Part shown: positions 1-45,861 of the stretch, piece by piece
Position numbering within the stretch: position 1 is the stretch's first letter
Layout: each line of letters begins with the position of its first letter
Source: Bryobacteraceae bacterium
GTDB taxonomy: Bacteria > Acidobacteriota > Terriglobia > Bryobacterales > Bryobacteraceae
Reading direction: 5' to 3'
Assembly (NCBI GenBank): GCA_025062235.1
Contig: JANXAE010000005.1
Span: forward strand, 1 to 45,861
Length of the DNA stretch: 45,861 nucleotides
Made by a program: the position numbers and the translations under genes
The notes under the pieces: model-generated
Told to the model about the DNA's origin: nothing
Database searches by the model: none
Seen by the model: only the letters and a program-made list of their open reading frames with translations

Positions 1-1056
1 CAGGCGACGGACTTCGATTTCGGGGAACTCGGAAACGATGCCGACCCGACCGCCGCCTGCTTCCGCTTCCAACGTCACCGCTATATTGGACGGGAGAAGC
101 AACGTTATGTCACCGGCAGGCGTGCTCAACAGCGAGTCGGCCAGCGGGCCCTGCGGTCCCCAGGCCGCGACAATATTGCCGAGACCCGTTGCGGCGTGCA
201 CGCTTCCGCTGACATGATCGAGCTCGATTCTCCCGGCGCCCGAATTCGCACGCACTTGGCCCGCCCGGCGGATCCGGATGGGGCCCTGGGCCGTCTCGGC
301 TACGATCGGGCCCGCAGTGTCGAGGATTTCGACGAGGCCTCCCTCCGTGCCAGCCGTGACGGCTCCTGCGCGCTCGACGCGCACGTTGCCCCCGCCGGTG
401 GTGGCGCGCACCTTACCCCCGGCCTCGCGCACCCGGATCTCGCCTCCCCGGGTCACCAGCTCCGCGTCGAAGCCCAGATGAGTCGCGGTGATGGCGCCGC
501 CACCTGAGAAGCAGCGCACGCTCCCTGCGATCCGGCTCAGTTCTACCGGTCCTCCGCCCGTCCGGACCTCCACGTCGCCCCTGACGTCTCCCAGCGAAAC
601 TGCGCCTGCGCCGGTCTCGACGCGGAGGCGGCCGCGGAACCGGTTGGCTTCGATGGTCCCGGACTCCGAAGCCAGCTCGGCTTCCCGCAACGTAACTGGC
701 ACTTTGAGTTGGAGCGAGGCCAGCGTGTTGGCATCCGCAGGCAGCCGGACCCTCAGCTCCAGCCACTCCCCGCTCCTTGCGGTCTCGAGCACGATTCGCT
801 CGAGCAGGCGCCGGGCAGCGCTCTCCTGCCCGACTCGAACTCGCTTGATCATCCGCCAGGCGATTCCCTTCCGCTCCTCCCCGTTCAACCGGATGTCCCC
901 GCGGGTGGACACGCGCAGTCGGCGAGCGCCCGCGGTCTCGGCCGTACCGGAAACCCCTTGGGTCCAGTAGCCGTCTTCGCGTGTGAGTCCCTGGGGTTGC
1001 TGGGCGAGCAGCGCCCCCACGCACACCGAAGCAAGCAGCCGGAAGGAGCTCGGCAT
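1..1056 (-). CDS. DUF4097-like beta-strand repeat secreted protein (3' end beyond window)
   Basis: Reading the minus strand from an ATG at 1056 gives an uninterrupted 352-codon frame that runs off the left edge. It opens with a short hydrophobic stretch (FRLLASVCVGALLA) that looks like a signal peptide. The remainder is a ladder of short Gly/Val-rich repeats, such as VETGAGAVSLGDVRGDVEV, TTGGGNVRVERAG and ANSGAGRIELDHVSG. This pattern is typical of DUF4097-type putative adhesin or right-handed beta-helix proteins of the cell envelope. The ATG overlaps the anti-sigma stop as TGATG, so the two are probably translationally coupled and the protein belongs to the sigma-factor operon. In Acidobacteria and Bacteroidetes such proteins often follow ECF sigma/anti-sigma pairs (family knowledge). 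The exact function is unknown and the C-terminus lies outside the window. Confidence 0.75.
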   Translation of the reverse strand, partial: MPSSFRLLASVCVGALLAQQPQGLTREDGYWTQGVSGTAETAGARRLRVSTRGDIRLNGEERKGIAWRMIKRVRVGQESAARRLLERIVLETARSGEWLELRVRLPADANTLASLQLKVPVTLREAELASESGTIEANRFRGRLRVETGAGAVSLGDVRGDVEVRTGGGPVELSRIAGSVRCFSGGGAITATHLGFDAELVTRGGEIRVREAGGKVRATTGGGNVRVERAGAVTAGTEGGLVEILDTAGPIVAETAQGPIRIRRAGQVRANSGAGRIELDHVSGSVHAATGLGNIVAAWGPQGPLADSLLSTPAGDITLLLPSNIAVTLEAEAGGGRVGIVSEFPEIEVRRL

Positions 1057-1949
1057 CAGAATGTCCCCACAGAAGCCCTCAATTCCTCCAGCGCCTGGCG
1101 GCACCGCAAACGGACGTAATCGTTCTCCTCGCGATGGATGACCTCCTGCAACAGACCCACCAGCTCGTCGCGGCGCCGCTGTTGGACGAGCAGGTCAATG
1201 GCCTGAATACGCACGCCTGGATTCTCGTCCGCGAGCAGCACGCGCGCCAGCGTCTCACGCACCGTGGGTTCCCAGGCGAAGGGCTTGAGCGCTTCCAGCG
1301 CTTTCAGACGGACACCGGGATTCGGATCTCGCTGGACCGCCTCGAGCAGCGCCCGTCGTACCTTCTCCTCTCCGGCGCGGCCACGCAGCAGATCCACCGA
1401 GTCCAGCCGCAGGCCCGGGTCCGCCGCTTCGCGAGCGGCGGAGAGCAGCCATTGCTGGATCACGGCGTCACCGAGCCGGCCGCGGAGGATGCGCTCGCGC
1501 CGCTCCTCGATGCCGATGCGCACCTGCCCGTCGGGATCGTGCTCGATGAAGCGGATCGTAGTCGCCAGCGGTTCGCCGGTGGCAGCTGGCGAGTACGGAG
1601 CTCCGGGAGGGACCGTCCAGCGCCCGATCAGAAAGCCGACGGTCAGCAAGGCGACTCCCCCTGCAAGGCGCAGCGCCAAGACAGGCCGGAAGGCGCGCAC
1701 GACCCACGCGAGCCTGGAAGGTTCGGCCGCCAGCCGCCAGTGCAGTTCCCGCCTGGAGGCTGCCAAGGTGTCCTGCCCAGGCTCCATCCGCCTGCGCTCG
1801 AGCGCTCTCTCGAGCAGGCGCCATTTCTGGAACTGCTCCGAACAAGCGGCGCACTCCTCCAAATGGCGGTGCAGGGCCTCTTCCTGCTCGAAGGTCAGCT
1901 CACCGTACGAGTACAAAGGCAACAACTGGCGTGCAGTCTCGCACTGCAT
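1056..1949 (-). CDS. Zinc-finger anti-sigma factor with C-terminal HEAT repeats
   Basis: A 297-residue protein. The N-terminus has the zf-HC2 (ZAS) signature: Cys3, then His29-x3-Cys33-x2-Cys36 in HRHLEECAACSEQF. This domain binds and inhibits ECF sigma factors. A single membrane span follows at about residues 92-112 (LRLAGGVALLTVGFLIGRW). From about residue 170 to the end there are roughly four HEAT-like helical repeats (DPNPGVRLKALEAL, DENPGVRIQAIDLL, ENDYVRLRCRQALEEL). The topology puts the zinc finger in the cytoplasm and the HEAT array in the periplasm, presumably as sensor or docking surface (inference). It lies 42 bp downstream of the ECF sigma gene and overlaps the next gene by one base (TGATG). 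The order sigma - anti-sigma - envelope protein suggests an envelope-stress module. Confidence 0.88.
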   Translation of the reverse strand: MQCETARQLLPLYSYGELTFEQEEALHRHLEECAACSEQFQKWRLLERALERRRMEPGQDTLAASRRELHWRLAAEPSRLAWVVRAFRPVLALRLAGGVALLTVGFLIGRWTVPPGAPYSPAATGEPLATTIRFIEHDPDGQVRIGIEERRERILRGRLGDAVIQQWLLSAAREAADPGLRLDSVDLLRGRAGEEKVRRALLEAVQRDPNPGVRLKALEALKPFAWEPTVRETLARVLLADENPGVRIQAIDLLVQQRRRDELVGLLQEVIHREENDYVRLRCRQALEELRASVGTF

Positions 1950-1991
1950 GACTGCTCTCCTCGGATGGCCTCAGTCGGAGCGTGAGGCTTC

Positions 1992-2612
1992 TCATAGCAA
2001 ATCCTCCAGGGCCGATCGCAATTTTTGCGTCGCGCGGTACAGACAGGTCTTGGCGGCTTCCTCGCTGCCGCCCATCATGTTCCCGATCGTGCGGAGGCGC
2101 AGGCCGTGGTAGTGCCGCAGCTCGAAAACCATTCGCTCGCGGGGAGTCAGGCTTGCCAGCGCTCGTTCCAGCCGCTCGGCCAGCTCGCGATTGACCAGCA
2201 TGCGTTGAGGGTCGGCCTCGGGCCGTTGTTCGGCAAGCTGGCAGACCGAGTCGGGAGCGGACCGGCCGTCGTCGCTCGGAGCCGGCGCCTCGCGGCGCAC
2301 CTTCCGCTTGCGCTGATAATCCAGGCAGACGTTGCTCGCGATGCGGAACAGCCAGGTCTGGAAATTCGAATCGGCGCGGAACGAGGAAAGGTTGCGAAAA
2401 GCGCGCAAGAACGTCTCCTGGTACACTTCCTGGGCGTCTTCGACGGAGCGAAGCAGATTCAGCGCCAGCCGGAGAACACCACGATCGTAGGCGCGGACCA
2501 GCCGCTCGAAGGCTTCCCGGTCGCCCCGCTGGGCTGCCCGGATCAGGGCGGCTTCTTCGCGGCTTGGGCCCTGCGCCGGGTCCACGGTCGCCGGCTCGCT
2601 CTCAGGCGCCAC
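1992..2612 (-). CDS. ECF-type RNA polymerase sigma factor
   Basis: A 206-residue sigma-70 family protein with only regions 2 and 4, as in ECF (group 4) sigma factors. Region 2 is at about residues 21-95 (AFERLVRAYDRGVLRLA, then AQEVYQETFLRAF and the core-binding FQTWLFRIASNVCLDYQRKR). Region 4 is at about 150-203 (SLTPRERMVFELRHYHGLRL, then an HTH ending in KTCLYRATQKLRSAL). A charged linker with Pro and Asp separates them. The start is a GTG at 2612, with a purine stretch (GGGATAGG) immediately before it. It is divergent from nadB and leads an operon with its anti-sigma factor, the usual arrangement for autoregulated ECF units. Target promoters cannot be deduced from this window. Confidence 0.92.
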   Translation of the reverse strand: MAPESEPATVDPAQGPSREEAALIRAAQRGDREAFERLVRAYDRGVLRLALNLLRSVEDAQEVYQETFLRAFRNLSSFRADSNFQTWLFRIASNVCLDYQRKRKVRREAPAPSDDGRSAPDSVCQLAEQRPEADPQRMLVNRELAERLERALASLTPRERMVFELRHYHGLRLRTIGNMMGGSEEAAKTCLYRATQKLRSALEDLL

Positions 2613-2684
2613 CCTATCCCTATTAGTGATGGACGAACCAGAGGTTCCGGGGTGACGATGGCCGGGTTCTGCACGGAACCGGGA

Positions 2685-2693
2685 TGTTACAAT
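2685..2693 (+). promoter_or_regulatory. Candidate extended -10 promoter of nadB
   Basis: TGTTACAAT matches TGn-TAnAAT, with TACAAT at 2688-2693. It ends 11 nt before the ATG of nadB at 2705, which would leave a 5' leader of only about five nucleotides. No Shine-Dalgarno sequence is visible. No -35 match is obvious, as expected for an extended -10 element. Confidence 0.4.
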
Positions 2694-2704
2694 CGCTGAA
2701 TTCC

Positions 2705-4231
2705 ATGCCGGATTTCATCGTGGTAGGCGCCGGCATCGCCGGGCTGCGCGCGGCGATCGAGCTGGCCGCCGCCGGCCCAGTGCTGGTCATCGCCAAGGAG
2801 AGCCTTCGGGAGTCTTCGTCCGAGTACGCGCAAGGGGGGATCGCTGCGGCCCTGGGCGAGGACGATTCAGTGGACTTGCACGCGCAAGATACGCTGGCGG
2901 CGGGCGACGGCCTCTCGGATCCGGAGGCGGTGCGCGTGCTGGTGCGGTCGGCGCCAGCGGCGATCTCCGAGCTGATCGAATGGGGCGCCGAGTTCGACCG
3001 CGAGGACTCGCGGCTGGCTCTGGGGCGCGAAGGCGCGCACAGTCGCCGTCGAGTCCTCCACGCGAAGGGAGACTCGACAGGCAGCGAGATCGCCCGCACG
3101 CTCTTCCGAAAAGCCGCCTCGCTGCCGGCTATCGAATTCCGCAGCTTCTCTGCCGTGACAGACCTGCTCGTGGCCGACGGCGAGGTGGCCGGCGTCGTCG
3201 TCTGTGACGAAGCCAGCCGGCAGGCACTGGCCATCCCGGCGCGCGCCGTGTTGCTCGCAACCGGGGGGCTGGGAAGGATCTACCGCGTCACCACGAATCC
3301 CGACGTGGCCACCGGCGACGGGGTTGCTGCCGCCTACCGCGCCGGAGCCGAGTTGGCGGACCTCGAGTTCGTGCAGTTCCACCCTACCGCGCTCCGGTTG
3401 GAGGGGGCGCCCCCCTTCCTGCTCTCGGAGGCCTTGCGCGGCGAAGGGGCGCTGCTGGTGAACTCCGCGGGCGAGCGCTTCATGCCGCGCTACCATCCCC
3501 TCGCCGAGCTTGCGCCCCGCGACGTGGTCTCGCGGGCCATTGTCATGGAGATGGCGCGTACAGGAGCCTCCAGCGTGTTCCTGGACGCACGTCCGCTTGG
3601 CGAGGAAATGCTCCGAAGGCGCTTCCCGCGCATTTACCGGACCTGCCTGGCATATGGCCTGGATCTGGCGCGGGAACCCGTCCCCGTGCACCCCGCAGCC
3701 CACTACGCCATGGGCGGCGTGTGGACCGACCTGGACGGTCGCACGTCGTTGCCCCGGCTGTTCGCTGCGGGCGAGGTTGCGGCCACGGGAGTGCATGGCG
3801 CCAATCGCCTGGCCTCGAACTCCCTTCTGGAAGCGCTGGTTTTCGGAGCCCGCGCAGGCCGTGCAATGCGCGAACTGGCGGGGACGCCGGTCTTGACCGG
3901 CTCCCGCCCGGCGGAGGCCACCTTCCCCTCCACCACGCACGAGCAGTTGCAGTCGCTGGCCTGGGACCATTGCGGCATCCTCCGCTCTGGCCCGCAACTG
4001 GAGCGTGCGTGTGCCGTTCTGGAGGCGATGACCTTTGCTCCCGCCCATCGCCCCGCTCGTGCTTTGTTCGAGCTTCGCAACATGCAGACCGTGATCTGGC
4101 TGATCGCTCGCTGTGCGCTGGCCCGCCGGGAGAGCCGCGGCGCGCATTATCGCACCGATTTCCCTGGCAAGAACCCCGACTTCCAGAAGCACTCGCGCAT
4201 CAGCAAACATCATGACGTCCGGTTCCGCTGA
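2705..4231 (+). CDS. nadB: L-aspartate oxidase
   Basis: A 508-residue flavoprotein that oxidises L-aspartate to iminoaspartate, the first step of de novo NAD synthesis, in the cytoplasm. The N-terminal FAD-binding fold is clear (FIVVGAGIAGLRAAIEL, GxGxxG at residues 8-13), followed by SSSEYAQGGIAAAL. The family-diagnostic segments HPAAHYAMGGVWTD and TGVHGANRLASNSLLE are present. These belong to the succinate dehydrogenase/fumarate reductase flavoprotein superfamily and, with the short length, favour NadB over fumarate reductase. A C-terminal helical domain (ELRNMQTVIWLIARCALARRE) closes the protein. I prefer MPDFIVV at 2705; an in-frame ATG at 2684 falls inside the putative promoter. NadA and NadC are not adjacent. 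It is divergent from the ECF sigma gene. Confidence 0.93.
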   Translation: MPDFIVVGAGIAGLRAAIELAAAGPVLVIAKESLRESSSEYAQGGIAAALGEDDSVDLHAQDTLAAGDGLSDPEAVRVLVRSAPAAISELIEWGAEFDREDSRLALGREGAHSRRRVLHAKGDSTGSEIARTLFRKAASLPAIEFRSFSAVTDLLVADGEVAGVVVCDEASRQALAIPARAVLLATGGLGRIYRVTTNPDVATGDGVAAAYRAGAELADLEFVQFHPTALRLEGAPPFLLSEALRGEGALLVNSAGERFMPRYHPLAELAPRDVVSRAIVMEMARTGASSVFLDARPLGEEMLRRRFPRIYRTCLAYGLDLAREPVPVHPAAHYAMGGVWTDLDGRTSLPRLFAAGEVAATGVHGANRLASNSLLEALVFGARAGRAMRELAGTPVLTGSRPAEATFPSTTHEQLQSLAWDHCGILRSGPQLERACAVLEAMTFAPAHRPARALFELRNMQTVIWLIARCALARRESRGAHYRTDFPGKNPDFQKHSRISKHHDVRFR

Positions 4232-4769
4232 GTCCATCGCCGCGCGAGGTGGGCACTGGGGCCGCGCGTCTTTGCCTTGGGGGTTGCAGCCGCGACTTCG
4301 TTTTGTGGGCTGAGCTCCTAAAAGGTCTCGTGGGCGGCGCGGGCCATCCTGGCGGCCACGATGCTGATCGCCTGGCTGGCGGAATCGGGCCCAGTTCTTC
4401 GTGGCGTAGGGCTTCGCGCTGGCGGTCCCGTGCTGGTTGCAGACGGGGCCCGGGTTCGCCGTGGAGTTCGTGCTGCCCTGGAACCAGCAAGTCCCTCTGT
4501 GGATGGCCGGCCTGAGCGGCGCACTGCGCTTGCTGACACGGCTGGCCTGGGGGCGGAGATCTGTCTTATCGCGGCGAGCCTCTCCCGGCGTCGTCGTGTG
4601 CTGCCTCTGCGGTGCATCCGGCTCGAGGACGGACACTGTCCGGCGGTAGTGGGGACTGCTGGCGCGTTGCTGTAGACGCTCCTGGCTCCCGAGGAAGGGA
4701 TCGCTCGATCTACGGGACGCCGCTGTCCTGATCGCTATTTGATAGGGCCTACTTGGTGGCGCTTTGCAA

Positions 4770-4788
4770 GCCCCCGCTTAAGGGGGGC
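4770..4788. repeat. GC-rich inverted repeat in the gene-poor stretch
   Basis: GCCCCC at 4770-4775 pairs with GGGGGC at 4783-4788 around the loop GCTTAAG. No T-run follows on either strand, so it is not a standard intrinsic terminator. It could be a REP-like element. Confidence 0.4.
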
Positions 4789-4961
4789 AAGGAGGCGGAA
4801 GAGCTCGAGAGGCTTCCGCGCGCGACCCTCACGGCGTGACGGTCGGTGGGGAAGCCGGTGATGGTAAAGTCCTTCTCTCTCGGCGGGCTGCTGATTTGCC
4901 CGAGTGCGGAGCCGTCCCTGGTCAGCCCGCCCGCGATGGCCACCTTGCTCGGCGCACTTTA

Positions 4962-4990
4962 GCACGTCTTCGTGCAATGGTTGCACCATT
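4962..4990. repeat. Two adjacent short hairpins
   Basis: GCACG-TCTT-CGTGC at 4962-4975 is followed directly by AATGG-TTGCA-CCATT at 4976-4990, two perfect 5-bp stems with no spacer between them. The function is unknown. It might be an RNA structure or a degenerate repeat. Confidence 0.4.
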
Positions 4991-5539
4991 CGTGTCCGGA
5001 TTCCCCGGGAAGGTCTCGGGATTTTGCTGAGCGCACGCGGTCGAGCGGGCCTCGACGGGTCGGATGAACATGGTTTCCAGCAACGTCAACCCGTGCACCA
5101 TGCTGGCGGCCGGGCTGCGCATCGTCTGGCTCGCTCGACTGCGGCGAGCCTCCGGAGGTTGCTCTCGATGAGCGGCAGAGCCTGGAGCCGTTGCTGATGC
5201 GGAGACGGTCCGTGGTTGGCAGGTTCTTTCGGATCGGCATGGACTGGCTTGGTGGGGGCCGTAGCCTGATTTGCGCTCTGGGTTCACGCGGGTCGTTTTC
5301 TCGCCGCTGCCGTCGCGGAGAGAGACAGGTATTGGCTACCCTGCGGGCTACATGGCCCGCGGGTCACCGTGGTCTACCTGCTTTGGCCTGCGGTGGCGTT
5401 CGTCGGGCCGCGGGCGGGCAGACACCAGCTCCCATGGCTTCTGGCTGTTCGTGCACATCTGGCACATGCATGTGCTCGAGCGCGCCAAGGTCCCCCTTCG
5501 CCGGTGGGGTGCAGGGAAGAGCCGGGGAAAGCCTGGGCC

Positions 5540-5548
5540 TGTTAGGAT
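5540..5548 (+). promoter_or_regulatory. Candidate extended -10 element before the small membrane-protein gene
   Basis: TGTTAGGAT fits TGn-TAnnnT and ends nine bases before the ATG at 5558. The intervening GGAGAG could instead act as a ribosome-binding site, so the motif is ambiguous. Confidence 0.3.
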
Positions 5549-5557
5549 GGAGAGTCC

Positions 5558-6088
5558 ATGAGCCGGGCGGCGCAACGAGCAACGGAGCTGTCCTGGGTCG
5601 CGCTGGGCGGCGTGCATGGAGGGGTCCTGGCAGGCTTGGGCATGGTTGGCTGGTTCTTGTTGTCTTCCTCGCTGCTGCAACAACCGACGTGGACGGTTCC
5701 TAACTTGATCGCCGCGCTCGTCAACGGCGATGCCGTCTTGCGGAGGGGCTTCGGATCCGGATCGCTGGTTGGGTTGGCGCTGGTGCTGGTGGCGGCAGGT
5801 ACGCTCGGCGCCGCATTCGCTCTGTTGACATGGCGGGTTTCCCACCGTCGCCGGCTGCTGTTGGGGATCCTGGTAGGCCTGGCAGCGTACTACGCCACGC
5901 AGGCGCTCATGTTCCGCAAATTGGGTGCGGTGGCCTGGGTTTACGCGTCGCCGCGCTCGCTGTTGGTGGCGCACTTGCTTTGGGGAGCGCTGCTGGGCTG
6001 GCAGGCGCGGGCGCCGGTGCCGAAGGTTCCTGGGGGCGCCGTTTCCTCTTCCTCTGACGGCGAAGCGCCGGGGATTCGGATAGAATGA
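5558..6088 (+). CDS. Four-span integral membrane protein, function unknown
   Basis: A 176-residue hydrophobic protein with about four predicted membrane spans: residues ~16-40 (GGVLAGLGMVGWFLLSSSLL), ~68-91 (SLVGLALVLVAAGTLGAAFA), ~98-118 (RLLLGILVGLAAYYATQALM) and ~133-148 (SLLVAHLLWGALLGW). A positive RVSHRRR loop lies between spans 2 and 3, and the soluble C-terminal tail is rich in Ser, Asp and Glu. The ATG at 5558 is preceded by GGAGAG a few bases upstream, which supports the start. I do not recognise the family. It stands alone, with a gene-poor region upstream and about 180 bp before bamA, and could be cotranscribed with bamA. Confidence 0.65.
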   Translation: MSRAAQRATELSWVALGGVHGGVLAGLGMVGWFLLSSSLLQQPTWTVPNLIAALVNGDAVLRRGFGSGSLVGLALVLVAAGTLGAAFALLTWRVSHRRRLLLGILVGLAAYYATQALMFRKLGAVAWVYASPRSLLVAHLLWGALLGWQARAPVPKVPGGAVSSSSDGEAPGIRIE

Positions 6089-6185
6089 AAACGAAGAGCT
6101 GCGTCCGCATAGCAGGGGCAGCCGTGGAACCTGAGCCGCGAGAGACACGTCTGATCTGGAGCGAAGCGTGAGAGAGGGGACCGCC

Positions 6186-6251
6186 ATGGAAAATCCCCGC
6201 GCGCCAAGTGGCGGGATCGAGCCCAAGGATCTCGCGGCGAAGCGATCATGA
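6186..6251 (+). CDS. Possible 21-codon leader ORF upstream of bamA
   Basis: An ATG at 6186 preceded by a strong purine-rich Shine-Dalgarno-like sequence (GAGAGGGGA) at good spacing opens a frame reading MENPRAPSGGIEPKDLAAKRS. It stops at 6249-6251, 21 bp before the bamA ATG. It could be an upstream peptide affecting bamA translation, or chance. No homology can be claimed for so short a peptide. Confidence 0.25.
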   Translation: MENPRAPSGGIEPKDLAAKRS

Positions 6252-6272
6252 GATGAGAGGGACTCGGGTTCC

Positions 6273-9254
6273 ATGAAGGCGCACGTTTGCGCAGGCCTGT
6301 ACAGGTTCAGCCGGTGCATGGCCGTTTGGCTGTGGATGCCTGTAGCCGCGGCGCAAGCGCCGGCTCCCCAGAACAAACCTGCTCCCTTCGAACCCATCCC
6401 CCAGGCAAGGGAAGCTGAACAGCCGAAGCCGCAAGCGCCGAAGCCCGGCGCGCCTTCACCGTTCGAGCGGGTGCCCGAGGCTGTCGAACAGCCCAAGCCC
6501 GAGGCGCCCAAAGCCGCCCAGGTCGAGCCCTTGCGCGAAGCCGCCCCGGCCGGGCCGCCGGAGAACATCGTCGAAGCCATCGAATTCCGCGGCGCGCGGC
6601 GCGTCCCCCAGGACACGTTGCGGGCTATGATCTTCACGCGCAAGGGCGACCGCTACGACGAAGACGCTCTCCGGCGCGACTTCATGCAACTGTGGAACAC
6701 CGGTCGCTTCGACGACATCCGCCTGGAAGTGGAACCGGGCAAGACGGGCTGGATCGTGCGTTTCGTGCTGGTCGAGCGTCAGGTGGTGCGCACGATCAAG
6801 TACGAGGGCGTCAAGTCCGTCACCGTGTCGGAAATTCTGGACCGGTTCAAGGAGCGCCGGGTCGGGCTGAGCGTCGAATCGCAATACGACCCCAACAAGG
6901 TGCAACGCGCGGTGACCGTGCTGCGCGATTTCCTGGCCGAGCGCGGTCGCCAGTTCGCCGAGGTCAAGCCCGAGCTGCGGCGCATTCCCCCTTCCTCGGT
7001 GGAAATCGTGTTTCGCGTCCAGGAGGGCCCCAAGGTCAAGGTCGGCAGGATTGACATCCAGGGCAATCAGGTCTTCGGCGACCGTGCGGTGCGGCGCGCC
7101 ATGCGCAATTTGCGGCCCGTGGGCATACCGTACTCCATCCTCTTCGAGAACCTGTTCGCCAAGAGCTACGACCTGAGCAAGTTGGAAGAGGACAAGGAAC
7201 GGATTCGCGACTGGTACCAGCAGCGCGGTTACTTCCTGGCGCGGGCGCTCGATCATCAGGTGACCATCCGCGACGTGGGCGGCGGCAAGTTCCGCGTTCC
7301 GCTGTTCTACATGAACCGTCCGGGCAAACGCGCCGATATCGTCGTGCCCATCGAAGAGGGGCGCCAGTACCGCATCGCCAAGTTCAACCTGGTGGGCGTG
7401 AAGCTGTTCCGGGCGGGCAGCGAGCGGCTCACGCGCGAGCTCTTCCAGATGGGGCCCGGCGATATCTTCTCGACGGCCAAGTTCCGCAAGGGGCTGGAGA
7501 ACCTCCGCAAGTTGTACGGGGAGTTCGGCTACATTGACTTCGTTCCCGAGCCCGACTTCCAGCCCTATCCCAACGAGGGCAAGCTTGACGTCATCATTCA
7601 CGCCGACGAGGGCAGCCAGTTCTTCGTCCGTCGCATTGACTTCGTGGGCAATACCACAACGCGCGACAAGGTCATCCGGCGCGAGCTGTTGATTGACGAG
7701 GGCGACGTTTTCAATACGCGGCTCTGGGAGCTGAGCATCCTGCGGCTGAACCAGCTCGGCTACTTCGAACAGCTCAAGGAGAACGAGGCCGCCGATATCA
7801 AGCGTGACACGCGCACCAACACGGTGGACATCACGCTCAAGGTCAAGGAACGCGGCAAGAATTCGGTGGGCATGACCGGCGGCGTATCCGGCATTGCCGG
7901 CAGCTTCGTCGGCTTCAACTACGCGACGAACAACTTCCTGGGCCTGGGCGAGACCCTTTCGATTGACACGCAGCTAGGCGACCGCCTCCGGGCTATCACG
8001 TTCGGTTTTACCGAGCCGTATTTCCTGGACCGGCCGATCCAACTGGGCTTCACCGTTTTCACCCAGCGTTTCAATTACGACCAGGGGCGGGAGGTCTCGC
8101 TGTTCACCGGGCGCAACCTTCTGCCTTATTTCGAAGCCCTCGGCAAGGACAACCTGCTCAATTACGTTTCGAACGGCCACGGTTTCACGGTCTTCACCAG
8201 CTATCCGCTGCGCCGCACGTTCGCGCGGGTGAGCCTGACGTACAGCTATAGCACCTCGAAGTACACCGTACTCACCACCGCCGCCAAGGTCTACTTCGAT
8301 TACATCAATTTCCAGGGCCTGGGCGGGCCGAACACGCTGACGGGCATCAGGACCAGCCAGATCACGCCCTCCTACATCTACAACACGGTGGACCACCCCA
8401 TCACGCCCACGCGCGGCAAGAGCATCGCGCTGAGCTGCGGATTTGCCGGCTCGTTCCTGGGTGGAAATGTCAACATGATCCAGCCGTCGGTGGATTTCAA
8501 ATGGTTCCGCGCGGGCTTCAGGCGAGGGCACGTCATCGGGTTGCATCTGCTGGGAGCCTTCGTCAGCGGTTACGGAGGCCGCGTGGCGCCGCCGTTCAAC
8601 CGGTGGTACATCGGCGGCGAGCAGGATGTGCGCGGCTTCGAGATCTGGGGCATCAGCCCGGTGGCCTACATGCCTAGCGAGGCTACGATCCACGTGCTCA
8701 ACGACGACGGGTCGGCGCGCATGCAGAAAGTGGTGGTGGATGGCGTCGAGCAGTTCGTGCCGGTGACGCGCACCATTCCCATCTACCAGATGATCTTTCC
8801 CGGCGGTGATGCCCAGGGCGTGGGCAATTTCGAATATCGCATCCCCATCGTAGGGCCGGTCAACCTGGCCATCTTCTTCGATGCCGGCTTGAACAAGATT
8901 CTGCGGCCCAGTCAGTTGACGCTCAACCCGGACCGTCTGGCGGAGTTGAACAGCAAGTTCCCGCAGGCAGGCTTCGACGGGAGGGTGCGGATCGCCGAGG
9001 GCACGCAGCGCGTGCGCACCTCTACCGGCCTCGAGCTGCAGGTGCTCCTCCCGGTGGTGAACGCGCCCTTCCGTGTCTACTGGGCGTACAACCCCACCAT
9101 CGTGCGCCGGTTCTTGCAGCCCCCGGTGGTCGTGGACCGCTCCCACTTCCCCAACCAAGCCACCTTCGTGAACTCGCTGGTCTACCTCGGCCAGCCCGTG
9201 CCTTTCTGGGAGAGGAGGACAACGTTCCGTTTCACGATCGGGCGCACCTTCTGA
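6273..9254 (+). CDS. bamA: Outer-membrane protein assembly factor BamA
   Basis: A 993-residue Omp85-family protein that folds and inserts beta-barrel proteins into the outer membrane. A signal peptide (residues ~1-28, cleaved near AAAQA) is followed by a Pro/Glu/Lys-rich linker (~30-95) with two similar copies of a PFE(P/R)xPxA...QPKP(Q/E)APK segment. Five POTRA domains follow from about residue 97 to 530 (ENIVEAIEFRGARRV, VVRTIKYEGVKSV, VKVGRIDIQGNQVFGD, YRIAKFNLVGVKLF, FFVRRIDFVGNTTT). The C-terminal barrel includes GFTEPYFLDRP, the lid-loop motif VRGFE, FEYRIPIVGPVNLAIFFDAG and a terminal FRFTIGRTF ending in Phe, the usual outer-membrane signature. The protein is longer than E. coli BamA because of the linker. 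skp follows, a conserved pairing. Confidence 0.96.
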   Translation: MKAHVCAGLYRFSRCMAVWLWMPVAAAQAPAPQNKPAPFEPIPQAREAEQPKPQAPKPGAPSPFERVPEAVEQPKPEAPKAAQVEPLREAAPAGPPENIVEAIEFRGARRVPQDTLRAMIFTRKGDRYDEDALRRDFMQLWNTGRFDDIRLEVEPGKTGWIVRFVLVERQVVRTIKYEGVKSVTVSEILDRFKERRVGLSVESQYDPNKVQRAVTVLRDFLAERGRQFAEVKPELRRIPPSSVEIVFRVQEGPKVKVGRIDIQGNQVFGDRAVRRAMRNLRPVGIPYSILFENLFAKSYDLSKLEEDKERIRDWYQQRGYFLARALDHQVTIRDVGGGKFRVPLFYMNRPGKRADIVVPIEEGRQYRIAKFNLVGVKLFRAGSERLTRELFQMGPGDIFSTAKFRKGLENLRKLYGEFGYIDFVPEPDFQPYPNEGKLDVIIHADEGSQFFVRRIDFVGNTTTRDKVIRRELLIDEGDVFNTRLWELSILRLNQLGYFEQLKENEAADIKRDTRTNTVDITLKVKERGKNSVGMTGGVSGIAGSFVGFNYATNNFLGLGETLSIDTQLGDRLRAITFGFTEPYFLDRPIQLGFTVFTQRFNYDQGREVSLFTGRNLLPYFEALGKDNLLNYVSNGHGFTVFTSYPLRRTFARVSLTYSYSTSKYTVLTTAAKVYFDYINFQGLGGPNTLTGIRTSQITPSYIYNTVDHPITPTRGKSIALSCGFAGSFLGGNVNMIQPSVDFKWFRAGFRRGHVIGLHLLGAFVSGYGGRVAPPFNRWYIGGEQDVRGFEIWGISPVAYMPSEATIHVLNDDGSARMQKVVVDGVEQFVPVTRTIPIYQMIFPGGDAQGVGNFEYRIPIVGPVNLAIFFDAGLNKILRPSQLTLNPDRLAELNSKFPQAGFDGRVRIAEGTQRVRTSTGLELQVLLPVVNAPFRVYWAYNPTIVRRFLQPPVVVDRSHFPNQATFVNSLVYLGQPVPFWERRTTFRFTIGRTF

Positions 9255-9314
9255 GGCGTGCGAGCTCCCCATCGGCTATGATAGTAACGAACCGCTTTCA
9301 GGAGTGATTCTTCC

Positions 9315-9929
9315 GTGAGGACCAGCTTGTTTGCCACCACGTTGGCCGCGTGCGGGCTGGCCGCCGTGCTCGAGGCGCAGCAGCCGCCCACCAAGGTCGG
9401 CATCATTCACATCCAGCAGGCCATCATAAGCACGAAGGACGGCCAGAAGGCTGCGGCCGAATTGCAGGAGCGCTTCGACCCGAAGCGCAAGGAGCTCGAA
9501 AAGAAACAGAGCGAGATCCAGGCGTTGCAGGAACAGCTCCGCCGGGGCGCCAATACGCTGAGCGAGGAAGCCCGGCAGAAGCTCATGCGCGAGATTGACA
9601 ACAAGACCCGGGCCTTGAACCGGGAGACCGAAGATGCCCAGGCCGAGTTCGACCAGGAGCAGCAGAAGATCTTGCAGGAGCTGGGCGGACGCCTGATGCA
9701 GGTTATTGACAAGTACGCGCGCGACAACGGCTTCGCGCTGATCCTCGACGTCAGCTCGCCGCAGACACCCGTGCTTTACGCCGCCAATTCGATTGACATC
9801 ACGCAGGCAATCGTCGAGCTGTACGACAAGAACTCGCCCTCTGCGGCAGCCCCGGCAACCCCATCGGCCAAGCCGGCCACCCCGGCCCCGAAACCGGCCG
9901 CCGCGCCGAAGCCGGCCGGAGTGAAATAG
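9315..9929 (+). CDS. skp: Periplasmic chaperone Skp/OmpH
   Basis: A 204-residue OmpH/Skp family protein that holds unfolded outer-membrane proteins in the periplasm for BamA. A signal peptide (LFATTLAACGLAAVLEAQQ) is followed by the family opening KVGIIHIQQAIISTKDG. A long Glu/Lys/Gln-rich coiled coil covers residues ~45-115 (RFDPKRKELEKKQSEIQALQ), and a short beta segment (GFALILDVSS) follows. The C-terminal tail is low-complexity Ala/Pro/Lys (SAKPATPAPKPAAAPKPAG), which is unusual but common in high-GC relatives. The start is GTG at 9315 with CAGGAG at 9299-9304. It lies 60 bp after bamA, and a strong hairpin terminator follows at 9945-9966, so bamA-skp probably end one transcript. A TATGAT hexamer at 9277-9282 could be an internal promoter. 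Confidence 0.92.
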   Translation: MRTSLFATTLAACGLAAVLEAQQPPTKVGIIHIQQAIISTKDGQKAAAELQERFDPKRKELEKKQSEIQALQEQLRRGANTLSEEARQKLMREIDNKTRALNRETEDAQAEFDQEQQKILQELGGRLMQVIDKYARDNGFALILDVSSPQTPVLYAANSIDITQAIVELYDKNSPSAAAPATPSAKPATPAPKPAAAPKPAGVK

Positions 9930-9944
9930 CGCAAAAAATTCAAT

Positions 9945-9966
9945 GGGGGCCGCCCGGGCGGCCCCC
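9945..9966 (+). terminator. Intrinsic terminator after skp
   Basis: A perfect 22-base palindrome: GGGGGCCGCCC at 9945-9955 and GGGCGGCCCCC at 9956-9966. It is followed by TTCTTGCT and preceded by an A-rich stretch (AAAAAATTCAA). It lies 16 bp after the skp stop and could act from both sides. Confidence 0.8.
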
Positions 9967-10164
9967 TTCTTGCTATCCCACCCCCGCGATTTCACCGTGG
10001 CGGCCCGACCTCGACCTGGGCCACCTCTTCCCCCTGAGTGAAGCCGTTGTTTTCCTGCGCCGGGCCCAACCGAAATGCCAGCCCGGCGTTACGAGCTCCA
10101 CAAACGTCGTTCTACTCATTACCGATGCCGTGCCGGGCGCGGAGGATTCAAGCCTGCGTGGGAT

Positions 10165-10698
10165 TCAGCGAGAGGACCTCGTGCCGCCGGCGAGCCACCA
10201 CAGCAGGCCCACCAGGGTCTTGCCATCCACGATCCGACCTGTGCGCAAGCGGGCGGTCAGCTCCTGGCGAGTGAACCAGCGGGTGCGGATCCGCTCGTCC
10301 TCGTCCGGACGTGCCTCGCCAGCGACCAAGTCCCGGGCCAGGTACAGATGCATGCGCTCGGTCACGTATCCCGGGCTAGGGTAGAAGGCGAGCAGTTTTT
10401 TCCAACGCCGGGCTCGCACCCCTGTTTCCTCGAGCAGCTCGCGACGCGCAGCCGCCAGCGGAGTTTCACCGGCATGGACGCGCCCGGCGGGCAACTCCCA
10501 GAGAGCGGCGCCCGCCGGGAGGCGGAACTGCCGGACAAGAAGGACGCGTTCACGGCGGTCCACGGCGAGAATCACCGCCGAGGGCCCGTGACGCACGACG
10601 GCGCGCCGGACCTCGATTTCGCCGGGTTCGACGACGTGCTCCTCGGTGACCGAAAAGATCTTTGTGCGGCAGAGCGTGCGCGAGGCCAGCGTCTTCAT
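10165..10698 (-). CDS. Nudix hydrolase, ADP-ribose pyrophosphatase-like
   Basis: A 177-residue protein with a perfect Nudix box, G72-x5-E78-x7-REUxEExGU (GRVHAGETPLAAARRELLEE, then TGV). The N-terminal part has the beta-strand layout of the NudF/ADP-ribose pyrophosphatase subgroup (AVVRHGPSAVILAVD, VLLVRQFRLPAG, WELPAG). It probably hydrolyses ADP-ribose or related nucleotide sugars to AMP and sugar phosphate in the cytoplasm. I choose the ATG at 10698 because it overlaps the TGA of the upstream M16 gene as ATGA. An in-frame ATG at 10713 lies inside that gene. It is the last gene of the minus-strand directon starting with the Gfo/Idh gene. Confidence 0.9.
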   Translation of the reverse strand: MKTLASRTLCRTKIFSVTEEHVVEPGEIEVRRAVVRHGPSAVILAVDRRERVLLVRQFRLPAGAALWELPAGRVHAGETPLAAARRELLEETGVRARRWKKLLAFYPSPGYVTERMHLYLARDLVAGEARPDEDERIRTRWFTRQELTARLRTGRIVDGKTLVGLLWWLAGGTRSSR

Positions 10699-12038
10699 GG
10701 TGCCTTCTCGCATTGGATCGCGCCGAAGGGTTCCAGGGACCGATGGATGCGGTCTGCGTCTCCGACCACCACGATCGAGGAGCTTTCCGGATCGAGGTAG
10801 CGGGCCGCGGCGTCCCGGACCTGATCCGCCGTGACGCTGCGGACGCGGCTGGCGTATTCCTCGAGGTACGCCAGGGGTAGCCCCAGCAGGCGCGTGAACG
10901 CCAGTTGACCGGCCACGCCGTGCAACGTCTCCAGACGGATCACGAAGACGCCGCAGAGGTAATTGAGGGCGGTTTCCAGCTCCTCGGAGGAAACCGACTC
11001 GCGGCCCATGCGTCGCATCTCATCCAGCACAGCCGCCAGGGCTTCGGGCAGAACTTCCTCGCGGATCTGCGTAACAACTTCCACGATGCCCGCCTCTTGC
11101 CAGGCGGTCAACGTGCTGTGCGCGTCGTAGGCGTAGCCCCTCTGCTCGCGGATACCGGTGAAGAGGCGGGAACTGGCGCCTCCCCCGAGGATCGTGCTGG
11201 CGACGAGCAGAGGGAAGTAGTCCGGATGGGTGCGCGTCACCGCCAGGCGGCCTATGCGCAGATCCGCTTGCACGGACCCCGGACGATCCACCAGTACGAC
11301 CACGCGCCGCGGCGGTGGCGGTTCCGGCCACCCCGCCGCAGGCACCCCGCTCCCAGTCCATCCCCCTAAGAGCAACCCGAGTTGTTCCACCAGCTCCGCC
11401 AGCGGCGGTAGGGCTCCAACCAGCACCGCGATCGCGCCCGGGGGTGTCATGTGCCGTGCATGAAACCCGGCCAGATCGCCGCGGCTGATGCGTTCGATGG
11501 ACTCCGGGGTCGGTTCCTGCCTTGCGTACGGATGCTGGCCGAAGACCAGCTCGGCCATTCTCTCCTGCGCAAGGAAATCCGCCAGCGAGCGCTGCGCCGT
11601 CACTTCCTGCTTGCGGTGCTGCTTGCGCAGCTGGACTTCCTCCTCGGGGTACGCCGCGTTTTGCACGACGTCAGTCGCCAACTCGAGGAAGTCCGTGAGA
11701 TTCTCAGCCAGAACGCTCCCTTCGAGCACGAGGGCGTCCGCGTTGGACCAGGCCCGCAGCGAGGCGCCCAGCGCGGCGGCCCGTTCGGCGATCTGGCGGG
11801 CGCTTCGGCGTGCGGTTCCCTGGGTCATCACCGCCGCGGTCGTTTCGGACAGCCCCCTGAGGTCGGCGGGATCGAACTTGGAACCTGCCGGGAATCCGAG
11901 GCGCCAGTGAACCAAGGGCAAGCGGTCATCGTGCACGGCCAGCACTTCCAGACCGTTGGCCAGTAAAGCCTGTTCGTAGCGCGGCAAGCGGAAAAGCGGC
12001 AGGTCGGGCGTCGAGGGAGGGCTGCGCCGGGGGCTCAT
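10695..12038 (-). CDS. M16 peptidase-like protein without zinc site (partner subunit)
   Basis: A 447-residue member of the M16 (pitrilysin/MPP) family. The segment where the active HxxEH should lie reads GLSETTAAVMTQGT, so the zinc ligands are missing. Family C-domain features remain: GGGASSRLFTGIREQRGYAYD, which holds the Arg/Tyr pair typical of M16 substrate binding, and later VTADQVRDAAARYLDPE. In M16B enzymes an inactive subunit commonly pairs with an active one, as in mitochondrial processing peptidase. The gene directly upstream codes for an HLFEH-containing subunit, and the two overlap as ATGA, which supports a heterodimer. No signal peptide is seen. The start at 12038 is set by the ATGA overlap; the open frame extends further upstream but inside the preceding gene. 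Confidence 0.88.
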   Translation of the reverse strand: MSPRRSPPSTPDLPLFRLPRYEQALLANGLEVLAVHDDRLPLVHWRLGFPAGSKFDPADLRGLSETTAAVMTQGTARRSARQIAERAAALGASLRAWSNADALVLEGSVLAENLTDFLELATDVVQNAAYPEEEVQLRKQHRKQEVTAQRSLADFLAQERMAELVFGQHPYARQEPTPESIERISRGDLAGFHARHMTPPGAIAVLVGALPPLAELVEQLGLLLGGWTGSGVPAAGWPEPPPPRRVVVLVDRPGSVQADLRIGRLAVTRTHPDYFPLLVASTILGGGASSRLFTGIREQRGYAYDAHSTLTAWQEAGIVEVVTQIREEVLPEALAAVLDEMRRMGRESVSSEELETALNYLCGVFVIRLETLHGVAGQLAFTRLLGLPLAYLEEYASRVRSVTADQVRDAAARYLDPESSSIVVVGDADRIHRSLEPFGAIQCEKAP

Positions 12039-13360
12039 GTTGGTTCGCCTCCCCGATCCGGTTCTGCGCCCACGGGGACGATCTCGAGCACACATTGCCC
12101 CCGCCGGACCAGGTATCGCTGGGCCGCCTGCTGGATCTGCCGAGCGCTGACTTCGCACAGGATCTCCAGCTCTCTGTTCAGCAGCTCGGGATCGCCGTCG
12201 AACAACTCGTACTGACCAAGTAGCATGGCGCGGGCGCGCGAGCTTTCCAACTGGCGCAACCGTCCCGAACGCAGGAAGGCGCGGGCGCGCTCCAGTTCCG
12301 TCTCGGGCACGCCGTCGTTCTGGATGCGTGCGATCTCCTCCTCGACTTGCGCTCGGATCTGATCGCCCGTGAATTCCGGGTGGTGGAGCATGAACATGGC
12401 GTAGCGGCCGGGGTCGAGATAGTCCGTGGGCCCGGCGAAGGGCCAGCCGAGGTTGGCCTCGTATTGGATCACCGAGCACCTGCCCTTGACGAGGTTCTGG
12501 TAGAAGCGCGAGCTCTCGCCGCCGGTCAGCACGATGTCGAGCATGGTGAGCGCGTAGTAGTCCGGTGATCGGCGGGGTGGGCCTGGGTAACCGATGACAA
12601 CGGCCGGCACCCGCGCCAGCCTGTCATAGTACACTTCGCGACGCGGCTCGGTCTGTTCGGGCTCGGCCAGGTCCGGTTGCGGCGGTTGCGGCTGCTGCGG
12701 GATGTCCCCGAAGTACTCCTCGACGAGCCGCAATGCCTCGGCGGGATCGAAGGCGCCTGCGATCGCCAAGACCGCGTTGTTGGGCGCGTAGTATGTGCGG
12801 AAAAAGGCCTCTACGTCCGCGACCGTGGCCGCTTCCAGGTCCTCGTAAGAGCCGATCAGCGAGTGTGCGTTGGCCCAGTTGCGGAAAGCCAGACGTGGCC
12901 AATGCTCCACCAGAGCGGTGTTGTACGGCTGGTTGTCGAAGCTGAGGCGGCGCTCCTGTTTGACGGCCTCCTTCTGGTTGGCGAGGTTCTCTTCGGTAAT
13001 GGCCAGCCCGCGCATGCGGTCCGCTTCGAGCCACAGGCCCAAGGCGAGCTTGTTCGAGGGCAGGACCTCGAAGTAATCGGTGTAATCGGGATGGGTCGAG
13101 CCATTCAGAGTCCCGCCGTTGGACTCCACCAGGCGGAAGTGCAGTCCCTTGGGGGCATTCTCCGAACCCTGGAACATCATGTGTTCGAACAGGTGGGCGA
13201 AGCCGCTGCGGCCCGGTGGTTCTGCGCGGGCTCCGACCCTGTAAATGAGGTAGATGGTGGCCACCGGGGCGCCCGGTTGCGGTGAGAGCAACAGGCGCAA
13301 TCCGTTCGCAAGGCGGTGTTTCTCGACGGGTATCCGCAGGTTGCGGCTCTCGGGTCTCAT
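12035..13360 (-). CDS. M16 family zinc peptidase (active subunit)
   Basis: A 441-residue M16 peptidase with the inverted zinc motif HxxEH at residues 56-60 (GFAHLFEHMMFQGSEN). A candidate third ligand, Glu136, lies in NQKEAVKQERR about 76 residues on, the expected distance. The first domain follows the family pattern (LANGLRLLLSPQPGAPVATI, then NGGTLNGSTHPDYTDYFE). The second has GGESSRFYQNLVKG and a late VSARQIQQAAQRYL. No signal peptide is visible, so the cellular location is uncertain. It probably degrades peptides together with the inactive partner encoded downstream. It lies 43 bp after polX in the same direction. The natural substrate cannot be inferred. Confidence 0.92.
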   Translation of the reverse strand: MRPESRNLRIPVEKHRLANGLRLLLSPQPGAPVATIYLIYRVGARAEPPGRSGFAHLFEHMMFQGSENAPKGLHFRLVESNGGTLNGSTHPDYTDYFEVLPSNKLALGLWLEADRMRGLAITEENLANQKEAVKQERRLSFDNQPYNTALVEHWPRLAFRNWANAHSLIGSYEDLEAATVADVEAFFRTYYAPNNAVLAIAGAFDPAEALRLVEEYFGDIPQQPQPPQPDLAEPEQTEPRREVYYDRLARVPAVVIGYPGPPRRSPDYYALTMLDIVLTGGESSRFYQNLVKGRCSVIQYEANLGWPFAGPTDYLDPGRYAMFMLHHPEFTGDQIRAQVEEEIARIQNDGVPETELERARAFLRSGRLRQLESSRARAMLLGQYELFDGDPELLNRELEILCEVSARQIQQAAQRYLVRRGQCVLEIVPVGAEPDRGGEPT

Positions 13361-13403
13361 CGCGAAGGACGCGCCGGATCTCAGCTGCGCTCGGCGCGCG
13401 GGC

Positions 13404-15134
13404 TCAGCGCCGAGCCACGGCGCGCAACAGCTCTTCCCAAGATAGCGTATTCAGCACGTCGTCTGGTTCCAGCCAACCGCGGCGCGCCATCATGACACCG
13501 TACCGCATGTTCTCCAAGTGGCGCGGGTGGTGGGCGTCGGTGGCGATGACGAAGCGGCATCCTTTGGCTTTGGCGGCGCGGATCCGCACATCGTAAAGAT
13601 CGAGTCGCTCGGGGCTGGCGTTGATCTCCAGGGCTACGTTGCGGCGCGCCGCCTCCTCGGCCACGCGCTCGAAATCGTAGGCGTAGCCTTCGCGGGCCAG
13701 CAAGAGCCGTCCCGTCGGATGGCCGAGTATGTGCAGGTAGGGCGACTCCAGCGCCCGCAGGAGCCGCTCGGTCATCTCGGCGGGCTCGAGGTTCATGTAG
13801 CTGTGCACGCTGCCGATGACCAGATCGAGTTCGGCCAGCGCGTCGGCGGCCAGATCCATGCTCCCGTCGCGGCGGATGTCGCATTCGATGCCGGCCAGCA
13901 GGCGGATGCCCAGCTCCCCGCGTGCGTTGAGTTCGCGCACCTTGCGGGCGAAAGCCACGACGCGCGCCTCGTCCAGCCCGTTGGCCATGGCCAGCGCCTT
14001 GGAGTGGTCGGTGATGGCAAGGTAGGAGTAGCCCATGGCGCGCGCGGCTTCGACCATTTCCTCCAGCGTGGCGCGTCCGTCGCTCTCGCTGGTATGCGCG
14101 TGCAGGTCGCCGCGGATCTGGGCGAATTCGACCAGGCGCGGCAGGCGACCCTCGGCCGCTGCTTCGATCTCGCCTTGGTTCTCGCGGAGCTCGGGCGGGA
14201 TCCAGTCCAGCCCGAGACGCCGATAAATCTCCTCTTCGCCCGCCCCCGCCACCTTGCGCTCTCCCCGGAGCGTGAACAGGCCGTATTCGCTCAGCGAGTA
14301 GCCGAGCTTCAGCGCGCGGTTGCGCAACGCAATGTTGTGATCCTTGCTGCCCGTGAAGTACTGAAGAGCGGCCCCGTAGCTGTCGGAGGGCAGGGCGCGC
14401 ACGTCTACCTGGATCGCCTGAGGACCGATCTTGGCGCTGGCCTTGTTGGAGCCGTGGCTGAGCAGCTCGACGATCTCCGGGTGCTGGACGAAGCGTTCGA
14501 GGGCCGCGGCAGCGCGGGGCCCCGTGACCAGCAAGTCCAGGTCGCCTACCGTTTCCTTTCCGCGGCGCAGGCTTCCGGCGGGAGTGATCTGTTCGATCCC
14601 CTCCAAGTCCGAGAGGTACTCTACGATCTGCCGGCAGGTTTGGTCTGCGAAGTTCAGCAGGAACCGGCCGGCGCTCTGACGATAGTGAGCGATCGAGCGG
14701 AGGATTTTTTCCTCCAGCTTGGGTCCGAGGCGCGGCAGGGTGCGCAGCTTCTGCTCTCTGCACAGCCGCTCGAGATCGTCCACCGTGCTTACGCGGTAGT
14801 GCTCCCAGAGCAGAGCGATGGTCCTGGGTCCCAGGCCCTGAATCTTGAGCAGTTCGAGCGCGGTGGGGGGATAGCGGGCCAGCAAGGCGTCCCGGCGATC
14901 GAACGATCCGCGGCGGCAGATCTCCTCGATGGCAGCCGCCAGGCTCTTGCCGATCCCCGGAATCGCGGTCAGCCGGCGCGGATCCTGCCGCGCCAGCTCG
15001 CAGATGTTCTCGGGGTGGTTTTCGACGGCGGCTGCGCCGTTGCGGTAACTGCGGACGCGAAATGCATCCTCGCCCGCGATCTCCATCAAATCGGCGGTTT
15101 CCGCCAGCAAGCGGGCGATCTCACGATTCTCCAT
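13404..15134 (-). CDS. polX: DNA polymerase/3'-5' exonuclease PolX
   Basis: A 576-residue bacterial family X DNA polymerase with a C-terminal PHP domain, used in base-excision and gap-filling repair. The order is: an 8-kDa-like helical domain with helix-hairpin-helix (AIPGIGKSLAAAIEEI), a second HhH (IQGLGPRTIALLWEHY), the polymerase palm motif GSLRRGKETVGDLDLLV with two catalytic aspartates, and a third Asp in IQVDVRALP. The PHP phosphoesterase starts near residue 337 (RGDLHAHTSESDGRATLEEM, then ITDHSKA, IECDIRRDG, VIGSVHSY, ALEINASPERLD, IATDAHHP), with metal-binding His and Asp intact. The ATG at 15134 is preceded by GGAG with 8-nt spacing. An alternative GTG lies at 15143. Confidence 0.95.
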   Translation of the reverse strand: MENREIARLLAETADLMEIAGEDAFRVRSYRNGAAAVENHPENICELARQDPRRLTAIPGIGKSLAAAIEEICRRGSFDRRDALLARYPPTALELLKIQGLGPRTIALLWEHYRVSTVDDLERLCREQKLRTLPRLGPKLEEKILRSIAHYRQSAGRFLLNFADQTCRQIVEYLSDLEGIEQITPAGSLRRGKETVGDLDLLVTGPRAAAALERFVQHPEIVELLSHGSNKASAKIGPQAIQVDVRALPSDSYGAALQYFTGSKDHNIALRNRALKLGYSLSEYGLFTLRGERKVAGAGEEEIYRRLGLDWIPPELRENQGEIEAAAEGRLPRLVEFAQIRGDLHAHTSESDGRATLEEMVEAARAMGYSYLAITDHSKALAMANGLDEARVVAFARKVRELNARGELGIRLLAGIECDIRRDGSMDLAADALAELDLVIGSVHSYMNLEPAEMTERLLRALESPYLHILGHPTGRLLLAREGYAYDFERVAEEAARRNVALEINASPERLDLYDVRIRAAKAKGCRFVIATDAHHPRHLENMRYGVMMARRGWLEPDDVLNTLSWEELLRAVARR

Positions 15135-15170
15135 GGGCGGCACTCCGGCGCCGCCGCTGCCCCTTGGCTC

Positions 15171-16571
15171 TCAGGCCTTGCGCGGTTTCGGTTCGGGCGC
15201 GCGTCCCATCTTCTCGATTTCGTGGAAATAGACGCGCCGCCCCTCGTCCATGGCGAGGTTGGCCAGGATGACCGCGGTGGAGTCCGCCAGGCCGACCTCG
15301 ACGTCGGCCTTGGGGCGAGCGCCGGTACGGCAGCACTCGAAGAATTCGTCCATCTGGACGTCCACCGGATTGCGATCTTCTTCCGGCACCATGATGCCGC
15401 GTCTGTAGAGCCACAGCCGGGCGTACTTGAGCTCGCGCGCCAGGAACGACTCGCGCCCCGTAATCTGGTCGCGCTCGAAAAGCAGCGGCAGTCCGATCTG
15501 GCCCCTGCCGGTGGCCGCCAGCGTTGCGCCGGCGATGATGGGCTTTTCCTTGACGCCTGCCGCCTTCTCGACGCGCGGCGGACCGGGCTCGTAGTACCAC
15601 AGGCCGAGGGCTGGCTCCTCGTCCGTCCCTACCGTGATTTCGATTGTACCCTCGGTACCCATGATGACCTCGCCGAACTCGGTGCGCGTGCCCTGGAAGA
15701 TGGCCAGGTGCTTGTTGGTACTGATGGCGCTGTAGAGCAGCTTGCGCCCGCCGGGATAGCTGAAGATGAGCTGGATGTTGTCGTAGACGTCGCGACCGTC
15801 CTTGTGAGTGTCCAGCCCGCCGACCCCCACGACGAACTCGGGCTCAGCCCCGAACATCCAGCTGGCCACGTCGAACTGGTGCGAGCCCAACTCTGCCGTC
15901 AATCCCCCGGAGTACTCGCGGAACAGGCGCCAGTTCCACTCCCGGTGCATCTTGGGATCGGGTGCCTTGCGCATCCGCCAGCCCGGATTGCGGTGCCACT
16001 GGGCGTAAACGTGCGTCACCTTGCCCAGGATGCCCTTCTCGATCATCTGCTTGGCGGTCTGATAGAACTTCGAGTAGCGGCGCTGCAAGCCGACTTGGAG
16101 AACCTGCTTGGGCCTCTCCTTCACCAGGGCGCGCAGCGCGTGCACCTCCTCGGGTTTGAAGACAAGGCTCTTTTCGCAGAAGACGTGCTTGCCGGCCAGC
16201 AGCGCGTCGCGCGTGATCGGGAAATGGGTGTAGAGCGGAGTGCAGATGATGACGGCATCCACGTCCGTGCGCGCCAACAGCTCGCGGTAGTCCAGATATC
16301 CCCTGGGCTTGTCCCGCGAAGCCTTGATGGCGGCTTCCATGTTGGGCTGGTAGACGTCGCAGACTGCGACGCAGCGGCAGCCATCCAGCGTGTTCATGTG
16401 GCGGATCAGGTACTGGCCGCGGCCGCCAGTACCGATGACGCCGTACTGCACGACGTTGTTGGCGGCTTTGACGGTTTGGATGGCGGGCGCGCCCTCCAGG
16501 CGCGTGGCCGCCGCGGCCACACCGGCCGCCTTGACGAAATCACGACGGTTCATGTTTGGGCTCTGGGCCAT
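15171..16571 (-). CDS. Gfo/Idh/MocA family oxidoreductase with Tat signal
   Basis: A 466-residue NAD(P)-dependent sugar or inositol-type oxidoreductase. The N-terminus carries a twin-arginine signal (NRRDFVKAAGVAAAA) after a six-residue lead. A Rossmann fold follows (VVQYGVIGTGGRGQYLIRHM), then the family segment HVFCEKSLVFKPEE with the catalytic-type lysine, and GGLTAELGSHQFDVASWMFG in the C-terminal domain. Such Tat-exported Gfo/Idh proteins are frequent in Planctomycetes and Acidobacteria and act on carbohydrates in the periplasm (family knowledge). The substrate is unknown. I prefer the ATG at 16571, which has an upstream GGAAGG; the internal ATG at 16553 lacks a ribosome-binding site. 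It is first in the minus directon, 36 bp before polX, and is divergent from tssK. Confidence 0.9.
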   Translation of the reverse strand: MAQSPNMNRRDFVKAAGVAAAATRLEGAPAIQTVKAANNVVQYGVIGTGGRGQYLIRHMNTLDGCRCVAVCDVYQPNMEAAIKASRDKPRGYLDYRELLARTDVDAVIICTPLYTHFPITRDALLAGKHVFCEKSLVFKPEEVHALRALVKERPKQVLQVGLQRRYSKFYQTAKQMIEKGILGKVTHVYAQWHRNPGWRMRKAPDPKMHREWNWRLFREYSGGLTAELGSHQFDVASWMFGAEPEFVVGVGGLDTHKDGRDVYDNIQLIFSYPGGRKLLYSAISTNKHLAIFQGTRTEFGEVIMGTEGTIEITVGTDEEPALGLWYYEPGPPRVEKAAGVKEKPIIAGATLAATGRGQIGLPLLFERDQITGRESFLARELKYARLWLYRRGIMVPEEDRNPVDVQMDEFFECCRTGARPKADVEVGLADSTAVILANLAMDEGRRVYFHEIEKMGRAPEPKPRKA

Positions 16572-16743
16572 GCCTGACAAACCTTCCTGCCGGTCCGGAT
16601 TGTTCGGCGCCCGGGACGCGGGGCGACTGTCAGCGCTCGCCCCGGGGGCGAAAAACGAGTATATCGCATCGAAGCGGGCCGGTTCCGCCCCCGCGAGAAC
16701 GCCACGCGCGTGCGCCTGGCTGGCGAGCGCCACCGGCCGCGAA

Positions 16744-16749
16744 TATAAT
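16744..16749 (+). promoter_or_regulatory. -10 element of the T6SS operon promoter
   Basis: A perfect TATAAT at 16744-16749, with a weak -35 candidate TGGCGA at 16721-16726 (17-bp spacing). The start of transcription would be near 16757, giving a leader of about 48 nt before tssK at 16805. Confidence 0.5.
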
Positions 16750-16804
16750 GACTGTTAGCTTGCGGCGGCACGCCTGGCGAGTTCCCCGCTGGCGACGGTG
16801 AACC

Positions 16805-18160
16805 ATGAGGACTCTCTCGAGGGTGGTCTGGTCGGAGGGCATGTACCTCGGGCCGCACCATTTCCAGTGGCAGAGCCGATACTACGAGGACGCCATTCAT
16901 TTCGCCACGTCCGCGCTGTGGTTCGAACCGTGGGGGCTGACCGGTTGTCGCCTCGATCCCGAGGCTCTGCTCAACGGGACGGTCGCCGTCCTTCACGCGC
17001 GCGGCATTTTTCCTGACGGCCTGCTTTTCGATATGCCGGAAAGCGATCCGCCTCCTCCTCCGCGCAACATCGCCGAGCTGTTTCCGCCCACCCGCGAGCG
17101 CCTGACGGTTCTGCTGGCGGTTCCCCCGCGGCGGCACGACGGAATGAACTGCCTGCCCGTGGAACGGCAGAACGGCGAGCCTGTGCGCTACCTCGCCGAG
17201 AACAGGTTGCTGCCGGACGAGAATACCGGCCGCGACGACAAGAGCGTACGGTTGGGACGCAAGAACATCCGGCTGATGACCGACACCGAGCCGATCGAGG
17301 ATTGGGTCACGCTGCCGCTGGCGCGCGTCATGCGCGATGGCGCGGGTCACTTCGTCTTCGATCCCGAGTTCATCCCGCCTTGCGTGGAGCTGAGCGCCAG
17401 CGACCGCTTGATGATGCTGCTGAAGCGACTGGTCGAAATCCTCGAGGTCAAGAGCGCGGCGCTCGCGCGCAGTTCGCGTGCGCAGCCGGGTTTCTCCGCC
17501 GGCTACTCGGCCCAAGAGGTAGCTTCCTTCTGGTTCCTGCACGCGATCAACTCGGCGCTGGCCCCGCTGCGCCACATCTATCTGACGCGGCGCGGGCATC
17601 CCGAGCAGTTGTATCTCGAACTGGTGCGCCTGGCCGGCGCACTCTGCACGTTCGGCTTGGAGAGCCATCCGCGCAACCTGCCTCTGTACGACCACCGCCA
17701 CCTGGACGAATGTTTCGCCGAGCTGGACCGCCACATCCGGTTTCACCTGGAGGCCCTGGTTCCCTCGCGCACGGTGAGCATTCCCTTGCGCAAGGCGGCC
17801 CAGTATTTCTACTTCGGCGACATTGCGGATACCCGCTGCCTCGGGCCGTCGCGCTGGATTCTCGGCATCCGTGCGCGGCTGGGTGAGGCCGAGTTGATCG
17901 CCAAGACGCCGCAGCTCGTCAAGGTCTGTTCGCAGCAGTTCGTGCCCGAACTTGTGCGGCGCGCCCTGCCGGGACTGGTGCTGACGCATCTGCCGGTCCC
18001 GCCCTCGGCGATCTCCGCACGTCTGGAATGGCAATACTTCAGCCTGACGAAAGCCGGGCCCTGCTGGGAACACATGGTCAAGACCAGGCAAGTGGGCATC
18101 TACGTTCCTGGCGAACTGCCCGAGCCCGAGCTCGAACTGCTCGTCATTCTGGAATCATGA
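16805..18160 (+). CDS. tssK: Type VI secretion baseplate protein TssK
   Basis: A 451-residue TssK/ImpJ/VasE family protein. TssK trimers are the baseplate component that connects the wedge to the TssL-TssM membrane complex in the cytoplasm. The family opening is clear (VVWSEGMYLGPHHFQWQSRY), as is the middle section (PLARVMRDGAGHFVFDPEFIPPCVELSAS) followed by the helical SAGYSAQEVASFWFLHAINS. The C-terminal part (VSIPLRKAAQYFYFGDI, then RLEWQYFSLTK and WEHMVKTRQVGIYVP) matches the receptor-type head domain. It begins an operon tssK-tssL-tssM-kinase. The upstream ribosome-binding site is weak (GACGG). Length is normal for the family. Confidence 0.94.
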   Translation: MRTLSRVVWSEGMYLGPHHFQWQSRYYEDAIHFATSALWFEPWGLTGCRLDPEALLNGTVAVLHARGIFPDGLLFDMPESDPPPPPRNIAELFPPTRERLTVLLAVPPRRHDGMNCLPVERQNGEPVRYLAENRLLPDENTGRDDKSVRLGRKNIRLMTDTEPIEDWVTLPLARVMRDGAGHFVFDPEFIPPCVELSASDRLMMLLKRLVEILEVKSAALARSSRAQPGFSAGYSAQEVASFWFLHAINSALAPLRHIYLTRRGHPEQLYLELVRLAGALCTFGLESHPRNLPLYDHRHLDECFAELDRHIRFHLEALVPSRTVSIPLRKAAQYFYFGDIADTRCLGPSRWILGIRARLGEAELIAKTPQLVKVCSQQFVPELVRRALPGLVLTHLPVPPSAISARLEWQYFSLTKAGPCWEHMVKTRQVGIYVPGELPEPELELLVILES

Positions 18161-18218
18161 GATGGCAGCGGGGCATGGCAGGCGCGCCGCTGCCGGTTGA
18201 TTGGGGGGAAACGACGGG

Positions 18219-18944
18219 ATGATGGCAATGCCGCCTGCGGGCGCGCGACACGAGCAGGCTGTTGCGCAGCGCCGTTCCGAGAACCTTGCGTTCCTGTTCC
18301 AGGAAATCCTCACCGTGATCGTGCGGCTGCGCTCCGGGCGTCACGCCGTTCAGGATGCGGAAATTTTTCGCGCGCAGATGCGCGAGGCGCTGCGGCAGGT
18401 GGACCAGCAGGCGCGGCTGCGGGGCTACTCCTCCGAGGATGTGAATCTGGCCATCTTCGCCGTCGTCGCCCTGCTCGATGAAACCATTCTGACCACGCGC
18501 AACCCGGTTTTCGCGCACTGGGCGCGCAAGCCCATGCAGGAGGAGCTCTTCGGCCACCACGTTGCGGGGGAGATCTTTTTCCAGAACTTGCAAGCGCTGC
18601 TCGGGCTGAAGGATTCGCAAGAGCTGGCCGACCTGCTCGAGGTCTATTATCTGTGTTTGCTGCTCGGCTTCGCAGGTCGCTACGGAGCCGGCGGCCGCGG
18701 CGAGCTGCGTTCGATCACACAGGCGGTTGCAGAGAAGATTCGGCGCATCCGCGCCCCGGGCGCGGACTTCTCGCCGGCGTGGCTGCCGCCTGCCGAAGCG
18801 GTCCCGGGAGCGAATTTCGATCCGTGGGTGCGGCGGCTGGCTTGGGCCGCTGCCGGTTCGTTGGCGTTGGCGGCCCTGTTGTTCCTCGTCTTTCGAATGC
18901 TATTGACCGGAGACATGCGCGAGCTCGCCGGTTTGCTGGCCTAG
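18219..18944 (+). CDS. tssL: Type VI secretion membrane protein TssL (DotU/IcmH)
   Basis: A 241-residue TssL protein of the inner-membrane T6SS complex. The cytoplasmic helical domain shows the DotU pattern: LAFLFQEILTVIVRLRSGR, AIFAVVALLDETIL, FGHHVAGEIFFQNLQALL and LLEVYYLCLLLGFAGRYG. A single C-terminal transmembrane helix lies at about residues 212-234 (LAWAAAGSLALAALLFLVF). There is no C-terminal OmpA-like peptidoglycan-binding domain, so cell-wall anchoring must come from elsewhere. The start is the first of two tandem ATGs (18219 and 18222), preceded by GGGGGGAA. It lies 58 bp after tssK and 9 bp before tssM. Confidence 0.94.
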   Translation: MMAMPPAGARHEQAVAQRRSENLAFLFQEILTVIVRLRSGRHAVQDAEIFRAQMREALRQVDQQARLRGYSSEDVNLAIFAVVALLDETILTTRNPVFAHWARKPMQEELFGHHVAGEIFFQNLQALLGLKDSQELADLLEVYYLCLLLGFAGRYGAGGRGELRSITQAVAEKIRRIRAPGADFSPAWLPPAEAVPGANFDPWVRRLAWAAAGSLALAALLFLVFRMLLTGDMRELAGLLA

Positions 18945-18953
18945 GGGGTGCGG

Positions 18954-21900
18954 ATGCTGCGGGACGTCTGGTATCTGATGGCGGGCGGAACGCTCGCTGT
19001 GGGTTGGATGCTCTCCTGGTTCGTTCCTTCCTGGCTGGGCCTGCCCACCTTGGACCTGTGGGTGTTGCGCGGCGGTCTGGCGGTGGTTGTCTTGCTGGGG
19101 GCACTGGCCATCTTGTGGCTGGCACGCCGCAAGCGCGAAACGGCCGCGCGCGAGGGTGAGCAGGCCGGGGCGGCGCCGGCCGCCGAAGTCGAGCTGTTGC
19201 GGCGCGAGGCCGAGAAGCGGCTCTCGGCGGCTCGCGGGCGATCGGTGCGAGTGGGGGACCTTCCGGTGGTCCTCATCCTCGGGGAGACGGGCTCGGCCAA
19301 GACGAGCTCGGTGGTCCATTCCGGATTGGATCCGGAGCTGCTCGCGGGACAGGTGTACCAGGAAACGGCTGTCGTTCCAACACGCGGCGTCAACATCTGG
19401 TTGGCTGGCCAGACGCTGTTGGTGGAGGCCGGCGGCCGTCTGCTGGCCGAAGGCGGACGATGGCTGCGCCTGTTGCGCCGGCTCGCGCCCGGCGGCCTGT
19501 CGGCTCTGCGCCGAGCACAGCAACCCCCGCGCGCCGCCGTGGTTGCCGTAGACTGCGAACGGTTCTTGCGCCCCGGGGCAGCGGAAGCGCTCGCCGCAGC
19601 CGCGCGTCAGCTGCATGCGCGCCTGGGGGAGATCTCGCATCAGTTGGGCATCAGCCTCCCGGTCTACGTGCTGTTCACCAAGCTCGACCGGGTGAACTTC
19701 TTCGCCGAGTTCGTTCGCAATTTGAGCCAGGAAGAGGCGGGACAGGTGTTCGGCATCACCCTGGCGGCCGAAGCGCCGTCGGCTACCGCGGTGTACGCCG
19801 AGCAACAGACGCAGCGACTGACGGAAGCTTTCAACCGCCTTTTCCACTCCCTCTGTGACCGGCGCCTGGACCTTCTGCCGCGCGAGAACGACCTCGAAAA
19901 GGTTTCCGGCGCCTACGAGTTTCCGCGGGAATTCGCCAAGCTGCGCAAGCTCGTCGTGCAGTTCCTGGTAGACCTGTGCAGGCCCAGTCAGTTGCGGGCG
20001 AACCCCTTTCTGCGCGGCTTTTACTTCTCGGGCGTGCGCGCCGTGGTGGTGCAGGAGGCAGCGCCAGCCGTCCCCAGCCCCCGGCCCGCTGAGCGGCCCT
20101 CGGCGGTGGCCGGGGCGACAGGCATGTTCCATGCGGGCGCCTTGCATCCGCTCCCCACGGCGCCCTCGGCGGCTCCCCCCGCCGGTGCGCGTCGCGTGCC
20201 GCAATGGCTGTTCCTGACGCGCCTGTTTCACAGCGTGATCCTTCAGGACCGGGCTGCACAGAGCGCGAGCGCGGCGAGCTTTCGGGCCAGCATGTGGCGC
20301 CGCGTGGCGCTGGGCCTGGCGGGAGTGCTGCTGGTGGCCTTCAGCATCGCGCTCGTGATTTCCTATTTCGGCAATCGCGCCCTGGTGCGCGAGGCGATGG
20401 CCGCGGCCCGCGCCGCGACGCCCTCGGAGACCCCTGGCGAGCTGGCTTCGACCGATTCTCTGCGTCGGCTCGACGGCCTCAGGGAGATTGCGCGGACGCT
20501 CGCCGTGTGGCAGCGCGAGGGGCCTCCGCTGCGTTTGCGCTGGGGTTTGTACGCCGGCGACGAGCTTTATCCCGTCGTGCGACGCGTCTATTTCCGCCGT
20601 TTCCACCAACTGCTCTTCGGCCAAGCGCAGCGCGCCATGCTGACGCACCTTTCCGGTTTGCCTGCTTCCCCGGGCCCCAACGATCAGTACGGTCCCACCT
20701 ACGACACGCTCAAGGCCTATCTGATCACGACGTCGCATCCGGAAAAGAGCACGCGGGCCTTCCTCGCACCCGTGCTGTTCCGTTACTGGGCGGCGGGCCG
20801 GGACGTAGGCGCCGAGCGTGCGGCGCTGGCCGAGCGGCAGTTCGATTTCTACGCCGAGGAGCTGCCCGCGGGCAACCCGTTCTCGGGCGTGCCGGAGATG
20901 GTCGCGGTCGAGCGGGCCCGTCGTTATCTGGCGCAGTTCGGGGCGCGCGAGCGCGTTTACCGACTCATGCTCGCCGAGGCGTCGGCGAAGAACCCTTCGG
21001 TGAGCTACAACCGAACGTTCCCGGGTTTTTCGCAGGTGGTGATCAACAATCGGGAAGTGCCGGGCGCCTTCACCAAGGCCGGCTGGGCCACGATGCAGGA
21101 AGCGCTGAAGAACGTTCCGAAGTACTTTGCCGGCGAGGAGTGGGTGCTGGGCAAGCAGGCCGCCTCCCCCACCGACATCGCTCAACTGGAGAGGGAGTTG
21201 CGCGAGCTCTACCGTAACGATTACCGCCAGCAGTGGCGCGATTTCCTGCGTTCCACGGCGATCGCACGCTACGCCAGCCTCCAGGATGCGGCGCGCAAAC
21301 TCGGCCTGCTGGCAGGCAACCAAGCGCCGCTGCTGGCGCTGTTTTGGCTGGTTTCGGAAAACACCGCGGGCGTGCCGGAAATCGCAGAGGTTTTCCAGCC
21401 GGTCCAAGCGCTGGTTCCCCCCGGAACGAAGGGGATGTTCATCCAACCGCCCAACCAGCCGTACATGAGCGCGCTGATGAATCTGCAAACCACGCTGGAA
21501 TCCGTGCTCGCCGGGCCGGGCGGCACGGCCGATCAGGCAGCCGCGCAGCAGACCCTGGCCAAGGCTGCCGAGGCACGCGCCGTCACTCGACAGATCGCGC
21601 TCGGCTTCCGGCCCGACCCCGAGGGACAGGTGGACGTGAAGACTCGGGCTCTGATGGAGGATCCGATCACGCACCTGGAGGCGCTGCTGCGCGGCATCGG
21701 GCCCGCCGAGCTCAGGGCCAGGGCACAGGCCTTCTGTGCGGAGTTCCGGCAGTTGATGGCTCGGTACCCCTTCGATCCCAAAGCCTCCGTACAGGCCACA
21801 CTGGAGGACTTCAACCGCGTCTTCCGCCCGGGCGACGGCGCGCTGTGGCGCTTCTACCAGGAGCATCTCCAGAATCTGATCGTCAAGGAAGGCGCCCAGT

Positions 21901-22436
21901 GGGTGGCCAGGCCGGGGGCGACGATGACCGTCACGCCCGCCTTCCTGGCCTTCTTCAACCGGGCGGCTGCCTTCAGCGAGGCGGTGTACAAAGGGGGCCA
22001 GCAGCCGCAGCTCACCTATGCCCTGCGCTCGAATCTGACAGGCCAGAACCAGTCGCTGGAGCTCTGGATTGACGGTCAGACGCTGAGCAACGGGCCGGGC
22101 CGCACGGTGGCCCAGCAGTTCACCTGGCCCGGCAAGCAACCGGGCGGCGTCCGCCTGACCGTGCGCTTCGGGGGGGAGCCGTTCCAGTGGCCGCGCTATG
22201 ATGGCCTTTGGGCGGCGTTTGACTTCTTCGCCGACGCGGAGGAAAAGGCTCAGGTGTCGGGATCGGTCTACACGCTGGAGTGGACGTTGCGCACGGGCGC
22301 TGCTGGCCGGCAGGTGACAACCGCGACCGGCCAGCCGGTTTCGGTGCGGTTCGACCTGGACATGCTCGGTGCCCCGCCCATCTTCCGCAAGGGGTATTTC
22401 TCGGGTTGGAACTGCGTGGTCGAGGTGGCACGCTGA
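18954..22436 (+). CDS. tssM: Type VI secretion membrane protein TssM (IcmF)
   Basis: An 1160-residue IcmF/TssM protein, the large component of the T6SS trans-envelope complex. Two N-terminal membrane helices (~5-27 and ~38-58) precede a cytoplasmic NTPase-like domain. Its Walker A-like loop is GETGSAKTS (residues 110-118), in which Ala replaces the usual glycine before the lysine. A TKLD motif (VYVLFTKLDRVNFFAEF) follows. A third helix at ~446-468 (VALGLAGVLLVAFSIALVISYF) leads into the large periplasmic part, with the DUF1215/IcmF C-terminal segment near the end (RLTVRFGGEPFQWPRYDGLW, then FDLDMLGAPPIF). I prefer ATG 18954, with GGGGG about 6 nt upstream; GTG at 18948 is possible. The stop overlaps the kinase ATG (TGATG). 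Confidence 0.94.
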   Translation: MLRDVWYLMAGGTLAVGWMLSWFVPSWLGLPTLDLWVLRGGLAVVVLLGALAILWLARRKRETAAREGEQAGAAPAAEVELLRREAEKRLSAARGRSVRVGDLPVVLILGETGSAKTSSVVHSGLDPELLAGQVYQETAVVPTRGVNIWLAGQTLLVEAGGRLLAEGGRWLRLLRRLAPGGLSALRRAQQPPRAAVVAVDCERFLRPGAAEALAAAARQLHARLGEISHQLGISLPVYVLFTKLDRVNFFAEFVRNLSQEEAGQVFGITLAAEAPSATAVYAEQQTQRLTEAFNRLFHSLCDRRLDLLPRENDLEKVSGAYEFPREFAKLRKLVVQFLVDLCRPSQLRANPFLRGFYFSGVRAVVVQEAAPAVPSPRPAERPSAVAGATGMFHAGALHPLPTAPSAAPPAGARRVPQWLFLTRLFHSVILQDRAAQSASAASFRASMWRRVALGLAGVLLVAFSIALVISYFGNRALVREAMAAARAATPSETPGELASTDSLRRLDGLREIARTLAVWQREGPPLRLRWGLYAGDELYPVVRRVYFRRFHQLLFGQAQRAMLTHLSGLPASPGPNDQYGPTYDTLKAYLITTSHPEKSTRAFLAPVLFRYWAAGRDVGAERAALAERQFDFYAEELPAGNPFSGVPEMVAVERARRYLAQFGARERVYRLMLAEASAKNPSVSYNRTFPGFSQVVINNREVPGAFTKAGWATMQEALKNVPKYFAGEEWVLGKQAASPTDIAQLERELRELYRNDYRQQWRDFLRSTAIARYASLQDAARKLGLLAGNQAPLLALFWLVSENTAGVPEIAEVFQPVQALVPPGTKGMFIQPPNQPYMSALMNLQTTLESVLAGPGGTADQAAAQQTLAKAAEARAVTRQIALGFRPDPEGQVDVKTRALMEDPITHLEALLRGIGPAELRARAQAFCAEFRQLMARYPFDPKASVQATLEDFNRVFRPGDGALWRFYQEHLQNLIVKEGAQWVARPGATMTVTPAFLAFFNRAAAFSEAVYKGGQQPQLTYALRSNLTGQNQSLELWIDGQTLSNGPGRTVAQQFTWPGKQPGGVRLTVRFGGEPFQWPRYDGLWAAFDFFADAEEKAQVSGSVYTLEWTLRTGAAGRQVTTATGQPVSVRFDLDMLGAPPIFRKGYFSGWNCVVEVAR

Positions 22437-24172
22437 TGGACAAGCCTTCGCTCCCTGCGCGGGTCGGCAAGTACGAGCTCGAAGAGTTCCTGGGCGGCGG
22501 TATGTCCCACGTCTACCGCGCGCGCGACACGCTGATCGGCGGGACGGTGGCGCTGAAGATCCTGAGCGAGGCCGCCAATCGCGACCCCGACGCGCGCGCC
22601 CGCTTCCTGCGCGAGGCGCGCATGGCGCGCAACGTCAGCCACGAGAACATCGTCGCCATCTACGACTTCGGCGAGGAGCAGGGGCGCCCTTACATGGTCA
22701 TGGAGTTCCTGCGGGGCGAGACCCTCCGCTCGGCGATCGAACGTGGCCGCACCGGGGACCTGGCTTCGCGCCTGCGCATTGCCATCCAAATCGCCCGCGC
22801 CATGGAGTGCATCCATGCCCAGGGCATCATCCACCGCGACATCAAGCCGGACAATATCAACCTCGGTCCCGATGGCAAGGTCAAGCTGATGGATTTCGGG
22901 ATCGCCAAGACCGAGGACATGACCATTACGCGCGCCGGCTTCACTCTGGGCACGCCCCACTACATGGCGCCCGAACAGGTGATGGGGCAGAAGCTCACTC
23001 CCCAGGTGGATGTCTACGCTTTCGGGATCCTGCTTTTCGAGCTGATGACCGGCGTCAAGCCGATCAAGGCGGACACGGTCGAGCGCATCTTCTACGAGAT
23101 TCTGCGCAAGCCGCTCGACCTCACGCCGATGCGCATGCTGGGGTTGCCCGCGGCGTTGTGCGAACTGGTGACGCGCTGCACGGCCAAGTCGCCCGCTGAA
23201 CGTCCGCAGAACTTCGCCGCCGTCCGTGAGGAGCTCGAGCGCATCCTCGAGCGCGTAGAGCACCCGAGCCCGGCGAGTGCGCTGGCCGGCGTGGTCGCAC
23301 GCCTGCGCTGGGCGTTGGCGTCGGTCTCCAGCAAGCTGCGCGCGGGGACGCGGAAGGGCGTGGCGGCGGTCTCCTCCATACCCCGCCGCTCCTGGAAAAT
23401 CGCCGGTGCGGCCGTGCTCCTGGCCATTGCACTGGCTGCGGGCATCGCCTTGTGGCCCACTCGCCAGCAGGCCACTCCGAAACCCAAGACTCTGGCGCCC
23501 GTGCTCCAGACGTCCACCGGGGAAATGGTGCTCGTTCCTGCGGGCGAGTTCCTGTTCGGTCCCGAGAAGCGTCCGGTGAAGCTTCCCGCCTTCTACATTG
23601 ACCGCACCGAGGTGACCTATGGGGCGTACATTCAGTTCTGCCGGGCCAGAGGACTGCCTCCGCCGCCGGGCTATTCCGAAGCACGGCTGAATTACCCGGT
23701 CGCGGAGATCACCATCGCTGAGGCGCGCCAGTTCGCCGCGTGGGCGAACAAGCGCTTGCCCACGCCCGAGGAGTGGGAAAAAGCAGCGCGGGGAACCGAC
23801 GGCCGCGTCTATCCCTGGGGCGATCAGGCCGATCCCGAGCGGGCCAACGTGAGCGACAACTCCGCACTCATGGTGCACGCCGCCATGCCGGCGCTCTCGT
23901 TTCGCGGCGGCGCCAGCCCCTTCGGGGTCCTGAACATGGTCGGCAACGTGGCCGAGTACGTCGAACAGCGCGTCACGCCCACGCCGGAAGCCATCGCACG
24001 CTTCGCGAAGCTGCTCGAGCCGCCCCCCGGTCCGGGCGAGGAATGGTCGGCGGTGCGCGGCGGGTCCTGGACGACGAAACTCGCCGATGCGGCCGTCACC
24101 GCTTTCTTCGCTGCCCCTGCCCGGTGGCGGGATCCGACCGTGGGTTTCCGCTGCGTGCGCGCCGCCGAGTGA
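22436..24172 (+). CDS. Membrane Ser/Thr kinase with periplasmic FGE/SUMF1-like domain (PpkA-TagR-like fusion)
   Basis: A 578-residue protein. Residues ~10-275 form a complete Hanks-type kinase: Gly-rich loop at 20-26 (LGGGMSHVY), Lys41 (VALKIL), HRD at 133-135 (HRDIKPDNINL), DFG at 153-155 and APE at 178-180 (GTPHYMAPEQV). All key catalytic residues are present. A membrane span lies at ~319-341 (AGAAVLLAIALAAGIALW). The C-terminal ~215 residues are an FGE-sulfatase/SUMF1-like domain (GEMVLVPAGEFLFGPE, FYIDRTEVTYGAY, RLPTPEEWEKAARG, VRGGSW, VGFRCVRA). That domain lacks the catalytic cysteines of true formylglycine-generating enzyme, so it is probably a sensor or binder. In Pseudomonas the kinase PpkA and the periplasmic FGE-like TagR are separate proteins of the T6SS threonine-phosphorylation pathway. 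Overlap with tssM supports a T6SS regulatory role. Confidence 0.9.
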   Translation: MDKPSLPARVGKYELEEFLGGGMSHVYRARDTLIGGTVALKILSEAANRDPDARARFLREARMARNVSHENIVAIYDFGEEQGRPYMVMEFLRGETLRSAIERGRTGDLASRLRIAIQIARAMECIHAQGIIHRDIKPDNINLGPDGKVKLMDFGIAKTEDMTITRAGFTLGTPHYMAPEQVMGQKLTPQVDVYAFGILLFELMTGVKPIKADTVERIFYEILRKPLDLTPMRMLGLPAALCELVTRCTAKSPAERPQNFAAVREELERILERVEHPSPASALAGVVARLRWALASVSSKLRAGTRKGVAAVSSIPRRSWKIAGAAVLLAIALAAGIALWPTRQQATPKPKTLAPVLQTSTGEMVLVPAGEFLFGPEKRPVKLPAFYIDRTEVTYGAYIQFCRARGLPPPPGYSEARLNYPVAEITIAEARQFAAWANKRLPTPEEWEKAARGTDGRVYPWGDQADPERANVSDNSALMVHAAMPALSFRGGASPFGVLNMVGNVAEYVEQRVTPTPEAIARFAKLLEPPPGPGEEWSAVRGGSWTTKLADAAVTAFFAAPARWRDPTVGFRCVRAAE

Positions 24173-24227
24173 ACGCTTGCCGGCTGCCCGCCGGCCCTGT
24201 CCCGGAGATCCTGCAGCGGGCTACCCT

Positions 24228-25541
24228 TCAGACTCTGGCCAGTTCGGCGCGATGCGCCCAGACCTTTTCGAAGGCCTTCGCGTATTGCTCGATCAGCTCG
24301 GGCGCCTCACCGTACAAAAGCGGCAGGAAGAAGTGGGTGCTGTTGACCTGTTCCGAGCCCGGCATGCGCTCCGGAATCACGGGCGGATGGTGCCACCACC
24401 CGGCTTCCGCATAGATCGCGCACTTGTGCTGTTCGGGATAGTTCCAGACGCTGGCCCGCACCCCTTCGGCCCGCAGAGCCTTGAGAAGGGCTTCGCGCGA
24501 GAAGCCTGCCTTGGCCTCGTCGAAAAAGAGCATGTTGGCGTGATAGTAGACGCGGGTCTGGTCCTTGCGGCAGTAAGGTTCCGAGATGCCCGGCAACTGG
24601 AGCAGCCGATCGTTGAGCCGTCGCACGTTGGCGCGCACCAGCGCGTTCCGCTCGTCGAGGCCGCGAAGCTGCTGGCGGCACACGGCAGCGGCGAACGGAT
24701 GCATGCGGTATTTCTGCCCGAAACCCGTCTCGACGTATTTTCGGTAGGGGCTGTCCTTCGGGAACTTGGGCGGATCCTCGTAATGGCCGAAGGCTGCGGC
24801 GCGCTCGTAGTATTCGCGCGTCTGGTACATGCCCATGCCGCCTTCGATCGCGGGCAGCACCTTGGTGGTCTGGAAGCTGAAGATGGCCATGGCGCCCCAA
24901 GTTCCGATCTTCTTGCCTTGCATCTCGGCGCCGTGGGCGTGCGCTGCGTCTTCGCAGAGGATGAGACCTTTCTCGCGTGCGAAGTCCGCGATCTTGTCCA
25001 TCTCGCAGGGCATTCCCCAGGAGTGCATGACGACGATGGCCCTCGTGCGCGGGGTCAGCTTGCGTTTGGCGTCGTCCAGGTCGAAAGTTGCCGTGCGCGG
25101 GTTGATGTCCACGAAGATGGGCACCAAACCGAAGAAGCGCATGCAAAGGCAGGTGGCGAAGAAGGTGTAGGAAGGAACCATGATCTCGCTGCCGGGCGGC
25201 AGATCCAGCGCGAAGTACATCGAGGTGAGTGCGCTGGTGCCGTTCATATGGGTCTTGCAGTAGGGAATTCCCGTGTACTGCTTCCATTCCTTCTCGAGCT
25301 GCGGCGCTTCCTCGTAGAAGCGGCCGCTTTCGATGAGCCGGTGCAGGGCTTCCTTTTCGGCCGGTCCGTAGCGGGGCCATTTCGTGAGGTTGCTGTGGTC
25401 GCGATCAGGGAAGGTGACGGCTTTCGGTCCGCCGAACAGGGCGAGTCTCTCCTGCGGTGTCCGTGCGAGCGCCGGTCCAGCGGCCAGCACGGTTCCCGCC
25501 TTGACGAAAGCCCTCCTGCTGGGGATCTCTTGCTGCGACAT
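24228..25541 (-). CDS. DegT/DnrJ/EryC1/StrS-family aminotransferase with Tat-like signal
   Basis: A 437-residue PLP-dependent protein of the sugar aminotransferase family. The PLP lysine lies in AIFSFQTTKVLPAIEGGM, and upstream motifs fit the fold (YCKTHMNGTSALTSMYFAL, IMVPSYTFFATC, LILCEDAAHAHGAEMQG). The N-terminus has a twin-arginine motif (PSRRAFVKAGTVLAAGPALA), unusual for a PLP enzyme since the cofactor is normally loaded in the cytoplasm; Tat transport of folded holoenzyme is compatible with this. I choose the third in-frame ATG (25541), which has GGAG at 7-nt spacing; earlier starts at 25547 and 25568 are less well placed. The sugar or keto substrate is unknown. It is convergent with the T6SS kinase gene. 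Confidence 0.88.
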   Translation of the reverse strand: MSQQEIPSRRAFVKAGTVLAAGPALARTPQERLALFGGPKAVTFPDRDHSNLTKWPRYGPAEKEALHRLIESGRFYEEAPQLEKEWKQYTGIPYCKTHMNGTSALTSMYFALDLPPGSEIMVPSYTFFATCLCMRFFGLVPIFVDINPRTATFDLDDAKRKLTPRTRAIVVMHSWGMPCEMDKIADFAREKGLILCEDAAHAHGAEMQGKKIGTWGAMAIFSFQTTKVLPAIEGGMGMYQTREYYERAAAFGHYEDPPKFPKDSPYRKYVETGFGQKYRMHPFAAAVCRQQLRGLDERNALVRANVRRLNDRLLQLPGISEPYCRKDQTRVYYHANMLFFDEAKAGFSREALLKALRAEGVRASVWNYPEQHKCAIYAEAGWWHHPPVIPERMPGSEQVNSTHFFLPLLYGEAPELIEQYAKAFEKVWAHRAELARV

Positions 25542-25733
25542 GACCATGCTCCGCGGCGATTCTAACACAGCGGGCCGTTTGCGGCGTCAGACAGCCAGTG
25601 CAAGCGTCCCCAACCTGCTGACAATGCGGTTCCGGCTGCACGGCGGAAACCGACCCATGCCGAGCAGCCGGTCCGCTTGCGACGGGAAGTGGCCGTCCGC
25701 AGCGGGGCTGGAACGATCCCCTGCCGGGCAGTC

Positions 25734-28700
25734 CTAGCGCACCGCGATCGTGGCTCTGCGCGCCGGCGTCATGCTGGGGATGTCCTTGTACTGCACGTAG
25801 AGCAACACCGCGTTGCCCGGAGCGACGCGGTCCGGGATTCGCACATTGATCTGCCAGACGCCGATCAGCCCGGGCGCGAGGCCGGAGTACAGGATGTGAT
25901 CGTCGGGGACGAAGTCCGTGCCGATGAAGACGCGAGGCCTTTCGGGCGTGTGTATCAGGCGTCCGCCTGGCGTGTCGCCATCGGGCGGAGCTCCGGGGAT
26001 GAAACCGGCGCCAGTGGCGAAAAGCTGGATGATGGAGCCCCGCCGGGCGGCGTTGCTCGCACTGTTGCGGGTGTTGTCCTCGTTGAGAGCGGCGAGCTGC
26101 CCCGAGCCGGAGGCATCGGCCGTGAATAGGCCAGGAGAAGCGGGCGCCATTTCCAGGCGCCCGTAACCGAGAATCTGTCCCGTGGAAGGCCGCTGCACGA
26201 GCACGCTGACCGAACCCGAGGTAGGCGCATTCATGGGCATCAGGAAATTGATCTGGCGCGGCGAGACGAATTGCAACGGTACCGGCTCGTCGTTGATGAG
26301 AACTTCGACGTCCGCCAGCCTCTTCGGCATGGGGATCGGATTCGGCTCCTGGTCGAAGACGCGCGTCTCGGAGAACGCGAAGGAACCGCCCGAAGGGTAC
26401 AGCGCGACATAGGTTCCGGGCGCTAAGGGGCGCTCCAGGTAATTGGCCGCGTTCACGCCGACCACCGACGGGTAATACATGGCGACGCGGTTGATGGCTT
26501 CGGCTACGACGGGATTGCCGTAGCGGTCGAGGGCTAAAGCCAGCGGCCAGCTGACGGCGAACGCGAGATTGGCCGTGAGATTCGTGGCCGGCAGGAAGGC
26601 GTACTCCGGATATCGCAGCAGCCGCGAGGGCGAGGCGCCCAACTCGGCCACCCAGATTTCGCCTGTGGCTTGGTTCACGGCGACGCCGTAGGGCGAGCGC
26701 AAGCGAGTCGTGCCGGTGGAATTAACCAACACCACGACGGGGCGCGGAGCGCTGCCCGGGGTGAGGGCAGCGACGCCGGTGAAGATCGAGATCCGATTGT
26801 TGCCGAGGTCGGCAACATAGAGACGCCCGGAGGTGTCCACCGCAATCCCGCGCGGGTTGTTGAAGCGGTTCTCGGCCGTCCCCGGGGCTGCGCTGGTGAA
26901 ATCGGGTTGACCGATTACCGCACTGGCGTCCATCCCATTGGCGAAGTCGCCGCCCTCGGGCTTGCGAAACAGCAGGACCCGGTGATGGTCTGCGTCGGCG
27001 ACCAGCAGGTGGCCTTCGGGCGTGAAGGCCAGGCCGCAGGGCATGGCCATGGTGCGGCGCGTGGGATCGGTGGAGCGGGGCGTAACGAAGAAATCGGCCT
27101 GGCCCAGGACGAGATTGGCCTGCGGTAGAACTTGGGGCTCGTCGAAGTTGGGGCGGGGAAAGCGGAGCACGCGGTTGTTGCCACTGTCGGCCACCCAGAG
27201 GTTGCCGTCGGCGTCGACCGCCAGGCCGGTCGGCAAGTAGAGGCTGGAACGTGTGGTGACGCGCGGGTCACCGCTCGGGTAGTTGATGGTCGAGCGGAAG
27301 CGATCGGGCTGTCCGATGACGATGTCGGCAACGTCGCCGGGCTTTACCCGGAAGGCGTCGCGGTAACCCAAAATGCGGTTGTTGAAGGTGTCTGAGATAT
27401 AGAGGCGGGGCGGGTTGGAAGAGTTGTCGAGCGCCACGGCACCGGCATAGAGTCCCACCGCTGAGGGGGTCAGGAAGAGTTCGCGCCCCTCGATCAGGTT
27501 CGGCGCGGTGAAGTCCAGTGAGATCTGGCCGAGGACGCGGTTGGCTCCCACGAACTGTCCGCCGGATTGCTGTGGCCAGACCACGACCCGGTGGTTGTTC
27601 GAGTCTACGACGAACAACTCGGAACCCGAGAACACGGCGTGCACCGGGCCATTGAGTCCGGTCGAGCCCGCCGCCGCCCGCGCTGTGTTCATGTCAGGCT
27701 GGCCGAGGACAGCCTGGGCGGCGGGTGAGACGCGCGCGGACGTTTCGGGAGGCCAGTCCTCGAACCGCGGGAACACCAGGATGCGGTGATTCCCGCTGTC
27801 TACCACGGCGGGATTCGCGCCGATCATGAGGACTCCCTCTGGCCTGTTCAGCGCGGTGTCGCTGACCGCAGGCGGCTGTTGCCCCGAAGGCACGACGACG
27901 ATGCCCATCAGTCGGGCCGAGGCCATGTTGCTGCTGAAGGGCGGTGTGAACACCAGGACGCGGTTCAGCGCATCGGCGACGTAAAGTCGGCCCCCGGTAT
28001 CGAAAGCCAGCCCGGAGGGATGGCGCATGCGGTTCCGGATCAGTCTGTTGGCCGCTGTCTCTCCGAGCGCGGTGCCCGAGGAAAAATTCTCCTGGCCCAG
28101 CACGAGATCGGCCGCAGGCCCAAGGGCGCCCTGCCGGAGGGCGTCCGCGGGGTAACGGAGTACGCGGCTATTGCCCGCATCCGAGAACCAGAGATTGCCC
28201 GCTGCGTCAAAAACCAGCGCCGAAGGGAACAGTCTGGACGCGGTTGCCAGCGCCACAGTTGCCGCCGAGGGAGAGCCTCCGCGGTTGGCGCGGTTCGAGG
28301 AGAAATCGGGCTGGCCGATGACGAAGTCGGCTGCGACCGGGCTGCCGCCTTGATCAAGCTGCTGGAAGGGTTTGGGGAAACGCAGGATCCGGTTGTTGCC
28401 CGCATCGGCCACGTAGAGATTGCCTTGTGCATCCACGGCGACCGCCACCGGCCCGGCGAGAGCCGTTCTCGAGGTGCCAGGGGAGGTACTGAATCGGTCC
28501 GGCTGGCCAATGACGATGTCGGCATACGCTCCGTTGCCGAATTGGAGGGCGTTCCGCCAACCCAGCACGCGGTGGTTCAGCGTGTCGGCGACGTAAAGGG
28601 CGGGTGGTGAGAGCGAGAAATCCAGCGTGGCCGACTGCGGCCAATACAACTCGCGACCCTCGACAAGGTTGGGCGAACCGGATCGCGCTGTCAGTGTGAA

Positions 28701-28805
28701 GTGCCCGACGACGCGCGCGGGCTGGGGGTTGAAAACCGTTTGCGCCATCGCCGCGGCGGTCAATGCAGCGGCCAGCACCCAGAATCGGGGACCGGGTTTC
28801 GTCAT
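25734..28805 (-). CDS. Secreted NHL-repeat beta-propeller protein with Solibacter-type C-terminal domain
   Basis: A 1023-residue protein starting with a signal peptide (FWVLAAALTAAAMAQ). Most of it is NHL-like repeats of the form LYVADAGNNRILRFPKP separated by blocks ending in V(I/L)GQPDF. I count about eight such GQ-motifs. The repeat region is duplicated: a module beginning PNLVEGRELYWPQSA is followed about 420 residues later by one beginning PNLIEGRELFLTPSA. Two six-bladed propellers are therefore likely. The last ~230 residues (GTYVALYPSGGSFAFSE, VSPRQINFLMPMNAP, ATGAGFIPGAPPDGD, GVWQINVRIP) match the uncharacterised C-terminal domain abundant in Solibacter proteins. The ATG at 28805 is preceded by GGAGGAGAGA. 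Role is probably extracellular binding; substrate unknown. Confidence 0.85.
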   Translation of the reverse strand: MTKPGPRFWVLAAALTAAAMAQTVFNPQPARVVGHFTLTARSGSPNLVEGRELYWPQSATLDFSLSPPALYVADTLNHRVLGWRNALQFGNGAYADIVIGQPDRFSTSPGTSRTALAGPVAVAVDAQGNLYVADAGNNRILRFPKPFQQLDQGGSPVAADFVIGQPDFSSNRANRGGSPSAATVALATASRLFPSALVFDAAGNLWFSDAGNSRVLRYPADALRQGALGPAADLVLGQENFSSGTALGETAANRLIRNRMRHPSGLAFDTGGRLYVADALNRVLVFTPPFSSNMASARLMGIVVVPSGQQPPAVSDTALNRPEGVLMIGANPAVVDSGNHRILVFPRFEDWPPETSARVSPAAQAVLGQPDMNTARAAAGSTGLNGPVHAVFSGSELFVVDSNNHRVVVWPQQSGGQFVGANRVLGQISLDFTAPNLIEGRELFLTPSAVGLYAGAVALDNSSNPPRLYISDTFNNRILGYRDAFRVKPGDVADIVIGQPDRFRSTINYPSGDPRVTTRSSLYLPTGLAVDADGNLWVADSGNNRVLRFPRPNFDEPQVLPQANLVLGQADFFVTPRSTDPTRRTMAMPCGLAFTPEGHLLVADADHHRVLLFRKPEGGDFANGMDASAVIGQPDFTSAAPGTAENRFNNPRGIAVDTSGRLYVADLGNNRISIFTGVAALTPGSAPRPVVVLVNSTGTTRLRSPYGVAVNQATGEIWVAELGASPSRLLRYPEYAFLPATNLTANLAFAVSWPLALALDRYGNPVVAEAINRVAMYYPSVVGVNAANYLERPLAPGTYVALYPSGGSFAFSETRVFDQEPNPIPMPKRLADVEVLINDEPVPLQFVSPRQINFLMPMNAPTSGSVSVLVQRPSTGQILGYGRLEMAPASPGLFTADASGSGQLAALNEDNTRNSASNAARRGSIIQLFATGAGFIPGAPPDGDTPGGRLIHTPERPRVFIGTDFVPDDHILYSGLAPGLIGVWQINVRIPDRVAPGNAVLLYVQYKDIPSMTPARRATIAVR

Positions 28806-28876
28806 TTTTGGAATCTCTCCTCCCCGTGCTTGCGGATACACCTAGTGTAGCAGCCGGCGTTCCCCCAGCTTCGCAA

Positions 28877-28894
28877 TGCTAGACTGGGAAGTTG
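28877..28894 (+). promoter_or_regulatory. Candidate leaderless promoter of mqnA
   Basis: TGCTAGACT at 28877-28885 fits TGn-TAnnnT and ends six bases before the TTG start at 28892. Transcription would begin at or next to the start codon. A stop codon (TAG, 28880-28882) lies in frame just upstream, so no earlier start is possible in this frame. Confidence 0.45.
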
Positions 28895-29701
28895 GTCACC
28901 CCCGCAGCAAGGAAGCCGCGCCTGCGTGTCTGCGCCGTCAGCTACTTGAATACAGTGCCCTTGGTCTGGGGAATGTTGCACGGGCGGCAGCGCAGCCTCT
29001 TCGAACTGGATTTTGCGCTGCCCGCCGAATGCGCGGACCGTGTGGCGACGGGTCGTGCGGACGTCGGCATCGTCCCCTCGGCCGAACTCGAGCGGTTGGA
29101 CCTCGAGGTCCTGCCCGGCGCGGGCATCGCTTGTCGGGGCGCCATCCGAAGCATCCTGCTGCTATCGAAAACGGAGCCCGATCGAGTGCGCACGCTCGCC
29201 GTGGACCGCAGCTCGCGTACGTCCGTGGTGCTGGCGCGTGTGGTGCTGGCGGAGCGCTATGGTGCCCGGCCCCGCCTGACGCCCATGCCGCCCGATCTCG
29301 ATGCCATGCTGGCGGAGGCCGACGCAGCACTGATCATAGGGGACGCCGCCCTGCGCCTGGACCCTGAGCGATTACCCTATCGGGCCTTGGACCTGGGAAA
29401 GGAGTGGGTCGAGCTGACCGGGCTTCCGATGGTGTTTGCGGTATGGGCTGCGCGGCGGGAGGTCTTCAGCCCCGGCCTGGCCGAGCCGTTCCTGGACTCT
29501 TGCCGCTTCGGCCGCGACCATCTGGAGGACATCGTCCGGCTGGAGGCCGGAGGGCGAGGCATTCCGGAATCACTGGCTCGCGAGTATCTCGGCGAGCGCG
29601 TGGTTCACGAGCTGGGGGATCTCGAGTACCGCGGCCTCGAAGAGTTCCTCGGGAGGGCGCGGCGGTTGGACAAGGAGGGCGGGGATGCTTTCCGATCGTG
29701 A
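28892..29701 (+). CDS. mqnA: Chorismate dehydratase MqnA (futalosine pathway)
   Basis: A 269-residue MqnA/MqnD-family protein that dehydrates chorismate to 3-enolpyruvylbenzoate, the first step of futalosine menaquinone synthesis. Family features are the opening RLRVCAVSYLNTVPLVWGM, the ligand-binding segment GRADVGIVPSAELERL, IRSILLLSK, ALIIGDAALRL and LGKEWVELTGLPMVFAVW. The SYLNTVPL motif favours MqnA over MqnD. The start is TTG; the frame is closed by a stop four codons upstream, and no Shine-Dalgarno sequence is well placed. A -10-like element immediately upstream suggests a leaderless message. It overlaps mqnC by 17 bp. The remaining genes of the pathway are not in the window. Confidence 0.92.
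   Translation: MVTPAARKPRLRVCAVSYLNTVPLVWGMLHGRQRSLFELDFALPAECADRVATGRADVGIVPSAELERLDLEVLPGAGIACRGAIRSILLLSKTEPDRVRTLAVDRSSRTSVVLARVVLAERYGARPRLTPMPPDLDAMLAEADAALIIGDAALRLDPERLPYRALDLGKEWVELTGLPMVFAVWAARREVFSPGLAEPFLDSCRFGRDHLEDIVRLEAGGRGIPESLAREYLGERVVHELGDLEYRGLEEFLGRARRLDKEGGDAFRS
29672..29678 (+). promoter_or_regulatory. Strong ribosome-binding site of mqnC
   Basis: AAGGAGG lies six bases before the ATG at 29685, inside the end of mqnA. It fixes the mqnC start despite a longer open frame upstream. Confidence 0.75.
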
Positions 29702-30716
29702 GGCTCTGGACCTTTTCCGCTCCGACGACCTGATCGGCATCGGGATGGCCGCGGACCTGGTCCGCCGCAAGCTCCATCCCGACGGCGTGGTGACCTACAT
29801 CATAGACCGCAACATCAACTATACCAACGTCTGCACGGAATACTGCACTTTCTGCGCCTTTTACCGGCCCCTGGGACACCCGGAGGCCTATGTCTTGCCC
29901 AAGGAGGTCATTTTCGACAAGGTCAGCGAGACGCTGGCGCACGGCGGGACCGGCATCCTGATGCAAGGTGGCCTGCACCCGCAGTTGGGCATCGAGTACT
30001 ACGAAGATCTGCTCCGCTCGATCAAGGAGCGCTTTCCCGTTCACCTGCACTGTTTCTCGGCGCCAGAGATCTTGAACATCGCCGAGGTCAGCGGCCTTTC
30101 ACTCGAGGAGACCATCGCGCGCCTGCGCGACGCCGGGCTGGATTCCATCCCCGGCGGCGGGGCCGAGATCCTCGACGACGAGGTCCGCCGCCGCATCAGC
30201 CGCCTGAAGTGCTCCACCGATGAATGGATTGCTGTCCATCGCACGGCGCACCGTCTGGGCCTTCGCACCACCGCCACCATGATGTTCGGCTGCGGCGAAA
30301 GCCACCAACACCGCGTGAACCATCTGCGTAGGATCCGCGAACTCCAGCAGGAGACCGGCGGTTTCACGGCTTTCATCCCGTGGACCTTCCAGCCTGAAAA
30401 CACGGCTCTCGGCCGCCGCATCCCGAACGAGACTTCGGCGGTGGATTACCTGAAAACGCTCGCCATCTCGCGCCTGTACCTCGAGAACGTCCCCAACGTG
30501 CAGGCCTCCTGGGTTACGCAGGGACTCAAGATCTGCCAGATCGCGCTGCGCTTCGGGGCCAACGACGTGGGCAGCGTGATGCTCGAGGAGAACGTGGTGG
30601 CGGCGGCCGGCGCTCACAACCGCGCCAGCGAAGAGGACCTGCGGCGCATCATCCGCGAGGCCGGTTTCGTGCCGCGCAGGCGCGATACGCTGTACCGAAC
30701 CTTGTTCCTGCATTGA
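29685..30716 (+). CDS. mqnC: Cyclic dehypoxanthinyl futalosine synthase MqnC
   Basis: A 343-residue radical SAM enzyme that cyclises dehypoxanthine futalosine in the futalosine menaquinone pathway. The [4Fe-4S] cluster motif is CxxxCxxC at Cys50, Cys54 and Cys57 (NVCTEYCTFCAFYRP). Further family segments are GGTGILMQGGLHPQLGIEYY, DSIPGGGAEILDDEVR, TTATMMFGCGESHQHRVNHL and FIPWTFQPENT. IPGGGAEIL and the N-terminal IDRNINYTNVC distinguish MqnC from MqnE and from F420 synthase subunits. The start at ATG 29685 has AAGGAGG at ideal spacing and overlaps mqnA by 17 bp, so mqnA and mqnC form one operon. Confidence 0.95.
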   Translation: MLSDREALDLFRSDDLIGIGMAADLVRRKLHPDGVVTYIIDRNINYTNVCTEYCTFCAFYRPLGHPEAYVLPKEVIFDKVSETLAHGGTGILMQGGLHPQLGIEYYEDLLRSIKERFPVHLHCFSAPEILNIAEVSGLSLEETIARLRDAGLDSIPGGGAEILDDEVRRRISRLKCSTDEWIAVHRTAHRLGLRTTATMMFGCGESHQHRVNHLRRIRELQQETGGFTAFIPWTFQPENTALGRRIPNETSAVDYLKTLAISRLYLENVPNVQASWVTQGLKICQIALRFGANDVGSVMLEENVVAAAGAHNRASEEDLRRIIREAGFVPRRRDTLYRTLFLH

Positions 30717-30722
30717 GCGGCT

Positions 30723-31856
30723 TCAGAGCAGCCGCAGGAGTTCCTCGCGAAAGCGCGCCACGTCGCTTTCGTCGTTGTAGAAGTGCGGCGAGATGCGCAG
30801 GTAGTCGTGGCGTGCGGAAACCAGCACACGCCGGGAGGCCAGTGCGCGGGCCAGTTCGGAGGCGCTCCGGCCAGGGAAACGCGCGGCCACGAGCGGCGAA
30901 TCGTAGTGCGGCGCCTCGTCGGAGAGGAGTCGTCCGCCGGCCTGGCGGACGGCGTCGCGGACGCGATCGGCCAGCCCGAGCACGCGCTGCTCGATGCGCT
31001 CCACGCCGGCGCCCAGGATGAGCCGCAGCGAGGCCTCGAGCGCGTAAAGAAGGGCGAAGGGAATCATTCCGCCCTCGTATTTTTCGGCCTCGCAACGGAA
31101 GACGGGTGCGCCATGATGGAGGTTGTCCACTGCGCGCCAGTCGCGGTGGCTGCGCCAGCCGATGACGTTGGGCGCCAGCCGCGCCCTGAGCTCGGGATGT
31201 ACGTACATGAAGCCCGCGCCGTTCGGTGCGAGCAGCCACTTGTAGCCATGCACGGCGTACATGTCTGGCTGGACCTGCGAGGCGTCGAAGCAGAGGGCGC
31301 CAGCGCTCTGGGTTCCGTCCACGAACAGCAGGATGCCGCGGCGACGCAGCTCGGGCGCGATGTCCGCCACCGGAGCGCGGAATCCGGTGATGTAGTTGAC
31401 CTCGCTCAGCAGGACCAGGCGGGTGTTGGGGGTGATGGCGTCCCAGAACCGCTCCCATGGGGTCTCGACGAATTCCAGCCCGCGCGTGGCCAGCAGGGCC
31501 GGGTGGTAGATCAGGTTGGGGAACTCGTGTTCGAGGGTGACGATGCGGTCGCCGGGCCGCCAGCAAATGCCGCCGAGCAACAGGCCGAGCGCGGTGGCGG
31601 CGTTGGGGATGAAGGCGATGTCGGAGGGCTGGGCGCCAATGAGCTGCGCCGCCAGGAGGCGGATGCGATCGGCATCGTCGAACCACTGGAGGAAGTCCGA
31701 ACAGGCCAGCTCGTCGCGGCGCTGGAAGTGTCGCAGGATGGCCTGGATGCTGCACCGGGGCACTTGCCCGAACGTGGCCGTGTTCAGGTAGGTCCAGTGG
31801 GCCAGGGCGGGGAATTCCGCCCGCAGGGCGGCCCAGTCGGGCGTGGCCGGCTCCAT
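30723..31856 (-). CDS. Class V aminotransferase (isopenicillin-N-epimerase/cysteine desulfurase-like)
   Basis: A 377-residue PLP enzyme of aminotransferase class V. The PLP lysine is in DMYAVHGYKWLLAPNGAGF, preceded by the acidic cofactor contact (LFVDGTQSAGALCF) and the substrate-side HEFPNLIYHP. N-terminal segments YLNTATFGQVP and FIPNAATALGLLLGG fit the fold. The C-terminal domain ends RISPHFYNDESDVARFREEL. The conserved cysteine loop of true cysteine desulfurases is not apparent, so an epimerase/EgtE/kynureninase-like role is equally possible and the substrate is unknown. I take ATG 31856; a TTG at 31865 overlaps the end of proS. It probably shares a transcript with proS and converges on mqnC, whose stop is seven bases away. 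Confidence 0.88.
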   Translation of the reverse strand: MEPATPDWAALRAEFPALAHWTYLNTATFGQVPRCSIQAILRHFQRRDELACSDFLQWFDDADRIRLLAAQLIGAQPSDIAFIPNAATALGLLLGGICWRPGDRIVTLEHEFPNLIYHPALLATRGLEFVETPWERFWDAITPNTRLVLLSEVNYITGFRAPVADIAPELRRRGILLFVDGTQSAGALCFDASQVQPDMYAVHGYKWLLAPNGAGFMYVHPELRARLAPNVIGWRSHRDWRAVDNLHHGAPVFRCEAEKYEGGMIPFALLYALEASLRLILGAGVERIEQRVLGLADRVRDAVRQAGGRLLSDEAPHYDSPLVAARFPGRSASELARALASRRVLVSARHDYLRISPHFYNDESDVARFREELLRLL

Positions 31857-31861
31857 CGAGA

Positions 31862-33592
31862 TCAATCCCGAGGTTGGAGGTTTCGATAGGCTTCGCGGAT
31901 GGTTTCGGCCAGAACCGTCACCGCGCGGTCGAGCTCGACTTCATGGCTCTGCCGGCTGCGGCGTTCGTAGATCTCCACCCTGCCTCCCGCGAGTTTCTTG
32001 CCCACCGTGATGCGGTAGGGTACGCCGATCAGGTCCGCATCCTTGAACTTCACGCCCGGACGCTCGTCGCGGTCATCGAGCAGCGCGTCGAGGCCTGCCG
32101 CCCTCGCCTTGTCGTACAGGCTGCGGGCCGCCGCCATCTGTTCGGGATCGGAGTTGTTCACGGGGGTGACGATGACTTCGAAAGGGGCGATGGAAACCGG
32201 CAGGGCCATGCCATCCTCATCCGCATAGAGTTCTACGGCCGCGCAGAGGATGCGCTCGATGCCGATGCCGTAGGACCCCATGATGGGGGTGATTTCCTCG
32301 CCTTTCGGTCCGGTGACGCGCAGTCCCATCGAGGCGGAATACTTGTAACCGAGTTTGAAAATGTGACCGACCTCGATGGCACGCCCCATGTCGAGCGGCC
32401 CGCCGCAGCGGGTGCAGCGATCGCCCGGGGCGACCTGCCGCAGGTCGTGCCAGGCGGCCTGGAAATCCTCCTCGGGCGTGACGTGGCGCAGGTGGTAACC
32501 GTCCCGGTTGGCGCCGCAGATCATGTTGCGACGGCCGCGCAAGGCCAGGTCAGCCAGGATGGTCATGTCGGCGACGCCGACGGGCCCGAGCGATCCGGCG
32601 TCGGCACCCAGCCACTCGCGCATCTCGTCGGGGTGCGCGGGGCGGATGGGACGCCCGCCGAGCGCCTCGCTCAGCTTGGTTTCGCTCAGCTGGTGGTCGC
32701 CGCGCAACAGTACCAGAACCGGAGCTCCCTCGGCCACCATCACCAGCGACTTGATCTGGGATGTTTCGGGCAGGCCGGTGAACTCGGCGACTTCGGCAAT
32801 CGTGCGCACGCCGGGGGTGGGGAAAGGCTCGGGCGTGAGCTCGCCCTCGGGGTCCTCGGCCAGCGGCGGCGAGGGGAGCGAGACCGCCTTTTCCAGATTC
32901 GCGGCGTAGCCGCAGTGCGGGCAGAGCACGACCCAGTCCTCCCCGGCATCGGCCCGCACCATGAACTCGTGCGACTGGCTGCCTCCCATGGCGCCCGAGT
33001 GCGCCTCCACGGCCACGAACTTCAGGCCGCAGCGCTGGAAGATGCGGCAGTAGGCCCGGTAATGCTTCTGGTACGCGATATCGAGGCCCGCAGCATCCAG
33101 ATCGAAGCTGTAGGAGTCCTTCATGAGGAACTGCCGCACGCGGATCAGGCCGGAGCGCGGGCGGGGTTCGTCCCGGAACTTGGTCTGGATCTGGTACCAG
33201 ATCTGCGGCAACTGCTTGTAACTGCGCAGCTCGCCGCGCGCGATCGCCGTCATCACTTCCTCGTGCGTCATGCCGAGGCAGAGCTGGCGATCTCCCCGGT
33301 CTTTCAGGCGGAACATGTCGTCGCCCATGACGTCCCAGCGTCCCGACTCTTGCCAGAGTTCGGCCGGATGCAGGGCGGGCAGCAGCATCTCCTGGGCGCC
33401 GATCGCATCCATTTCCTCGCGCACGACGCGGACGATCTTGTTGAAGGAGCGCTGCGCCAGCAGCAGGTAGCTGTAAATGCCAGCGGCAAGCTGCCGGATG
33501 TAGCCGGCGCGCACCAGGAGTTTGTGGGATACGACCTCGGCTTCCGCGGGATCTTCCCGCAGCGTGGGAATGAAAAGCTGGCTCCACCGCAT
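31862..33592 (-). CDS. proS: Prolyl-tRNA synthetase
   Basis: A 576-residue class II aminoacyl-tRNA synthetase that charges tRNA-Pro in the cytoplasm. It is the long bacterial form: class II motif 2 ([20 protein letters not shown]), the [13 protein letters not shown] segment, and an inserted YbaK-like editing domain at about residues 240-385. The editing domain includes [21 protein letters not shown] and [15 protein letters not shown] and removes mischarged Ala-tRNA. Motif 3 ([18 protein letters not shown]) and the anticodon-binding domain ([26 protein letters not shown]) complete the protein. GGAAG lies about eight bases upstream of the ATG at 33592. No T-box leader was seen in the 120 bp upstream. 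Confidence 0.97.
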
Positions 33593-33691
33593 CGAAGTTC
33601 TTCCGTTGCGAGCGCCTCTCGAGGCAGGCGGCGCGGGGCGGGCTTCCGACCCCGTCCGAGGGGAAGCCGCGACAGATCCTCAATCTTAGCA

Positions 33692-33700
33692 TGTTAGAAT
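33692..33700 (+). promoter_or_regulatory. Extended -10 promoter of rpiB-glyA
   Basis: TGTTAGAAT gives TGn plus TAGAAT (33695-33700). It ends 14 bases before the rpiB ATG at 33715, so the leader would be about eight nucleotides, too short for a normal Shine-Dalgarno. The rpiB ATG is preceded by GCCCTCC, with no purine-rich site. Confidence 0.5.
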
Positions 33701-33714
33701 GAAGTCCGCCCTCC

Positions 33715-34164
33715 ATGAAGATTGCCATCGGTTCCGACCATGCCGGCTTTCGGCTCAAGGAACGGCTGCGCCAGTGGTTGACCAGTCGCGGGCACGACGT
33801 GGTGGACCACGGGACCGATTCCGAGGAGTCATGCGACTACCCGGACTACGCCGCGGCGGTAGCGCGGGACGTGGCCGAAGGCCGTGCGGACCGTGGCGTG
33901 CTGATCTGCTGGACCGGCGTCGGTATGGCCATCGCCGCCAACAAGGTCAAAGGCGTGCGCGCTGCGCCCGCCGTTTGGCCGGAGCAGGTGCGCCTGAGCC
34001 GCGCGCACAACGACGCCAACGTGGTGACTTTCGGTGCCCGGTTCACCGATGCCGAGGCGGCCGAAGCGCTGCTGGAAGTCTTTCTGAACACCCCCTTCGA
34101 CGGAGGGCGACACTCACGGCGTCTGGACAAGATCAACGCCATCGAGGAGATCTGTTGCGAATGA
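33715..34164 (+). CDS. rpiB: Ribose 5-phosphate isomerase B
   Basis: A 149-residue RpiB/LacAB-family isomerase interconverting ribose 5-phosphate and ribulose 5-phosphate in the pentose phosphate pathway. The N-terminus is typical ([18 protein letters not shown]), as are [31 protein letters not shown] and the late [15 protein letters not shown]. The catalytic cysteine is present (Cys65), but the following loop reads CWTGVGM instead of the common CGTGxGM; Trp66 replaces Gly. The gene overlaps glyA as ATGA, a pairing seen in many bacteria. Transcription probably starts only a few bases before the ATG. Confidence 0.94.
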
Positions 34165-35444
34165 CCGAGCAAGAGCGCCTGGCCCGTCCCCTGGCGGAGG
34201 TCGACCCGGAGGTCTTCGAGGCCATCCGTGGGGAGCTTTTGCGTCAGCACTCGCGCCTCGAGCTGATCGCCAGCGAGAACTTCACCTCCGAGGCGGTGCT
34301 CGAAGCCACGGGCAGCGTCTTCACCAACAAGTACGCCGAGGGCTATCCAGGCAAGCGCTACTACGGCGGCTGCGAGTATGTGGATGTCGTGGAGACTTTG
34401 GCCCGAGAGCGCGCAAAGCAGCTTTTCGGCGCCGAACACGCCAATGTGCAGCCCCACTCGGGCTCGCAAGCCAACATGGCCGCTTACGCCGCCGTGCTTT
34501 CACCCGGGGACACCATCCTGGGCATGAATCTCTCCCACGGCGGTCACCTCACCCACGGCCATCACCTGAATTTCTCCGGCAAGACGTACCGCGTGGTGCC
34601 CTACGGTGTCCGCCGCGAGGACGAACAGATCGACTACGACGAGGTGGCGCGGCTGGCCGAGGAACACAAACCGAAGATGATCATCGTCGGAGGCAGCGCG
34701 TACCCGCGGGTGCTCGATTTCGCGCGCTTCCGTCAGATTGCGGATTCCGTGGGCGCGATCCTGCTGGTGGACATGGCACATTTCGCCGGACTGGTCGCTG
34801 CGGGTCTGCACCCGAATCCCTGCCAGTGGGCCGACATCGTGACCACCACCACCCACAAGACCTTGCGCGGCCCTCGCTCGGGCATGATCCTGTGTCGGCA
34901 ACAGTACGCTGCCGCGATCGATCGCAGCGTTTTCCCGGGCGTGCAGGGAGGCCCGCTGGTGCACGTGATCGCGGCCAAGGCGGTGTGCCTGAAGGAGGCG
35001 ATGACGCCCGAGTTCGCAGCCTACCAGAAGCAGGTGGTGGCGAATGCGCGCGCGCTGGCCTTGGGGCTGCGGGAAGCCGGCTTCCGCGTGGTCTCGGGCG
35101 GAACGGACACGCACCTGCTGCTGGTGGATGTATTCTCGCGCGGTTTGCGGGGACGGGACGCCGAGCAGGCCCTCGACGCGGCGCACATCACGGTGAACAA
35201 GAACACGATTCCCTTCGACGTGAACCCCCCGCTGAATCCGAGCGGCATCCGTCTGGGCTCTCCCGCCGTCACTACGCGCGGCTTCCGGGAAGCCGAAATG
35301 CGGGAGGTGGCGGAACTGATCGCCATGGTGCTCGCGCGCCCGCAGTGCGAGCAGACACGTGCCGCGGTGCGCGGCCGGGTGGCGGCGCTGGTGGAGCGCT
35401 TCCCGCTTTACGCCTGGAAGGTGGCGGCAGTGGGTGCGCGCTGA
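34161..35444 (+). CDS. glyA: Serine hydroxymethyltransferase
   Basis: A 427-residue PLP enzyme converting serine and tetrahydrofolate to glycine and methylenetetrahydrofolate in the cytoplasm. Diagnostic segments are [57 protein letters not shown], and the PLP-lysine motif [16 protein letters not shown] with Lys233. The C-terminal part has [20 protein letters not shown] and [11 protein letters not shown]. Its ATG overlaps the rpiB stop (ATGA), so it is translationally coupled. A glycosyltransferase gene follows after 27 bp. Confidence 0.97.
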
Positions 35445-35471
35445 GACTTCCGCGGCGCGGGATAGCGAGCG

Positions 35472-36632
35472 ATGGCCCTGAAGATCGTCCTCGACGCCAG
35501 GCGGGTGAGGGACTTCGGGGTGGGCAGCTACATCCGCAACCTCGTCCACGCACTGGCCAGCCTGGACGCGGAGAACCGGTACGTGCTGGTGTGCCGGCCG
35601 CTGGGAATGGAGGAGTTCGCCGGGCTGCCCGCCAACTTCGAGACCGTGCTGTACGAGCGCCCCGACACCGGGCTGTTCAACCAGCTCGGTTTCTCGATCT
35701 TCCTGCGCCGCTTCGATGCGGATTTGTATCACCTGCCCCTGAGCGTCGTCCCTTGGGGCATGCCGCGGCCCTACGTGGTGACCGTGCACGACATCAGCAG
35801 CCTGCTGTTCGCTCCGCCTCCCCGTCGCTGGCAAGCCCTGCGACTGTACCGGTTCCGAAGGGGCCTGATGCGTGCGGCCCGCGTCATCGCCGTTTCCTGC
35901 GCCACGCGGCGGGACGTCGAAAGCGTGCTGGGCGTGCCCGCGGAACGCATCCGCCAGATCTACGACGCGCCCGACCCGCGGTTCCTCGCCGACGGAGCGC
36001 CCCAGTGCGAGGCCGAGCGGGCCGAGCGGCGGAGGGTGCTCGAACGCTACCAGGTGAATTACCCATACATTCTGTACGCGGGGGCCATTCGCCCGCAGAA
36101 AAACGTGCCGCGGCTGGTCGAGGCCTTCGCCGTGCTTCGCGGCGAGCTCGAGAATCACCCGGTCTACAAGGACCTGCGGCTGATCATCATCGGTGATGAG
36201 ATCGCGCGGTACCCGGCCGTGCGGCATGCCGTCATCAAGACGCGCGTCGAGCACGCCGTCCGTTTCTTGGGCTTTCTGCCCTTCGAGACGCTGCGCGTCT
36301 TCTACCAGTGCGCGGCCGTCTTCGCCTTCCCCTCGCTGTACGAGGGCTTCGGATTGCCGCCCCTGGAGGCCATGGCTTGCGGCACTCCGGTCGTGACCTC
36401 CAACGTGAGTTCGCTGCCCGAGGTGGTGGGCGAGGCGGCGGTGCTCGTCAACCCCGAGAATGTCTTCGACATCGCCCGCGGCCTGCGCGAGGCCCTGCTC
36501 GACGAGTCCCTGCGCCGCGAGCTCGTGCAACGCGGCTTCGCGCAACTGAAACGGTTCAGTTGGAGGACGACAGCCAGCCAGGTGCTGGAGGTCTACCGCG
36601 ACGTGGCGAGGCTGTCGCGGCGGCGGGTTTGA
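35472..36632 (+). CDS. GT4-type glycosyltransferase
   Basis: A 386-residue family 1/GT4 retaining glycosyltransferase of the GT-B fold. The N-terminal acceptor domain contains DARRVRDFGVGSYIRNLV and VVTVHDISSLLF. The C-terminal donor domain begins ILYAGAIRPQKNVPRLVEAF and includes the E-x7-E motif (SLYEGFGLPPLEAMACGTPV) and SLPEVVGEAAVLVNPEN. It probably transfers a sugar from a nucleotide donor in making surface polysaccharide, but donor and acceptor are unknown. It lies 27 bp after glyA in the same direction. The last 40 bp overlap, on the other strand, the end of the small XRE-like gene. Confidence 0.92.
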   Translation: MALKIVLDARRVRDFGVGSYIRNLVHALASLDAENRYVLVCRPLGMEEFAGLPANFETVLYERPDTGLFNQLGFSIFLRRFDADLYHLPLSVVPWGMPRPYVVTVHDISSLLFAPPPRRWQALRLYRFRRGLMRAARVIAVSCATRRDVESVLGVPAERIRQIYDAPDPRFLADGAPQCEAERAERRRVLERYQVNYPYILYAGAIRPQKNVPRLVEAFAVLRGELENHPVYKDLRLIIIGDEIARYPAVRHAVIKTRVEHAVRFLGFLPFETLRVFYQCAAVFAFPSLYEGFGLPPLEAMACGTPVVTSNVSSLPEVVGEAAVLVNPENVFDIARGLREALLDESLRRELVQRGFAQLKRFSWRTTASQVLEVYRDVARLSRRRV

Positions 36633-36901
36633 GCTGGCTCGCGCGGGGGAGGAATCTGCCTGCGCCCGAGGGTGGAATTCCGCTCCTCGGGGGACAGCAG
36701 GTCCACGACGCTCAGGTCCAGGTGGCGAAGCAGACGATCGGCCAGGTGGTTGGAAAGCCCGCGGGCTCCCTTGAGCACGTTGTGCAGGTGGGACTGCGAC
36801 AGCCCGGCCTGGCGAGCCAGGCGCCGCTCGGTGGTCTCGCCGCGGTCGAGCAGGGACCGGATATGGTCGAGCAGTCGCTCATGGAGGTCGGCGAAGTACA
36901 T
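36593..36901 (-). CDS. Small XRE-like helix-turn-helix protein
   Basis: A 102-residue protein with a lambda-repressor-like HTH at about residues 26-70: TERRLARQAGLSQSHLHNVL followed by KGARGLSNHLADRLLRHLDL. The N-terminal helix (YFADLHERLLDHIRSLLDRG) may dimerise, and the Arg/Pro-rich tail looks disordered. The start at ATG 36901 has AGGAG five bases upstream. The last 40 bp lie antisense within the glycosyltransferase gene. The ribosome-binding site itself overlaps a palindrome (36910-36926), and more palindromes lie just upstream, so autorepression is likely (inference). The regulon is unknown. Confidence 0.75.
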   Translation of the reverse strand: MYFADLHERLLDHIRSLLDRGETTERRLARQAGLSQSHLHNVLKGARGLSNHLADRLLRHLDLSVVDLLSPEERNSTLGRRQIPPPREPAQTRRRDSLATSR

Positions 36902-36909
36902 GGCGCTCC

Positions 36910-36981
36910 TATTTCCTGGAGAAATAGAGGACGCGAGAAACCATTCCTCGCATGGAATGAACCAATTTTAATTGGAATTCC
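36910..36981. promoter_or_regulatory. Cluster of palindromes, likely operators
   Basis: Four perfect inverted repeats in 72 bp: TATTTC-CTGGA-GAAATA (36910-36926), CATTCC-TCGCAT-GGAATG (36942-36959), CCAATT-TT-AATTGG (36962-36975) and GGAATTCC (36974-36981). Two of them share the half-site ATTCC/GGAAT. They lie directly upstream of the XRE-like gene and could bind that protein. Confidence 0.5.
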
Positions 36982-37077
36982 TTTTCACCCTAGCCAAAAT
37001 TTCGCCAACATAGGCAAGAAATTACGACGTATTTCCGCCTGAACGCCTTTTCATCACCGCCTTGCCATCCTCCGCGG

Positions 37078-37105
37078 TTGACGATTTTCCGCCGCGGTGT
37101 ATCTT
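37078..37105 (+). promoter_or_regulatory. Candidate promoter of the zinc-ribbon regulator gene
   Basis: TTGACG at 37078-37083 (five of six to the -35 consensus), a 16-bp spacer and TATCTT at 37100-37105 (four of six to the -10). This would give a leader of about 120 nt before the ATG at 37231. Confidence 0.45.
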
Positions 37106-37230
37106 AGCGAACAGATTTGTATGCTCCTCCCCCGAGGGCTACAGGATGGTAGCTGCTGCGGCGCGGACGCGCGGGCACCGGGGCCGGGCGGCCCCGACCG
37201 GGAGGGGTCCCTGGAGGACTACTCAAGGCC

Positions 37231-37812
37231 ATGCAATGGACCCGTTCTGACACCATCGCGCTCGCGAAGAACCGTTGTACGCAATGCCACGGATTGGGAT
37301 TGCGTACCAACCGAAGGGGTGGGTCCAACCCCTGCAACTGCGTCCTGCGGGAAATTTTCCGCGCTTGCTACAGGCGGTTCCGCTATTGCGCCACCAAGGA
37401 AAAGTACATGAGCCGCATCTCCTTCGAGCACGTTCCTGGCAAGGAGCGCCGAATGACGTGGGGCTTCAAGGACGAGGAGTATTGCGCCGACTTCATCCTG
37501 GTGAGCCGGCGGACGCTGGACGAGTTCGAGTACAAGGTCTTCAAATATCACTTTCTCCTGGGCGCGGACTGGAAACTCTGCTGTCGCAAGCTCGGTATTG
37601 ACCGCGGCAATTTCTTCCATTGCGTCTACCGCATCGAGCAGAAGTTGGGGCGCGTTTTCCGCGAGCTCCAACCATACGGCTTGTGGCCGCTCGATGAGTA
37701 CTTCAATGGTACGGTCCGCAGCCGCCCGCGCGTCGCAACCGCACTGCCGCCCAGCCAGCCCGTGGCGGGCGCGGGGCAACCGCTGAGGCCGCCCTTGGCC
37801 GAAAGCGCCTGA
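37231..37812 (+). CDS. Zinc-ribbon protein with sigma-4-like helix-turn-helix, function unknown
   Basis: A 193-residue protein that I do not recognise as a named family. The N-terminus has four closely placed cysteines, Cys16-x2-Cys19 (CTQCHGLGLR) and Cys35-x-Cys37 (NPCNC), which suggests a DnaJ-like half zinc ribbon. A basic, Tyr/Arg-rich section follows (FRACYRRFRYCATKEKYM). Residues ~98-145 look like a sigma-70 region 4-type HTH (EYKVFKYHFLLGADWKLCCR, KLGIDRGNFFHCVYRIEQKL). The C-terminal ~35 residues are Pro/Ala-rich and probably disordered. A DNA-binding regulator is likely. It is divergent from the XRE-like gene across a palindrome-rich region, and a large hairpin follows. Confidence 0.7.
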   Translation: MQWTRSDTIALAKNRCTQCHGLGLRTNRRGGSNPCNCVLREIFRACYRRFRYCATKEKYMSRISFEHVPGKERRMTWGFKDEEYCADFILVSRRTLDEFEYKVFKYHFLLGADWKLCCRKLGIDRGNFFHCVYRIEQKLGRVFRELQPYGLWPLDEYFNGTVRSRPRVATALPPSQPVAGAGQPLRPPLAESA

Positions 37813-37818
37813 GAATCC

Positions 37819-37854
37819 ATGCGGGACCGGATCGCCGGGCGGCCGGTCCCGCAT
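37819..37854 (+). terminator. Long GC-rich hairpin after the zinc-ribbon gene
   Basis: ATGCGGGACCGG at 37819-37830 pairs perfectly with CCGGTCCCGCAT at 37843-37854 (12-bp stem, 12-base loop). It begins seven bases after the stop at 37812. No T-run follows, so it may act as a U-less terminator or as an RNA-stabilising structure. Confidence 0.55.
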
Positions 37855-38075
37855 CCTACGTGCCGGACCCGCGGCCCTTGGCCCCGGTTGGAAGTCGGTC
37901 GAGAGGCTCGCTGTCGGCCATCACCTCTTGCCGCCAGGATATCCCCGGTTGCGGGAATCGAGCACATGCAGAGCGGGGCGTGCCGGCCTGGTTCCGCTCG
38001 GACCGCGCGGGGACGGAATCTTGGAGAATGAAGGTTTGGCCGGCACGACCGCCTCCGGCTCCCCGGTCTGCTTCG

Positions 38076-39257
38076 ATGGATCGCTTCTGGTCATGGCTGC
38101 CCGAAATCCTGGCTGCGCTGGCCGGCTTCGTTGCGCTGCGCCGGCTGGCGGCCGCCATCGGCAGGACGGCCGACGCGCGGGCCCGGCCGGCGCTGTGGGC
38201 ACTAGCAGCGTGGATCGCGGTGGGCCTGATCCTGACGCTGTCGCGGGCCGCACACCGTTGGCCCGGTTGGGCGTGGCTTGAATGGATCAGGGGAACGGCT
38301 CCGCTGGCGGCCGGTGGCGTGTTGTTCGCGCATGGCCTGTTCGCGCTCTGGCGCAGGTCCGCAGCGTGCGATCCGCGACGCAGGTCTTTCCTCAGAATCG
38401 TTGCGGGCGCGGTGGCCTCCGGGCCACCGGCCGCGGTCGCATTCGGTATCCTAGTCGAGCGTCTGGGCGCGCGTCGGCTAGTGGTGGAAATGCCGGTCCC
38501 GGAACTACCCGAAGATCTGGAGGGGCTCCGCATCGTCCAGCTCACCGACATTCACTTGGGTCCGTTCCTCGGAGCGAGGGAACTGGCCTGGGCCGTGGCC
38601 ATGGCCAACGAATTCCGGCCGCACTTGGCCGTCGTTACTGGCGATTTGATCAGCGCGGGAAACGGTTCTCTGCAAGCGTGCCTGGCCGAACTGGCGCGGC
38701 TGCGTGCGGAAGCCGGAGTCCTGGGTTGCCACGGGAACCACGAAATCTACGCAGGCGCAGAAGCGCTGGCCACACGACTGGGGTCGCGATGGGGTCTGTG
38801 CTTTCTGCGCCAGCAGAGCCGGCTGCTGCGCTTCGGGCGTGCCGCCCTCAACGTGGCGGGGGTGGATTACCAGCGCCGGGGGCGACCTTATTTGCGCGAC
38901 GCTGCGGAGCTCGTTCACCCCGGTGCCGTGAACCTGCTCCTTTCGCACAACCCCGACGTATTTCCGGTGGCCGCGCGGCTCGGCTTTCAGCTCGTCCTTG
39001 CGGGACACACGCACGGCGGACAGGTCAATGTGGAAATTCTCGGTGAACACCTCAACATAGCCCGCTTCTGGACGCCATTCGTTTACGGTCTTTACGTCAA
39101 CCAGCGAGCCCTGTTGTTCGTCAGTCGCGGCCTGGGCACGGTCGGCATCCCGCTGCGATTGGGGGCCCCGCCGGAAATCGTCTGCTTGCGGCTACGCCGG
39201 GCGGCGAACACTGCGGCGAAACGGGAGTCCGACGACCGTTGCGCTATCTGGTCCTGA
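38076..39257 (+). CDS. Membrane-anchored metallophosphoesterase (YaeI-like)
   Basis: A 393-residue protein. About four N-terminal hydrophobic segments occur in the first ~125 residues (LPEILAALAGFVALRRL, ALWALAAWIAVGLILTL, APLAAGGVLFAHGLFAL, AGAVASGPPAAVAFGIL). A calcineurin-like phosphoesterase domain follows, with all metal-binding motifs: VQLTDIHLGPF (DxH), VVTGDLIS (GD), GCHGNHEIYAG (GNHE), LLLSHNPDVFP and LAGHTHGGQVN. The family includes YaeI-type and UDP-diacylglucosamine-like enzymes; the substrate is not known. I take ATG 38076. An ATG at 38028 has GGAG only one base away, and the open frame extends to 37860. The end overlaps the next gene by 19 bp. Confidence 0.88.
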   Translation: MDRFWSWLPEILAALAGFVALRRLAAAIGRTADARARPALWALAAWIAVGLILTLSRAAHRWPGWAWLEWIRGTAPLAAGGVLFAHGLFALWRRSAACDPRRRSFLRIVAGAVASGPPAAVAFGILVERLGARRLVVEMPVPELPEDLEGLRIVQLTDIHLGPFLGARELAWAVAMANEFRPHLAVVTGDLISAGNGSLQACLAELARLRAEAGVLGCHGNHEIYAGAEALATRLGSRWGLCFLRQQSRLLRFGRAALNVAGVDYQRRGRPYLRDAAELVHPGAVNLLLSHNPDVFPVAARLGFQLVLAGHTHGGQVNVEILGEHLNIARFWTPFVYGLYVNQRALLFVSRGLGTVGIPLRLGAPPEIVCLRLRRAANTAAKRESDDRCAIWS

Positions 39258-39979
39258 GCGACATTCACTCCAATTGGGAAGCCCTTGAGGCGGTGCTGCG
39301 GCATGCCGGAGGCGCTCATGACGCGATCGTCTGTCTGGGAGACTTGGTGGGCTACGGCGCCGATCCCAACCGTGTCGTGGAATGGGCCCGCAAGGAGGTC
39401 TCGGTAGCGATCCGGGGCAATCACGACAAGGCCGCCGTGGGGCTGTTGGACCCGGCATGGTTCAACCCGGCGGCGCGCGAGGCAGCCGAGTGGACGGCAT
39501 CCGTTCTCACCCCGGAAAACTACGCTTACCTTCGCCGGCTTCCGCGCGGCCCCTTGTCGGTCGGCCAGTTTCAGATCATGCATGGGCATCCGGCCGACGA
39601 GGACGAATACCTCTGGGACCTGGCCACTCCCGACGACGTGCTTCCCTTTTTGGCGCGCCCTTTGGCTTTCTTCGGGCACACACACATCCAAGGCGGCTTT
39701 AGGCTCAGACGGGGCGCGGTATCGGGCCTGGAGGACGTGGCCGAGGGCGAAGCCGGGTTCCGGGTGGCCTTGCTCCCCGGCTGGAAGTACCTCATCAACC
39801 CAGGTTCTGTAGGCCAGCCTCGCGATGGCGATCCGCGCGCGGCTTATGCGATTTTCGACACGGAGGCCGCGGAGGTCGAGCTGCGCCGCTGCGTCTATGC
39901 TGTCGAAGTGGCCCAGGCCAAGATCCTCCGCGCCGGCCTGCCTGCGGTCTTGGCCGAGCGTTTGAAGGCCGGCGTTTGA
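39239..39979 (+). CDS. Cytosolic metallophosphoesterase (YfcE/ApaH-like)
   Basis: A 246-residue calcineurin-like phosphoesterase with the complete motif set: LVLSDIHSNWEALEAVL (DxH), VCLGDLVGYGADPN (GDxVGYG), IRGNHDKAA (GNHD), IMHGHPADEDEY and FFGHTHIQGGF, then LINPGSVGQPRDGDPRAAY. This last pattern is typical of the MJ0936/YfcE and diadenosine-tetraphosphatase-like group, which includes phosphodiesterases of nucleotides. The substrate is unknown. The start is TTG at 39239, within the end of the preceding phosphoesterase gene, with GGGAG upstream. It belongs to a different subfamily from its neighbour, so this is not a recent duplication. Confidence 0.9.
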   Translation: MRYLVLSDIHSNWEALEAVLRHAGGAHDAIVCLGDLVGYGADPNRVVEWARKEVSVAIRGNHDKAAVGLLDPAWFNPAAREAAEWTASVLTPENYAYLRRLPRGPLSVGQFQIMHGHPADEDEYLWDLATPDDVLPFLARPLAFFGHTHIQGGFRLRRGAVSGLEDVAEGEAGFRVALLPGWKYLINPGSVGQPRDGDPRAAYAIFDTEAAEVELRRCVYAVEVAQAKILRAGLPAVLAERLKAGV

Positions 39980-40006
39980 GGCCGCACGCCACGCGCGCCG
40001 GTCGTT

Positions 40007-40297
40007 CTATTCGATGCCGATGCCCACGCGCAGCTCGTTGATCACCTTTTTGACACCCTTGACCCTGCGCGTGATGCGTTCTGCCTTGATCTTGTGCTTT
40101 TCCTCGCGCACCTTGCCGCGCAGTGTCACTACGCCCTCGCGGACCTCGACCTCGATGGCTGCACCCTTGACGTCCGGGTCGTTTGCCAGGCGGCGGCGCA
40201 CTTGATCGTAGATTTCATCGTCGGAGCCGGCCTGCTGGGCCGTGGCAGCCGCGCCCGCCAGCAGGGCCAGCACCAGCGCCAGGGCTACAATCCGCAC
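40007..40297 (-). CDS. Periplasmic BON-domain protein
   Basis: A 96-residue protein with a signal peptide (RIVALALVLALLAGAAATAQQ) and one BON domain (SDDEIYDQVRRRLANDPDVK, VREGVVTLRGKVREEKHK, RRVKGVKKVINELRV). BON domains bind phospholipid surfaces in OsmY-type stress proteins. I choose the GTG at 40297: it puts a positive charge directly before the hydrophobic core and has a -10-like TACATT seven bases upstream (40305-40310). A TTG at 40306 in the same frame would overlap that element. It lies 42 bp downstream of accC and may also be read from the accC transcript. Confidence 0.85.
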   Translation of the reverse strand: MRIVALALVLALLAGAAATAQQAGSDDEIYDQVRRRLANDPDVKGAAIEVEVREGVVTLRGKVREEKHKIKAERITRRVKGVKKVINELRVGIGIE

Positions 40298-40304
40298 GGC
40301 TAAC

Positions 40305-40310
40305 AATGTA
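40305..40310 (-). promoter_or_regulatory. Candidate -10 element of the BON gene
   Basis: TACATT on the minus strand ends seven bases before the GTG start at 40297, the spacing expected for a leaderless transcript. Confidence 0.35.
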
Positions 40311-40339
40311 GCGCGGCGCCCTGCGCCTTTGCCAGTGCT

Positions 40340-41710
<1,371 letters not shown>

Positions 41711-41715
41711 GGCGA

Positions 41716-42246
41716 TCACAGGGGCCGGATGGCGAACAGGGCTTCGCCGTATTCGACCGGTTGTGCGTTCTCGACCAAACGGTTGACGATCACACCCGCA
41801 ATCTCCGCTTCGATTTCATTCATCAGTTTCATGGACTCGATGATGCAGAGCACCTGGCCGGGCTTGACCGTGTCGCCCACCTGTACGAAGGGCGGCGCGC
41901 CAGGGGAAGGCGCCTCGTAGAAGGTCCCCACGATGGGCGACTTGACGTAAACCAGGGAAGCGTCCGCGGCGATCTCGGGCGGCTCGGCAGCGGATGGCGC
42001 GTGCTTCGCTGTCGGCGCGGGTGCGGCCGCCGGGGCTGCTGTCGGGACAGGAACTTCCGGCAGCGCTACGTTCGGAGGCGGCGCCTGTGCGGCGACCGGG
42101 AAGGATGCCGGTAGGGTGATGTTATGGGCGTTGATCTCCGGCGTGCGTCGTATGCGCACGCGGTTCTCCCCCCGCTGCACTTCGAGCTCGCTGATGCCGG
42201 TTTCTGCAACTACCTTGATGAGTTCGCGGATTTCCTCGATGGTCAT
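41716..42246 (-). CDS. accB: Biotin carboxyl carrier protein of acetyl-CoA carboxylase
   Basis: A 176-residue AccB. The N-terminal helix ([20 protein letters not shown]) is followed by a flexible Pro/Ala-rich hinge (~45-90) and the biotinyl domain, with the modified lysine Lys140 in [15 protein letters not shown] and the thumb region [15 protein letters not shown]. The start at ATG 42246 has GAGG about six bases upstream; a longer in-frame start at 42291 would overlap the peptidase gene. It passes carboxybiotin from AccC to the carboxyltransferase. The gene order pepP-accB-accC lacks the efp gene that many bacteria have between pepP and accB. Confidence 0.96.
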
Positions 42247-42287
42247 GAACGACCTCGTACGGCCTCCCGAAACTGGGCCAGCGCCAC

Positions 42288-43373
42288 TCACAGCACAGTC
42301 AGCTCCTTGCCGAGCGGCGTCAGGATGTCGTACCCGTTCGAGGTTACCACAACCGTATCCTCGACCCTCAAGCCGCCCCAGCCCTCGACGTAAATGCCGG
42401 GTTCGATGGTCACCACCATGCCGGCCTTCAGCCGCACCTTCTCGCGTTTGCCGAGCCGCGGCGCCTCGTGGATTTCCAGACCCACTCCGTGTCCGGTCGA
42501 GTGTACGAAGCAGTCGGCCAGACCATGGCGTTCCAGCGATCGCCGTGCCGCTCGATCCACCGCGGAGGCTGCCACTCCCGGACGAAGCTGTTCGAGCGCG
42601 GCCCGTTGCGCCTCGAGCACGAGCTGATAAAGGCGGCGCAGCCGCTCGGTAGGCTTGCCCGCGACGGCCATGCGCGTCATGTCGCTGGTGTAGCCGTCGA
42701 GCACAGCGCCTAGATCTACCAATACCAAGTCCCCCATACTCAGCGCACGGGGCCCGGGCTTGCCGTGGGGCAACGCGGCGCGCTCGCCGAACAGCACGAT
42801 CGTCTCGAAAGCCGGTTTTTCGGCCCCGAGCTGCCGCATCTGGTGATCCAGCTCTGCGGCGACCTCGGTTTCCCTTACCGGCGGACGCAGCGAGCCGACG
42901 ACCCTGCGGTATGCCTCCGCCGCGATCGCCATGGAGCGCCGGATCGTCTCCACTTCGGCAGGGGACTTCACCAGGCGCAGCTTCTCGACCAGATCCGTTT
43001 GGGGTTCGAGACTGCGGGCCGAGGGCAACGCATGGCGCAGTGCCGCGTAATCGGCGTACCGCATGCTGCCAGCCTCGAACCCGATCCGACGCCAGGAGCG
43101 CCGGCGACTCATGTCCCTCGCCGCGGCTTCGATCAAGGACTTCTTCGTGACCTTCACCGTGCAGCGAGCTTCCTCGCCCGCCTGGATCTCATAACGCGGA
43201 TCCGTGTAGAGGACGGGTTCGCCCGCGGCGGGCACGACGAGCAAACCATGGCTGCCGGTGAACCCGCACAAGTAGCGGATGTTGGGCGGGGCCGTGACCA
43301 CGAGCGCATCGAGCTTCCGGCCCGCGAGCTCATCGGCCAAAAGCTGCGCTCGTCGGGGATACTCTTGCGCCAA
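42288..43373 (-). CDS. Xaa-Pro aminopeptidase (M24)
   Basis: A 361-residue M24 metallopeptidase removing N-terminal residues before proline. The N-terminal creatinase-like domain (ALVVTAPPNIRYLCGFTGSH) is followed by the pita-bread domain with metal ligands: LVDLGAVLDGYTSDMTRM (two Asp), FVHSTGHGVGLEIHEAP (His) and VVTIEPGIYVEGWGGLRVED (two Glu). Active-site residues appear intact. The only possible start is TTG 43373, because a TAG stop lies four codons upstream in frame. No Shine-Dalgarno sequence is present, and a TGCTAGAAT element ends six bases before the TTG, so the message is probably leaderless. It leads the acc operon. Confidence 0.93.
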   Translation of the reverse strand: MAQEYPRRAQLLADELAGRKLDALVVTAPPNIRYLCGFTGSHGLLVVPAAGEPVLYTDPRYEIQAGEEARCTVKVTKKSLIEAAARDMSRRRSWRRIGFEAGSMRYADYAALRHALPSARSLEPQTDLVEKLRLVKSPAEVETIRRSMAIAAEAYRRVVGSLRPPVRETEVAAELDHQMRQLGAEKPAFETIVLFGERAALPHGKPGPRALSMGDLVLVDLGAVLDGYTSDMTRMAVAGKPTERLRRLYQLVLEAQRAALEQLRPGVAASAVDRAARRSLERHGLADCFVHSTGHGVGLEIHEAPRLGKREKVRLKAGMVVTIEPGIYVEGWGGLRVEDTVVVTSNGYDILTPLGKELTVL

Positions 43374-43379
43374 CCAAGA

Positions 43380-43388
43380 ATTCTAGCA
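43380..43388 (-). promoter_or_regulatory. Extended -10 promoter of the pepP-accB-accC operon
   Basis: On the minus strand TGCTAGAAT gives TGn plus TAGAAT (43385 to 43380), ending six bases before the TTG start at 43373. Transcription would start at the initiation codon. Confidence 0.5.
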
Positions 43389-43581
43389 GTGCAAAGGCAC
43401 CCCGGAGAAGCCCGATAAGGTTCCCGGGCTGCCTTCCTTGGCCGACGCAGCCCGGATCAGCCACCCATGAATTCCCGGCACAAGCATTCCTGGGCGCCCG
43501 ACGCCGTGCGTCGCGCCTGGCTCAGGGCGTTCCGGCGCGCCGCCGGTGGCGTGCAACGGCCGGCGGTCGCGGACTTCACCG

Positions 43582-45861
43582 CTACGAAACGAAAAGGCGC
43601 AAAGCTGGGCCCGAGACCAGATCGGGCAAAGCACAGCGCTGGCGACGCTCGTTTTCCACGAACCACCGGAAGTTCTCGCCCTTCGGGTCCGGCGCAGGCG
43701 TCGAGCGCGGGTAGTGCACGGGCAAACTATCGGTGAAACCTTTGCATGCGACCAGGAATGCCTTGATGAATGGGATGTCTTCGAAGCGTCTGGTGCCGGA
43801 GCCGTAAGCGCGCACCAACGATTGCTTGAAAGCTTCGATGAATTCCTCGGGCGCCGGCCTTGCCGAGACGGTGTGCTCCAGCCACGCCGAGTACCAGGAG
43901 TGCAGTTCCTGGGGTCTGCGCAGGTCCCAGCTCTCGACCTTCAGCCGCACGCTGCCGAAACCCAGCGGCCGGCCCCCTCCGAAGCGCAAGTAGTGATCTT
44001 TCGGCAGGCGCAACAGCCACAGGAGCGCGCCCAGCTCCACCCGGCTGAGGTTTTCTACGTAGAGATCGAACGTGAACTCGGCGCCCGGTTTGACCCAACC
44101 CAGGATCGAGCGGTTCTGATTGTCTTGCTGTTCGTTGCCCTTGGCGTCGCGCGGCCGGCGGTATTCCTGATACGGTGGTCCCTGCTGCGTGCGGTCTTCG
44201 AGAGGGTTCGCCCAGTGCGATGCGGACAGGCCAGCGTGATGCGGGTAGACTTTCCGGCCGCGGAGACCTTTTCCCGAGGAATACCCCGCCTCGAGCTTGC
44301 TCAGGCCGTCCCGTTGCGCCTCGCCCTCTTTGTTCTTCGCGACGTAGAAGCGGCCCTGTTGCGGTTTGGGCGTCGAGAGGATGGCGAGCGGGAGCTCTTT
44401 AGGGAAAATTTCGACCGCGTCCGGGCTTTCGCAGCGTACCGGTCCGACGCGTACCCGTCCTCGGACAGCGGTTGACAAGTCGTCGCCTCCGTGGCGGGCC
44501 TCGGTGCGCACCCAGCCCCAGACACGGTCGGCCGGCGAGAGCTCTTCGATGCGCTCGGCTGGCCGCAGAGAGGGATCGAGCAGGTCCCACGGCGAGCATT
44601 CGTACAGCTCGCGCGAGATCGCGACGGGGAACAGCGCTTCGACGCTCGTCTTGTCCGGCGAGAGCCGCGCGTAGCAGAGGGTGCCATCGCGCAGTTCCTC
44701 GTAGCCCTCCTCGTACACGTGGCGGGACCAGGCAGTCTGTCCTGGCGCGTGACCCAGGTACTGGTCCGGCTGCTGCCCTAATCTCTTGCGCTTGGCCAGA
44801 TCTTCTTTGTGCAACTCCCGGTAGTTCCGGATGAGTTGCCGCCACCGCTCCTTGAGGTCCTCCGTCAACGGGAACGGACCGATCTGCTCGTCCTCCTGGG
44901 GAACGATGAAGAAAACGCGCTCGTCGTGCTTGCGGTTGATGTTTGCGTTGGTCACGCAGACCCAACCGTGTACCCAGCCTTTTTCAACCCCTGACTCTCG
45001 GGCGGGACGGATGGAACGCACGACCCAATAGTCGAACTTCCCGGAGTGGTGCGGGCGGAGCTTGAGCTGACAATCAACCTCGTCGCGATGTTGTGGCAGC
45101 TGGCCGTTCTCATAACGGACTGCCGTCGGACTGACTCGGCCGCGATCATACCTGGGCAGCCAGGCCGCGTACAAAGGACCTTGGGGCTCACCGTTCGGCC
45201 CGACCCTCGACGTCCCTGTCAGCAGATGGATCTGCCCACCCGAGATCCGCGCCGGAATCAAGCCAAGACCCTGTCGGGCTTCCATGCGGTAGGCCAGACG
45301 CGACTTGTACGCATCCGAAAAGCGGCAGAAGCGCGAGTTGGTGATGGCCTCATACGCCGAGCGCAACATCCCGCGTACGCTGGAAGCGGGAATCAGGGGC
45401 TGGCCCTGCGAGTCCACACGCACGGGGAGGACGAGGTGACCATCGTTCTTTTCCTTTTGCTTTTCAGGATCCGGCACCAATAGCGGCGTGACCGCCTTCA
45501 TACGCACACGGATCCAACCGGTGTAGCGGTCCGCATGGAAACGATCGTGCTCAACCGGCTTGCCGTCGCCCAGGTCCGGATCTTGCGTATTGCGCGGCGG
45601 CGCTGGGACGAAGTTGTACGGGTTGTGAAACCGGGGCCCTTCTGAGGCGGTGGATCTCTCCCCCGAAGGCTCGCGTCTTGCCGCGGGCCTTCCCTCGTGC
45701 CGCGTCCGCACGGCGCCGCGCGCCCCGCTCGCCGCCTGCGCTCCCGGTGGGACGAACTGGCCGCCCACTTCGCGGATCTTCTTCGGTTGGCCGCCCACGG
45801 ATTCGAATTCGACCTCCTTGCCGTCGAAGTCTTGCAGGCGCTCGACAATAGTCTGCGAGAG
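43582..45861 (-). CDS. CRISPR-associated RAMP-family protein, type III (5' end open at window edge)
   Basis: At least 738 residues from GTG 45798; the frame stays open for another 21 codons to the right edge, so the true start may lie outside. After a low-complexity, Arg/Gly/Pro-rich stretch comes RFHNPYNFVPAPPR, then GWIRVRMKAVTPLLVPDPE and LIPASSVRGMLRSAYEAITN, the hallmarks of large RAMP (Cas7/Cas5-like) proteins, close to the TIGR03986 family (from memory). A second RAMP-like part contains FDLYVENLSRVELGALLWLL and the Gly-rich loop LRFGGGRPLGFGSVRL. RAMP proteins bind crRNA in type III effector complexes. Cas10 and other subunits would lie beyond the edge. It is the last gene of its strand here, 208 bp from the pepP start. 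Confidence 0.82.
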   Translation of the reverse strand, partial: LSQTIVERLQDFDGKEVEFESVGGQPKKIREVGGQFVPPGAQAASGARGAVRTRHEGRPAARREPSGERSTASEGPRFHNPYNFVPAPPRNTQDPDLGDGKPVEHDRFHADRYTGWIRVRMKAVTPLLVPDPEKQKEKNDGHLVLPVRVDSQGQPLIPASSVRGMLRSAYEAITNSRFCRFSDAYKSRLAYRMEARQGLGLIPARISGGQIHLLTGTSRVGPNGEPQGPLYAAWLPRYDRGRVSPTAVRYENGQLPQHRDEVDCQLKLRPHHSGKFDYWVVRSIRPARESGVEKGWVHGWVCVTNANINRKHDERVFFIVPQEDEQIGPFPLTEDLKERWRQLIRNYRELHKEDLAKRKRLGQQPDQYLGHAPGQTAWSRHVYEEGYEELRDGTLCYARLSPDKTSVEALFPVAISRELYECSPWDLLDPSLRPAERIEELSPADRVWGWVRTEARHGGDDLSTAVRGRVRVGPVRCESPDAVEIFPKELPLAILSTPKPQQGRFYVAKNKEGEAQRDGLSKLEAGYSSGKGLRGRKVYPHHAGLSASHWANPLEDRTQQGPPYQEYRRPRDAKGNEQQDNQNRSILGWVKPGAEFTFDLYVENLSRVELGALLWLLRLPKDHYLRFGGGRPLGFGSVRLKVESWDLRRPQELHSWYSAWLEHTVSARPAPEEFIEAFKQSLVRAYGSGTRRFEDIPFIKAFLVACKGFTDSLPVHYPRSTPAPDPKGENFRWFVENERRQRCALPDLVSGPALRLFVS

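Follow-up and report, generated by a model that had tools for sequence, protein, structure and literature searches.

The gene that closes a tssK-tssL-tssM unit in a Bryobacterales genome encodes a protein of 578 residues in which a complete Hanks kinase, a single membrane span and a catalytically dead FGE-like domain, its catalytic residues lost, form one chain. The link of this fusion to the T6SS is well supported, because the gene order is conserved and because the full-length main-clade fusion is confined, within the family, to TssK-positive genomes. On balance, we think that it is probably a T6SS-dedicated receptor kinase, with a non-catalytic ectodomain that binds a ligand or a protein and with a substrate other than Fha. 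With ectodomain and kinase on one chain, ligand and activation are directly testable with one purified protein, and in the Acidobacteriota the regulation of the T6SS seems to have received little study. Features are given by position in the window, by which we mean the whole stretch of DNA analysed (45,861 nucleotides).

16805..18160, + strand: tssK (VasE), the tssLM-side paralogue of two TssK in the genome (Pfam)
18201..18944, + strand: tssL (DotU), short form (Pfam, NCBIfam)
18948..22436, + strand: tssM (IcmF), 1162 aa (Pfam; NCBIfam TIGR03348 above cut-off)
22434..22438, + strand: TGATG overlap of the tssM stop TGA (22434-22436) and the kinase ATG (22436-22438)
22436..24172, + strand: kinase-TM-FGE-like fusion, 578 aa, last gene of the tssK-tssL-tssM-kinase unit
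22472..23218, + strand: Hanks-type Ser/Thr kinase domain, residues 13-261, catalytic residues intact (Pfam Pkinase 1.5e-49)
23399..23455, + strand: single transmembrane helix, residues 322-340 (hydropathy scan; helix 320-338 in the model)
23519..24160, + strand: FGE/SUMF1-like (C-type-lectin-type) domain, residues 362-575, predicted periplasmic (Pfam FGE-sulfatase 7.6e-35)

Genomic setting and domain organization

The window is contig C220 of a metagenome-assembled genome (3.2 Mb, 81% complete). The tssK, tssL and tssM genes all lie 5' of the kinase-FGE gene on the same strand, and the start of the latter overlaps the tssM stop, as in translational coupling. No T6SS genes other than these three and the fusion were identified in the window; TssC (C263), a second TssK (C231) and one TssF (C133) are on other contigs, and the genome holds a single T6SS set, with TssF and TssC in one copy each. 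The incomplete assembly yielded no Hcp, but both same-genus genomes have it. Differences between the fusion gene and its nearest relative number 68/43/235 by codon position, which indicates purifying selection and, together with the conserved domains, rules out a chance or mis-called ORF.

The first-pass annotation, made from the letters alone, had described a complete Hanks kinase, one membrane span, an FGE-like domain without catalytic cysteines, TGATG coupling to tssM and a window free of PppA and Fha genes, and each of these descriptions stands. In the kinase domain, K41, E60, the HRD motif (133-135), N140, the DFG motif (153-155) and R256 do not vary among 37 homologues, and the glycine-rich loop is one residue shorter than that of StkP. 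All homologues have one span only, between the kinase and the FGE domain, and positive charge flanks the span on its cytoplasmic side; the predicted topology is thus that of a cytoplasmic kinase with a periplasmic rather than cytoplasmic FGE-like part. The fusion therefore has the layout of a receptor kinase with a SUMF1-like ectodomain (kinase, one span, extracytoplasmic domain), and it shares with PpkA an intact Hanks kinase, one span followed by a C-terminal domain predicted to be periplasmic, and T6SS core genes alongside.

The segment of the ectodomain that corresponds to the FGE active site (RGGSWTTKLADA) contains no Cys, and the copper-binding catalytic Cys pair is absent from this segment in the fusion protein and in every main-clade homologue; one homologue (L119) has a lone, unrelated Cys there. 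Two other cysteines, Cys 402 and Cys 573, recur in most main-clade members and could possibly form a disulfide. Modelled alone with AlphaFold2, the ectodomain reaches a pLDDT of 97, and its Foldseek/VIA fold matches are CalU17 (Z 25.5), TvpA (25.1), PvdO (24.8), SUMF2 (24.4), PorK (24.1) and FGE (24), scores that differ by about one Z unit or little more. The closest solved folds (SUMF2/pFGE, CalU17, PvdO and TvpA) are soluble proteins and not kinases. Because the matched folds range from enzymes and pseudo-enzymes to a variable binding protein and a structural ring protein, the fold alone cannot choose between a sensor and a tether.

Gene order and co-occurrence with the T6SS

A search of 101 relatives with the fusion protein, from which 40 loci were fetched, gave 37 full-length kinase-FGE proteins (the window counted), and all 37 keep kinase, span and FGE domain. 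The order tssK-tssL-tssM-(kinase)-kinase-FGE occurs in 17 full-length cases, the window and 16 others, across genera of the family (Bryobacterales, Acidobacteriota). A further tssM-adjacent case is truncated by a contig end (G297), and the best named relative, the MAG Bryobacterales palsa_187 (L136), is the nineteenth case, with the order tssK-tssL-tssM-kinase-kinase/FGE. About half of the family's main-clade fusions do not adjoin tssM, and adjacent and non-adjacent members are intermixed in the fusion tree, which indicates one family whose gene has moved; the exception is a distant trio (L130-L132) that stands apart from the main family.

Within the window's family, 61 genomes were tallied, and a genome was counted as TssK-positive if it had a match better than 1e-100. 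A full-length main-clade fusion is present in 33 of the 41 TssK-positive genomes and in none of the 20 without a TssK of this type (Fisher p = 5e-10, uncorrected for relatedness), so that all 33 holders of such a fusion are TssK-positive. Shared ancestry may account for part of this co-occurrence. Two genomes without TssK carry fragments, a kinase part interrupted by a stop codon (G187, C1:58108-58902) and an FGE part alone (G333, L133 7043-7957), which are perhaps remnants left after loss of the T6SS.

In several loci, tssM and the fusion are separated by a further kinase that lacks FGE; its place inside the same kinase clade is what a duplication would give. Such a same-clade kinase follows tssM in L106, L109, L119, L124, L134 and L136, and a kinase-FGE gene lies next to it in all but L134 (G328), which showed no FGE fusion. 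Genes of two kinds, DUF4384-like and caspase-like (Peptidase C14 with TPR), recur near kinase-FGE genes (L102, L103, L118, L121, L123 and L130-L132), and they accompany T6SS-linked and unlinked copies alike; the Pfam check of these neighbours covered one caspase-like and two DUF4384 genes.

Relation to PpkA and to other kinase-FGE fusions

TagR is FGE-like. In the H1-T6SS of Pseudomonas aeruginosa, PpkA and TagR exemplify a membrane kinase activated from the periplasm, and a periplasmic input is proposed here too. The P. aeruginosa system has two proteins plus TagQST, PppA and Fha1, whereas here there is one chain, with no PppA gene at the locus and no Fha; likewise, TagR is a separate, soluble protein secreted to the periplasm, while the FGE-like domain here is the C-terminus of the membrane kinase itself. 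In both P. aeruginosa (PMC10482370) and S. marcescens (PMC6082577), PpkA is reported to be activated by periplasmic partners, with TagR, RtkS and TssW as periplasmic or outer-membrane inputs (PMC10482370, PMC6082577, PMC12607579). The pairs RtkS-PpkA of Serratia marcescens and TssW-PpkA of Acidovorax citrulli thus resemble our proposal in bringing periplasmic input to a T6SS kinase, but RtkS and TssW are separate proteins, and the portions of these papers on which we draw carry no report that either is FGE-like (PMC6082577, PMC12607579).

The first-pass annotation had set the fusion against this split arrangement, and novelty in that respect is not supported. Of 40 gammaproteobacterial T6SS loci taken as a control (the class of a Chitinimonas genome), nine have kinase and FGE fused in one protein at the position expected for ppkA (L239, L240, L245, L247, L248, L250, L254, L255 and L258), after tssM and pppA and with an FHA gene upstream. 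Pfam supports both domains in seven of the eight that were scanned (all nine but L255), and the FGE part of L247 is detected only with a custom profile. A kinase-FGE fusion is therefore not peculiar to the window, and a fusion unique to the Bryobacterales lineage is ruled out; the gammaproteobacterial fusions independently tie FGE domains to T6SS kinases. In one further locus (L252, 328-3080) kinase and FGE are two overlapping ORFs whose close homologues are fused, reflecting either fission or a sequencing frameshift.

The two groups of fusions have in common a T6SS cluster and a Hanks kinase followed by a degenerate FGE domain at the C-terminus, mostly with a single span between kinase and FGE. 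The gammaproteobacterial proteins are larger (835-1210 aa), with about 290 aa from span to FGE domain, and, unlike the Bryobacterales fusion, they sit beside pppA and fha. In the kinase tree the Bryobacterales clade (100/99) and the gammaproteobacterial PpkA clade (100/100) are separate, but a joint clade is compatible with the AU test (p = 0.34, and 0.83 with the quick tree). We therefore withdraw the claim of a clearly independent origin from PpkA and regard such an origin as no more than possible. What remains of the reading as a PpkA-TagR-like fusion is a single T6SS-tied chain of a kinase and a predicted periplasmic FGE-like part; the kinase itself falls outside the PpkA clade in the tree, shared ancestry being possible, and the genus has no T6SS-type Fha.

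Single-span Ser/Thr kinases with a periplasmic SUMF1 domain are also known in the Planctomycetota, where SUMF1 is the third most frequent accessory domain (PMC11032199); their layout is the same as that of the fusion, but no T6SS link is described in that paper. No T6SS kinase with an FGE ectodomain came up in our literature search, a weak negative, as subscription papers were mostly outside the search. Among 40 T6SS loci sampled across the phylum (two of them the source genome's own), none from another Acidobacteriota family has the fusion beside tssM. Within the stretches fetched, two of these loci (L042 and L063) have a kinase that lacks FGE, and in two genomes (G249 and G171) a PP2C follows tssM. 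A plasmid search for TagR-like FGE proteins beside T6SS genes returned 275 records with distant matches. We speculate, more tentatively, that inactive FGE-like domains are a recurring input to T6SS kinases: in trans as TagR, in cis in the gammaproteobacterial kinases at the ppkA position, and in cis in a separate, Fha-free Acidobacteriota lineage that would phosphorylate the membrane complex or baseplate directly.

How the fusion may act

If the fusion is a dedicated receptor kinase, it would be co-produced with TssL and TssM of the membrane complex and with one TssK, with its kinase in the cytoplasm, one helix through the inner membrane and the dead FGE-like domain reaching into the periplasm, where it would most likely bind a ligand or an envelope protein. 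Binding by the ectodomain would unite kinase domains and lead to autophosphorylation, and the active kinase would then phosphorylate T6SS membrane or baseplate proteins, so that assembly is licensed. We infer each of these events, from ligand sensing through dimerisation to phosphorylation, and the same is true of the earlier suggestion that the fusion is a "simple trigger" for T6SS firing.

It is also conceivable, though rather unlikely in our view, that the FGE-like domain is a structural tether that keeps the kinase at the membrane complex by anchoring it to TssM or to the cell wall. The FGE-like protein PorK/GldK is a structural ring protein of the T9SS, and PorK is among the fold matches; the coupling to tssM suggests stoichiometric co-production; and PpkA of A. 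citrulli helps position the T6SS and TssW binds its periplasmic part (PMC12607579). But FGE/lectin folds also bind ligands, as in TvpA, and kinase-SUMF1 receptors are common without a T6SS, which argues that the domain does not need TssM.

Less probable still is a general-purpose receptor kinase that lies beside tssM by chance and has its job outside the T6SS. Chloroflexota and Planctomycetota do have kinase-FGE fusions with no T6SS genes in their vicinity, and the family has its own copies away from tssM. The first-pass annotation had named a common, T6SS-unrelated fusion in relatives as grounds for doubt, and such fusions are indeed common outside the T6SS; yet within the family the fusion tracks TssK, without exception among the full-length main-clade holders, and the gene order recurs across genera, which makes a generic kinase unrelated to the T6SS unlikely.

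We give little credence to the idea that the kinase controls T6SS gene expression rather than assembly, as PknS of Xanthomonas citri does via a sigma factor. PknS is a membrane Hanks kinase required for T6SS expression (PMC13147305), and the window's genus lacks an Fha substrate, but the PknS ectodomain is TPR, and translational coupling to tssM favours a partner in the membrane complex. Finally, a working enzyme (formylglycine or other oxidation) is hardly credible: the Pfam FGE-sulfatase match is above cut-off and the fold similarity is clear, but with the active-site Cys pair missing throughout the main clade we reject a catalytic FGE.

The dedicated receptor kinase that we favour would need targets. 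No PppA gene is present in the window or in the family's tssM-adjacent loci, and the source genome has one PP2C in total, away from the T6SS locus. There is no Fha gene in the window, and T6SS-type Fha is absent from its genus (the source genome and two congeners, 96% and 98% complete relatives included), whose only FHA protein is an FHA-GAF-SpoIIE protein (L003 10097-11728, G000 C264) that other family members also match. TssL is a reported target of PpkA in both A. tumefaciens and V. alginolyticus (PMC10482370, which for A. tumefaciens cites PMC3953482), so TssL, TssM or TssK are reasonable candidate substrates here, and by this analogy we would expect them rather than Fha to be phosphorylated. 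A conserved Fha-free T6SS kinase, if true, would mean that phosphorylation can control the system through targets other than Fha.

Some relatives do hold pieces of a phosphorylation circuit: in G326 and G355 a non-adjacent fusion is followed by an FHA gene with a weak FhaA_N match (L097 5393-6238; L098 7476-9858), and in G355 a PP2C also follows, an arrangement that recalls kinase-FHA-phosphatase operons. The source genome also has two TssK paralogues, that at 16805-18160 beside tssLM and another on C231 (L036 2747-4102, G000), the second usually lying near tssBC. The two belong to supported sister clades that span several Acidobacteriota families, and the genomes checked have a single TssF and a single TssC, possibly pointing to a T6SS baseplate with two kinds of TssK.
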